Shown here: positions 1-46,801 of the stretch, one piece after another
Layout of the letters: the number at the start of each line of letters is the position of its first letter
Position numbering within the stretch: position 1 is the first letter of the stretch
Source: Acidobacteriota bacterium
GTDB lineage: Bacteria; Acidobacteriota; Terriglobia; Acidiferrales; UBA7541
NCBI GenBank assembly: GCA_003224055.1
Contig: QHYE01000002.1
Span: 1-46,801, forward strand
Length of the DNA stretch: 46,801 bases
Reading direction: 5' to 3'
Made by a program: the position numbers and the translations under genes
The notes under the pieces: model-generated
What the model was told of the DNA's origin: nothing
The model's input: only the letters and a program-made list of their open reading frames with translations
Databases searched by the model: none

Positions 1-336
1 CGCTCTTAGAGCTAGAAACAGGACAACCGCAATCTGGAGCAGAATCAACCAGCGGCTTGTTCGCAATCCGAGGCTAAGACGGTTCCACAAGACGGATCGA
101 TTCGTTATCCAGCCCAGGATGCCGAAACAGAAGAGCAAAGCAGTTGCGGAACCTGTCACCGAGAGCAATAGGTTCCAAATCTCAAGAATTGCAATAGAAA
201 CTGCGATCCCCATCCAGAAAGCATCTATGAGAGAGAGGTCGATCTCGAAGAGTTTGAGAAGCACCGAACCGAGTCCAATGAGGACGACCGTTATAAGTAC
301 CCACGTGGCGGCAACTCCGAGCACCGCCGCCTTCAC
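1..336 (-). CDS. N-terminal part of a polytopic membrane protein (runs off the left edge)
   Basis: The minus strand is open from a GTG at 336 to base 1 (112 codons), and an in-frame TAA two codons upstream makes this GTG the first possible start. The translation is very hydrophobic. It shows about four membrane segments, including one near residues 5-30 and one with a tryptophan-rich patch (residues FWMG, then EIWNLLL), and then an arginine-rich loop (WNRLSLGLRTSRW). The C-terminal part lies outside the window. The gene starts 13 bp after the stop of the small membrane protein at 350-634, so the two probably share a transcript. The N-terminus faintly resembles large bacterial membrane proteins of the LIC_10190/glycosyltransferase-like kind, but that is only an impression and no function is assigned. 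Confidence 0.6.
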   Translation of the reverse strand, partial: MKAAVLGVAATWVLITVVLIGLGSVLLKLFEIDLSLIDAFWMGIAVSIAILEIWNLLLSVTGSATALLFCFGILGWITNRSVLWNRLSLGLRTSRWLILLQIAVVLFLALRA

Positions 337-349
337 CTTTTATGGCGCT

Positions 350-634
350 TCATTGCATGTTCGTATCAGGGCCGGTTGCGCGCTCACCCATGCGCATCTG
401 GCGCAGCGAGCGCAGACGCCGGATTGAGCCCCTGAGCAAGAGGATGGCGGCAAAGATCAATGCGAGCGCGATCAGCTCAAAAATCAAGCCGACCCGTACC
501 TCTCCCCTCCAAACGTATGGAGCATCGATAGACAAGGCGAAACCAAAAATGGCAATACAGGCGCCGCCCAACAACAGAAAAATAGAAGAAATAATCCCGA
601 GCACCGACCACGCCATAGTTCCGGTGCGAGTCAC
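350..634 (-). CDS. Small membrane protein, two predicted TM helices
   Basis: This 94-residue protein has two long hydrophobic stretches, at about residues 8-33 and 48-66, followed by a basic arginine-rich tail. That fits a small inner-membrane protein with its C-terminus in the cytoplasm. The start is a GTG at 634 with a good ribosome-binding site (GAGGAG) six bases upstream. It precedes the membrane-protein gene at 1-336 by 13 bp and is probably cotranscribed with it. I do not recognise a family, and nothing in the sequence indicates a substrate or partner. Confidence 0.55.
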   Translation of the reverse strand: MTRTGTMAWSVLGIISSIFLLLGGACIAIFGFALSIDAPYVWRGEVRVGLIFELIALALIFAAILLLRGSIRRLRSLRQMRMGERATGPDTNMQ

Positions 635-639
635 TTAGC

Positions 640-1245
640 TCTCCTCGCTGATTCGCGATTGCCCAGCCGCCCCCATCATATGCGATATACATCCCGCGCG
701 CGCCATCCCAATTGGTCCAACTCTCAACGGCTCAACACCTTACATCCTCATTCGAATGATGCCAAGAAAGTAATTGAGACGCAGTATACTTCCGTGCTAT
801 TCTCCCGCGTGTTTGCCAATCAAAACCTCCGCCGATCGACCTCCCAAGTCTCCGCCGCCTCGCGTTTGCTCCACTTCCGTCACGTGACCAAAAACCCGTC
901 ACTGCAACTCCTTTGGAATCTGCATTTACAAACTGTGACGCCCGTAAGCCCTTTAGAATCCGCTTTTACGCAAACTGCCGGGTGTCGTACCCCTCATCCT
1001 CCATTTTTGCCTCTCTACTTACTATTCCGCGCAAAAAGTGCATTTGCAAATCCCTTGTTTTCTATGCGCTGCGCACTCTTCCAAGTTCCGTATCCTGTAA
1101 GTCCTTTGCTTGCCACTCTTACGAAAACTGCCGGGTGTATACCAACAATTCCCATTCTGAAACTCACTACCCTCCGCTCACAACCCACCACCCACTCCCC
1201 ACTTCCCCATCAAATTGGGTAAACTTAAGATGAGAGGCTACTCTT
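640..1245. other. Intergenic region, noncoding, rich in imperfect repeats
   Basis: About 600 bases lie between the GTG of the small membrane protein and the TTG of ribBA. The reading frames here have no convincing codon structure or ribosome-binding sites. The main content is a set of three ~45-base imperfect repeats (899-1140). I looked for an FMN riboswitch ahead of ribBA and saw no conserved RFN sequence blocks. Confidence 0.5.
899..1140. repeat. Three imperfect ~45-bp repeats with hairpin arms
   Basis: Copies lie at about 899-940, 941-986 and 1094-1140. The last two share the order: GTAAG, a CCTTT core, a TTACG arm, then AAACTGCCGGGTGT. In the second copy CGTAA...TTACG can pair, and in the third GTAAG...CTTAC can pair. 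The first copy is more diverged and keeps the CCTTTGGAATCTGCATTTAC part. A looser relative (TAAAGTCCTTTG...ACTTTTG) occurs at about 35885-35912. They look like members of a dispersed palindromic intergenic repeat family. Confidence 0.55.
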
Positions 1246-2427
1246 TTGTCTGACGCTCGTTCCCATTTCGCCACCGTCGAGGAAGCTGTCGAAGAAATTC
1301 GCCAGGGCCGCATGATCGTCCTCATTGACGACGAGGACCGCGAGAACGAAGGCGACCTCGCCATCGCCGCCGAAAAAATCACCCCGGACGCCATCAACTT
1401 CATGGCCAAGTATGGCCGCGGCCTCATCTGCCTCCCCCTCACCGAAGAGCGTTGCGACGAGCTGCACCTGCCCCTCATGTCGCCCATTAACACCTCTGTG
1501 CATGGAACGGCGTTTACGGAAGCCGTGGACGCGCGCCTTGGCGTCACCACCGGCATCAGCGCCTCCGACCGCGCCATCACCATCCTCACCGCCATTGATC
1601 CGAAAACGAAACCGCAGGATCTCGCGCGTCCCGGCCACATCTTCCCGCTGCGCGCCCGCAAGGGCGGCGTCCTCGTCCGCGCCGGCCAGACCGAAGCGAG
1701 CGTGGACCTCGCCCGCATTGCCGGCATGAGCGCCGCCGGCGTCATCTGCGAAATCATGAATGAAGACGGCACCATGGCCCGCGTGCCGCAGCTCATTGAA
1801 TTTTGCAAGGAACACAATTTGAAAATGCTCACGGTTGCGGACCTTATCCGCTACCGCATGCAGCATGAACGCTACGTTCGCCGCGTCGCGGAAGCCGTCC
1901 TGCCCACGCGCTTTGGCGATTTCCGCATGATCGCGTATGCCAGCGATGTGGACCATGATCAGCACGTCGCGCTGGTGCGCGGCGATCTCGAAGGAGCGGA
2001 GCCGGCCCTGGTGCGCGTCCATTCCCACTGCCTTACCGGCGACGTCTTCGGTTCCACTGCGTGCGACTGCAGCGAACTCGTCTCGCGCTCCCTGGAAACC
2101 ATCGCCAAGGAAGGTCGCGGCGTCTTTCTCTATCTCCACCACACGGGACGCGGCTTTAGCGTCGAAACCGCCGAAGAGCTCGGCGCTCTCCCACAAATTC
2201 ATTTTCACCAGCGCGGCCAGCTTGATCGCGAACCCGCCCGCCAGCGCATGGTCCAGCACGAAAGCGGCATCGGCGCGCAAATCCTGATCGACCTCGGCCT
2301 CAAGGACATCCGCGTCCTCACCAACCATCCTAAGAAAGTCGTCGCCCTCGAAGGCTACGGCATCCGCATTGCCGACCAGGTTCCCCTTCGCATAGAAGCA
2401 CGCAAGCCTAGCCACCAGGTTTTGTGA
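1246..2427 (+). CDS. ribBA: Bifunctional RibBA-type riboflavin biosynthesis protein with a divergent GTP cyclohydrolase II domain
   Basis: Residues ~1-200 are 3,4-dihydroxy-2-butanone-4-phosphate synthase, which makes the four-carbon precursor of riboflavin from ribulose 5-phosphate. The acidic signature [11 protein letters not shown] and the RPGHIFPL block are intact. Residues ~205-393 are a GTP cyclohydrolase II-like domain with the zinc cysteines in place ([14 protein letters not shown]) and a normal LTNHPKK end. Between them the usual RQEGR is HHTGR, the DTVEAN block is absent, and the catalytic D-x-R aligns with V-Q-H. The second half may therefore be inactive or altered. The start is TTG at 1246 with GAGAGG upstream; the nearby ATG at 1230 is out of frame. 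The length is normal for RibBA. It converges with the ComEA-like gene. Confidence 0.9.
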
Positions 2428-2444
2428 AGCACCATGCGCAATTC

Positions 2445-2822
2445 TTACGGATGGTCGGCCCGCTTCTCTACGGCAGGAGGGGACTTCGCCGGTGGGGTGG
2501 TGGGCTTTGAAGCAGCCGGTTTCCCGACGGTCAAATACTTTCGCATCTTATCAAGCCGCTTCGCGCCGAGTCCCCGAATCGCCAGCAAGTCGTCTACGCT
2601 CTTGAATGGCCCATACGTCTTGCGCATTTGTAAAATTTTGCCGGCCGTCGCCGGCCCGATCCCAGGGACTTGCTGCAACTGTTCCGAGGTCGCCGTATTG
2701 AGATTCACCGGCCGCTCCGGCGGTTTCTTTTTCGTGGCAAGTGAAGTCTGGGAAAACAGAAAACCAAAGACAAGAATGGAGAGGAGAGTCCCGGCGGAGA
2801 GTGGCCGCGATGCCATCGGCAA
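2445..2822 (-). CDS. ComEA-like helix-hairpin-helix DNA-binding protein, exported
   Basis: This 125-residue protein has an N-terminal signal or anchor segment (about residues 9-29), then a lysine/proline linker. Two helix-hairpin-helix motifs follow: VNLNTATSEQLQQVPGIG with GPATAGKIL, and the DDLLAIRGLGAKRLDKM repeat. The order matches ComEA-type competence proteins, which bind incoming DNA outside the membrane in naturally transformable bacteria. The tail is proline-rich (SKPTTPPAKSPP). No other competence gene is nearby. In many genomes such one-domain proteins stand alone and a competence role is unproven, so the function is inferred from the domain only. Confidence 0.8.
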   Translation of the reverse strand: MPMASRPLSAGTLLSILVFGFLFSQTSLATKKKPPERPVNLNTATSEQLQQVPGIGPATAGKILQMRKTYGPFKSVDDLLAIRGLGAKRLDKMRKYLTVGKPAASKPTTPPAKSPPAVEKRADHP

Positions 2823-2870
2823 TATAATGTATCAGCTAGATATCTAGATCAATAACTAAAAAAGATTCGT

Positions 2871-4247
2871 CTAACTGATGTGCTTGCCTTGCGCATTGTA
2901 GACTTCCAGTTCGCCGAAGAGCGCGGCTTGCGATTCAATCTGGGCGCGGTCGCCGACCACCACGATTTGCATGTTCGCGGAATCCAAGTATTTCCGCGCG
3001 GTCGCGAGCAATTCGTCGGGAGTGATGGCGCGGACTTTCGCGCGGTACGTTTCGAGATAGTCGTCGGGCAACTCATTCAGCGCCACGGTGGAAAGCTGCG
3101 ACAGCAAGCCATCCTGGGTCGCGAGCCCCATGGAAAAAACGCCGCTCAAATAATTTTGCGCGTCGGCCAATTCCGGCTCGGGCACGGGCAGCGACCGCAG
3201 CTTGTCCATCTCGTAGAAAATCTCCGTGAGCGATGCCGCCACGACGTCATTGCGCACCGCCGCGGAAACCGAGAAATATCCATGCTGCCGCAACGCATGC
3301 ACGCCGCTCCGCGGACTGTACGTATACCCTTTGTCCTCGCGAATGTTCATCACCAGCCGCGAATTAAACGCTCCGCCATACAAACTATTCGTGAGTCCCA
3401 CCTTCACCCAGTCCGGATTTTTTCGCGTGATGGCGTGGCATCCTGCAAGGATTTGCGTTTGCACCGCGCCGGGCACGTGCACCAGATACACGCGGCGGCC
3501 GCGCGGATGCGCCGGCGATGCAGCCGTTTTCGTTTCCCATTTCTTGCCGGTCCAGGCGCCAAACACTTTTTCGACGTTCTGCATCATGGCTTGCGAATCG
3601 AAATCTCCGACAAGCAACAGCAGCCCGTTCTCCGGCGTGTAGACATCGCGATATACTTTTTGCAAATCCTCGCGCTTGTACGCGGCAACTTGCTCTTCGC
3701 TCGGCGAAACCTGCGCGTACGGATGCGCGCCAAACAAAACTTTTCGCAATCGTTCGCTGGCCAGGAACCCCGGCTGCGTGCGCTCCAGTTTCACTTCTTC
3801 CAATTTCTGCCGGCGCTCGCGCTCAAATTCTGCTTCGGGAAACGCCGCTTCCCGCGCCAGTTCATTCACCAGGCCGAGCAGAGGCTCCGCAAATTCCGAG
3901 AGTCCCGAGAACGAAATCGCGCTGGTGTCCGCCCCGGCGTTCGAGGAAAGATCCGCTCCTATGCGCCGCAAATCTTCTTCGATCTGGCGGCTCGCGCGTT
4001 TCACTGTTCCCGTGCGCACCACGGTTGCAGTCATTTCCGCCAGTCCCGGCGCGCGATCGGCAACCGCCGCGTTGCCCGACCGGAAAAACAATTCGCCATG
4101 GAATTTGGGAATCGAATGCGCTTCCGCGAGCACGACTTCCAAACCGTTCGAAAGGTGTGCCTTGGTGCGCTTCGGCCAAGTCACGGCGCGCTCCGCGGAA
4201 AGTCCCGGCACGCCGATGGCTACTTCCACTGTCCGGGTGGCCATCAC
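2871..4247 (-). CDS. M16 peptidase family, non-catalytic subunit
   Basis: The 458-residue protein has the two-lobed M16 (pitrilysin/MPP) fold pattern. At the place of the zinc motif HxxEH it reads PGLAEMTATVVRTGT, so the metal ligands are missing. The C-terminal lobe keeps the conserved substrate-binding stretch (DKGYTYSPRSG, R and Y present). Such partners pair with a catalytic M16 chain in heterodimeric peptidases. That chain is encoded directly upstream with overlapping stop and start (GTGA at 4244-4247), which indicates translational coupling and a 1:1 complex. The start is GTG 4247 or the adjacent ATG 4244. I see no signal peptide, so the location is unclear. Confidence 0.85.
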   Translation of the reverse strand: MMATRTVEVAIGVPGLSAERAVTWPKRTKAHLSNGLEVVLAEAHSIPKFHGELFFRSGNAAVADRAPGLAEMTATVVRTGTVKRASRQIEEDLRRIGADLSSNAGADTSAISFSGLSEFAEPLLGLVNELAREAAFPEAEFERERRQKLEEVKLERTQPGFLASERLRKVLFGAHPYAQVSPSEEQVAAYKREDLQKVYRDVYTPENGLLLLVGDFDSQAMMQNVEKVFGAWTGKKWETKTAASPAHPRGRRVYLVHVPGAVQTQILAGCHAITRKNPDWVKVGLTNSLYGGAFNSRLVMNIREDKGYTYSPRSGVHALRQHGYFSVSAAVRNDVVAASLTEIFYEMDKLRSLPVPEPELADAQNYLSGVFSMGLATQDGLLSQLSTVALNELPDDYLETYRAKVRAITPDELLATARKYLDSANMQIVVVGDRAQIESQAALFGELEVYNAQGKHIS

Positions 4248-5557
4248 GCCGCCTCCTTCGCGCCCGCGTTCACGGGCGTGCGGAAAACGATGGCGCGCTT
4301 TTCGTTTCGCAAATATTTCTTCGCCGCGGCCTGAATTTCTTCCCGCGTCACGGCAAGAAATCCATCGAGGATGGTGTTCACGAGCTGCGGCTCATTATCG
4401 AAAAGCGTGAAGCACGCCAGCAAATGCATCAGACCGTACTTCGGCATGTATCCGCCGCGGCCGCCTTCGAGCGTCGCGTAATAATCCGAGCGCCATTTCA
4501 CTTTCAATTGCTCGAGCTCATCCACGCTGATACCGTTTTGCTGCACTTCGCGAATTACAACATCGAACGCAGTCAATGCGGCGTCGCTCGAATACTCGGG
4601 CTTGTGCAGGATGCGCGTGGTCATTTGCGTCGGCCCGTTATATCCGAAAATATCGTCGATGCCGCCGTCGGCCTCCACGGCAATCTGTTTCTCCAGCACC
4701 AACTCGCGATGCAACCTCCCCGCCCTTCCGCCATGCAGCGCCTGGTCCAGCAGGGCCATGGCGCACCAATCGGCCGTTCTACGTTTCGGCATCACGTATC
4801 CAATCGCCATGGCCGGCAGGGTTCCGAATTTTTCTTCCACGTTGCCGCAGCGCTCTTCGTTCTGCTCGGGTTCGCTTGGGTCCGCGAACGGCGGCGGAGC
4901 TCCCGCCGGAATATCTGCGAAATGTTTATTTGCCAGCGCAATTCCCTCTTCGGCTTTCACGTCGCCGAGGACCAACAGCACCGCGTTGTTCGGCACGTAA
5001 TATGTTTTGAAAAATGCCTGCACATCCTTTAAATCCGCCGCGTCGAGATCCGCAAAATCTCCGTAGAAATTATGCGCATTCGCCCAATTGCGAAACGCCA
5101 CCGGCGGCATATCCAGCCAGGGAAATCCGCCGTACGGCTGGTTCATGACGTTCACGCGAACTTCCTCCTTCACCACGTCGCGCTGGTTTTTCAGATTTTC
5201 GTCATCCACTTTCAGCGCGCGCATGCGGTCGGCTTCGAGCCAAAGCACGCGCTCCAGCGCGTTCGAAGGCACGGCTTCGTAGTAATTCGTCACGTCGTAT
5301 GAAGTCGAACCGTTCAGCACGCCGCCGCTCGAATTGATCAGCTTGATGTGCTGCATTTTCGGCGCGTTCGCGGAGCCCTGAAACATCATGTGTTCGAAAA
5401 GATGCGCGAATCCGCTGCGCCCTTGCGGTTCCAGCCGGAATCCGATTTTGTAATACACACCGACGGTCACCACCGGCGCGGTAGTGTCCGGTGCGATCAC
5501 CACCTTCAATCCATTCGCCAGTGTCGTGCTTTCGATTCCCACTTGCAGTCGTTTCAC
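4244..5557 (-). CDS. M16 zinc peptidase, catalytic subunit
   Basis: The inverted zinc motif is intact: HLFEH at residues 52-56, with the third ligand in VVKEEV around residue 131-132. Residues ~1-220 form the N-terminal catalytic lobe and ~220-437 the C-terminal lobe. It should be a zinc metallopeptidase degrading peptides, acting together with the non-catalytic M16 partner encoded next. The start is GTG at 5557, overlapping the stop of the DUF2520 gene by four bases (GTGA). The three genes 6450-2871 thus form one tightly coupled operon. No signal peptide is evident. Confidence 0.9.
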   Translation of the reverse strand: MKRLQVGIESTTLANGLKVVIAPDTTAPVVTVGVYYKIGFRLEPQGRSGFAHLFEHMMFQGSANAPKMQHIKLINSSGGVLNGSTSYDVTNYYEAVPSNALERVLWLEADRMRALKVDDENLKNQRDVVKEEVRVNVMNQPYGGFPWLDMPPVAFRNWANAHNFYGDFADLDAADLKDVQAFFKTYYVPNNAVLLVLGDVKAEEGIALANKHFADIPAGAPPPFADPSEPEQNEERCGNVEEKFGTLPAMAIGYVMPKRRTADWCAMALLDQALHGGRAGRLHRELVLEKQIAVEADGGIDDIFGYNGPTQMTTRILHKPEYSSDAALTAFDVVIREVQQNGISVDELEQLKVKWRSDYYATLEGGRGGYMPKYGLMHLLACFTLFDNEPQLVNTILDGFLAVTREEIQAAAKKYLRNEKRAIVFRTPVNAGAKEAA

Positions 5558-6450
5558 GCGTTGCCCCCCGTCACCTTTACCTTCACTTTTTTTCCTGCTG
5601 AAATTTTATCCAATTCGGCCAGCACCCCGGCGGCATCCTGCGACAGCAGACGCGCTCCCAATCGGTTCAGCGCCTCATGCGTCAGCGCAAATTCAGCAGG
5701 AGACTCTCGCAGAGCTTCCAGGTGCGCTTCCACGACATTGAAATCTCCGCGCGCGAGCGGCCCGGTCCACGCAGCCCGCGGCCCAAGCTGTTCCATATTC
5801 TCCAACACCTGCCGCGTCAGTGTCAGCAACGCCCTAGTGGCTTGCCCGCGCTTCATGCCCACCGAAATCAGCAATTGCGTGGCGGCTTCTTCAATAGCCA
5901 ACACATTCGAAGCCGCCATCGTTGCCGCCGCGTGATACAAAATCTTTTTGCCGCCTGGTATCTGAACAGGCGATCCACCGAGCGAACGTGCGATTTGGCG
6001 CGCCACGCGAACCCCCAGCGAGTCGCCTTCCACCGCAAACACCCTTCCTTCGAGCACGGGCGCAGCAACACCGCTGAAAGACTGTAACGGATGCATGGAC
6101 GCGACCGCCGCGCCGCAGGCCTTCACAGGATCCAGCACACGTGCATTCAGCGCGCCGCTGGTGTGGAGCACGACCTTCCCGCGAAGCTCTTCCCCGCCGA
6201 TGCGCGCCAACTCTTTCGCCACGCCAGCGATCTCATCATCCGGCGCCGCGATCAAAATTACGCGCGACGATACGATCTGCCGCGTCATCTGTGCGTGCGG
6301 TTTCCCCGCTCCGATAAAGCGAACCGCGCGCCGCGCGCCCGCCTCGCTGCGAGTAATCACCGCGCCGATTTTCCAGCCCAGCTCGCGTAATCGACGTCCT
6401 AAGGCGCGTCCTACGCGGCCTGCTCCGACGATGGACAGGCTATTTTCCAT
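5554..6450 (-). CDS. DUF2520 / Rossmann-like NAD(P)-binding protein
   Basis: The 298-residue protein opens with a dinucleotide-binding glycine motif (IVGAGRVGRALG, residues ~7-18). Later features are a conserved HTSGALN segment, an SMHPLQSF segment (about residues 118-125), and an all-helical C-terminal half containing YHAAATMAASN. This is the pattern of the Rossmann-like plus DUF2520 family, related to 6-phosphogluconate/ketopantoate-type dehydrogenases. The substrate is not known from sequence. It is the first gene of the operon with the M16 pair (4-bp overlap) and is divergent from the glycosyltransferase gene across a 42-bp gap. Confidence 0.85.
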   Translation of the reverse strand: MENSLSIVGAGRVGRALGRRLRELGWKIGAVITRSEAGARRAVRFIGAGKPHAQMTRQIVSSRVILIAAPDDEIAGVAKELARIGGEELRGKVVLHTSGALNARVLDPVKACGAAVASMHPLQSFSGVAAPVLEGRVFAVEGDSLGVRVARQIARSLGGSPVQIPGGKKILYHAAATMAASNVLAIEEAATQLLISVGMKRGQATRALLTLTRQVLENMEQLGPRAAWTGPLARGDFNVVEAHLEALRESPAEFALTHEALNRLGARLLSQDAAGVLAELDKISAGKKVKVKVTGGNA

Positions 6451-6492
6451 CCTGTGTTAGCATAACCTGAGGTCAACGCCGACACCAATTCC

Positions 6493-7647
6493 ATGCACGT
6501 TTTCGGACTCGTCCTTTTTGGTTTCATCGCTTTTTTCTGGCTCACCCACGGTATCCGCGTTGCTTACGGCGCTCTCCGGCTTCCGTGGCTGAAAGATTTT
6601 TCTCCCGCCGCGGATGCGGACTGTCCGCGAATTTCATTGATCTTTGCCGCGCGCGACGAGGAAGAAAAACTTCCCGCGGCTCTCGTCACGCTGATGGAAA
6701 TTGACTATCCAAATCTTGAAGTTATCGCCGTGGACGACCGTTCGAATGATGCGACCAGGCGCATTCTCGACGATTATGCCGCAGCGCATCCGCGACTCCG
6801 CGTCGTGCATGTTACGGATTTGCCGTCCGGCTGGCTTGGGAAACCGCACGCCCTTCAAGAGGCGTACGAAATCTCCGCCGGTGAGTGGCTACTCTTTACG
6901 GACGCGGACGTGCGTTTCAGGACAGATGTTGTCCGGCGCGCTGTCACTCTAGCAACGCAACACAACCTGGACCACCTCTCTCTTCTCTGTGACATCGAGG
7001 TCATTGGTTTCTGGGAGAAGCTGCTTGTTACATTTTTCGGTTTTGTATTCCAAATCGCCACGGATCCCTACCGAGTCAGCAATCCGCATTCTTACTTCTA
7101 CGTCGGAATCGGCGCATTCCAGATGGTGAAGCGCTCCGCGTACGAAGCCAGCGGGACGCACCGCCGGCTGGCCATGGAAGTCCTGGATGACATGAAATTG
7201 GGAAAAATCGTCAAGCGGGCTGGTTTTCGTTCGGGAGTCGGAATTGCGCAGGATAGCGTGGCGGTTCGCTGGCACGCGGGGTTCGGCAATCTGATCCGCG
7301 GCGTGACGAAGAATTTTTTTGCTGGCGCAGGCTACAACGTGGGCATCGTCATCCTCGGGCTCACCGGACTTTTTCTCATTGACGTCGCGCCCTTTCTCGG
7401 TGTTTTCCTCGGCCACGGCTGGATTCGAATCCTCGCCACCATCGCCGTGGCGATAGCTCTTTTATTTCATGCTGCGGTTGCGTACACGATGCGCGTCTCA
7501 CCTCTGTACGCACTGACCCATCCACTGGGAGCCGTCTTGCTAGGCTACATGCTCCTTCGTTCCACGTTTATCACGCTCAAACAAGGCGGCATCGTCTGGC
7601 GCGATACGTTCTATCCGCTGGATGAGCTTAGGCGTGGTGTCGTTTAA
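6493..7647 (+). CDS. Family 2 glycosyltransferase, membrane-bound (HpnB/CrtQ-like)
   Basis: The N-terminus is a membrane helix (residues ~4-22). A GT-A catalytic domain follows: ARDEEEKLP and the nucleotide-binding VDDRSND, the metal-binding DAD in [10 protein letters not shown], and an acceptor segment [10 protein letters not shown]. Three to four helices follow towards the C-terminus, which ends in a [16 protein letters not shown] block. This arrangement is seen in glycosyltransferases linked to hopanoid or carotenoid modification, but no such pathway gene is present here, so the acceptor is unknown. Its TAA overlaps the uvrB stop on the other strand by two bases (7645-7646), leaving no room for a separate terminator between the convergent genes. 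Confidence 0.85.
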
Positions 7648-9692
7648 GAGGCGGAATCCGCAGGGGCTGACGCGGGCTCGACCGAAAACAAGCCGGCCAT
7701 ATCCCTCTGTTTGAGTGAACGGATGCGGTCGCGCAACTGTGCAGCCTTTTCGAATTCGAACTTCTTCGCGGCTTCGCGCATTTGTAGTTCGAGCTGCTGC
7801 AGCATCTCCGCAAATTGTTTTTCGCTCTTAATATTCGCAGCGGCAGCGTCCAGCCCCGCTTCGTCAATCGGAATGGTGACGTAATCGGCTTCGACGATGC
7901 GCGCCAGATCCATATCCACGGATTTGATAATGGACATCGGCGTGATGCTGTTTTTCGTGTTGTAGGCAACTTGCTTCGCGCGGCGGCGGTTGGTTTCGTC
8001 GATGGCCTGATTCATCGAATCGGTCCGCCGGTCCGCATACAAAATCGCGCGGCCCTCGATGTGCCGCGCGCAGCGTCCTATCGTTTGAATCAGCGATGTG
8101 TTGCTGCGCAAAAATCCTTCCTTATCGGCATCCAGAATGGCCACCAGCGACACTTCCGGAAGGTCCAGTCCTTCGCGGAGCAGGTTGATACCGATTAGCA
8201 CGTCAAATTCGCCGCGGCGCAAGTCGCGCAAAATTTTGATGCGATCCAGCGTCTCGACTTCCGAATGCAAGTAGCGGCACTTCACGCCAATTTCCGAGAA
8301 GTATTCAGATAAGTCTTCCGCCATGCGTTTTGTGAGGGTGGTCACCAGCACACGTTCGTTTTTTTCGGAGCGCACGCGAATTTCCTCGAGAAGATCGTCC
8401 ACCTGGCCCTTCACGGGGCGAATCTCTACTTGCGGGTCGACTAGGCCCGTCGGGCGAATCACCTGCTCCACCACGACGCCACCCGCTTTCGTCAGCTCAT
8501 ACGGCCCTGGCGTAGCCGAGACGTAGACCACCTGATTCATGCGGTGTTCGAATTCTTCGAACGTGAGCGGCCGATTGTCCAGCGCCGAGGGCATTCGAAA
8601 GCCATAGTCCACCAGCGTTTGCTTGCGCGCGCGGTCGCCATTGAACATGCCGCGCACCTGGCCTACGGTCTGGTGCGATTCGTCGATGAACATCAGGAAG
8701 TCCTGCGGCACATAATCCAGCAGCGTCGGCGGCGCTTCTCCGGGCAGGCGCCCGCTCAAGTGCCGTGAATAATTTTCGACGCCGTGGCAGTATCCGATGG
8801 TGCGCATCATTTCGATATCAAACATGGTGCGCTGCACGACGCGCTGGGCTTCGACGAATTTTCCCTGCTTCTCCAACTCCTTCTTCCACCACCACAGTTC
8901 TTCCTGGATGGTCACAATCGCGCGCTCCCGTTGTTCCTGCGGCATCACGTAGTGGCTCTTTGGAAAAATCGTGACCTGGGGCAGATCTTCCTGGCCCGAT
9001 TTCACTTCGCCGGTCAGCGGGTCGATCTGCCGGATGGAATCGATCTGCTCGCCCCACATCTCGAGACGGAACCCCTCGTCCTGATACGGCGGATAAATCT
9101 CGATCATGTCGCCGCGCACGCGAAATGTGCCGCGCCGCAAGTCCTCCGATCGCTCGTATTGAATGTCCACCAACCGCCGGAGCAGCGCCTCGCGCGAAGT
9201 TTGCTGCCCCTTCTCGAGGGTGACCAGCATTCCGTAATACGCTTCGGGCGAACCGATGCCGTAAATGCAGGAGACGGAGGCCACGATGATCACGTCCCGC
9301 CGTTCGAACAGCGACCGCGTGGCGCTCATGCGCAGCTTGTCCAGCTCGTCGTTGATGGTGGCTTCCTTGTCGATGTAAATGTCGGCGGAAGGAACGTAGG
9401 CTTCCGGCTGGTAAAAATCGTAGTAGCTGACGAAATATTCGACGGCGTTTTCGGGGAAAAATCCTTTGAACTCGTGATAGAGCTGCGCGGCCAGCGTTTT
9501 GTTGTGCGCCAAAACCAGCGCGGGACGATTGGCCTGCTCGATGAGCTTGGCCATGGTGAATGTTTTTCCAGAGCCCGTCACGCCCAGGAGCACCTGGTGT
9601 TTTTCGCCTGCTTCCAAGCCTCCGTAGAGCTGCTCGATTGCTGCAGGCTGGTCTCCGCGAGGCTGATAGTTGCTGTGCAGCTTGAATTTCAT
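7644..9692 (-). CDS. uvrB: Excinuclease ABC subunit B
   Basis: UvrB is the damage-verifying helicase-like subunit of nucleotide excision repair; it is loaded by UvrA and recruits UvrC. The 682 residues show Walker [10 protein letters not shown] (near residue 38), the [12 protein letters not shown] beta-hairpin that probes damaged DNA, the FIDESH Walker B box, helicase motif VI in TIGRCARH, and a C-terminal UVR domain (about residues 625-660) for UvrC contact. The length is standard. The start ATG 9692 has AGGAG nine bases upstream, and a TATAAT -10 box lies about 45 bp upstream. I saw no obvious SOS operator. Confidence 0.97.
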
Positions 9693-9736
9693 GGGAGCGG
9701 TCTCCTGGTGGTCCGCCGGCCACTGCCGAAACCTTC

Positions 9737-9765
9737 ATTATACTCCGGCACGCAAGCTTTGCCCG
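9737..9765 (-). promoter_or_regulatory. Candidate uvrB promoter
   Basis: On the minus strand a perfect TATAAT (9737-9742) lies upstream of uvrB. The -35 region about 17 bp further up (CGGGCA) is a poor match. A transcript starting near 9730 would have a ~38-base leader holding the AGGAG ribosome-binding site. Called by eye only. Confidence 0.35.
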
Positions 9766-9941
9766 TTTGCTGGGGAATGCGGTAGTGGGGCATTTCCGGT
9801 TAGTGCGTTGATCAGGAGTTAGCTCGGACTCACGCACGCATGAATTCTATCGACCTACGATAAATGTGCGGATTGCTCTTTTGGAACTCGCTCCTGTCAC
9901 GCGGATCGGCGGCAAGTCCCCGAATGGGTTAACCTGTCTGC

Positions 9942-10415
9942 ATGGGACGCCTGAAGACTGCCATTCTGATAGCGGGATACGGACTGCTCTCCGCGCTGCC
10001 TCTGCACGGTCAATCAAGAACCGTGAAATGTGACTCCTCTTTAGGCCTTGCCAACATGGCGTACACGGTGCAATACAAGGGTCGGCTGCAAGACGCCGGG
10101 GCTCCGGAGACGATGCATATTCTTGGGCTGAAGAAAAAGGCGATTCCACTTTTGATTGGTTGCCTCACGGACGAGACGAGAACCAAGGAGCCCATCGCGA
10201 ACTTTTGGCCGGTAACTACTGTCAGTGACATCGCATTTTTCTACCTGTGCGACTTGTTTACAGATTCAACTTGGGAGCATTCCACTATCGATGGCGTGGT
10301 CAACTGGAAGGCAGTGGAGACCGAATACCCGAATGAGCCGTCGTGGACTGCCTGGTACAGTTTTGCAAAGAAGTACGGCAGAAAGCACGTTCAAAAGGTT
10401 TGGGCCAACAAATGA
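9942..10415 (+). CDS. Exported protein of unknown function
   Basis: The 157-residue product begins with a signal peptide (MGRLKTAILIAGYGLLSALPLHGQ, given here as positions 1-24), cleaved probably after residue 22-24. The mature part has three cysteines, including the segments VKCDSS and IGCLTD, and ends KVWANK before a TGA. I do not recognise a family. The same frame stays open past the TGA for 29 more codons that look like protein (see 10416-10505), so this gene may be truncated by a stop mutation. It is followed by the convergent gene at 10616. Confidence 0.6.
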   Translation: MGRLKTAILIAGYGLLSALPLHGQSRTVKCDSSLGLANMAYTVQYKGRLQDAGAPETMHILGLKKKAIPLLIGCLTDETRTKEPIANFWPVTTVSDIAFFYLCDLFTDSTWEHSTIDGVVNWKAVETEYPNEPSWTAWYSFAKKYGRKHVQKVWANK

Positions 10416-10505
10416 AAGGAAGAAGGATCGGCCATTTTCTGGGATGACAAAGAAAAGTGCTTCAAGATTGGCTCTCACTCTACCCAGAAAAATGACCATC
10501 CCTGA
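10416..10505 (+). pseudogene. In-frame continuation behind the TGA of the upstream gene
   Basis: Directly after the TGA at 10413-10415 the same frame reads 29 sense codons to a second TGA (10503-10505). It gives segments such as KEEGSAIFWDDKEKC and FKIGSHSTQKND, which look like ordinary protein. The likely explanation is a recent nonsense change in an older, longer gene, or a sequencing error; readthrough is less likely. A comparison with orthologues would decide. Confidence 0.3.
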
Positions 10506-10615
10506 AGTTGAAGCGGCGCTCACAATTCTGATGGCATTTTCTGCCTGCCACTTGGACGATAAGTCGTGCAATTGGAAACTGACCCGCTACAGGGAATGAT
10601 GTTCAAGCCGAGGAA

Positions 10616-11593
10616 TCAGGGGTGACTCAGAGGCGTCTCGGTTACCAAAAGCACTTCGGAATGGCTCTTGGCGTCCACGTTGTAGTGCACGCGGTTGGAT
10701 TCATCGGCTTTCGCGACGGTTACGTCCATGGATTGATGGGCCTCTTCCGTGGCACGGACGACCAACCGCGTCTTCAATGAGATGTAGGTGATGATTTCGT
10801 TTGCGCCTTTCGCCGTGCCGCGGGTTTTCAGCTCGTGGAGCTTGAAAGCTTCAGGCGTTGTGTCTTTCGGCGAGGAATTCTGCTTTAGGGCTGCCGTGGT
10901 CAACAAAACCGCGCAAGTCTCCGGCGGCCCGCTCGACGGCGAGAGCTCTCCCGTGATGGACACTTGCTGCGCATGGCAGTTTTCATTTCTAACGTAGGCT
11001 GACTCGCGCGCCCAATAGAGGCCGGCGATCGGGGCGCCGCCATTTTCCGGCTGCTCCGATTTCCATTTTTCTCCCAGCTTCACTCCATTTTGAGGCAGCG
11101 TCCAGGCCGTCGCAAAGCGCGCCACCCACTGCTGCCAAGCCTGCTGCTGCTCCGGAAAGAGCGCATCCAAGCCCGTGATTTTCTCGACGGAGCCGTCGGG
11201 CAGAATGGTGAATTCGATTTGCTTGCCTTCGGGGTCCACTTTCTGAACTTGCCAGTGGGGCTCCTTGTCGCCGGGCTTCTTCACCCATACGCCGGAGTCC
11301 AGGGTTCGAAATCGACTTCGTGCATGAATCGCTGTCTTGCCGCCCACGTGCTGCACATCCAGGACGTCGACCTGGAGCAATCCATGTGCATCCATCTGCG
11401 CGGCGTTGGGGGCCATCGGCGCGACGACGTTGCTTTCCGTCTTTACGTTCTTGTCGCTGCGGTAGCGGATCAGATAGGTGATGGTCTGCCCGGCGTGCAG
11501 ATCCGGAATCAGTTTGACGCGGGCGTCACCGGCGCAGACTGCGCCGGCTCCGAGAAGAAAAATCATTATGAAAAATTTCACCAATCGCTTCAT
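10616..11593 (-). CDS. Exported protein of unknown function
   Basis: From the ATG at 11593 the product is 325 residues with a clear signal peptide (MKRLVKFFIMIFLLGAGAVCAG, positions 1-22). The mature part is mostly beta-like and includes the segments DLHAGQTITYLIRYRS near the start and NEIITYISLKTRLVVRAT near the end. An upstream in-frame ATG at 11632 overlaps the stop of the S9 peptidase gene by four bases (ATGA), so translation may be coupled there with a 13-residue extension. Neither start has a clear ribosome-binding site; I chose the inner start because it puts the signal peptide at the N-terminus. No family recognised; the context suggests an envelope or periplasmic role. Confidence 0.65.
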   Translation of the reverse strand: MKRLVKFFIMIFLLGAGAVCAGDARVKLIPDLHAGQTITYLIRYRSDKNVKTESNVVAPMAPNAAQMDAHGLLQVDVLDVQHVGGKTAIHARSRFRTLDSGVWVKKPGDKEPHWQVQKVDPEGKQIEFTILPDGSVEKITGLDALFPEQQQAWQQWVARFATAWTLPQNGVKLGEKWKSEQPENGGAPIAGLYWARESAYVRNENCHAQQVSITGELSPSSGPPETCAVLLTTAALKQNSSPKDTTPEAFKLHELKTRGTAKGANEIITYISLKTRLVVRATEEAHQSMDVTVAKADESNRVHYNVDAKSHSEVLLVTETPLSHP

Positions 11594-11628
11594 GTTGATG
11601 CCCAATTCGAACGAAGAGGGAGGAGACG

Positions 11629-13725
11629 TCATTTTTCAGAATTCTTGAAATGACGGTCAAAAAAATCGCTGGCCGCGTGGTAGGCCTCCAGCCAATGCCG
11701 GTGCAGCAGAAAATCATGCACGTCGTCGGGGAAGATGAGCTGTTCGATTTCTACGCCGCGTTCGCGGAGACGCGCGACCAAATCGACGGTCTGCGTGAAA
11801 TACACGTTGCGGTCGTCGTCGCCGTGGATGAAGAGCACCGGCGACTTCCAGGTGTTCACGGCGGTCACGGGAGAAGAATCGTGGGCGAGCTTAGTCAACT
11901 CCGGTGAAATATTTTTGCCGTCCCAATTGTCGGTTGGCCAGTCGTGGACGCCGTGGATGTCCACTCCCGCCGCGAACAGATCGGAATTGCGGCCCAGTCC
12001 AAGCGCGGTCAAGTAGCCGCCGTAACTTCCGCCCCAGAGTCCGATGCGTTTGCCGTCCACGTCGCTGCGAGTCTGCAAATATTTTCCAGCCGCCACGACG
12101 TCCTCGTACTCCTTTGCGCCGCGGCCCGCGCGGCCCGGGGCTTCGCGAAACGCGCGGCCGTAACCGATTCCGCTGCGGTAATTCAGCGCCAGCACCACAT
12201 AACCGCGGCTGGCGAGGTATTGGTTCATGGAGTAGGAATTCGAGTAGTAGTACATGTAATGCCAGCCGAGGAGCATCTGGCGCATGGAGCCGCCGTGGAG
12301 GAAAATCAGCGCGGGACGCTTCTCGCCAGACTTCAAGCCCGCCGGAACAAAAAGCTGTGCGTGGAGTTCGAGACCGTCGGCTGATTTGAAGATGGCCTGC
12401 TGCGGCACAACCAATCCGTCTGACGGAAAGCCCTTGGGCCAAGTCTCCGGCGCCACAGGAGGCTTTGACTTAGCGCCAAAGTCGCTGATGACCATTCTTG
12501 CAGGAAAGGTCGCACCGGAAGCCAGAAAGGCGAAAGTCTGCCCGTCACTGAGCATTACCGAGCTCCATTCAATTCCATTGCCGCGCGTCCATTGCTCGGG
12601 ACGATCCCCGTTGAGCCCTACGCTCCAAAGATGCCGGCGATCGATGTCGTTGCAATTCGAATTGAAGAGAACCGTTTTCTTGTCCGGCGTGAACGACCAT
12701 TGCTCGACTTCGCAGTCGCCCGGAGTGAGCAGCTTCGGTTTTCCACCGTCCGCGGAAAGCGCGTACAGATGCTGCCAGCCGTCTTCTTCCGATGCGATCA
12801 CCAGCTGATTGCCGGCGGCCCAATTGATGACGCCGCCGCCGGTATCGCCCGCCATGTAGGGGTAGGATCCTTGCGGCGCGGCACCGCTATGCCAGATTTC
12901 TTTTGACGCGCCTGTCGCTGCATCGGCTGTCCAGATCGCCCACGGATGCGCTTTGTCCGGGGCGATGAAATACCCCTGCGGCGCGTCTCGCGGTTCGGCC
13001 GGGCGGCGCACGAACGCGATGCGCTTTCCATCGAGCGACCAAACCGGATCCCCATCGCGATCCACCGAAGCGGCGATGTAACGAATGCTCTTGGCAGATA
13101 CGTCGTAAACGGCGATGAAGGCGTGATCGCCGCGTCCGGCGACGAATGCCAGCTTTCCTCCATCCGGTGACCACTGCGGATCCGAGCAGTTGCCGCGCAT
13201 AACAGTTTGTTTGGGCTTCTCACTGCCATCGAGCGGCGCGATCCAGATTTGGCCGTCCTTGTCGTACGCTACCCAGCCTTTCGCGGAAACTTGCGCTTCG
13301 CGGCCACCTTCGTCAATTTTTCTCGGCGCGCCGCCTTTCCAATCCACGGCCCACAAAGCCATCTGCGCGCCGGCGGGATCGCTGGTGGGATTTCCGTATT
13401 GCCCAGCAGGATTTTTTTGCTCGCCGCGCACGTAGACGATTGTGTTGGCATCCGGCGAAAAACTTATGAAGGAAAGTTCGCCGCCATCATCCTCGGCGTA
13501 AGACGTCAGTTTCCGCGCCTTGGAATCCGAACCTTCTGCGACCCAGACGTTTCGTTTTCCTTGTTCGTCGAGCGTCCATGCCACACGGTTTCCCGTTTTC
13601 GCCGCCGTCAAATTAGCGGGGAACGGCGCGCTCATCACTTGCTCCAGCGTGAACGGCTTTTGCGCGTTCGCTCGCGAGATGAAAATCAGCAATCCTGTCG
13701 CACACAGCAGACCATGACGCTTCAT
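11629..13725 (-). CDS. S9 family serine peptidase (DPP-IV / acylaminoacyl-peptidase type), exported
   Basis: This 698-residue enzyme has a signal peptide (residues ~1-21), a beta-propeller of WD40-like/TolB-like repeats (about 30-420, with repeated PQWSPDG-type motifs), and a C-terminal alpha/beta hydrolase domain. The catalytic triad is visible: Ser567 in GGSYGGY, Asp638 in HGDDDRN, and His670 in DVHDF. Such enzymes remove dipeptides or acyl residues from short peptides in the periplasm or outside the cell. It is followed by the exported protein gene at 10616-11593, likely as an operon. Confidence 0.92.
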   Translation of the reverse strand: MKRHGLLCATGLLIFISRANAQKPFTLEQVMSAPFPANLTAAKTGNRVAWTLDEQGKRNVWVAEGSDSKARKLTSYAEDDGGELSFISFSPDANTIVYVRGEQKNPAGQYGNPTSDPAGAQMALWAVDWKGGAPRKIDEGGREAQVSAKGWVAYDKDGQIWIAPLDGSEKPKQTVMRGNCSDPQWSPDGGKLAFVAGRGDHAFIAVYDVSAKSIRYIAASVDRDGDPVWSLDGKRIAFVRRPAEPRDAPQGYFIAPDKAHPWAIWTADAATGASKEIWHSGAAPQGSYPYMAGDTGGGVINWAAGNQLVIASEEDGWQHLYALSADGGKPKLLTPGDCEVEQWSFTPDKKTVLFNSNCNDIDRRHLWSVGLNGDRPEQWTRGNGIEWSSVMLSDGQTFAFLASGATFPARMVISDFGAKSKPPVAPETWPKGFPSDGLVVPQQAIFKSADGLELHAQLFVPAGLKSGEKRPALIFLHGGSMRQMLLGWHYMYYYSNSYSMNQYLASRGYVVLALNYRSGIGYGRAFREAPGRAGRGAKEYEDVVAAGKYLQTRSDVDGKRIGLWGGSYGGYLTALGLGRNSDLFAAGVDIHGVHDWPTDNWDGKNISPELTKLAHDSSPVTAVNTWKSPVLFIHGDDDRNVYFTQTVDLVARLRERGVEIEQLIFPDDVHDFLLHRHWLEAYHAASDFFDRHFKNSEK

Positions 13726-13777
13726 CGATCATTTCCTCCACGATTCAAGTCAGCCATTTCTCTTGCGAGTTCAGAAT

Positions 13778-16405
13778 TCAGTCCGCGGGCTGTCGCACGC
13801 CTGCTTTTTCAACGGAAACTTTTGGTCCGTCCAATGGCCCGGAAATTTTCAGGACGCGGCCATTTCCAAATTCAGCCGGCTTGCGGTCCTTGCCGTTCCG
13901 CGCACTGGCCGTCTCGATGGCCAGCTCCGCGTTCCGCCCAAAGCTCAGCGTTCCGTTGACCAGCGTGAGTTCGTTCCCGCCGTCCAGCTTCAAGTCGTCC
14001 AGAAAAATGCTTCGGCCCTTCACGCGGAACGAGCCGGTTCCCGCGGCCCAGCGCGAAATTCCCGTGCGCGCCGCGCCGTCCGCGACACTGGCGTTGACGT
14101 CCCATCCGCGAAGTTCCGCCTTTTTCAGATGAAAATCGCCCCGCCCTTCCAGCTTGCTCAGCAATTCCTCGCGGCCGACGCCTTCGGTCTTCAGATGCAA
14201 GGTTCCCGCCGCTGTGCCGGTCAGACGCTCGGCGATTTGTCCCGTTCCGGGTAGCTGCGACAGATTGACGCGTTCGAGCTCCGCCGAGATGTCGTAGGCC
14301 GGCCGGGGCAAAAACCTTGCGTCAATCTTTGCGCGGACTTTTCCGCCAGCCCATTCCGCATCCGCATTGTAAACTTCCAACTGCAGATTGCGCAGCGAAC
14401 CCTTCGCGTGAACGTGCTCCAGCTTCAGTTTTTCGATGGTCAATTGCCCCACATCGAGCTCGCCATCGGCATTCACACGCCGCACAAGCTCGCTCGCGGG
14501 AGGGCTCGGCGCCGAACCGCCCAGCAAGGACGGCAGAAGCCGCTGCAGCCAGCCGGGCCGCGCCCGGGGCCCGACCCAGCGATCCAATTCCGCCGCATCC
14601 AACTGGTCTCCGGACAAGTGAAAAATCCACCTCGGCGCATTTTCACCGTCCGTCGCCGCCGCTTCTTCAATGCTTCCAGTCCACATTCCCCCGAACGCTT
14701 CCACCCGCATCACGCGCGCGATCCGGCGCCCGCCGACGAAATCCAAGGCGCTCTCGGTTATTTTCATAGGCTGGTTCAAGCCCGCAACGGTCAGGTTTGC
14801 TTTGTTGAAACCAATTCTTCCATTCCAGTTTCCGCCGAACGGTTTTTTCCATTCCCATTTCGTCAGCGCCGTCGCCTGTCCGTTCAATTCCCAGCCGCGA
14901 TTCAACTGATGTCCAAAAGCCGCAGACAATTTCAAAAAATCTTCGGCTTTGAGGAAATTTCCCTCGATGCTGATCCCGCCGGCCTGGGTGTTCAGATCGT
15001 GCACAAGCGTCAAATCGGCGGCGTTATTCATTGCCAGCGCGACATGACGCCGCTTCGGCGCCACCACATCACGGATGCCGCCGCCAAGCGCAACGCGGAC
15101 GGGACCGAACACCAGCGAAGAGCGCTCGCGACCACCGCTGACGGGTCCAATTCGAATGGGCTCGGCAAAGCCTGGGACTCGAACGACACCTCCGCTGCTG
15201 GAGATAGCAGCGGACTCCACGGCCAGCGGCCAGCCACGCAGAATCATCCCGCCGGTAAAATACTGATCCGCGGTCACGCCCTCGGCCACGTCTGGATGAA
15301 AGGCGCGGTACCACGCGAGCAGGTCTGCGGCTTGAACTCCCATCGAATCAAGCCGTAGTTCCGTCGAGCTTGCGTTTCCGCCGATCCGATCGAATCTCCC
15401 GCGCAGATTCGATTTCGGTCCTTCCAAGACAATCTGCTCGGCGACCACGCTGCCGGTTCCAGCGTTCCAGCGGCCCTTCACGTTGGCGTTTACGCGCGGA
15501 TTGTCCGAACGTTCCGTCAGATCCCACCGATGGATCTGCGCCGCGCGTCCCTGCAGCGAGAATGTCCAATCCCCGGACTGATCCTCTTTGGCGATGCCGC
15601 TTTTCGCCGTGGCGTCCAGCGCGAACAAGCCGCGCGCACCGTAATCCTGGCCGCGGAAAAGCCGGAAGAGGTCCGCGAGCGAGGCGTCGCTCCAATGCAA
15701 TTCAAACTCAGCGGGCTGCAGCCGCATTGATGTACCCGCCAGGTCGCCGCGCACGCGGATCGTGCCAGCCGATTGCAAGGAGATGCCGCTTCGCCAGGGC
15801 TCGGCCTCCAGTTGCAAGCGCCAGCGCCCGGGAGACACCTGCTCCACGCTTCCCGATACATTCGTGAAGGCAAACGGCCGCTTATCCTCTTTTAGTTTGA
15901 AATTCACGCGGCCATCGTCAAATTCAATTTTCTGCAGGCGGTTCACCGGGGCCACAGGGGAAGGCGGCCCGTAGAGGCGCGCCGTTGAGCCGGGATTTGC
16001 TTTTGCCGGAGGCAGCCATCTCTCCAGGTTCCAGCGCCCCTCCGCATTGCGCACCAGGATCAGGCTCGGCTTGCTGAGCGACATCGTGCCAAATTCAAAG
16101 TGTCCGCGCAAAAATCCCCACCAGCGAAGACCGGCGCTCAGGCGTTCGGCACGCAAAAAATATTCGTAGCCAAAACCGGGATCTTCGCCGACGGTCACAT
16201 TGTTGGCATCGAGTTGCGGGCTCGGCAGAATTCGCACATCGAAAGTTGCCACCTCGACGGGACGGCCAAACGCACGCGCTAGTTGCGCCACCAGATAGCC
16301 GTGCACGCGGCTCGTGCGGACGAGCAGCGAAACGCCGGCTTGCAGCGCGATCACCGACAATACGATCGCCAGCGCCGGTTTCCACCACTTTCGGAGCGTT
16401 TTCAT
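13778..16405 (-). CDS. AsmA family envelope protein
   Basis: The 875-residue protein has one N-terminal membrane helix (residues ~10-30), then the AsmA N-terminal signature: FGRPVEVATFDVRILPSP and the LxANNVTVGEDPGF segment. A long beta-rich body follows, with the C-terminal AsmA_2-like region around residues 700-850 (GTAAGTLHLKTEG, SKLEGRGDFHLKKAEL). AsmA-like proteins are bridge-type proteins of the Gram-negative envelope, thought to move or arrange phospholipids between the membranes. It lies between lepB and the S9 peptidase on the same strand, with a 78-base gap to lepB. Confidence 0.85.
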   Translation of the reverse strand: MKTLRKWWKPALAIVLSVIALQAGVSLLVRTSRVHGYLVAQLARAFGRPVEVATFDVRILPSPQLDANNVTVGEDPGFGYEYFLRAERLSAGLRWWGFLRGHFEFGTMSLSKPSLILVRNAEGRWNLERWLPPAKANPGSTARLYGPPSPVAPVNRLQKIEFDDGRVNFKLKEDKRPFAFTNVSGSVEQVSPGRWRLQLEAEPWRSGISLQSAGTIRVRGDLAGTSMRLQPAEFELHWSDASLADLFRLFRGQDYGARGLFALDATAKSGIAKEDQSGDWTFSLQGRAAQIHRWDLTERSDNPRVNANVKGRWNAGTGSVVAEQIVLEGPKSNLRGRFDRIGGNASSTELRLDSMGVQAADLLAWYRAFHPDVAEGVTADQYFTGGMILRGWPLAVESAAISSSGGVVRVPGFAEPIRIGPVSGGRERSSLVFGPVRVALGGGIRDVVAPKRRHVALAMNNAADLTLVHDLNTQAGGISIEGNFLKAEDFLKLSAAFGHQLNRGWELNGQATALTKWEWKKPFGGNWNGRIGFNKANLTVAGLNQPMKITESALDFVGGRRIARVMRVEAFGGMWTGSIEEAAATDGENAPRWIFHLSGDQLDAAELDRWVGPRARPGWLQRLLPSLLGGSAPSPPASELVRRVNADGELDVGQLTIEKLKLEHVHAKGSLRNLQLEVYNADAEWAGGKVRAKIDARFLPRPAYDISAELERVNLSQLPGTGQIAERLTGTAAGTLHLKTEGVGREELLSKLEGRGDFHLKKAELRGWDVNASVADGAARTGISRWAAGTGSFRVKGRSIFLDDLKLDGGNELTLVNGTLSFGRNAELAIETASARNGKDRKPAEFGNGRVLKISGPLDGPKVSVEKAGVRQPAD

Positions 16406-16483
16406 TTCGCTCGGAAGTTTCGCAGACTCATACGGAAAAAGGTAGGGGCGAGCCCGCTGGTTCCAGTCCGCGGGACCGGACCA

Positions 16484-17284
16484 CTAGTGCACGGTGCGGA
16501 GCATGCGGCTCCATCGCGTCCGAGACGGCAGATGAGCCAGGGTCTGAAAAATGCCCGTCAAGCGCGACCAGAAGGTAGTCTCTCCGCTGTAATCGCCGCT
16601 GGTCGCATCCACCGACCAGTACACCAAAAAGGGGCGCCCCATAATGGCGTCGCGGTCCACAAATCCCCAGTAGCGGCTATCCTGGCTGTGGTCGCGATTG
16701 TCACCCATGGCGAAGTATTTTCCGGGGGGAACAACGATCTCGTCGCCCTGCACGTATTTCCGGATTTGCGGCCGCCATTCGGGGATGACATTTGGCGAGA
16801 TCACCTGGCTTCGGATCGGCGGAAAGGAAAAGTTGAACGGATCGACGGATGCCAATGGGTCGTGCACAGCATAGGGTTCATTCAAGCGCTTTCCGTTGAC
16901 ATGGACCTCCCCGTCGACAACTTTCAGGCGGTCGCCCGGCACCCCAATGACCCGCTTCACGAAATGCTGATGGTCCGCGAAGGGATACTTGAAAACGATA
17001 ATGTCACCGCGCTCCAATTGCCGGTAAGGGAGCAGCTTTTCATACCAGGCGCCCGTTCCGCCGAAAACAAATTTATTCACCAGCAGGTGATCGCCGATCA
17101 GCAGCGTGCCTTCCATGGAGGCTGACGGAATCTTGAAGGCTTGCACAATGAAGCTGGTTCCGAAGAGCGCCAGGATGACCGTCACCAGGAGCGACTCCAG
17201 GTATTCGGAAAACGTGGTCTGACCTTCGCGATGCTCCTGCTTCTTTTCCGCCGCCTGCTCTTCGACTAACGCTTCTTCGGGCAT
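16484..17284 (-). CDS. lepB: Signal peptidase I
   Basis: This protein cuts signal peptides from exported proteins at the outer face of the inner membrane. One membrane helix lies at residues ~30-50. Ser56 is the nucleophile in PSASMEG, and Lys110 is the general base in HFVKRVIGVPGD. A conserved MGDNRDHSQDSRYWG box follows. The SMEGTL form in place of SMxPTL is a common variant. The 266-residue length is typical. The start ATG 17284 has GAGGCGG just upstream and lies six bases after the rnc stop, so the two genes are cotranscribed. Confidence 0.95.
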   Translation of the reverse strand: MPEEALVEEQAAEKKQEHREGQTTFSEYLESLLVTVILALFGTSFIVQAFKIPSASMEGTLLIGDHLLVNKFVFGGTGAWYEKLLPYRQLERGDIIVFKYPFADHQHFVKRVIGVPGDRLKVVDGEVHVNGKRLNEPYAVHDPLASVDPFNFSFPPIRSQVISPNVIPEWRPQIRKYVQGDEIVVPPGKYFAMGDNRDHSQDSRYWGFVDRDAIMGRPFLVYWSVDATSGDYSGETTFWSRLTGIFQTLAHLPSRTRWSRMLRTVH

Positions 17285-17290
17285 TCCGCC

Positions 17291-18040
17291 TCAGCCTCTC
17301 GTTTCCGCATGCACTAGCTTCTCGAGCGCACTGCTCGCGGCTCGTTGTTCCGCTTCTTTTTTTGTGGCGCCTTCCCCCTCCGCCATGCGCTCCCCGTCCA
17401 CCCACACCTCGATGAGGAAGTGTTTCTGGTGGTCCGGCCCGCTCTCTCCAGTCAGGCGATACTCCGCGGGCGTACGCCCGCGTCCCTGCAAAAATTCCTG
17501 CAGCGCCGATTTGCGATCCGAATCCGCGATCCGGTCGCCGCGCTCTTCCAAAGCCTGCTCAAACAACACCTGGCGCAGTACTTCCCGCGCCGGGCCTAGC
17601 CCCGCATCAAGATAAACTCCCGCGACGACTGCCTCGAACGCATCCGCCAGCAGCGTTTGCTTCTCCCGGCCGCCGGTCTTCTCTTCGCCACGTCCCAGCC
17701 GGAGATGTTCGCCGAGTCCGAGCCGCCTGGCAGCCGCCTCTAGCGAGCCCGCGTTCACGATCCGCGCTCGGCCCTTCGAGAGCTGCCCTTCGCTCCACTC
17801 CGGAAAATTTGTCAGAAGGTATTCGGTCGCCAGCAGCCCTAGCACGGCGTCACCGAGAAACTCCAGCCGCTCGTTGTCCATGGGGAGCGTGGCGCGGCTC
17901 GCCTCCTCTGCGCCGGACGCTCTGAGCTCCGGCACCGCCGAGCTATGCGTCAGCGCCCGCTCTAGTAGTGCCCGGCTCGAAAACTTGTAGCCTAGCCGTT
18001 CCTCGAGCGCAGCGTCGCGATTCCGGGTGTTCTCTTGCAT
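17291..18040 (-). CDS. rnc: Ribonuclease III
   Basis: RNase III cuts double-stranded RNA in rRNA and mRNA processing. From the ATG at 18040 the protein has 249 residues: a catalytic domain with the signature NERLEFLGDAVL (Glu60, Asp64), a second acidic pair in ADAFEAVVAG (Asp132, Glu135), and a C-terminal double-stranded RNA-binding domain (~172-245, ending KKEAEQRAASSALEKL). A longer frame begins at 18163 but overlaps the upstream TPR gene, so the ATG 26 bp after that gene's stop is preferred. It is followed six bases later by lepB, a common pairing. Confidence 0.95.
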   Translation of the reverse strand: MQENTRNRDAALEERLGYKFSSRALLERALTHSSAVPELRASGAEEASRATLPMDNERLEFLGDAVLGLLATEYLLTNFPEWSEGQLSKGRARIVNAGSLEAAARRLGLGEHLRLGRGEEKTGGREKQTLLADAFEAVVAGVYLDAGLGPAREVLRQVLFEQALEERGDRIADSDRKSALQEFLQGRGRTPAEYRLTGESGPDHQKHFLIEVWVDGERMAEGEGATKKEAEQRAASSALEKLVHAETRG

Positions 18041-18066
18041 AAATCCGGCGCGCCGGAGGTCTGTGC

Positions 18067-18930
18067 TTACTTGGGCGAGCTCAATTGCGTGGACCCAAGC
18101 TTTTTCGCTTCGTCCGCGCCGCTCTTGCAGACCGCCTGCATTGCGCCCGGCATCGCCACGCAATGATTGAAAGCCGCCACCGCGTCGTCGAAGTGCGACG
18201 CGCCCTTGTTCGCCAATCCCAGCAAGTAGTAATTCACCGGGTCCGGAATCGGATCAATCTTTACCGCCAGCTCGAGTTCCGGGACGGCCTCCGCGTACTT
18301 TCCGCGCCGCACGAAAACCAATCCCAGCCCGCTGTGCGCCATCGCCAGCGATTGGTTTTTGGCATTGTCAAATTGCTGGTCGGTCATTTCTGCGGGCTTG
18401 GGCAGTGTCGGAGCAATTTCAATCGCCTGCTTGGAATACTTTTCTGCCTTGCTCAGAGCCTGCGCCGCCTCGGACGGGTTGTCGGGCAGCCTGCGGGGAA
18501 GCGTCTGGCCGAGCATGGCGAGCGTGGAGACGTCGTTTGGCGCCAGCGCGAGTTCCTTTTCGCCGTACTGCACCATCTTTGGCACCTGCCCAATCTGCTG
18601 GTATTCGAATACCAGCGCCACATACACGGGAGACCTGTAACGGCTCTGCGGATACTTTTGGAGAAACGCTTCTCCCGACTCAATCTTCTTGTTCGCATTT
18701 TCCAGCGAAAGATCGTGGAATGCCTTATAGGCCGCATCTTCGTCCGCGCTGACGGGCGCCGGAGCGTCCAGCGTCAGGGGCGTAATCTCCGGGGTCTTCG
18801 ATTTGTCGCTCGGCTGCGGAGCCGGCTGGCTCTGGCTTCCCTGCCCGCTCTGCGAGCTCTGCGCGCCGGCGATTCCGCTCGCGCACACGAGTACTCCCGC
18901 AATCGTCAATATTCTCCAGTTTCTTCTCAT
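18067..18930 (-). CDS. Exported TPR-repeat protein
   Basis: The start is ATG 18930 with GAGGAG nearby; an upstream in-frame start (18981) would add a basic 17-residue extension ahead of the signal peptide. The signal peptide (residues ~1-23) is followed by a Q/S/P-rich linker (QSSQSGQGSQSQPAPQPS), then tetratricopeptide repeats over residues ~70-280 (YAEAVPELELAVKIDPI is the clearest). TPRs carry protein-protein contacts. It is first in the TPR-rnc-lepB run, but its partner is not evident. Confidence 0.8.
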   Translation of the reverse strand: MRRNWRILTIAGVLVCASGIAGAQSSQSGQGSQSQPAPQPSDKSKTPEITPLTLDAPAPVSADEDAAYKAFHDLSLENANKKIESGEAFLQKYPQSRYRSPVYVALVFEYQQIGQVPKMVQYGEKELALAPNDVSTLAMLGQTLPRRLPDNPSEAAQALSKAEKYSKQAIEIAPTLPKPAEMTDQQFDNAKNQSLAMAHSGLGLVFVRRGKYAEAVPELELAVKIDPIPDPVNYYLLGLANKGASHFDDAVAAFNHCVAMPGAMQAVCKSGADEAKKLGSTQLSSPK

Positions 18931-19029
18931 CTCATTTCTCCTCTTCCCTTTTTTCCTGTTACGAGCTTCGGGCCGGATCACCTGCGCTGCCGCTGAAACT
19001 TTCCCTCAAAGCCAAAATCGATCCTGGCC

Positions 19030-20667
19030 TCACGGCCGCGCAGTTGACTTATCTCCCGCAAACGCCGCAAGTCCTTTTTGTGCGGCCAGCTTTGCCTGAT
19101 CGGGCCCACCTTCCACGGCCAACGCGGACTGATACTCCGCCTTGGCTACGTCCGGTTTTCCCTCGTCATCGAAAATTCGCGCCAAATAAATGTGCGACCA
19201 CGCCAGCACCATGGGGTCCGCGGTCGCGGCGTATTCCCCCGTCGTCAGCCGCCCGAACACCTGCTTGGCCCTCGCCGCGTCATGGTCCAGCAGCGCCACC
19301 AATCCCATCCCGTACCAGGCACGCGCCTGGTCCGGATACTTTGTCAATACTTTCTGAAAGGAACTCTCAGCCGCGCGCGGATTCTTTTCCGCGATGCGCC
19401 GTTCTCCCTCCGTCAGAGCCGCGATGACTTCGGCATCATTGGGCACCGTGGTTGGCGTAGTCTTCTTTCGCCGCGCCACCTCTTCGGCTGAAGGTTCATC
19501 CCCTGTCTTTGCCGGCTCGGCGGCCGCAAAATTCACGGTTGCCAGCCGCTTCGACTCCGCGCCCGTATCGATCGCTCTCACCAAGTCCGGAAAAAAGAGC
19601 TTCATGGACGGCGCGGAACTCTCGTACTTCGGCAGCGCGCCGAAGAGGGGCCTCGCCAGGACGTAACCGTCTTCGTCGTACCGGCTCAGCGCCGCCTCCT
19701 TTTCGCCCGGCGACATCCTCTTCAGTTTCAGCTCCACCGCCCGCACCAGGCATTCCGCAAAGTAAGACGCGTAATCGTCCTTCAGTTCCGGGGCGAGCCG
19801 TGGCGCCAGTGCCGCTTTTTCAAACAGGGGCCGCTTTACAGCGACCACGCGAGGATACGTGAGCGGCAGCCGGTCCAGCAGAAAGTGCAGGAAGGCGTGC
19901 CGCAACACATCCGTGGGAATCTCTTCTCCGCCGCTTAGCACCAGCGCGTAATGATTCCCGAAGTTCCGCACGTTGGTGATTCGTCCCACCAACGGCTCGA
20001 CAACGATTGTGAATGTGTCCGGATCTGTGGCATCCAGAATTTCCCGCACGTAAGCCGCCGAAACGAACACGATTTGCGAAACCGGATCATGCAGCCGCAC
20101 CACTTCGCGCTCGTAAATCGGTTGCACCTGCCTCCAGAGCTGGCCGATTTTCTGTTCCTGGTAATAGTTCGAGAGGATTTCGCCGAAGCCTTCCAGCGCC
20201 AGCACTTCCGGCGGTATTTCGTCTCGCCGAAGAACTGTTTGAAACTTGGGCGCGGGCCCGGTCACCAGGCCAAACCAGAGGTAGCGGGAGAGCGTCGCGC
20301 CGGCATCCTGCAGCTCATGCTGCTTATAGAATTCCCGCACGGCGTCCACCGCCGGCCCTTGCTGCTGACGCAACCTCTCCCGCATCTGCGCCCGAAACGC
20401 CGTCCAATGGTCCGCGCTGACATTGGATTCAAAGCCTGCCGCGACGAGCGCGCACATCGTCGCAAACATCGCTTCGCTGCCGTCCACCGTCACTGCGCTC
20501 GGAGGCGCTGCTCTATGGTGTGGACGCACCGCGGGCGAAGGCGCCGCAGGGGGAGGAGCTTGCGTCTGCACCTGCGCCGGGGCCGGCGCCTGCCCTGCCG
20601 CCGGCAATGTTATTGCCGCGCACAGAGCAGACTGAAGCATTCTTCGTATAGTTTTCGTCATTCTCAT
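19030..20667 (-). CDS. Exported protein with C-terminal TPR repeats and a degenerate peptidase-like motif
   Basis: The likely start is ATG 20667 or 20661, giving ~545 residues; a signal peptide ends near AAGQ. A proline/alanine-rich linker is followed by a globular region of ~300 residues, then TPR repeats (about 420-530: AESSFQKVLTKYPDQARAWY, ARAKQVFGRL). In the globular part the helix VLRHAFLHFLLD has the spacing of a zincin HExxH but with Ala for the catalytic Glu, and an acidic helix (FAECLVRAVELKL) follows. It may be an inactive gluzincin-like fold; this is an inference. It lies ~100 bp upstream of the next TPR gene on the same strand. Confidence 0.75.
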   Translation of the reverse strand: MRMTKTIRRMLQSALCAAITLPAAGQAPAPAQVQTQAPPPAAPSPAVRPHHRAAPPSAVTVDGSEAMFATMCALVAAGFESNVSADHWTAFRAQMRERLRQQQGPAVDAVREFYKQHELQDAGATLSRYLWFGLVTGPAPKFQTVLRRDEIPPEVLALEGFGEILSNYYQEQKIGQLWRQVQPIYEREVVRLHDPVSQIVFVSAAYVREILDATDPDTFTIVVEPLVGRITNVRNFGNHYALVLSGGEEIPTDVLRHAFLHFLLDRLPLTYPRVVAVKRPLFEKAALAPRLAPELKDDYASYFAECLVRAVELKLKRMSPGEKEAALSRYDEDGYVLARPLFGALPKYESSAPSMKLFFPDLVRAIDTGAESKRLATVNFAAAEPAKTGDEPSAEEVARRKKTTPTTVPNDAEVIAALTEGERRIAEKNPRAAESSFQKVLTKYPDQARAWYGMGLVALLDHDAARAKQVFGRLTTGEYAATADPMVLAWSHIYLARIFDDEGKPDVAKAEYQSALAVEGGPDQAKLAAQKGLAAFAGDKSTARP

Positions 20668-20935
20668 CGCCGCAGTTCTCACTCGGACCAAAGGCTCTCT
20701 CTCTCAGCTGGCAACGTTTCCCAGCAAGGGTGGGTATGCCTGCGAGACGAACCTCTCCTCTCGCAACGCCGCGGCATTCAGTCAATTTACCGTCGGCCCC
20801 CGTATCCGTCAAGGAATCGCTCCTATTTCTCTCTCCGCCTTCCGGTGCAACACTTGCCTCTTCTTCTGGCATCTGATAACAGTGAAGATGCGCCCAAACC
20901 CGGCAGGGTGGCTCCTTCGGATGCTTGCCGGCCCC

Positions 20936-22159
20936 ATGAAAAAAATCGCATTCCTTCCTGCATTGGCCATCGTCGCGGTGATTTTCCCAGCCCGACTTGC
21001 GGCCCAGCTCGTGCACGAACATCCCACGCCGCCGCAAGCATCCGCCAAACAGGATGCGCAGAATTCCTCAGCGCTTCCCGAGCCTTCCGGCAAGAAACGC
21101 CTCTCCCAGGAGATCCAGCTCACCGGCGAACACACATGGATGGACAGCGGCATCGACGTGCAGGCCGGTGAACACGTGCTCCTTGCCGCCACCGGCAAGC
21201 TCCGTTATGCCGACGCGAAGGAGGACAACGGTCCCGACGGCCTCGGACGCGGATTCAAGGATCTTCTCCGCGTGCTTCCTTTCAACGAAGCAGGCCGCGG
21301 CGCGCTCATCGGCCGCATCGGCGACCAGGACATTGCTCAAACGTTTTTGATCGGCGCGCGCCGCGACGTGCTCGCTCCCGTGTCCGGCCGCCTCTCTGTA
21401 GGCATCAATCAAACCAGCGACGACACCGGCGACGGTAACTACGCCGTCCGCATTGAAATCTATACTCCCCAGGACGGCTCCAGTCGCGTCGCCGTAAAGC
21501 AAGTTACTTCTCTTCCCGGCATTGACCCCCAACTCTTCGCGAAGATTCCCCGCCGCATCGGCGACAAAGATGGTAATCCCGGCGACATGGTCAATTTCCT
21601 CATCCTAGGCTCCGAAACTGCCATGCAGCGTGCCTTCACCACTGCTGGCTGGGTGAAAGTCGACGCCGACGTTAAAGACACCGTGCTCCACGGCGTCCTC
21701 GGCAGTCTTTCAAAGGAATCGTATCTGACTATGCCCATGAGCCAGCTCTACCTCTTCGGCCGTCCACAGGATTACGGCTGGGCGCACGCCGAGCCCATTA
21801 GCGTCGTTCGATCGCGCAACCATCTGCGCATCTGGAAGGCGCCCTTCCAGGTCAAAGGCGAAACGCTCTGGGTCGGTGCCGCCACGCACGATATCGGTTT
21901 CGAACTCGACCAGCGCAACGACGGTATCACCCACAAGATCGATCCCGACATCGACCTCGAGCGCGAATACCTCGAAAAAACGCTCTCGTCCACCGGACTC
22001 GTCGCCGAAGTCTCTCACATCCTCCCTGACAATCCCATGAAGGAAGCCAAGACCGCCACCGGCGGCGCGTTTCATTCGAACGGCCAGGTTCTTGTCCTCA
22101 AGCTCGCCGACTCCGGCAAAGACGGGAGCATCAGTACATCTGCCAGCGATAAAAACTAG
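20936..22159 (+). CDS. LssY C-terminal domain protein with an N-terminal lectin-like domain, exported
   Basis: From ATG 20936 the protein has 407 residues and a signal peptide (~1-24, cut near LAAQ). Residues ~60-180 form a beta-sandwich resembling the PA-IL/LecA-like domain (SGIDVQAGEHVLLAATGKL, GALIGRIG). Residues ~200-390 match the LssY C-terminal domain: GWVKVDADVKDTVLHG, then YLFGRPQDYGWAHAEP, LWVGAATHDIGFE and HKIDPDIDLEREYL. The LssY domain also occurs fused to PAP2 phosphatases; its function is not known. The combination suggests an envelope protein that binds sugars. An upstream in-frame ATG (20882) is less likely. Convergent with the fucosidase gene. Confidence 0.8.
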   Translation: MKKIAFLPALAIVAVIFPARLAAQLVHEHPTPPQASAKQDAQNSSALPEPSGKKRLSQEIQLTGEHTWMDSGIDVQAGEHVLLAATGKLRYADAKEDNGPDGLGRGFKDLLRVLPFNEAGRGALIGRIGDQDIAQTFLIGARRDVLAPVSGRLSVGINQTSDDTGDGNYAVRIEIYTPQDGSSRVAVKQVTSLPGIDPQLFAKIPRRIGDKDGNPGDMVNFLILGSETAMQRAFTTAGWVKVDADVKDTVLHGVLGSLSKESYLTMPMSQLYLFGRPQDYGWAHAEPISVVRSRNHLRIWKAPFQVKGETLWVGAATHDIGFELDQRNDGITHKIDPDIDLEREYLEKTLSSTGLVAEVSHILPDNPMKEAKTATGGAFHSNGQVLVLKLADSGKDGSISTSASDKN

Positions 22160-22177
22160 CGCCTCGGTTCTTGCGCG

Positions 22178-23515
22178 TTATTTCTCCGCTTCCAGTTCGA
22201 GCGCAATCACTCGATCCACTTCGTCTGGCCGCGGCTCCGGCACTTTCAGCACAAGTCCTCCCTGGACGGCGCTGAACTCCACGCTACTTCCATCACGCAG
22301 CAGCCGCGCGGAACGTACCGGCCGCGGCAGGCTCGGCAGCGCCAACACCGGCCCATTCCAATCGAGCACGTGCACGTAGACCGTTGAGCCGCGTTGCGTG
22401 GTCACGCCCCACGGCCCTGCCGCCACTGGCCCGCCCCGCGTTCCATAGACCGATTCCCCATACTGCTTCATCCACTTCCCCATTTCCGTCAGGCGCTGCA
22501 CAAATTCCGGCTGGATTTCGCCGCTCGGCATCGGCCCCACATTCAGGAGAAAATTCGCATTCATCCCCGCGGCTCGCACCAGATAGCGGATCAGATTCCC
22601 CGTGCTCTTGTAATGGTCATCCGTGATCCGGAATCCCCACGAATCATTCATGGTCTCCGAGGTTTCCAGCGGCAGAGCACTCACCGATTGTTCCGGGTTG
22701 AAGCCCGTGGTGTGCCCGCCCGGCAAGTCCTTTTCGAACATCTGAAAATCTTCGCCGGGAAACGGATTCTTGTGGTGGTTGCTGCCGACCAGCGCCTGCG
22801 GCTGCAGTTGGTGAAGCAATGCGTACGTCCGCGCGAGATGCCAGTCGGCGCCAGGCTTGTCCCACATTCCGTCAAACCACACGCCGCCGATCTCACCGTA
22901 ATTGGTCAGCAACTCGCGCAACTGTCCGTCCATGAAATTCAAGTACGCATCCCAGTTGCCGGCCTCCGGCCGGCCCGTCTTGTGCCCGGTGCGCCCACGT
23001 GGAAAATAATCAGGCGAGTGCCAATCGAGCTGCGAGTGGTAGAGAAACAGCTTGATGCCTTGCTTGTGGCATTCCGCAGCAAGCATTCCAATTACATCTT
23101 TGCCGTACGGCGTCCGTGCCACCACGTTCCAATCCGACAGGCGCGAATCGAACATCGCGAATCCATCGTGATGTTTCGAAGTGATGGTGATGTATCTCAT
23201 TCCCGCGGCCTTGGCCAGCGCCACCCACGCCGCCGGGTCAAACTTGATGGGATTGAAGAAGCCGGGCAGCTTTGCATAGTCCGCCCCGTTCACGGGACGC
23301 GTCTCCATCACCCATTCCCCGTCTCCTAGCACGCTGTACACCCCCCAGTGAATGAACATTCCAAATTTCGCATCCTGGAACCAGCTGCGCGCCTTCAGGT
23401 TGGCGGGAGCAGGACTGTAGTTCTCCTGCGCCCTCGTCCCCAACACTCCCGCAATGGCCGCGGAGCAAAGAACCATCGCAAGAGTGAAAGCCCGCATCCG
23501 GATGGCATTCTTCAT
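22178..23515 (-). CDS. Alpha-L-fucosidase, glycoside hydrolase family 29, exported
   Basis: This enzyme removes terminal alpha-L-fucose from glycans. From ATG 23515 it has 445 residues with a signal peptide (1-~29). The GH29 signature is visible: KFGMFIHWGVYS, TSKHHDGFAMF, and the nucleophile Asp215 in GGVWFDGMWD. A C-terminal beta domain follows. The acid/base residue is not obvious by eye, which is usual for GH29. It stands alone, divergent from the GAF gene and convergent with the LssY-type gene. An upstream in-frame ATG (23539) gives an eight-residue extension. Confidence 0.92.
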   Translation of the reverse strand: MKNAIRMRAFTLAMVLCSAAIAGVLGTRAQENYSPAPANLKARSWFQDAKFGMFIHWGVYSVLGDGEWVMETRPVNGADYAKLPGFFNPIKFDPAAWVALAKAAGMRYITITSKHHDGFAMFDSRLSDWNVVARTPYGKDVIGMLAAECHKQGIKLFLYHSQLDWHSPDYFPRGRTGHKTGRPEAGNWDAYLNFMDGQLRELLTNYGEIGGVWFDGMWDKPGADWHLARTYALLHQLQPQALVGSNHHKNPFPGEDFQMFEKDLPGGHTTGFNPEQSVSALPLETSETMNDSWGFRITDDHYKSTGNLIRYLVRAAGMNANFLLNVGPMPSGEIQPEFVQRLTEMGKWMKQYGESVYGTRGGPVAAGPWGVTTQRGSTVYVHVLDWNGPVLALPSLPRPVRSARLLRDGSSVEFSAVQGGLVLKVPEPRPDEVDRVIALELEAEK

Positions 23516-23771
23516 TTCAACCTCCTTGATAATCGTCAATACCCGCTGAACCGATCAGGTGGATTTTAGCGAATACAAGCATGAAGTCGAGCGATATCGC
23601 ATTAGAAACCCGCGCTTCCCGCAGGCATTCTCTTGGGAATGTGCGGTTCATGGGGGCGCCCTCCCTTCCCCAGTGGGCCGCGTATCCCACCGCGCCATCT
23701 TCCCGGATTTGGAGTATGATTCCGCTCCGGCCAGGATGCGCCCCGGACCGCGCTTCCCTAGGAGGTGGCTC

Positions 23772-24371
23772 ATGGTCACCGTTAAGCCAGCTAACGAAGA
23801 AGCCCGCGTCGTTGCCCTCGAGAAGTACGCCATCCTCGACACCGACCCGGAGCAATCGTTCGACGACTTCACTCTGCTCGCTTCTTACATTTGCAAGACG
23901 CCGATTGCCCTCATCTCGCTTGTCGACGAGGACCGTCAATGGTTCAAGTCCCGCGTGGGCATGGACGCTCGAGAGACTTCGCGGGACATCGCTTTCTGTT
24001 CCACTGCCATTTTGCAACCCGACGTCTTCGTCGTCCCCGACGCCCTCGCCGACGAACGCTTTCGCGACAATCCTCTCGTCACTTCCGACCCGCACATCCG
24101 GTTTTACGCCGGCGCCCCCCTGATCAACGAAGACGGTTACGCCCTCGGCACACTTTGCGTCGTCGATCGCGCACCCCGCGAATTGGTGCCCGATCAGAAA
24201 GACGCGCTGAAAACCTTGAGCCGCCTGGTTCTCTGCCAGCTCGAATTCCGGAGAAACTTGATCCTTCTGAAGGAAGCTCTCACGGACCGCACCAAGGAGG
24301 AACACGAGCGCCAGCGCGAGCTCGTCCACGTCCAGGAAACCCTGATGCGCGTGATGGGAATTCGCCACTGA
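23772..24371 (+). CDS. GAF-domain sensor protein
   Basis: The protein has 199 residues and starts at ATG 23772 with a strong AGGAGG seven bases upstream; the frame is open further upstream but without a comparable start. Residues ~15-165 form one GAF domain of the type often found beside histidine kinases ([44 protein letters not shown]). A C-terminal helical stretch (about 165-199) is rich in Glu and Arg and may form a coiled coil. There is no kinase or effector domain. It may bind a small ligand and signal by contact; the ligand is unknown. Confidence 0.85.
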
Positions 24372-24476
24372 GGACTTACCCCCCTGCGTTGACTTGCTTT
24401 TCCCCGCGTCCTAAGATGCGGCTGTCCTGATGCACCGCGATTCCCGTGCTGATCCGCCCTTAGCGACGGAGGATTT

Positions 24477-24797
24477 GTGAGCGATTGGAAATTTGCTCAA
24501 AAAGAAGTCTCCGAAGAGCTGGCGTTGCTGCATCATTTCTCGATTAAGAAAAATCAGAAGGATGGCGACATCGATTTCCTGGTGACCGTAAAAGAATTCG
24601 CCGCGCCTCCCAAGGGCCAGTACGCGCGTTTCTTCGCTCAGGCGGACAAATTCGTCAATCAAGGGACGGCCCCGATCCTGCCAACCGGGTGGGGAAACTC
24701 GCTACTCGACGCGCTCTGCGCCTGCGTTCGAATGATTCGTCAATTTCCGTATGAAGGCGAAACGACGCCCGCAGCTAAAAGCGCGCCCGGGGCTTGA
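24477..24797 (+). CDS. Small protein of unknown function
   Basis: This 106-residue soluble protein starts at GTG 24477 with GGAGG five bases upstream. It has no signal peptide or membrane segment. The sequence is mixed charged and hydrophobic (WKFAQKEVSEELALLHHF, LLDALCACVRMIRQFPYEG). I do not recognise a family. It lies between the GAF and STAS genes on the same strand, with gaps of 105 and 80 bases, and may belong to the same small signalling cluster. Confidence 0.65.
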   Translation: MSDWKFAQKEVSEELALLHHFSIKKNQKDGDIDFLVTVKEFAAPPKGQYARFFAQADKFVNQGTAPILPTGWGNSLLDALCACVRMIRQFPYEGETTPAAKSAPGA

Positions 24798-24877
24798 CGG
24801 ATTTCCCCGGCGATGAAGCATCAGTGAAAAGTCGCGGCCTTCTGCTTTAGAATCTTGCAGACGAACGGAAGGTTCCT

Positions 24878-25219
24878 TTGCTGATCAACAAGAAAGAGCT
24901 GAAGCCCGGCATCATCGTTCTCGAGTTGAGCGGTCCGCTCCAGATGGGTGTGGAATGCAAACAACTGGAACTCGCCTTCGATCAATTGCTTAGCGATAAT
25001 CACCGGCATGTCATCGTTGATCTTTCGAATGTTACCAAACTCGATAGCGGCGGCCTCGGAAAACTTGTCAATTGTTTTTCCCGTTTGAAAACTGCGGGCG
25101 GCTTGCTTCGCCTCGCCGGCACTACCGGCATGATTGATGGCGTTCTCAAATTGGCCCACGCCGATCAATTCTTGAAAGCGTATCCGACGGCCCTCGAAGC
25201 CGCCGAGAGTTTCTACTGA
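24878..25219 (+). CDS. STAS-domain protein (anti-sigma factor antagonist-like)
   Basis: This 113-residue protein is a single STAS domain. The switch segment VDLSNVTKLDSGGLGKLV contains Ser57, the position phosphorylated by anti-sigma kinases in SpoIIAA/RsbV-like proteins. The start is TTG 24878 with GGAAGG upstream. It could control a sigma factor through an RsbW-like kinase, but no kinase or PP2C phosphatase is in the window. The next gene (PQQ dehydrogenase) starts 13 bases after its stop, so both may be cotranscribed. Confidence 0.85.
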   Translation: MLINKKELKPGIIVLELSGPLQMGVECKQLELAFDQLLSDNHRHVIVDLSNVTKLDSGGLGKLVNCFSRLKTAGGLLRLAGTTGMIDGVLKLAHADQFLKAYPTALEAAESFY

Positions 25220-25231
25220 ACAATCAACGCC

Positions 25232-27397
25232 ATGAAAAAAGTCGCTATTTACGCGTCGCTTCTCGTGGCGGTAGTCGCGGTCGTAATTGTAGGATTGCTC
25301 GCGCACGAGCCGGCAATTCCCCCAGGCTTCGGCGCATCCGGCTCGGAGCAACAGGACTGGTTCGCGTACGGCGGCGCACCCGAAAACAATCATTACTCAG
25401 CGCTTGCGCAGATCAACAGAAGCAACGTTAAGCGCCTCGCTGTCGCGTGGAGTTTCGACACCCAGGAGGATGGTGTCCTCCAGGCGAGCCCGATCATCGT
25501 CGCGGGCGTACTCTTCGGACTCACTCCCACCCAGAAAGTTTTCGCTTTGGATGCCGCGAGTGGCAAGCTCTTGTGGAAATTCGACTCGGGGATACGAGGA
25601 ACACAGCCCAATCGCGGGCTCGCGTACTGGGCCGATGGCAAGGACAAACGAATTCTCGTGGGTGTGATGAATTTTCTTTATGCCTTGGATGCGGCCACGG
25701 GCAAACCAATCCCAGGTTTCGGAACTAAGGGGCGAATCGACCTCCGGGAGAATCTGGGCCGAGGCCCTGCCACTTCCCAGTCTGTCGTTCTGAGCAGCCC
25801 GGGCATCGTTTACAAGGAATTGGTGATCGTTGGCGGACGAAACCCGGAGACTCTTCCCGCCCCTCCTGGTGATATTCGCGCCTACGACGTTCGGACCGGC
25901 AAGTTGCGCTGGTCGTTTCACACCATCCCGCACCCGGGTGAATTTGGCTATGACACCTGGCCCCGCGATGCGTGGAAGACCAGCGGCGCTGCGAACAATT
26001 GGGCCGGAATGTCGCTCGATCCTCAGCGCGGAATTGTCTATGTACCCACGGGCTCGGCGGCATTTGATTTCTATGGCGCCGATCGCATCGGTGACGATCT
26101 TTTCGCAAATTGCCTGATTGCCTTGAATGCGGAGACGGGCCAGCGCATCTGGCATTTTCAGGGGGTCCACCACGACATCTGGGACCGGGATTTCCCTTCT
26201 TCTCCGGCGCTTCTCACCGTGAAGCGCGACGGGAAACAAATCGATGCGATAGCCCAAACCACAAAGCAAGGATTCGTTTATTTGTTTGATCGCGCCAACG
26301 GAAAACCGCTTTTCCCGATCGAGTCTCGCAAGTACCCTCCGAGCACCGTGCCCGGCGAAATGGCCGCTTCCGAGCAGCCTCTTCCGGCCCGGCCCGCCCC
26401 CTTTGCGCGCCAGTTTCTCAACGAGGATCTTCTGACTACCCGCACTCCCGCAGTGCATCGGTGGGCGCTGGAAAAGTTCAAGAAATTCCGCAGTGATGGG
26501 CAGTTCGTTCCCTTCGGCATCGGGATCGATACGGTAGTATTTCCTGGGTTCGACGGTGGCGCCGAATGGGGCGGCCCCGCCGTGGATCCGGACACCGGAA
26601 TCATCTACATCAATTCGAATGAGATGGCTTGGACCGGTGCTCTCGCGCCAAACACTGGCGAAAACAGCGCGCGAGCCATCTACCTGAGCCAGTGCAGCGT
26701 CTGCCACGGAGAAAAAATGGCGGGTTCGCCTCCCGCGATGCCTTCGTTGATCGGAGTGAGCGACCGGCTGGCTCCGGCACAAATTACAATGACCATCAAA
26801 AACGGAAAGGGCAGAATGCCGGGCTTTCCAAATCTGACGGAAGATCAAGTCTCTGCTCTGGTCGACTACTTGACGAGCGGCGAGAGTAAGGAGCTCGCAA
26901 GCTCCGAACCACCGCCACTGGCCATGAAATATCGCTTCACCGGATATCACAAATTCCTGGACCCGGAAGGATATCCCGCCGTTGCTCCTCCTTGGGGCAC
27001 TCTGAACGCTATCAATCTGAACACCGGCGAATATATCTGGAAGATTCCGCTCGGCGAATACCCGGAGCTTGCGGCAAAAGGCCAAAAGGACACCGGCACG
27101 GAAAATTACGGCGGTCCCATTGTTAGCGCAGGCGGACTGCTGTTCATCGGAGCAACCAACTTCGACAAGAAGTTCCGCGCCTTCGATAAATCCACCGGTG
27201 AGCTGCTTTGGGAAACAGCGCTTCCCTTCTCCGCCAACACGACTCCCGCTACCTACGAAGTGAACGGTCGCCAGTTCGTCGTCATCGCCGCGGGCGGAGG
27301 CAAAGATCCCAAGTCGCCGTCCGGCGGCATCTATGTCGCCTTTGCACTGCCTCAGGAATCACCAGCCCCGAGTGCTAGCTCAGAACCGAGGCAATAG
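25232..27397 (+). CDS. PQQ-dependent dehydrogenase with an inserted cytochrome c domain
   Basis: The 721 residues begin with a membrane or signal helix (~5-24). A quinoprotein beta-propeller (WFAYGGAPENNHYSALAQI and repeated DAxTGKLLW strand motifs) fills residues ~40-470 and ~560-700. A cytochrome c domain is inserted at ~478-545: haem motif CSVCH (488-492) and a likely Met ligand in RMPGF (about 529). The enzyme should oxidise an alcohol or sugar in the periplasm with PQQ and pass electrons to the haem and then to the respiratory chain. Substrate unknown. PQQ biosynthesis genes are not in the window. The internal rather than terminal cytochrome is notable. Confidence 0.88.
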   Translation: MKKVAIYASLLVAVVAVVIVGLLAHEPAIPPGFGASGSEQQDWFAYGGAPENNHYSALAQINRSNVKRLAVAWSFDTQEDGVLQASPIIVAGVLFGLTPTQKVFALDAASGKLLWKFDSGIRGTQPNRGLAYWADGKDKRILVGVMNFLYALDAATGKPIPGFGTKGRIDLRENLGRGPATSQSVVLSSPGIVYKELVIVGGRNPETLPAPPGDIRAYDVRTGKLRWSFHTIPHPGEFGYDTWPRDAWKTSGAANNWAGMSLDPQRGIVYVPTGSAAFDFYGADRIGDDLFANCLIALNAETGQRIWHFQGVHHDIWDRDFPSSPALLTVKRDGKQIDAIAQTTKQGFVYLFDRANGKPLFPIESRKYPPSTVPGEMAASEQPLPARPAPFARQFLNEDLLTTRTPAVHRWALEKFKKFRSDGQFVPFGIGIDTVVFPGFDGGAEWGGPAVDPDTGIIYINSNEMAWTGALAPNTGENSARAIYLSQCSVCHGEKMAGSPPAMPSLIGVSDRLAPAQITMTIKNGKGRMPGFPNLTEDQVSALVDYLTSGESKELASSEPPPLAMKYRFTGYHKFLDPEGYPAVAPPWGTLNAINLNTGEYIWKIPLGEYPELAAKGQKDTGTENYGGPIVSAGGLLFIGATNFDKKFRAFDKSTGELLWETALPFSANTTPATYEVNGRQFVVIAAGGGKDPKSPSGGIYVAFALPQESPAPSASSEPRQ

Positions 27398-27408
27398 TTT
27401 TAGGAATC

Positions 27409-27428
27409 GGTAAGAGGCTTACTTTTTT
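27409..27428 (+). terminator. Candidate terminator of the PQQ dehydrogenase gene
   Basis: Just after the dehydrogenase stop the sequence GTAAG-AGG-CTTAC forms a 5-bp stem followed by seven T. The stem is short, so the call is moderate. The T-run lies inside the end of the NlpC gene on the other strand, where it encodes the terminal lysines. Confidence 0.4.
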
Positions 27429-28573
27429 TCCAGAAGTCCACTTAGCAGATTGGCGAGCTGTGACTCCTGCCTGAGAACCGTCTCTTGATGTGCCGCAGCG
27501 CCGTCGCTTTCTGTCAGCCGTGCAAGTTGCGCCGCCAGGTTGCGAATGGCTGCATCCTGCGGTACGTACGTACGGTCCGTTGGTAGAACGGCCTCCCATC
27601 CTGATTTTGTGCGGCGAAGTTCCCAGCGAACTCTTTCATTGCGCCGCTTCGAATCCACCGCGCCGCCCGCAAGGAGGACGCGGGTTGCAACTTTCAGGTG
27701 CGCCCAGCCGTGGTCGCGTTTGATTTCTACTTTCTCCACTTCGAATCGCTCAAAAATCACCAGCGGAAGTTGCAGCCTCGTGGGGTCATCGCTGCGCAGG
27801 ATCCTTCCAGCCCCGTTACTCAATTCCGAGATGCCATCGGCAATTTCGTCGCGCGTCGGCTGTTTGTTTCCCGTGGCAATGATGATGCTCGATGGAATTT
27901 CAGCGGTCGCGTCTGGAACATCCGGAGTCTCAGGAATCTGAGGGCCATAGTTATTTGCTGTCCTTTCGGACATCTCTACCGGAGATGACTCTTCGAGGAC
28001 CGCCGCTCCGCGGCGTTGATTCGTCGTATTTGAGTTGCGTTGCGTCGGCAAAGTTTTCCTTGCGTTCAAAATGCCGGCAGCCACAACCTTGTAACGGTAG
28101 AATCGCGGTCTTCCTCGCGATTTCCAGTACGGTCCGTCGTAATACTGCGTCTCGAGTCCCGTGCTGACCAGACTGTAAAAACTGTGCTTCACGGGATTCA
28201 CGACGATTCCAACGTGCCCCGGCCAGGCGATCAAATCTCCCGCTCGCGGCATTTTCACGCGCGCAAAATTCTCGTTCCCCGTGTAAATTTCGAACGAGCT
28301 CGCATACGGATATTCGAAGCCGGCGTCGACGTAAAACTCGTGGACGACATGAGAACAGTCTTGCGCCCCGCTTGCGACCTGCTCCTGCTCCAAAGCTCCG
28401 GAGACGATTTCCCGCCCCTCTGCCGCCGTCATTAAACGGAAATTCCTTCCCGATTGGCTCGCGGCTGCCGTTGATTGCGCGTTGGCGCCCTGGACTTCCG
28501 CAAAGCCAAGCCAAATCAGGCAGAGAACGAGCGAAAGCCCAAGCGTCCATCTCGAACGAGATTTCGTTTCCAT
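27419..28573 (-). CDS. Exported NlpC/P60-type peptidoglycan hydrolase
   Basis: From ATG 28573 the protein has 384 residues and a signal peptide (1-~32). The NlpC/P60-like cysteine peptidase domain covers ~45-165: Cys73 in GAQDCSH, His120 in WPGHVGIVV, and a third polar residue, probably His130. Such enzymes cut peptide bonds in the cell-wall stem peptides. Residues ~165-384 form a second region without a recognised fold (RDHGWAHLKVATRVLL, RNERVRWELRRTKSGWEAV). The gene is convergent with the PQQ dehydrogenase. Confidence 0.78.
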   Translation of the reverse strand: METKSRSRWTLGLSLVLCLIWLGFAEVQGANAQSTAAASQSGRNFRLMTAAEGREIVSGALEQEQVASGAQDCSHVVHEFYVDAGFEYPYASSFEIYTGNENFARVKMPRAGDLIAWPGHVGIVVNPVKHSFYSLVSTGLETQYYDGPYWKSRGRPRFYRYKVVAAGILNARKTLPTQRNSNTTNQRRGAAVLEESSPVEMSERTANNYGPQIPETPDVPDATAEIPSSIIIATGNKQPTRDEIADGISELSNGAGRILRSDDPTRLQLPLVIFERFEVEKVEIKRDHGWAHLKVATRVLLAGGAVDSKRRNERVRWELRRTKSGWEAVLPTDRTYVPQDAAIRNLAAQLARLTESDGAAAHQETVLRQESQLANLLSGLLEKK

Positions 28574-28776
28574 TCCCCGTATCACCTGGTTACCTCCCGT
28601 GCTGCGGGCAGAAGCTGCCCCTCTATCTAGGATGCACTTGGGGCTACACGCAGCAATGGAACTTGCCCTGAACGTACTTGGCCGATTGGCCAGTCACTGG
28701 TGGTCTGGGAAAGCTGCTCGATTTTTCAGGCAGGAATTCAGAGCGGACTTGGCGGCCCCGGAATATTTCTTGGAGT

Positions 28777-29769
28777 TTAGGCGATAGCCAAAGCCCGGCG
28801 AAGCACTTCGGGCGATATATTGGCGCCACTTACCACGAGCACAACATTCTCGCCATGATCGGTGCTGGATTTCGAAAGCGCCGCAGTGCTCGCGGCTCCG
28901 GCTGGCTCCGCTAACACATGCTCTTCTAAAAGAAGCGTTTCGATCGCCCGCAACATTTGTTCTTCGCTCACCAGCACAACGTCATCGACGAGGTTTTTCA
29001 CGTCGCGCACGTTTGCTGCTTCCGGAGTTCGCGTGGCCAACCCGTCGGCAATCGTGTCGCACGTTTCGGTGCCTACGACTTTGCCTTCCTTCCACGAGAG
29101 GTAATACGAAGGTGCGCGCTCCGCCTGCACGCCGACGATTTTCACCTGGGGCGCAATCTGCTTCACCGCGGCGGCGATTCCGCGAATCAGCGCGGTGTCG
29201 CCCATGGGCACGAAAATCGCGCTCGCTTTCGGAAGTTGCTCCAGGATTTCGCAGCCGATCGTCGCAGGACCCGCAGGCAATTCGGCGTCCGTCGCGTCGT
29301 TCAGGAAATACACGCCCGGTTGCTTCGCGTATTCCGCGGCCAGCGCAGATGCCGACGCCAGGTCGCCGTCTCCGCTCTCGACGATCGCCGCTCCGAGCGA
29401 CGCGATGCGGCCGCGCTTCAACGGATTGCAATTCGTGGGCAAGAAAATCCTGGCCTTGATTCCAAATTGCTTCGCAGCGTACGCCACTGCCGCTCCATGA
29501 TTCCCCGTGCTGGAGGCGACCACTTCCACCACCCGCGCGCGGTTCATTCGCTGCGCCAACGCCCAGAAGGCGCCTCGCACCTTGAATGAGCTGGTCGGCA
29601 GTTCCGTTTCCAGCTTCAAGTAAACATCTTTGCCGGCCGCCGCGCCCAAATGAGGCGCAGCAACCAGCCGCGTCGGCGCAAAATATTTCGCGAGAAATTT
29701 CTGCGCCTCTCGAATCGCGGACATGCGAGGAACAATTTCCAATCCGGCTTTACCCGCCGATGAATTCAT
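28777..29769 (-). CDS. PLP-dependent threonine/serine dehydratase family protein
   Basis: From ATG 29769 the protein has 330 residues and the fold-type II PLP pattern: Lys63 in SSFKVRGA is the cofactor lysine, STGNHGAAVAYA binds the substrate carboxylate, and PMGDTAL takes the place of the usual glycine-rich phosphate loop (often GGGGL). It should deaminate threonine or serine, or a related hydroxy amino acid, to the 2-oxo acid. There is no C-terminal ACT regulatory domain, so it is more like catabolic or hydroxyaspartate-type members than feedback-regulated IlvA. The altered phosphate loop makes the substrate uncertain. The frame is open further upstream (29814) but the ATG at 29769 fits the family. 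Confidence 0.83.
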   Translation of the reverse strand: MNSSAGKAGLEIVPRMSAIREAQKFLAKYFAPTRLVAAPHLGAAAGKDVYLKLETELPTSSFKVRGAFWALAQRMNRARVVEVVASSTGNHGAAVAYAAKQFGIKARIFLPTNCNPLKRGRIASLGAAIVESGDGDLASASALAAEYAKQPGVYFLNDATDAELPAGPATIGCEILEQLPKASAIFVPMGDTALIRGIAAAVKQIAPQVKIVGVQAERAPSYYLSWKEGKVVGTETCDTIADGLATRTPEAANVRDVKNLVDDVVLVSEEQMLRAIETLLLEEHVLAEPAGAASTAALSKSSTDHGENVVLVVSGANISPEVLRRALAIA

Positions 29770-30245
29770 CCGCCCACCGGCATGGTCAGTCTCCGACCAT
29801 CTCAAGCACTGCACCCGTATCTGTGATAAGTTCTTCCGCGCCTCTCCCAGGTCTTTGAAGGACCAAGTGCGCGAGTCGCCAGACTATCATTCGCCACTGA
29901 GTCCACGGCTTCGGACCCTGTATTCTCTGGTATTGCGCGGCACGTACGGCCATCGCCAACTATGTTTGCCTGTGCGAGGAACCCGGGCGGACGCAGACAC
30001 TCGAATTCATCAAGTCCGCGCGGCGAGGAAAAGTTGCCGTAATCTCCGTTGCTCAAAGCTTAGATAGAGGCCCTGCCCTGCAACGCTCCTAACGGAAGGC
30101 GTGGGCCTCTCTTGATTTCCAACTCTCGACACGTCCACCTTTTGGTCGAAAGCGAGCCATTCAAATCCGAGGGGCCTGGTGCCTCGATTCAGCAGATGCA
30201 GCCTGCGATTTCCTGGGCTACTCCGCAGCTGAATGCCCCGCCTGC
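29770..30245. other. Intergenic region without a supported gene
   Basis: About 475 bases between the dehydratase start and the end of the collagen-like gene, both on the minus strand. A plus-strand frame at 29901-30092 is open without ATG, GTG or TTG near its beginning and reads like protein in part (LEFIKSARRGKVAVISVAQ); it could be a gene remnant or chance. A hairpin with arms AGAGGCCC/GGGCCTCT (30066-30110) lies downstream of the collagen-like gene and could end its transcript, but it lacks a T-run. Confidence 0.4.
30066..30110 (-). terminator. Stem-loop downstream of the collagen-like gene (possible terminator)
   Basis: Arms of eight perfect pairs (AGAGGCCC/GGGCCTCT), extended by a further four after one bulge, enclose a ~20-base loop. 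There is no T-run behind it on either strand, so it may be a Rho-type or RNA-stability element rather than an intrinsic terminator. Confidence 0.25.
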
Positions 30246-31388
30246 TCACCAACTGAACAAAGCATAGCCTCCTTGACCGGCTTGCGCGGGAGGAGTAACA
30301 ACCACCCCTGCCCCGCCGCCCCCAAACTGCCCATTGGGTTGGAAAACAAAACCGGTGATCAGGTAGCCCATTCCTCCACTGCCAAGGGGAGAGAAAGATG
30401 GCGCGGAAGCCCCACTATGGCTGATCATAGCGTTTGGGTCAGATGGCCCGCCGGCAGCGCCAGCGGTAGGTGGACCACATGGTGGTGAATCGGCCTGACC
30501 TCCAGTACCGCCATGGGCGACAGAAAGCACCGTGTTACTGGCGTCCAAGATTTGACTATCTCCTCCATTGCCTCCGGACGTAGAGGATAATGCCCCACCA
30601 ACTCCTCCGATCCCCACGTTGATTGTTAAAGTTTGACCCTCTTGGACGGCCAAGACCGTACTCGTATAGGCACCGGCACCTCCGCCGCCTCCGCTGTTGC
30701 ATCGCATGATGGCGCCCCCTCCACCGGCCCCGTACAGTTCTACGCTTAACCGGCTGACTCCAGCCGGCACGACGAAAGTGCCGTTGCTTTGAAACTCCTG
30801 CCTGCCGCTAAGCCCTCCACTCGATCCAGCAGGTCCCGCAGGGCCTTGGGGTCCAGTTGGGCCGGCAGGCCCCGCTGGGCCAATAGGACCAGTCTCTCCT
30901 GGAAATCCAGGCGCTCCGGCAGCACCTGCCGGACCGGTAGCGCCGGTGTCTCCCTTTGGCCCTTGTGGACCGGTGGCACCTTGGGGTCCAGCTGGACCGG
31001 CGGGCCCCGCAGGGCCAGTAGCGCCGGCGTCTCCTTTAGGCCCTGGCGGGCCGATTGGGCCAATGGCCAAATTGGGCAGCAACGTCACGCTAAGGTCGTT
31101 ATTGCCTGAAACCACTTCCACTGTGCGTGTGTCCGAGTTCCAACCCGAGTTCGGGATGGAAACCACCACCGTGTGCGTACCCACGGCGACGCTGATGCTC
31201 ATGGGCGTGACTTTGCCAGTGTCCGCACCGTCCACTGAGACGCTGGCACCCGTCGGAAACGAAGTCACCTTCAACGCGCCGTTGCCTCCCTGCGCCCCAG
31301 CTCTCCCGGGCGCAACCAAAAGCACAACAGCCAATACTGTCATCCAGACTATCTTGCTCGCCCAAACAACTCTGTTAGGCTGGTTCAT
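30246..31388 (-). CDS. Exported collagen-like protein with a PEGA-like domain and a glycine-rich C-terminal domain
   Basis: The 380-residue protein starts at ATG 31388 with AGGAGG upstream and a signal peptide (1-~32). Residues ~37-105 resemble a PEGA surface domain ([18 protein letters not shown]). Residues ~110-190 are 27 uninterrupted Gly-X-Y triplets rich in Pro at X ([16 protein letters not shown]), able to form a collagen triple helix. The C-terminal ~190 residues are very glycine-rich and beta-like ([20 protein letters not shown]). Bacterial collagen-like proteins are usually trimeric surface or matrix proteins. No sortase or outer-membrane anchor is visible, so how it is held is not known. 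Confidence 0.85.
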
Positions 31389-31770
31389 TCGAGTCCTCCT
31401 TGACCCGCAGTTGAACTCCTTTACGCGAACGTGACGTGCATTGTGGCTATTTCGAGGGAATGCTTAACTGAAGTCGCCGCAATTGCCCCGCCACCACTTC
31501 TGCATGTCGTAAGTCATTTGTTTTCAACAAATAGGAACGGAATTGCCGACCCAAAAGTGCGATTCCTTGTAACGAAAGGTTACCTTTCGGGCACAAATCA
31601 CCGAAACCAGATAACTACTCTCGGCGTAGATTCGCCACGGAGCGGGGACGATCCGATGATGCTATATGCAGCTACATCAATGGAAAATGCAAGGAGGAAA
31701 ATGCAAGGAGGATCCGCAACCAGCGTCAACGAAGTGCCCTGATACATGGAACAGACTCGGGAAAATAGAC
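31389..31770. other. Intergenic region with short tandem and palindromic sequences
   Basis: About 380 bases upstream of the collagen-like gene. It contains a near-perfect palindrome CGAAAGGT-T-ACCTTTCG (31573-31589) and a perfect 14-base tandem duplication of AAAATGCAAGGAGG (31684-31711), each copy containing a strong ribosome-binding-site core. I see no supported gene. The palindrome could be an operator for the collagen-like gene 185 bp away. Confidence 0.45.
31684..31711 (+). repeat. 14-bp perfect tandem duplication
   Basis: Two consecutive copies of AAAATGCAAGGAGG. Each contains ATG and AGGAGG. No open frame of useful length follows on the plus strand. Confidence 0.7.
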
Positions 31771-31875
31771 TTAATGCGTTGCGGCCTCCGCTGTTTCTGC
31801 TCTTCTCAATTCATTCCAAAGTTGAATGTACGGTTGCACGTCGCGCAGCATTCGAACGCATTTCTGAATTAAAGA
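31771..31875 (-). pseudogene. 3' remnant of a second DAHP synthase gene directly behind aroF
   Basis: Immediately after the aroF stop, the minus strand encodes in a different frame a peptide that lines up with the aroF C-terminus: [19 protein letters not shown] against [19 protein letters not shown], followed by TAA at 31771-31773. Shared residues are spelled with different third bases (for example CAA/CAG, CTT/CTC, AAT/AAC), so the copy diverged under selection before it was lost. Only about the last 35 codons remain. It is best read as what is left of a tandem or foreign aroF paralogue after deletion. Confidence 0.7.
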
Positions 31876-31877
31876 AT

Positions 31878-32924
31878 TCAACGGCCTGCGGTGGCGGCGA
31901 TTTCCGTCTTTCTCGATTCGTTCCAGAGCTGAATGTATGGCTCCAAGTCGTTCATCATTTTTTGGAATTGCGCGAGGTCCAGCGATTGCGCGCCGTCGCT
32001 GATGGCTTTCTCCGGCGCGGGATGCACTTCCACGATTAATCCGTCGGCGCCGATGGCCACGCCCGCGCGGGAAAGCGCCGGCACCAGGCTGCGCTTCCCG
32101 GTCGCGTGGCTGGGATCGAGAATCACCGGAAGGTGCGTCAGTTCATTCAGCGCGGGGATCGCCGCGATGTCGCAAGTGTTGCGCGTCACGGTTTCAAAGG
32201 TGCGAATTCCACGTTCGCACAAAATCACATCGGGATTTCCGTGCGCCGTGATGTATTCCGCGGACATCAAGAGCTCTTTCACCATGCTGCTCAAGCCGCG
32301 CTTCAATAGCACCGGCCGCCCGCATTTTCCCAGCGCTTTCAACAGCATGAAATTCTGCATGTTGCGCGCGCCCACCTGCATCACGTCCGCGTACTGCGCA
32401 ACCAAATCGACGTCGCTGTCGCTCATCACTTCCGTGATGATCGCCAGCCCCGTCGCCTTCTTCGCCTTCTGCAGCAGCTTCAATCCTTCTTCTTCCATGC
32501 CCTGAAAATCGTACGGCGAAGTGCGCGGCTTGAACGCGCCGCCGCGCAGCATTTTCGCGCCCGCTTTCGCCACGCCTTCCGCGGCTTGCATGATCTGCTT
32601 TTCGGATTCCACCGAACACGGTCCCGCCATTACCACGAATTCGTCGCCGCCGATCTCCGTGCCGTTTACTTTAATCCGCGTCTTTCCCTGGCGGAATTCC
32701 TTGCTCACAAATTTGTACGGCGCGGAAATTCGCACCACCTTTTCGACTTGCGGCATCGCTTCGACGGATTCCAGGCACGCCGTTACGTCACCCACGCCGA
32801 CGACGCCGATGACCACGCGTTCTTCGCCTTCGATGGAATGCACTTTGTAACCGAAGTGTGCCACTTGCTCGCGAACTTCATCGATCTCTTCCCGCGTCGC
32901 ATGCAATTTCATGGAGATAATCAT
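31878..32924 (-). CDS. aroF: 3-deoxy-7-phosphoheptulonate (DAHP) synthase, type I-beta
   Basis: This enzyme condenses phosphoenolpyruvate and erythrose 4-phosphate to DAHP, the first step of the shikimate pathway to Phe, Tyr and Trp. Of 348 residues, ~1-70 are the ferredoxin-like (ACT-type) N-terminal domain that usually confers feedback inhibition. The barrel follows with GPCSVES (101-107), [22 protein letters not shown], and metal-binding DPSHATG. Length and domain order fit the Thermotoga/Bacillus-like I-beta group. GGAAAG precedes the ATG at 32924. Upstream lies an apparent aromatic attenuator (terminator 32963-32990, leader peptide 33016-33105). Confidence 0.96.
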
Positions 32925-32962
32925 CTTTCCGGCCCTCTCAATTTATTTTTGTCCCGTAAAAC

Positions 32963-32990
32963 AAAAAACCCACTCCGCTTGCGAGTGGGT
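32963..32990 (-). terminator. Intrinsic terminator ahead of aroF, probable attenuator
   Basis: On the minus strand ACCCACTC and GAGTGGGT form a perfect 8-bp stem with a 7-base loop, followed at once by six T and then a further T-rich stretch. It ends ~40 bases before the aroF ATG, so transcripts from upstream must pass it to express aroF. It may also end the sigma/anti-sigma/CAP operon. With the aromatic-rich frame just upstream, attenuation is the more specific reading. Confidence 0.75.
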
Positions 32991-33015
32991 CGAATCTTTT
33001 TTCTGCTGGATTCGC

Positions 33016-33105
33016 TTACAGAAACGCCCCCCGCCTCCCGGATGGATCCCAAGTAAATCGATACCAGCGATAGGAGATGGCGAGCCGCGCATTCATGGTC
33101 CGCAT
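33016..33105 (-). CDS. Candidate aromatic-amino-acid leader peptide of aroF
   Basis: A 29-codon frame (or 26 codons from the second ATG, 33096) ends 26 bases before the terminator stem. Codons 12-19 read Y-R-W-Y-R-F-T-W: five aromatic residues in eight, covering all three end-products of the pathway that aroF opens. The layout promoter, aromatic-rich short peptide, terminator, biosynthetic gene is that of trp/phe-type attenuators. The predicted transcript start is so close to the first ATG that translation may begin leaderless at the second one. The usual competing antiterminator hairpin is not clear by eye; a CGAATC/GATTCG stem sits between the stop and the terminator. Confidence 0.6.
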   Translation of the reverse strand: MRTMNARLAISYRWYRFTWDPSGRRGAFL

Positions 33106-33134
33106 AGTGTATTTTGTCTTTCGCTCCGATTCAA
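33106..33134 (-). promoter_or_regulatory. Candidate aroF promoter
   Basis: TTGAAT (33129-33134) and TACACT (33106-33111) are separated by exactly 17 bases; each matches four of six consensus positions. The start point would fall around 33099, inside or just at the beginning of the leader-peptide frame. Confidence 0.4.
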
Positions 33135-33183
33135 CTGATTCTTTCGATTTCCTCGTCCGCGCGAGGGCGCGGCCCGGGCGCTC

Positions 33184-33945
33184 TCAAAAAAGCAGGATGG
33201 CGACGCGGTAATGCGCAAAGCCGGGGGCGTTGCTGGCCCGGCAGGCTCCCACCTCGGCTTTTTGAAACGCTTGCCCGCGCAGATTCTTCTCCACAGTCTC
33301 GGGAAGTTTGCTGAGGTCCGAAGCTTCAAAGCGCATGGCCTGCACGGAACGCGTGATGGAGGCGGAAATTCCCCGGTCCATCTCACAGGTGATTCTCGCG
33401 TCTTCGCTGGCAGTTACCCGGCGCATCCCCGCGGCGGTCATGAGCGAAATCACTTTTCTTTCCTGCTGCTCGATACTCAGGACGGTGACGGGCAGCGAAA
33501 AATCCTGCACCGCGAAAAGCCCGCCGCTCCCGCGCACCGCGGCAATTCCCACGGCGGTGAGATCGGGGTTGAGGATATTCTTGCGGTGGCCAGGAGAATG
33601 CATCCATCCCGAATGAATGGTTTGGGAATTCGGAGCGACGGCAATGTTTTCCGCAATCATGCTGAATCGCGCGCCAGCTTCGGTGAGGCGTTCTCTGAGA
33701 TCCGGCTCGCCGGAGAGCTGGTGTTCGAGAACGTTGTAAAACGCCATGCGGTTGGCGTGTTTGCGGGCAGCGGCGGCGAGAGATTCATCCCACTGGAGGG
33801 CGGGCAGCGATCTCTGGGCGCGCTCGCTATTGGCAGCATCGAAGAGAGCGCGTTCATTGTTGGAAAGTCTTTGCGCAGCGAAAGAAGAAGGGACGAGAAA
33901 AATTACAAGAAGAGTTGCGGCCAGGAGAATTCTGGATTCCCTCAT
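33184..33945 (-). CDS. Exported CAP/SCP-domain protein
   Basis: The 253-residue protein has a signal peptide (1-~24) and a CAP domain at ~28-150 with the usual histidines: ARKHANRMA, LEHQLSGEP, AENIAV, and SGWMHSPGHRKNILNP. Bacterial CAP proteins are secreted and of varied or unknown role. The C-terminal ~100 residues have no recognised fold. It begins 11 bases after the anti-sigma stop and is likely the third gene of the sigma operon, so it may be a target or sensor part of that regulon. Confidence 0.85.
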   Translation of the reverse strand: MRESRILLAATLLVIFLVPSSFAAQRLSNNERALFDAANSERAQRSLPALQWDESLAAAARKHANRMAFYNVLEHQLSGEPDLRERLTEAGARFSMIAENIAVAPNSQTIHSGWMHSPGHRKNILNPDLTAVGIAAVRGSGGLFAVQDFSLPVTVLSIEQQERKVISLMTAAGMRRVTASEDARITCEMDRGISASITRSVQAMRFEASDLSKLPETVEKNLRGQAFQKAEVGACRASNAPGFAHYRVAILLF

Positions 33946-33956
33946 GGCTCGACGAC

Positions 33957-34679
33957 TTATCCGCGCACGTGCACGGCGCTGAAGCTGAGAATCACGTGGC
34001 CGCCGGCAGTGGGACGGCCGAAGCTCAACATGGGGCTGAAGCGCGAGAAGAGTAGCATCTGATCGAGCTGGCGGCGCAGCTCGTGGCTGTCCGGACCGGA
34101 AAGAATTTGATAGTCGGTCATCTGGCCGTGCGCGTCCACGATGACGTCAAGGAGCAGGTCGTGCGGCAAAGAAAGTTCAAGGTCGTTCTGTTCCGGGGCC
34201 CAGGATTGTGGGTAGTCCGAAAGAGTGACGAGCTCGGCGGGGCGCATCAGATTAAGAGCGACATCGTTTTGCACGGCGCGCACGGTGATGCCAGGAGCAA
34301 TCATTTGGAAAACCAGAACAAAAACGACGATGGCAGAGAGAAATCCGCCGGTGGCCGGGACGGTGAGCGGACGGAAAACGTTGTCGAGCAAAATTTCAGA
34401 GCGATCCTTCATGCGACGCACGCGGCTCGGCCAATCGTGCGAATGCTGGGCCTGGGCGGCAGCCACCTTGATGCGCACGGCGAGATCCGCGGGCGGATCG
34501 TTCTTCGGCACGCGGGACAAGAGCACGGAGAGCTTGCGGAACTTTTCCAGTTCCGCGCGGCAAACATTGCAGCCTTCGAGGTGTTCGCGAATCACGGTGC
34601 GCTCTTCGACGCGCGCCGCGCCCGTCACCACATCATCAAGATAGCCAGGGAGCCTGGTTCTTACCGTTTGGCACTTCAT
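33957..34679 (-). CDS. Transmembrane anti-sigma factor with zinc-finger domain and TonB-like C-terminus
   Basis: Residues ~1-50 form the anti-sigma zinc-binding domain (zf-HC2 type; ligands in HLEGCNVCRAEL). One membrane helix lies at ~110-130 (GGFLSAIVVFVLVF). The periplasmic part ends with a segment resembling a TonB/energy-transducer C-terminal domain (LLDVIVDAHGQMTDYQILSG). It should hold the ECF sigma factor encoded just upstream (4-bp overlap, ATGA at 34676-34679) at the membrane until a signal releases it. The TonB-like end is a resemblance only. Confidence 0.85.
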   Translation of the reverse strand: MKCQTVRTRLPGYLDDVVTGAARVEERTVIREHLEGCNVCRAELEKFRKLSVLLSRVPKNDPPADLAVRIKVAAAQAQHSHDWPSRVRRMKDRSEILLDNVFRPLTVPATGGFLSAIVVFVLVFQMIAPGITVRAVQNDVALNLMRPAELVTLSDYPQSWAPEQNDLELSLPHDLLLDVIVDAHGQMTDYQILSGPDSHELRRQLDQMLLFSRFSPMLSFGRPTAGGHVILSFSAVHVRG

Positions 34680-35491
34680 GGATGACCCTCTTCCGCAGAA
34701 CTTGCCCGCGGGGATACTGATTCAGGCGACCGCGAAGCGGTCAGCGATTCTGGTGACCGCGAAGCGGTCAGCCTCTGTGAAGAAACTGTTACCTGACGCG
34801 CGGCCGTGAAAGCATCCGAAAAAGGCGAAGGCTGCGGCTCGGCGATTGCGCCGTGCGTATTTGTTTGCGCGCGATGGCTGTGAAGCTCTCCGCCCGCGAG
34901 CAACGGCTCCAAAAGATCCTTCAGCGCGCGGCGGCCGCGAAGAATTCTGGACTTCACGGTGCCGATACTGCACTCGAGGACTTCCGCAACTTCCTCGTAG
35001 CTGAGACCTTCGAGGTCACGCAAAATCACCGCGGTGCGAAAAACGTCAGGAACCTGCTGCAAGGCGCCGCGCACAGCCACTTGAATTTCCATGGCGGCAA
35101 GCTGCTCGAATGGGGTGCCGCCACGATCTTCGATTTCCATGTGCGCGTGCCCTTCTTCGGGCTCGGCATCGATGGAGACGTTTTTTTGCAGATGCCGCTT
35201 AAACCAGCGCTTGTGGTTCAGCGCTTCGCGAATGGCGATGCGATAGAGCCAGGTTTTCAAGGAGCTGCCCTGGCGGAAATTGCGAATGCCGCGAAAGGCT
35301 TTCAAGAAAACTTCCTGGGTGCCGTCGGCCGCGTCCGAAGTGTCGCCCAGCATGCCGAGGATGAGGTTATAGACCGGCGCATGATAGTGGGTGACGAGCC
35401 AGTCGAATGCCGTCTCCGAGCCTGTTTGCAGCTCGTGGACGAGGTTGGCTTCATCGTGGCCCCATGACAGGGCACTAGCCCAATCGGACAC
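34676..35491 (-). CDS. ECF-type RNA polymerase sigma factor
   Basis: Sigma-70 region 2 (residues ~20-90; DGTQEVFLKAFRGIRNFR, then LKTWLYRIA) and region 4 (~125-185; LRDLEGLSYEEVAEVL, GTVKSRILRGRRAL) are clear; no region 3 is present, as in extracytoplasmic sigma factors. I chose GTG 35491 with GGAAAGG upstream; a TTG at 35524 is possible. The C-terminal ~80 residues are a Ser/Pro/Ala-rich tail not typical of the family and contain two copies of a hairpin-forming repeat (SLTASRSPE). It is overlapped by its anti-sigma gene. Confidence 0.9.
   Translation of the reverse strand: MSDWASALSWGHDEANLVHELQTGSETAFDWLVTHYHAPVYNLILGMLGDTSDAADGTQEVFLKAFRGIRNFRQGSSLKTWLYRIAIREALNHKRWFKRHLQKNVSIDAEPEEGHAHMEIEDRGGTPFEQLAAMEIQVAVRGALQQVPDVFRTAVILRDLEGLSYEEVAEVLECSIGTVKSRILRGRRALKDLLEPLLAGGELHSHRAQTNTHGAIAEPQPSPFSDAFTAARQVTVSSQRLTASRSPESLTASRSPESVSPRASSAEEGHP
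34719..34772 (-). repeat. Two tandem 27-bp hairpin repeats within the sigma-factor gene
   Basis: Two adjacent 27-base units differ at two positions and each carries the inverted repeat GACCGC-GAA-GCGGTC (7 bp in the second, with flanking T/A). In protein they encode (S)LTASRSPE twice. They preserve the reading frame, as do palindromic elements that insert into coding DNA in some bacteria. Confidence 0.7.
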
Positions 35492-35649
35492 TGCCGGCCT
35501 TTCCGACCCGATCTTTCTCAGCAACTATTACTTGGATGCTGGTTCGGGCCACCCTGCTGCGGTCTACGGTTAGAACGGTAGACCCAGGCACGACTTGCAA
35601 ACCGGGACGGCGTCGAGCTGTTGCCGTAACCGATGTCCGCTCACTCCTG

Positions 35650-35832
35650 TTAGACACCGACCAGAGCGGAGTTGTTTCCCTGGGATGGCAAAGAATTCTT
35701 GCGCCGGAGGCCATTGTTGCACCAAGGGTCGCCGGCTGCAATGGGACGGACGGGCGGCGGGTGGAAGAGAGGTCCTTCGGCTCCCGGTGGTCGCTCAGGA
35801 CAGCTATCCTTACCGGATAGCTGGTTAACCAT
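35650..35832 (-). CDS. Possible 60-codon upstream frame in the sigma-factor leader
   Basis: ATG 35832 follows GGAGGGGG at four bases, a very strong ribosome-binding site, and the frame runs 60 codons to a TAA at 35650. The peptide is proline-rich (CPERPPGAEGPL, FHPPPVRPIAAGDP) with no recognised family, and its early codons lie within the AGCTATCC hairpin. It could be a small regulatory frame or chance; CPERxxGxEGPL-type translations are also seen from intergenic repeats. Confidence 0.25.
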   Translation of the reverse strand: MVNQLSGKDSCPERPPGAEGPLFHPPPVRPIAAGDPWCNNGLRRKNSLPSQGNNSALVGV

Positions 35833-35935
35833 AACACCCCCTCCCCTCCATGTTTTTTGTAAGTATATCATTCTAAGGGTGGTTAAAGTCCTTTGTTTTG
35901 ATAGACTTTTGCAAGTGTTGATTCTGAAAGGCTTA

Positions 35936-35963
35936 GTGACTCGTGATTCGTGACTGGTGACTC
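35936..35963 (+). repeat. Four tandem heptamers GTGAYTS
   Basis: Four consecutive 7-base units (GTGACTC, GTGATTC, GTGACTG, GTGACTC). They adjoin the dispersed repeat at 35962-35994. Confidence 0.7.
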
Positions 35964-35994
35964 GCGAAAACCGAGGGGCAGCGAGGAGTGCAGG
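35962..35994. repeat. Dispersed intergenic repeat, copy 1
   Basis: About 33 bases (CGCGAAAACCGAGGGGCAGC followed by GAGGAGTGCAGG) recur with few changes at 39918-39950, also intergenic. This suggests a short repeat family scattered between genes. Confidence 0.55.
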
Positions 35995-36386
35995 CAGGGT
36001 GCAGGGGTTGCGGCGCGGCGGGCTTGTATCTGGCATTGGAAACACAGAAGAGAGGGTAGCACGAAAGTACACTACGTGTCAATTACTTTGTGTATATCAT
36101 TCGGATGAGGCGGGAAGGTATTGAAAAGGCCGGCGTTGCGGGGTTGATGTGGGGGAGCTCAAGGGCTGGGGATGGGGGCAGGAAGCGGAAAATCTTGAGA
36201 AGGCAGCATGCAGAGAAATTCAAACGGCCCGGGTACAAAATCGCACAGCACACCGGGCGAGAAGATTCCATGCTTTGCTCGCGGATTGGTACACTAATTC
36301 TATTCTGGGTCGCGGAGGCTCCCCAGCGTCCAACCGGCGACGTGCCTGCAATTGAAATGAAGTCTTTGGAAGATGGGAGCCGAAGC

Positions 36387-37238
36387 ATGGACTGCCGAAC
36401 CAGTCGAAAATTCAAGCCTAACTTGCCGATGTGCTTTCTTGTGTGTTTGAGCGGCGGACTCTTGTGCTTGCCGCTTCGTGCGCAGGAACCGCAAGCAACT
36501 CAAGAAGCGCAACAAACAATTCCCGCTGAAGCACCGAAACCAGACATGCCAACGGTCAAAGACCGCGAGGTCTCCTGGCGCACGCTTCCGCGAAATTTCC
36601 TCCAGGATCAGAAAGAGATCTGGCTCTTCCCCACGCAACTTGCCAAGGGGCGCCACTGGCTGCCGACAGTTGGAGTCGTTGGGGCCACGGCGATCTTGAT
36701 CGCCGCTGATCCGCACGACACGCCGTACTTCCGGCATACCGGAAGCTTCGAAGGATTCAACGACGTTTTCTCCGGCCGAATCACCGGAGCAGGAATTGCG
36801 CTGGTTCCGGTGGCATTCCTGGTTGGAGGACACTTCCGAAAGGATTCCTATGCGGAGAAGACGGCGTTACTTGCCGGCGAGGCCTACGCAAACGGCGCGG
36901 TGATGGAGATCGCGCTCAAGATGGCAACGCGGCGGCTGCGGCCTTCGGACATTCCGCCGGGTGGAAGTTTCTCCGACACGTTTTTTGAAAGCCACAGATC
37001 TGCAACTGGTGTCAGCACGAGTTTTCCGTCCGGTCATACAACAGCGGCGTTTGCCGTTGCGACAGTGTTCGCGCACCGTTACCGCCAGCATCGCTGGGTG
37101 CCATGGGTGGCTTACGGCGCGGCCGCTGCGGTGGGGTTTTCGCGGGTCACGTTGCAATCGCACTTCCCATCGGACGTGTTTCTGGGAGCGGCGCTGGGCT
37201 ATTCGATCAGCAGGTTTGTGGTGTTGAGGCCGCGCTAG
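36387..37238 (+). CDS. PAP2-family phosphatase, exported
   Basis: The 283-residue protein carries all three PAP2 signatures: KMATRRLRP (K-x6-RP), FPSGHT, and SRVTLQSHFPSD (SR-x5-H-x3-D). It should dephosphorylate lipid phosphates such as phosphatidate or undecaprenyl diphosphate at the outer side of the inner membrane. Start chosen at ATG 36387, with GGGAG seven bases before and a signal peptide (1-~33, cut near LRAQ); ATG 36357 is also possible, and the frame is open upstream to 36090 without support. The stop TAG lies in the loop of a GC-rich hairpin (37228-37246). Confidence 0.87.
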   Translation: MDCRTSRKFKPNLPMCFLVCLSGGLLCLPLRAQEPQATQEAQQTIPAEAPKPDMPTVKDREVSWRTLPRNFLQDQKEIWLFPTQLAKGRHWLPTVGVVGATAILIAADPHDTPYFRHTGSFEGFNDVFSGRITGAGIALVPVAFLVGGHFRKDSYAEKTALLAGEAYANGAVMEIALKMATRRLRPSDIPPGGSFSDTFFESHRSATGVSTSFPSGHTTAAFAVATVFAHRYRQHRWVPWVAYGAAAAVGFSRVTLQSHFPSDVFLGAALGYSISRFVVLRPR

Positions 37239-37246
37239 GCGCGGCC
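37228..37246. terminator. GC-rich hairpin between convergent genes (stop codon in the loop)
   Basis: A perfect 8-bp stem GGCCGCGC/GCGCGGCC encloses only TAG, which is the PAP2 stop codon. It sits between the convergent PAP2 and thioredoxin-like genes and works as a structure on both strands. There is no T-run, so a purely intrinsic terminator is uncertain. Confidence 0.5.
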
Positions 37247-37260
37247 GGACGAGCGGCGGG

Positions 37261-37779
37261 CTATTCGGAGTCCTCCGGTATTTCGAGGCCGCCGCGCGCG
37301 AGCAGTCTCTTCAGAGCTTCTTCCCCGCCGGCTCCCCGCTGAGTGCCGGCAATATATCCTTCGCGGTCAATCACGACATAGATGGGATAGACCGTTGCTG
37401 CATACATGGCGGCGAGATTGGTGTCTTCCATGTAGACGATCTTGCAAGTGCGCGGATGCTGTTCGAGATACTTTTTGACGGTTTTCTTGGATTCACCGAC
37501 ATCAATGGCCAGAAGGAGCAATCCTTTCCCGGCGAAATCATGACCGATCTTGTCCACGAAGTCGGCTTCGTCGGCGCAGTAGCCGCACCAAGTGGTCCAG
37601 AACTCCAGCAGAAGAACTTTCCCTTTGATGGAGTCATTGGTGAACTTTTCGCCGACCGTCGTGGTGGCAATGAATCGGGGGGCAGGTTCCTTGTCCTTGG
37701 GTTCAGCCAGCAGGCCGAGAGCGGCGAGGAGTAAAGCGCACGCGAGTGCCCCTGGCAGGAGGATGGATCGGGCCGACAT
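37261..37779 (-). CDS. TlpA-like thioredoxin-fold protein, exported
   Basis: From ATG 37779 the protein has 172 residues with a signal or anchor helix (~6-25). The thioredoxin fold carries the redox motif WCGYC (Cys65, Cys68) and the cis-proline in ATVYPIYVVID. TlpA/ResA-like proteins reduce or exchange disulfides outside the cytoplasm, for example in cytochrome c maturation. No cytochrome maturation genes are next to it; the PQQ-cytochrome gene is ~10 kb away. An upstream start at 37815 adds 12 residues. Confidence 0.87.
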   Translation of the reverse strand: MSARSILLPGALACALLLAALGLLAEPKDKEPAPRFIATTTVGEKFTNDSIKGKVLLLEFWTTWCGYCADEADFVDKIGHDFAGKGLLLLAIDVGESKKTVKKYLEQHPRTCKIVYMEDTNLAAMYAATVYPIYVVIDREGYIAGTQRGAGGEEALKRLLARGGLEIPEDSE

Positions 37780-37961
37780 GCAGAATGTAATACAACTTGG
37801 ATTAAGCCTTGTCAATTTACTTTGTTGGTACCGTTCGCGGGACCTCGCGATGGGTTAGAGAACGCAAAATGGCTAGAAAGCAGGCTACGGCAGTGGGGCA
37901 GTTTCTGAGTGGCCGACAATCCGCCAGGATCCTGTCGAGGCGCGGCGAGATCGCGGCTAGT

Positions 37962-38621
37962 TTAATGGTAGACCGCGCATCCGCGTGCTTCGAGGGCTGC
38001 GATCCAAGAGTGCGGTCTCAGCGTCTCCACCCACCGCAAGTCCAGTTTCTCTAACCGAGGTAGTGCAGCAATCTCGGTGGGCAAATGCGTCAACGGGTTA
38101 CCGCGGAGATCGATGTGCCGAAGTTCGTGCAGCGTACCTACGGATACCGGCAGCGAGGTTAGCTTATTGTTTCTTAGGTGCAGCTCCCGTAATCGCGACA
38201 AGCGCCCGACCGAGTCGGGAAGTGACACAAGGTAATTATCCGAGGCCCTAAGCTCGATCAGGCTCGACATGCTGGAAACGCATTCCGGAAAGACTTCAAA
38301 GGCGTTCTCGCTCATGTTTAGATAGCGCAATTTTGTCAGCCTTCCGAGAGACGACGGCAGAGAGGTCAATCGGTTGTCGTGAAGATACAGGAAATCGGTG
38401 AGACATTCGAGGTCGGCAAGAGCGTCAGGCACCGATATCAATGCGTTATGTCCGAGATCGAGCGTGCGAAGCCTCTTTAGGCGGCCAATATGTGCCGACA
38501 CTTCGGACAAACCGTTTTCAGCGAGCACCAGGGTTTCGAGATCGGTTTGCTCCCATACAGAGTCGGGCACACGCCCGAGTTGCTTCTTCCACAAGTTCAA
38601 ATACGATGAGGAATCCTGCAC
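37962..38621 (-). CDS. Leucine-rich-repeat protein
   Basis: The 219-residue protein consists almost wholly of about eight LRRs of 23 residues (consensus LxxLRxLxLxxNxLxSLPxSLG), for instance LRYLNMSENAFEVFPECV and LRELHLRNNKLTSLPVSV. The plant-type LP motif after the asparagine ladder is kept. LRR solenoids bind proteins. There is no signal peptide, so it may act in the cytoplasm. The start is GTG 38621. It is an isolated gene with no cotranscribed partner; 165 bases separate it from psiE, a gap holding a CRISPR-repeat-like sequence. Confidence 0.85.
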   Translation of the reverse strand: MQDSSSYLNLWKKQLGRVPDSVWEQTDLETLVLAENGLSEVSAHIGRLKRLRTLDLGHNALISVPDALADLECLTDFLYLHDNRLTSLPSSLGRLTKLRYLNMSENAFEVFPECVSSMSSLIELRASDNYLVSLPDSVGRLSRLRELHLRNNKLTSLPVSVGTLHELRHIDLRGNPLTHLPTEIAALPRLEKLDLRWVETLRPHSWIAALEARGCAVYH

Positions 38622-38745
38622 GAAAACAATTCTAGCGCATCAGCGCAAACGAGTCGCTACGGCAGCCCTCGCGAAGACATTCCGGTTGGATGACGGGCAA
38701 CTCGGAACTTACCGGGCAGAATCGTCGCATTTGGTTGTAGATGGG

Positions 38746-38774
38746 GGCATCCCCACGCACGCGGGGGGGAACGA
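38746..38774. CRISPR. Single sequence resembling a type I-E CRISPR repeat (no array)
   Basis: The bases around CCCCACGCACGCGGGG (38751-38766), with GAAC shortly after, match the usual form of type I-E repeats (stem CCCC...GGGG, ~29 bases, ending in GAAC). Only one unit is present: positions ~61 bases to either side hold no second copy, and no cas gene is in the window. It may be an orphan repeat, a remnant, or a hairpin that looks similar by chance. Confidence 0.35.
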
Positions 38775-38786
38775 GAAAGCCGGGCT

Positions 38787-39284
38787 TCAGAGTTCCGGCA
38801 AGTCTTTCGATGCGGGAGCGTAGCGACGCAGAAGTGTAATGGAGACTACCAGCACAAGAACCAGCACACCCAGCAAACCAAGCTCAATCATCGAAGAGCG
38901 AAAAATGGCGTGTGCGCTTTCGGTCGCCCATGCACCTTCTTTGGTGAGAGTGGCGGCTTCCAGGGTAATCACCAGAATGCGCCGAATGGAGGCAATCAGT
39001 CCGACGACCAGAAAGGGTTCGGTAACCAGAACATGCGAGCGAATGGAGATACGTACCGTGTGCAAAATCTCCACCAGCATCAGCACAATGAGGAGCTGGT
39101 TCAATACCCGCAGAGTCTGGGCTGCAACCGTCCAATGACTGAGATCGATCCAAAGTATTTGGCCCGCGGTGGCGATGGTCACAAAGGCCGTGACCGCCAG
39201 TAACACTGCGAGAATGGAGTAGATGACTATCTCGGTTTTGCCCAGATAGTAGTCAAAGTGGCGGCGCAATTTGTCTTCGACCAT
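38787..39284 (-). CDS. psiE: PsiE-family phosphate-starvation-type membrane protein
   Basis: The 165-residue protein has four predicted membrane helices (about residues 20-42, 60-80, 88-105 and 130-155) and the PsiE pattern: a central LVEILHTVRISIRSHVL stretch followed by VGLIASIRRILVITLE. PsiE is induced by phosphate starvation in E. coli; its molecular role is unknown. No Pho box was recognised. It lies ~110 bases downstream of the DoxX start on the same strand. Confidence 0.83.
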   Translation of the reverse strand: MVEDKLRRHFDYYLGKTEIVIYSILAVLLAVTAFVTIATAGQILWIDLSHWTVAAQTLRVLNQLLIVLMLVEILHTVRISIRSHVLVTEPFLVVGLIASIRRILVITLEAATLTKEGAWATESAHAIFRSSMIELGLLGVLVLVLVVSITLLRRYAPASKDLPEL

Positions 39285-39394
39285 ATAAGACTCCGGTTCA
39301 AATCGAAAACGGTGAGGATTGTACGCCCGAAATGGCTTGCGGTGCTAAAGAAGGCCCGCAAGCACAGGAGAGCTTATGCGGAGACTTCTTGCGC

Positions 39395-39838
39395 TCAGGA
39401 TTTTGAAAGCGCGCGATCGATGGAGAAGGCGCCGGAGCCTTTGACCATCAGGGCCAGGGCAACGGCGATGGCAAGCAGATGATACTCGTACCCTTCGCCC
39501 GTTTTTGCGCCGGACCAGTTGATAAAAAATCCGAACTTGAAGTGCACCATCCATACAGCCACCAGCATGTTGCAAAGAATGCCGAAGGCGGCGACGCGCC
39601 CGAGGAATCCGAGCACTAATCCAATGCCGCCGAGGAATTCGGCGCAGATGGCCAGGAAGGCCAACGGCGCCGGGATGTGCATCTGCTGGGTGAAGAAGCC
39701 CATGGTGCCGCTGAAGCCGAAGCCGCCGAACCAGCCGAGAGCCTTCTGCGCGCCGTGCGCAAAAAAGACGCCGCCAAGGATGAGTCGAAGAATGGTCAAA
39801 GTGAAATCGTCAGTGGTGCTGATGAGTTTGCGAAACAT
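39395..39838 (-). CDS. DoxX-family membrane protein
   Basis: The 147-residue protein has four membrane helices and the DoxX signature (LRLILGGVFFAHGAQKALGWFGG, then a conserved AICAEFLGGIGLVLG). DoxX family members are linked to thiosulfate oxidation, oxidative-stress complexes or quinone reduction in different organisms; which applies here cannot be told. GGAGGACCGACCC precedes the ATG at 39838. It runs in the same direction as psiE. Confidence 0.85.
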   Translation of the reverse strand: MFRKLISTTDDFTLTILRLILGGVFFAHGAQKALGWFGGFGFSGTMGFFTQQMHIPAPLAFLAICAEFLGGIGLVLGFLGRVAAFGILCNMLVAVWMVHFKFGFFINWSGAKTGEGYEYHLLAIAVALALMVKGSGAFSIDRALSKS

Positions 39839-39917
39839 GGGTCGGTCCTCCTGTTCCTGGATGGGAAGATGGGTTTCGAGGGAAGGAGGATATTACAACT
39901 ATTTTGCGAAATAGCAC

Positions 39918-39950
39918 GCGCGAAAACGAGGGGCAGCTAGGAATGCAAGG
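39918..39950. repeat. Dispersed intergenic repeat, copy 2
   Basis: Matches 35962-35994 closely (CGCGAAAACGAGGGGCAGC, then TAGGAATGCAAGG), with a one-base deletion and two or three substitutions. It lies in the gap between the DoxX and PilZ genes. Confidence 0.55.
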
Positions 39951-40059
39951 AGCGCAATATTTGCCCAGGTAACGAGAAGGAGGCGGTTGCCGGGGGATGG
40001 ACTGAAATCGTGGCAAAACGTCGTACCATGGTGCTCAGGGGAATCCTTCGGAGGCCGCC

Positions 40060-40398
40060 ATCGAATACCAAGATAAACGCCGTTCGCCGAGATACTCGTT
40101 CATCGCGAGCGCCGAGCTGATCGAAGAGAGAGCGGACGTGCGCATTGCTTCGCGGGTGAGCGAGCTGAGCCGGTTCGGCTGCTATCTGGACATGATGAAT
40201 CCTTTTCCAACGGGGACGATGGTGCTGGTGAAGATTTCCGCGGGAGATGCGTTCTTCGAGGCCAAGGGGAAGATCGTTTATTCGCAGCCGAATATGGGGG
40301 CGGGCGTTGGGTTCCTCGAAGTCGCGCCGCCGTCGCAAGAGGCGCTAGAACGATGGCTGGATGGGGCGGAGAAGGAACACAAGAGACAGTCGGATTAG
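40060..40398 (+). CDS. PilZ-domain protein, apparent AUC start
   Basis: The frame encodes a complete PilZ domain: the c-di-GMP-binding RRSPR near the N-terminus, FIASAELIEE, then ISRVSELSRFGCYLD-like switch and strand elements, and a short charged tail. The first RRxxR lies upstream of any ATG, GTG or TTG in this frame; in-frame codons back to the stop at ~39999 contain none. An ideal GGAGG sits five bases before ATC at 40060, giving a 112-residue protein. The next usual start, GTG 40138, would cut off the binding motif. PilZ proteins bind c-di-GMP; the regulated target is unknown. See the finding on the start codon. Confidence 0.8.
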   Translation: MEYQDKRRSPRYSFIASAELIEERADVRIASRVSELSRFGCYLDMMNPFPTGTMVLVKISAGDAFFEAKGKIVYSQPNMGAGVGFLEVAPPSQEALERWLDGAEKEHKRQSD

Positions 40399-40554
40399 TT
40401 TGAGAAAGAACTCGCGCGTTTTGGACCGCGGGGAAATGCAGCCGCGGCAATCCACTTAAGAATTCAGAATAATCAGGATGGCAATGGGATACCGCTCGCT
40501 TGCAGAGGGGAAGCGGCGGGTGTATCTGGACGAGAATTTCGGCGGCGGAGAAAA

Positions 40555-42240
40555 CTAAATTGAATTGCGCTTCATCTCAGACATGAGGTAATCGCAAGAG
40601 CGGACGGCGAGAGACATGATGGTCAGCGTCGGATTCTGGCACGGATTTGAAGTGAAGCCGGAAGCGTCCATGACGAAAAGATTCTTGATGTCGTGGGTCT
40701 GCTGGAATTGATTGAGGACGGATTTTTTCGGGTCAGCGCCCATCCGGGCGATGCCGGCTTCGTGAAGCGCCCAGCGCGGCGCCGAAGGATGCGCGTAAGT
40801 GCGAATATTTTTTGCGCCGGCGGCTTCGAGCATTTCACCGGCGGAGTCGCCCATGTCCTGGATCATGGCGCGTTCGTTTTCGCCGTCGGACATGTGAATT
40901 TTGAGGACGGGAATCCCGTAGATGTCTTTCACATCGGGGTCCAGCTCGACGAAATTGTCCCAGCGTGGAAGGACTTCGCCGAAGCCGGTGATGTCGATGC
41001 TCGTGCGGGGTTCGCGAAGAGCCTTCTTGTAAGCTTCGCCAAAGCCGGGGGCGCCCCAGTTAAATTTCGTCGAGGACCCGCCCTCGTAACCAAAGCCGCG
41101 GAGAAACTTTTTGTAAGGCGGATCGTTGCGCAAATTGCGGAAGCGCGCGATGTAAATGCCGAGCGGCTTTACGGGTGCGCCGAGAGAGGCCTTTGCGCCG
41201 AGGGCGGGAAATTCGCCACTGCCGCCGCCGCTTCGAACGTGTGCGGTGAGGTAATGGCCGAGGACGCCGCTGGAATTGGCGAGACCATTCGAATATTGCG
41301 GCGTTGCGGAATTCAGCAAGATTCGAACAGACTCCTGCGATTGCGCGCAGAGGATGACCACTCGCGCGGAGATTTCGCGGGACTGGCGCGTGACGCGATC
41401 CACGTAGAGAACGCCCCGTGCGCGGTTGCGCTCCGGGTCCATCAAGACCTTGTGGACCATGACGTTCGAAATGAGCGTACAGTTGCCGGTGCCAAGGGCA
41501 TCGGCGACGGTGGTGAACGCGGAATTGAAGTACGAGTGGGTCATGCAGCCGCGTTCGCAGGGGCCGCAGTAGTGGCAGGGGCCGCGGCCGTTGAGGGGCT
41601 TGGTCAGATTCGCATTGCGCGAGGGCATGACCGTACGGCCGAGCTTTTCCTTGACGCGATTGCGGAAGAGAGTTTCCTGGCACGTGAGCGGGACGGGTGG
41701 CTGGAACTGGCCGTCGGGGAGATGCTCGAGTCCTTCGGCGGAGCCGGTGATGCCGACGTATTTTTCGACGAGGTCGTAGTACGGCTCGATATCTTTATAG
41801 CCGAGCGGCCAATCTTCGCCGTAACCGTCCTGCGAGGCGGACTTGAAATCCCAATCGCTGAAGCGCAGGCTCACGCGGCCCCATACGTTGGTGCGTCCGC
41901 CAGTTATGCGCAGCCGGCCCATCCAGTTGAAGGGTTTGTCGGAGGGCGTTGTATACGGCTCTTCGAGATCGTTGACGAACCAGTTGTAGGTGTACTCGTT
42001 GCAAACTCCAAATTTGATTTGGATAGGGCGCGTCTTGCGGATGATTTCCCGGGCCTTGTTGCGGTATTTGAGTTCGAACGCGGGTTTGTGTTCGGTGAAA
42101 TTCCTATCAGACTGCGGGCGGCCGGCTTCCAGTAGCGCAACTTTCAGGCCGGCTTCCGCGAGACGCTTGCAAACCCAGCCGCCAGATGCGCCGGAACCAA
42201 CGACGATGACATCATAAGACTGCTTTTTCTGTTCGGCCAT
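40555..42240 (-). CDS. GMC oxidoreductase, FAD-dependent dehydrogenase alpha-type subunit with cysteine cluster
   Basis: From ATG 42240 it has 561 residues: FAD motif VVGSGASGGWV (residues ~13-23), the GMC motif TGGRTNVWGR, a Cys cluster C-x2-C-x2-C-x3-C in CHYCGPCERGC, and the C-terminal active-site HEAGIARMG and NPCQNPTLTI. The Cys cluster resembles the [3Fe-4S] site of bacterial FAD-glucose dehydrogenase alpha subunits. It has no signal peptide, so export would depend on its partner: the gamma subunit with a Tat signal is encoded divergently at 42386. Likely a sugar or polyol dehydrogenase; substrate unknown. A 20-bp palindrome adjoins its start codon. Confidence 0.9.
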   Translation of the reverse strand: MAEQKKQSYDVIVVGSGASGGWVCKRLAEAGLKVALLEAGRPQSDRNFTEHKPAFELKYRNKAREIIRKTRPIQIKFGVCNEYTYNWFVNDLEEPYTTPSDKPFNWMGRLRITGGRTNVWGRVSLRFSDWDFKSASQDGYGEDWPLGYKDIEPYYDLVEKYVGITGSAEGLEHLPDGQFQPPVPLTCQETLFRNRVKEKLGRTVMPSRNANLTKPLNGRGPCHYCGPCERGCMTHSYFNSAFTTVADALGTGNCTLISNVMVHKVLMDPERNRARGVLYVDRVTRQSREISARVVILCAQSQESVRILLNSATPQYSNGLANSSGVLGHYLTAHVRSGGGSGEFPALGAKASLGAPVKPLGIYIARFRNLRNDPPYKKFLRGFGYEGGSSTKFNWGAPGFGEAYKKALREPRTSIDITGFGEVLPRWDNFVELDPDVKDIYGIPVLKIHMSDGENERAMIQDMGDSAGEMLEAAGAKNIRTYAHPSAPRWALHEAGIARMGADPKKSVLNQFQQTHDIKNLFVMDASGFTSNPCQNPTLTIMSLAVRSCDYLMSEMKRNSI

Positions 42241-42242
42241 GG

Positions 42243-42262
42243 ATCCCAATTCGAACTGGGAT
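42243..42262. promoter_or_regulatory. Near-perfect 20-bp palindrome between divergent genes
   Basis: ATCCCAATTCGAACTGGGAT is self-complementary except for one mismatched pair. It lies two bases upstream of the GMC start codon and ~125 bases from the gamma-subunit start, where an operator controlling both divergent genes could sit. On the GMC transcript it would lie over the start region. Confidence 0.4.
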
Positions 42263-42385
42263 GCTAACAAGCGGGTGGAAGGAGGTCAATCGAGGAAGAA
42301 GGAAACCAGGCTTCCTTGTTCTTGTGAGCGATTGAGCGTGAATGATACCATCAGCGCGAAAATTCGGGGAGGCGGAAGGACTGGA

Positions 42386-43039
42386 ATGGGCAAAGGGAGC
42401 GGATTGCCAATTATCCAGGCGGAGACGGCCCAAAACAGGCGGCTGACGCGGCGGGAGATGGTGCAGCGGCTAATCGCAGGCGCGGGAGCCGGTGCAGCGT
42501 GGCCACTGGTGGCCGCTTCGCATCCGGTTTATGAACATCTGGCCAATGGGGCGATGTTCGAGGAGGCTGAAAAGCTGGGTGCAACAAATTGGAAGCCGCT
42601 TTTCCTCAATGCGCAGCAGGAAGAAACGCTGGCCGCGCTTGCCGAAGCGATCGTTCCGGGATCGCGGAAGGCACAGGCAGACCGCTTCATCGATCTGCTC
42701 CTGAGCGTCGACACGACTGAACACAAGAAAAACTTCGTCGATTCGCTTGCGGCGTTCGAGACGGAATCGCAGAAACGCTTCGGGAAGCGATTCCCTGCTC
42801 TCAACGCCGGGGAGCAAAATGCGCTGCTGACGGATGCTTGTACCCGGCCGGCAAACCAAGATTCATCTGGCGGTCATACAAAAGTGAACTCCGGGCTTCG
42901 CAAGCACTTTGAAGACCTGAAGGGATGGATCAGCGGCGCCTATTACTCCTCGGAAGCAGGAATGCGCGAGCTGGGATGGACCGAGGACCGCGTGTTCGAA
43001 AAGTTTCCCGGTTGCGAGCATCCGGAAGGACAGCACTAA
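42386..43039 (+). CDS. Gluconate 2-dehydrogenase subunit 3-like (gamma) protein with Tat signal
   Basis: From ATG 42386 it has 217 residues. The N-terminus carries a twin-arginine-type signal (LTRREMVQRLIAGAGAGAAW). The body matches the gluconate 2-dehydrogenase subunit 3 family (AEAIVPGSRKAQADRFIDLLL, GWISGAYYSS). In characterised FAD-glucose dehydrogenases the gamma subunit carries the Tat signal and exports the alpha subunit with it. Here the alpha candidate is encoded divergently. It runs in line with ThuA 12 bases later. The frame is open upstream to 42239 without support. Confidence 0.88.
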   Translation: MGKGSGLPIIQAETAQNRRLTRREMVQRLIAGAGAGAAWPLVAASHPVYEHLANGAMFEEAEKLGATNWKPLFLNAQQEETLAALAEAIVPGSRKAQADRFIDLLLSVDTTEHKKNFVDSLAAFETESQKRFGKRFPALNAGEQNALLTDACTRPANQDSSGGHTKVNSGLRKHFEDLKGWISGAYYSSEAGMRELGWTEDRVFEKFPGCEHPEGQH

Positions 43040-43050
43040 AGGGAATTTCC

Positions 43051-43992
43051 ATGAGCCTATTATCCAATTCCAATCGCAGAGAATTTCTTCGCGGCGCGGC
43101 GCTGACAGGTGCAGGCCTGGCGCTTTCGAACCGGCTGCTCGCGGCAAAAGAAAAGAAAGTCCTTGTTTTCACGAAATCCTCGGGGTGGGAACACGACGTC
43201 GTGAAACGGGTCGATGGAAAGCCGAGCATCGTGGACGAGGCCGTGACGGACTTGGGGAACCGGCACGGATACAAGGTGGGCGTGACCAAGGATGGGCGCA
43301 TTTTCGATTCGAAAGAGTTCCACTCCTACGCTGCAATGGTGTTTTTCACCACCGGGGATCTCACGACGCTGGGCACGGACGGAAAGCCACCGATGTCCGC
43401 CAAAGGCAAGGAGAATTTGCTGGACGGCATAAAAGGCGGAATGGGATTTGTAGGCATTCACGCGGCGAGCGACACGTTTCACACGCAGCCGGATCCGCCG
43501 GACCATTCAAGTCGCTACATCGCGCATGGCGACAAAGAAGATCCCTACCTCCAAATGCTTGGCGCGGAATTCATCGTGCATGGGAGCACGCCGCGGCTGC
43601 AGGACGCGCCGCTGATCGTGAACGATCCGAAATTTCCCGGGCTGGAACACGTGACTTCTCCCGTGAGCTTCAACGAGGAGTGGTATTCGCTAAAGGATTT
43701 TGTGCCTGACCTGCATGTCATCCTCACGCTGGATACGCACAGCATGAAGGGCGAATGCTACCGCCGCGCGCCGTATCCCGTGACGTGGGCGCGGCTGCAC
43801 GGCAAAGGGCGCGTGTTCTACACGGCGATGGGAGACCGGCCGGAGAACTGGAAGGACGAGTTTTTTCTGAATCTGCTCAGCGGTGGGATTCGCTGGGCGA
43901 TTGGCGACGCGAGCGCGCAATTGGACGCAAATTTGAAACAAGCCGCGCCGGGCTACGCGGAAATCCCTCCAAAGCAACCTCCCGGCAAGTAA
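43051..43992 (+). CDS. ThuA-domain protein, Tat-exported
   Basis: The 313-residue protein begins at ATG 43051 with GGGAA upstream and a twin-arginine signal (NRREFLRGAALTG, residues 8-20). The ThuA-like domain follows (VLVFTKSSGWEHDVV, GMGFVGIHAASDTF, with a conserved EWYSLKDF and RAPYPVTWA). ThuA proteins are linked to trehalose/disaccharide use; many are of unknown enzymology but fold like class I glutamine amidotransferases. It begins 12 bases after the gamma subunit and may act on sugars or keto-sugars oxidised by that dehydrogenase. This link is inference from context. Confidence 0.87.
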   Translation: MSLLSNSNRREFLRGAALTGAGLALSNRLLAAKEKKVLVFTKSSGWEHDVVKRVDGKPSIVDEAVTDLGNRHGYKVGVTKDGRIFDSKEFHSYAAMVFFTTGDLTTLGTDGKPPMSAKGKENLLDGIKGGMGFVGIHAASDTFHTQPDPPDHSSRYIAHGDKEDPYLQMLGAEFIVHGSTPRLQDAPLIVNDPKFPGLEHVTSPVSFNEEWYSLKDFVPDLHVILTLDTHSMKGECYRRAPYPVTWARLHGKGRVFYTAMGDRPENWKDEFFLNLLSGGIRWAIGDASAQLDANLKQAAPGYAEIPPKQPPGK

Positions 43993-44127
43993 TCCCTGCA
44001 TCGTTTCGACCGCCAGACACGGAATTCCAGCGCCGATGCCACGCCCCATCTCGCGCGGCTGAATTAGACGCTTCGTGCGTCTCTGCGGTATCTTCAAGGC
44101 AGTTCGGTGTGAGGCGATGAGCGCAAG

Positions 44128-45735
44128 ATGATGCAGAGTGGCGGGATTCACCAAATCGAGCTGGTTACCCTCTTGCTGCTGCTCTTTGTTGTGGTGTTTG
44201 CAGCCCTCGCGCGCAAGCTGCAGACACCTTATCCCATCGTGCTGGTGATCGCCGGTCTGCTGCTCAGCTTCGTGCCGGGAATTCCGAAAGTTTCGTTGAA
44301 CCCGGACGTCGTTTTTCTGGTTGTTTTGCCGCCGCTGCTGTACTCCGCGGCGTGGGTCACTTCCTGGCGCGAGTTCAAGTTTAATTTGGTCAGCATTCTC
44401 ATGCTGGCTTTCGGCCTCGTGGGATTCACGGTCGTGGGCGTAGCAGCCACTACAAAGTGGGTTTTCGCCGGATTTGACTGGCGGCTGGGCTTCGTCCTGG
44501 GAGCAGTGGTGGCCACGACCGACGCTATTGCCGCAACCTCCATCGCGAAACGCATCGGATTGCCGCAGCGCATCGTGGATATCCTCGAGGGCGAAAGCCT
44601 GGTGAACGATGCGACGGGGTTGCTGGCCCTGGAATTCGGCGTCGCGATCGTGGTGAGCGGGCAAACACCGACGTTAGGTGCGGGCCTATTGCGCCTGGCC
44701 TATCTCACGATTGCGGGGCTCGCGCTCGGCCTGCTCGTTGGCGTTGTCGTAGCGCGGATTCACAAGCTCATCGACGATGGCCCGATCGAGATCACGCTGA
44801 CCCTCCTGGTTCCCTACGTGGCCTACCTCGCGGCGGGGGCGATTCATGCTTCGGGAGTGCTGGCCGTCGTGGCGTGCGGGCTGTACCTGAGCCGTCAGAG
44901 TTCGCAGTTTTTCTCGCCAAACGTGCGCATGCAGGCCTGGGCGGTGTGGGATGCGCTGACCTTCGTCCTGAACGGGCTGGTCTTCGTGCTGATCGGGTTG
45001 CAATTGCCGTTCGTGCTCGCGGGAATTCACGACTACAGCTTTGGGCAGCTTGTGAAGTATGGCGCGCTTTTCAGCGTCATCGTGATTGTGCTGCGGCTGA
45101 TCTGGATGTTCCCGGGCGCGTATCTCGCAAACGTGATACGCCGGCGCTTCCTGCATCAGGACGTGCGGATGCCGTCAGGCCGGCAAATCTTTGTGGTGGG
45201 CTGGACAGGGATGCGCGGCGTGGTGGCGTTGGCGGCCGCGATTGCGCTGCCGGAGGTGTTGGTGGACGGGAGCCCGTTTCCGCAGCGCAATCTAATCGTT
45301 TTCCTGACGTTTAGTGTAATCTTGGTGACCCTGGTGCTGCAGGGGCTGACGCTGCCTCCCCTAATTCGCACGTTGGGGCTCGGCGGCTCTGTCGGGCACC
45401 AGGCCGAGGAAAAGGAAGCGCGCCGCGCCATGATCGAGGCCGCGCTGGATCATCTCCTAAGAACTCGAGCGAAGGATCGCCCAGAGTTTGCCGACGTCTA
45501 TGATGACATCGAGCAGCATTATAGCGAGAGACTGGCAACGCTGGCCGGGGAGAGCGGCGAGGGTGACAGCAATCCGGCGCATTACGCGCGCCACCAGGAG
45601 CTGAAGCGTGAGCTGGTGCGGATCGAGCGCCGCACGGCCGTGCGGCTGCGCAACGAGGGCCGGATCAATGATGAAGTCTTGCGAAGGGTCGAACACGAGC
45701 TGGACCTGAGCGAAGAGCGCCTATCGTTGATGTAG
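44128..45735 (+). CDS. Na+/H+ antiporter, CPA1 (NhaP-type)
   Basis: The 535 residues form about twelve membrane helices up to ~residue 420, followed by a ~115-residue cytoplasmic tail. Transport motifs are present: ATTDAIAATS and ESLVNDATGLLALE (the ND pair in the ion-binding site), plus VGWTGMRGVVALAAAIALP. It exchanges Na+ (or K+) for H+ for pH and salt homeostasis. The tail is charged and helical (YDDIEQHYSERLATLAG, RIERRTAVRLRNEGRI). The start is ATG 44128 (another ATG follows at once) with a GAGG upstream. No regulatory partner is seen. Confidence 0.93.
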   Translation: MMQSGGIHQIELVTLLLLLFVVVFAALARKLQTPYPIVLVIAGLLLSFVPGIPKVSLNPDVVFLVVLPPLLYSAAWVTSWREFKFNLVSILMLAFGLVGFTVVGVAATTKWVFAGFDWRLGFVLGAVVATTDAIAATSIAKRIGLPQRIVDILEGESLVNDATGLLALEFGVAIVVSGQTPTLGAGLLRLAYLTIAGLALGLLVGVVVARIHKLIDDGPIEITLTLLVPYVAYLAAGAIHASGVLAVVACGLYLSRQSSQFFSPNVRMQAWAVWDALTFVLNGLVFVLIGLQLPFVLAGIHDYSFGQLVKYGALFSVIVIVLRLIWMFPGAYLANVIRRRFLHQDVRMPSGRQIFVVGWTGMRGVVALAAAIALPEVLVDGSPFPQRNLIVFLTFSVILVTLVLQGLTLPPLIRTLGLGGSVGHQAEEKEARRAMIEAALDHLLRTRAKDRPEFADVYDDIEQHYSERLATLAGESGEGDSNPAHYARHQELKRELVRIERRTAVRLRNEGRINDEVLRRVEHELDLSEERLSLM

Positions 45736-45803
45736 TCATTCGCGGACTCGTCCGACGGGATTGTTTCCCGCACGCTATGATAAACTTTGGTAGTTCCTCC
45801 GGT

Positions 45804-45879
<76 letters not shown>

Positions 45880-46106
45880 AAATACTCAATGAAAATGCTG
45901 GTTTCTAGCGGACGGGCAAAACAAGCGGTCTAGCGGTTTGCTGTGGGTATACTGCTGGTAGACTCGCGGCGCTCGGCGGGCTCTAGGCGGTCTAGGGGTT
46001 GAATTGGTAGTGGGTCAGTTTCCGATTAGGCGACTACACCACTGGGAAGGACCTCCGCACGAATCCATATTTCTCAGTCCAGGCTCTTGTGATGAAAGCC
46101 AATGAA

Positions 46107-46589
46107 TCAGCGGCGGCGGTAGGTCAAGTGCGTCGGGGGAACGACCTCCGGTAGCTCCCCGCGCCGAAGAGCCGCGATTATGGCCTTTAGTTCATTCTTG
46201 TCTTTTTCCTGAGTCAGAGAATTGAACTTCGAAAGCTCGCAGCGGATACGCTCCAGGCGCTCGTCGGCGATGGCGACTGATGTGGTGTCATCCCAATCCC
46301 AAGGACCCCCTGTCCCTAGCAGATGCCTCTCAAGCTCGTCGGCGAACTGGTCGGGTGTAACTTTTCGCTTAATGGGTAACGCAGCGATAAGAAAAACTAG
46401 AACAATGATTCCAAAAGGAACGACAACCAACCAAGCTAGGTTATGCAAAACGTAAGCTGTCAGGGCCGCTGGAAAGAATAGGACCAGCAGCACAATCACC
46501 CAGTCCGAAAACTTTGGTGGAAACAATTGAAGATGAAATCCCATTCTGAAATGGTTCCCTTTGCGGAACTGAATGCCGTCCAATTTCAT
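46107..46589 (-). CDS. Small membrane protein of unknown function
   Basis: From ATG 46589 the protein has 160 residues (a TTG two codons earlier is also possible). Two membrane helices lie at about residues 28-50 and 53-75 (VIVLLVLFFPAALTAYVLHN, LVVVPFGIIVLVFLIAALP). A cytoplasmic domain follows with a conserved-looking ERHLLGTGGPWDWDDTTSVAI stretch and a charged helix. I do not know its function. It lies ~230 bases beyond the tRNA on the opposite strand, across a gap of repetitive CGGTCTAG-type sequence. Confidence 0.6.
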   Translation of the reverse strand: MKLDGIQFRKGNHFRMGFHLQLFPPKFSDWVIVLLVLFFPAALTAYVLHNLAWLVVVPFGIIVLVFLIAALPIKRKVTPDQFADELERHLLGTGGPWDWDDTTSVAIADERLERIRCELSKFNSLTQEKDKNELKAIIAALRRGELPEVVPPTHLTYRRR

Positions 46590-46642
46590 CGGCAAGATTA
46601 AGTGGTTTCATCCTCGTTCGACAAGTCCTGATTAACGCTAGT

Positions 46643-46713
46643 GCTCTATCGGAGGCGCGTTTTCACAAAAGCGTGAAGTCCGGGCGAGGTGCTCCGCGCG
46701 CGTTCGATAGAGC
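46643..46713. repeat. Long inverted repeat at the right edge
   Basis: Arms GCTCTATCG (46643-46651) and CGATAGAGC (46705-46713) pair perfectly; the interior also contains pairable CGCG segments. A 71-base structure of this kind could be a mobile palindromic repeat or part of an element continuing beyond the window. Confidence 0.4.
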
Positions 46714-46801
46714 CGTTTGAAGGTGGGCGCTGGCGGTTGCGGCGGATGCGGGCTAGTGGCTGCACCGATCTAACGGCTATGGGAATTGAATCTTTTTTCG
46801 T

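Follow-up and report, generated by a model that had tools for sequence, protein, structure and literature searches.

A candidate ribosome-mediated attenuator with phenylalanine, tyrosine, and tryptophan codons upstream of aroF in Acidobacteriota

Introduction

The window, a stretch of 46,801 nucleotides from an Acidobacteriota bacterium analyzed at its full length, includes a gene for the first common enzyme of the shikimate pathway, aroF. A short open reading frame rich in aromatic codons and an intrinsic terminator lie ahead of it. Ribosome-mediated attenuation is a textbook mechanism, and the arrangement raises the question of whether expression of this aroF gene is controlled in this way by the supply of aromatic amino acids. 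A preliminary description had proposed this reading. The analysis reported here supports it at the level of sequence comparison and corrects the start codon of the leader and the identity of the codons that would operate the switch. The elements of the region, all in the minus strand, are listed below.

33129-33134, minus strand: -35 box TTGAAT, with a TTG conserved in relatives
33106-33111, minus strand: -10 box TACACT, separated from the -35 box by a 17-nt spacer
33099 (+/- 2), minus strand: predicted transcription start, placed from the -10 position
33016-33096, minus strand: leader open reading frame MNARLAISYRWYRFTWDPSGRRGAFL followed by the stop codon, probably leaderless
33073-33085, minus strand: strand 1, a part of the leader paired with strand 2 in the minimum free energy fold of the free RNA
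33049-33072, minus strand: control codons Y9-R10-W11-Y12-R13(CGA)-F14-T15-W16, numbered from ATG 33096
33021-33035, minus strand: strand 2, the antiterminator 5′ strand GGCGGGGGGCGTTTC, near the stop codon of the leader
32981-32996, minus strand: strand 3, GATTCGACCCACTCGC, which pairs with strand 2 or strand 4
32968-32990, minus strand: stem-loop of the intrinsic terminator, formed by strands 3 and 4 with 8 perfect pairs
32963-32968, minus strand: T-run TTTTTT, the first T shared with the terminator stem
32925-32939, minus strand: GAGAGGGCCGGAAAG region with a Shine-Dalgarno-like part, before aroF
31878-32924, minus strand: aroF, encoding a TIGR01361-type DAHP synthase that has an N-terminal extension

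Results

The gene located after the terminator had been described as a DAHP synthase gene, and comparison of its product with protein models agrees with this identification. The protein scored 488 bits against the 3-deoxy-7-phosphoheptulonate synthase model NF006421 (cut-off 335) and 392 bits against TIGR01361, and the solved enzymes 4grs and 1rzm are similar to it across residues 1-329. Three full-length DAHP synthases and one more distant match (residues 84-329) are found in the genome from which the window originates, and only the aroF copy in the window is preceded by a leader of the aromatic type. No comparable leader adjoins the genes of the DAHP synthase paralogues on contigs C60 and C64; aromatic-rich frames near them lie 445-454 and 263 nt upstream, respectively. 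The region upstream of trpE of the same genome likewise has no leader of the aromatic type (L209). Other features were noticed in the vicinity of aroF. The stretch directly 3′ of the gene, at about 31781-31863 (minus strand), resembles a second, diverged aroF C-terminus and is perhaps the remnant of a partial duplication; another genome, G011, has a fragment matching aroF residues 309-347 near its own aroF. A gene for an ECF sigma factor overlaps by 4 bases with a gene whose product resembles an anti-sigma factor (33957-35524, minus strand); the pair is located one gene upstream of the aroF leader.

The presence of similar leaders was surveyed in 81 aroF-upstream regions (80 named GTDB loci and the window) collected by genome and related-locus searches. 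An automatic test recognized as a leader an ATG mini-ORF in which a stretch of 12 residues included at least four aromatic ones and which had a -10-like box (TANNNT) located 4-12 nt ahead of the ATG. The test was passed by 63 regions, and the addition by eye of six more brought the number of leaders to 69 of 81 (among those added, L109 begins with GTG; L087 is a weak case). Among the 12 remaining loci, two had less than 50 nt of upstream sequence and ten showed no leader in 600 nt. When the strict test was restricted to regions of at least 350 nt, 63 of 79 passed against a mean of 0.6 (maximum 2) per 79 in 20 dinucleotide-preserving shuffles, although the 79 loci are kin to one another and the 63 passes do not represent 63 independent events. 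None of the 79 opposite strands and none of 218 stretches taken further upstream passed. The ten regions among these 79 that lack the leader include two from the window's own genus (L045 and L057), and a third locus of this genus, L021 (genome G010), also has no leader. By eye, L057 keeps a terminator-like hairpin and T-run behind a promoter-like box, and the sequences upstream of aroF in L045 and L021 contain short repeats of a different type. Inspection by eye of six aroF loci lacking the leader frame (L069, L090, L101, L102, L104, and L112) showed mostly a common inverted repeat, ACACC(A)-spacer-(T)GGTGG, which is possibly an operator used in place of attenuation.

The promoter TTGAAT-17-TACACT proposed in the preliminary description is found in the minus strand (33134-33129 and 33111-33106) and agrees with the consensus at 8 of 12 positions. 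An automatic promoter scan with a threshold of 9/12 gave no match at the leader, i.e., it misses the leader's own boxes. The promoter is credible because its boxes are conserved among relatives and not because of its consensus score: a -35 TTG was found at a spacing of 16-18 in 52 of 63 loci, when displaced positions would lead one to expect it in about 3. The window has two in-frame ATG codons that could start the leader, 33105 and 33096. The first of them, taken as the start in the preliminary description, touches the -10 box and would therefore precede the transcription start. The second lies 9 nt beyond the -10 box, a spacing common to the relatives, and for these two reasons the start has been moved to 33096, which is most likely the start codon. 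The gap between the -10 box and the leader ATG is 6-9 nt in 59 of the 63 loci that passed the test, and a Shine-Dalgarno-like 4-mer precedes only 3 of 69 leader ATGs as opposed to 55 of 69 aroF starts (counted for aroF at 5-15 nt ahead of the start). Both observations strengthen the earlier suggestion that translation may be leaderless. The mini-ORFs are probably leaderless, most of their ATGs being located 6-9 nt after the -10 box without a Shine-Dalgarno sequence, and the spacing fits a transcript that starts 0-4 nt ahead of the leader AUG. In the window, the -10 position predicts a 5′ untranslated region of about 3 nt.

Translation from ATG 33105 yields MRTMNARLAISYRWYRFTWDPSGRRGAFL followed by a stop codon, and codons 12-19 of this frame read Y-R-W-Y-R-F-T-W, as originally noticed. 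Phe, Tyr, and Trp are all encoded in 66 of the 69 leaders, the exceptions being L068, L071, and L087, which have no Trp codon. The leaders range from 13 to 33 residues, and the peptide context and the order of the aromatic residues also differ widely between loci. Ten close relatives with a 26-codon leader could be compared codon by codon. The expectation that aromatic codons would be conserved while the others drift was borne out for the core, where Y9, W11, Y12, and F14, together with R13, are unchanged in 10 of 10 and neighboring codons vary (codons 2-5, 7, 8, 10, 17, 20, 21, and 25 are among those that do). It did not hold for the later aromatic codons W16, W21, and F25, which change, nor for A6, T15, S19, and R22, which are constant. 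Over the whole 26-codon leader, the mostly aromatic columns were no cleaner than the other columns; variant codons were 1 synonymous and 6 non-synonymous in the aromatic columns, and 12 and 24, respectively, in the others. On this comparison, the constraint on the leader sits in the core codons.

A second conserved trait of the core is an Arg-Phe pair, found in 64 of the 69 leaders. The arginine codon that precedes Phe is CGA in 60 of 68 such arginines compared with 11 of 114 leader arginines elsewhere, and CGATTT is invariant in all 24 rows of the alignment named A1. The corresponding CGA in the window, codon 13, occupies positions 33058-33060 (minus strand). In the his leader of Salmonella, CGA is described as showing a high degree of stalling (PMC4046918), and CGA could possibly act here as a slow codon that times the ribosome relative to RNA polymerase. 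Alternatively, its conservation may reflect RNA pairing, since the same letters join the helix between strands 1 and 2 in a second alignment, A2.

The perfect 8-bp terminator stem with a T-run of the preliminary description stands. It reads ACCCACTC-GCAAGCG-GAGTGGGT (32990-32968) and is followed by T's. A terminator was found at 65 of the 69 leader loci (all but L062, L068, L085, and L109). Out of these 65, 61 are included in the alignment A3, 24 in A1, and 30, of the Bryobacterales type, in A2; 11 are in neither A1 nor A2, and those left out of A3 are the near-duplicates L041 and L061 and the atypical L049 and L067. In A2, the terminator stem is paired in 98.9% of the cells and four pairs have changed on both sides, a result that none of 500 shuffles equaled.

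The competing antiterminator had been considered not obvious. A candidate strand that pairs with the 5′ arm of the terminator was found near the stop codon of the leader, where it constitutes a near copy of the terminator 3′ arm. In the Bryobacterales type, GAGTGG-N-GTTGG lies opposite CCAAC-CCACTC, and in the window's group GGCGRGGGGCG lies opposite CGACCCACTCGC. Complementarity between these strands was observed in 87.5% of the cells of A2 and 91.5% of those of A1, against 31-45% and 37-48%, respectively, when one strand was slid, a margin that is partly expected because the helix was drawn from these same sequences. Covariation is nearly absent. In both A1 and A2, shuffled partners did as well as the real ones, given how little either strand varies; in L105, all three strands share a single coordinated change. 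The duplex of strands 2 and 3 was evaluated, like the first folding sets, at the 58 loci whose terminator had been recognized in the automatic survey, and at 33 of them no more than 5 of 100 single-letter shuffles were as strong. The window's own duplex (-11.5 kcal/mol) was not better than chance, with 26 of 100 shuffles as low, and the same was true for most of its group. The helix between strands 1 and 2 was paired in 73.8% of the cells of A2 compared with 22-41% when slid, and it was weak against shuffles. RNAalifold returned the terminator alone, with two additional weak pairs in A1, because it cannot represent alternative structures.

The preliminary description had also called for folding of the leader with and without a ribosome. 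The ribosome was modeled by hiding the RNA as far as 12 nt beyond the start of the A-site codon, counted from its first base. In the window, the probability of the terminator was 0.97 in the free RNA and 0.97 with the ribosome at the stop codon. With the ribosome stalled at W11 it fell to 0.10, with the antiterminator at 0.67, and with a stall at Y12 the values were 0.04 and 0.71. A stall at Y9 or F14 had an intermediate effect (terminator 0.67 and 0.60, respectively), and one at W16 or F25 produced no switch and left the terminator intact. The minimum-energy folds gave the same picture for W11, Y12, F14, W16, and F25, and the Y9 stall gave the antiterminator when the fold included the T-run. 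In this model, then, the antiterminator is favored by a stall at W11 or Y12, the terminator is favored when the RNA is free or the ribosome has reached the stop codon, and the capacity to change the fold seems confined to the core codons. A full switch, defined over the free RNA, the stop codon, and the best stall, was observed in 31 of the 65 loci with a terminator, against a mean of 0.75 (maximum 3) in 12 rounds of leaders shuffled by single letters; this simple folding model gave no full switch in the other 34. Among 300 shuffles of the window by itself, 6 had an antiterminator probability as high as its best one, and 8 switched by the same definition. Since shuffled windows sometimes match the window, the family carries more of the weight of the switch than the individual sequence does.

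The distribution of the element was assessed with a covariance model, R1, built from 61 leaders. Its one convincing site in the window's genome precedes aroF (1.1e-27), and the only other row refers to the same place in the opposite strand (0.6). Across 399 genomes of the class, matches were found in 181 at an E-value of 1e-3 and in 133 at 2e-8, numbers that include the genomes supplying the sequences of R1 (at most 61) and, at 2e-8, one genome with a cysteine-type leader (L175). That genome is the only one of family f11 to match at 2e-8, while 31 genomes of the family match at 1e-3; the listed DAHP synthase matches of f11 are 50-56% identical, and on this basis the family may lack the orthologous gene. 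Forty loci were fetched for strong R1 hits, many of them building sequences of the model itself. An aromatic mini-ORF followed by a DAHP synthase gene is present in 38 (for three of these, the top-ranked frame was not the leader but one unrelated to it), and the other two are short stretches with no recognized gene. A DAHP synthase was recognized at 11 of 16 weaker or secondary places, including L173, L182, and L184, whose leaders have only 2-3 aromatic residues. Five weak hits away from aroF (L145, L146, L148, L149, and L150) were rejected as apparent chance matches or unrelated terminators, and so were L179 and L180, which are not aromatic leaders. Twenty regions upstream of distant DAHP synthase homologues of the phylum, 18 outside the class and two from f11, were also inspected. 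In four of them (L191, L203, L205, and L206, the first three with terminators visible by eye), 6-8 of 12 residues in a mini-ORF are aromatic, and the other 16 have at most four in 12.

Three R1 hits away from aroF correspond to cysteine-rich mini-ORFs followed by a terminator. They precede genes named by eye: a nitrite/sulfite-reductase-like protein in L147 (G018:C215:7273-7414, minus strand), an ATP-grasp, RimK-like protein in L144 (G008:C41:3571-3713, minus strand), and, 194 nt on, a YeiH-like membrane protein in L175 (G285:C7:199766-199895, minus strand). The window's genome has a cysteine-rich mini-ORF as well, MRTCCQTMCCPCACNAACCTSPISGQRSFRT followed by a stop codon, in L208 (G000:C119, upstream of 28787-30499, minus strand). 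It begins 8 nt after a TATTCT box, is followed by a terminator-like hairpin, and precedes a homologue of the nitrite/sulfite reductase of L147. Judged by these sequence features, L208 is a probable leaderless cysteine attenuator.

Discussion

The region upstream of aroF is very probably a ribosome-mediated transcription attenuator. Transcription would start at, or a few bases ahead of, the leader AUG, and the ribosome would begin on a nearly bare 5′ end. When charged Phe-, Tyr-, and Trp-tRNAs are plentiful, the ribosome would reach the stop codon and cover strand 2, leaving strand 3 to pair with strand 4, and the RNA polymerase would stop. When one of the charged tRNAs is scarce, the ribosome would stall in the Y-R-W-Y-R-F core and cover strand 1; strand 2 would then pair with strand 3, the terminator would not form, and aroF would be transcribed. 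RNA carrying no ribosome would fold as 1:2 plus 3:4 and would also terminate. The analysis shows the parts of the element, that they are conserved, that the strands are complementary, and that a switch is predicted; where transcription starts, that tRNA charge is sensed, that all three amino acids contribute, and which way aroF responds are what we infer from these data.

Other mechanisms could be considered for a conserved aromatic frame followed by a terminator. The peptide core itself (aromatic-Arg-Phe-aromatic) might arrest the ribosome when a free aromatic metabolite is sensed, with tRNA charge playing no part, in the manner of TnaC with tryptophan. The Arg-Phe pair, present in 64 of 69 leaders and beyond what a random mix of aromatic codons would give, speaks for such a mechanism. 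However, the constraint is seen at the codon level (CGA in 60 of 68 cases compared with 11 of 114 elsewhere), the context, length, and aromatic order vary widely between loci, and stalling in excess product would presumably raise aroF when aromatics are plentiful, which for a biosynthetic gene is the wrong direction. We regard peptide arrest as improbable.

That the frame is the gene of a functional micro-protein with its own terminator and no tie to the control of aroF is very improbable. It is indeed a conserved open reading frame equipped with promoter-like boxes and a terminator, but its conservation follows the aromatic core codons and not a fixed length, strand 2 mirrors strand 4, and the sole convincing site in the window's genome precedes aroF. 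In addition, no other promoter-like match was found before aroF, a weak argument given that the scan misses the leader's boxes too. A terminator and an antiterminator would look alike if a protein or a ligand operated them (riboswitch, T-box, or TRAP-like) and the mini-ORF were incidental. Nevertheless, the only Rfam match at gathering score in the whole window is a tRNA, with no family near the leader, and the most conserved stretch upstream of strand 2 is the aromatic core of the frame; a control of this kind is extremely improbable.

Attenuation governed by translation of the leader proposes both a function and a mechanism for an element that is widespread in a class of acidobacteria. With codons for the three aromatic amino acids placed before the first enzyme, a single leader could respond whenever any of the end-products runs short. 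The probable lack of a ribosome-binding site makes attenuation from leaderless transcripts testable in a new phylum, and the leader alignment could become an RNA family. A wider generalization can be offered tentatively, with doubt slightly outweighing confidence: leaderless attenuation may be general in Acidobacteriota, in the form of a CGA-timed three-aromatic sensor on the shikimate entry enzyme in several classes and of cysteine versions on sulfur genes within the same genomes. The mechanism is known, and what is new is the phylum, the presence of codons for all three aromatic amino acids in a single leader, and how large the family is. No acidobacterial aroF attenuator was found in searches of the openly accessible PMC literature; the survey of Lopatovskaya et al. 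2010 possibly contains an earlier prediction.

The multivalent ilv and thr attenuators of enterobacteria also place several end-products under one leader, but theirs are branched-chain amino acids or Thr/Ile and not three aromatics. The attenuators of E. coli trpL, pheL, and pheST have three alternative strands and a terminator, with leaders led by Shine-Dalgarno sequences. Their leader peptides and dependence on charged tRNA are described in PMC11802643. Each of them reads one amino acid and sits on terminal-branch genes or a tRNA synthetase, whereas the leader in the window has codons for three amino acids and precedes the first common enzyme. Leaderless short ORFs that control downstream genes are represented by the mycobacterial polycysteine ORFs (Canestrari et al. 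2020), as described in PMC9031893; they resemble the window's leader as leaderless mini-ORFs that read an amino acid, and differ from it in that the amino acid is cysteine and the phylum is another one. The cysteine-rich mini-ORF of L208, in the window's genome, has a similar appearance.

Among known attenuators, the closest is aroR-aroF of Corynebacterium. The C. glutamicum aroR-aroF transcripts are reportedly leaderless, as Neshat et al. 2014 are said to have found. The aroF leader peptide of this organism, which carries Phe-Tyr-Phe (PMC11802643), is also described in PMC4046766 and PMC7356990. According to the review PMC11802643, transcription of aroR-aroF increased under Phe limitation and Tyr availability had no effect. 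Since aroR has Phe and Tyr codons and is reported to show no effect of Tyr, aromatic codons alone are no proof that a leader senses all three amino acids. As in the window, aroR is a leader peptide with aromatic codons ahead of a DAHP synthase gene; unlike the acidobacterial leaders, 66 of 69 of which encode all three aromatic amino acids, it belongs to another phylum and its reported motif has no Trp.
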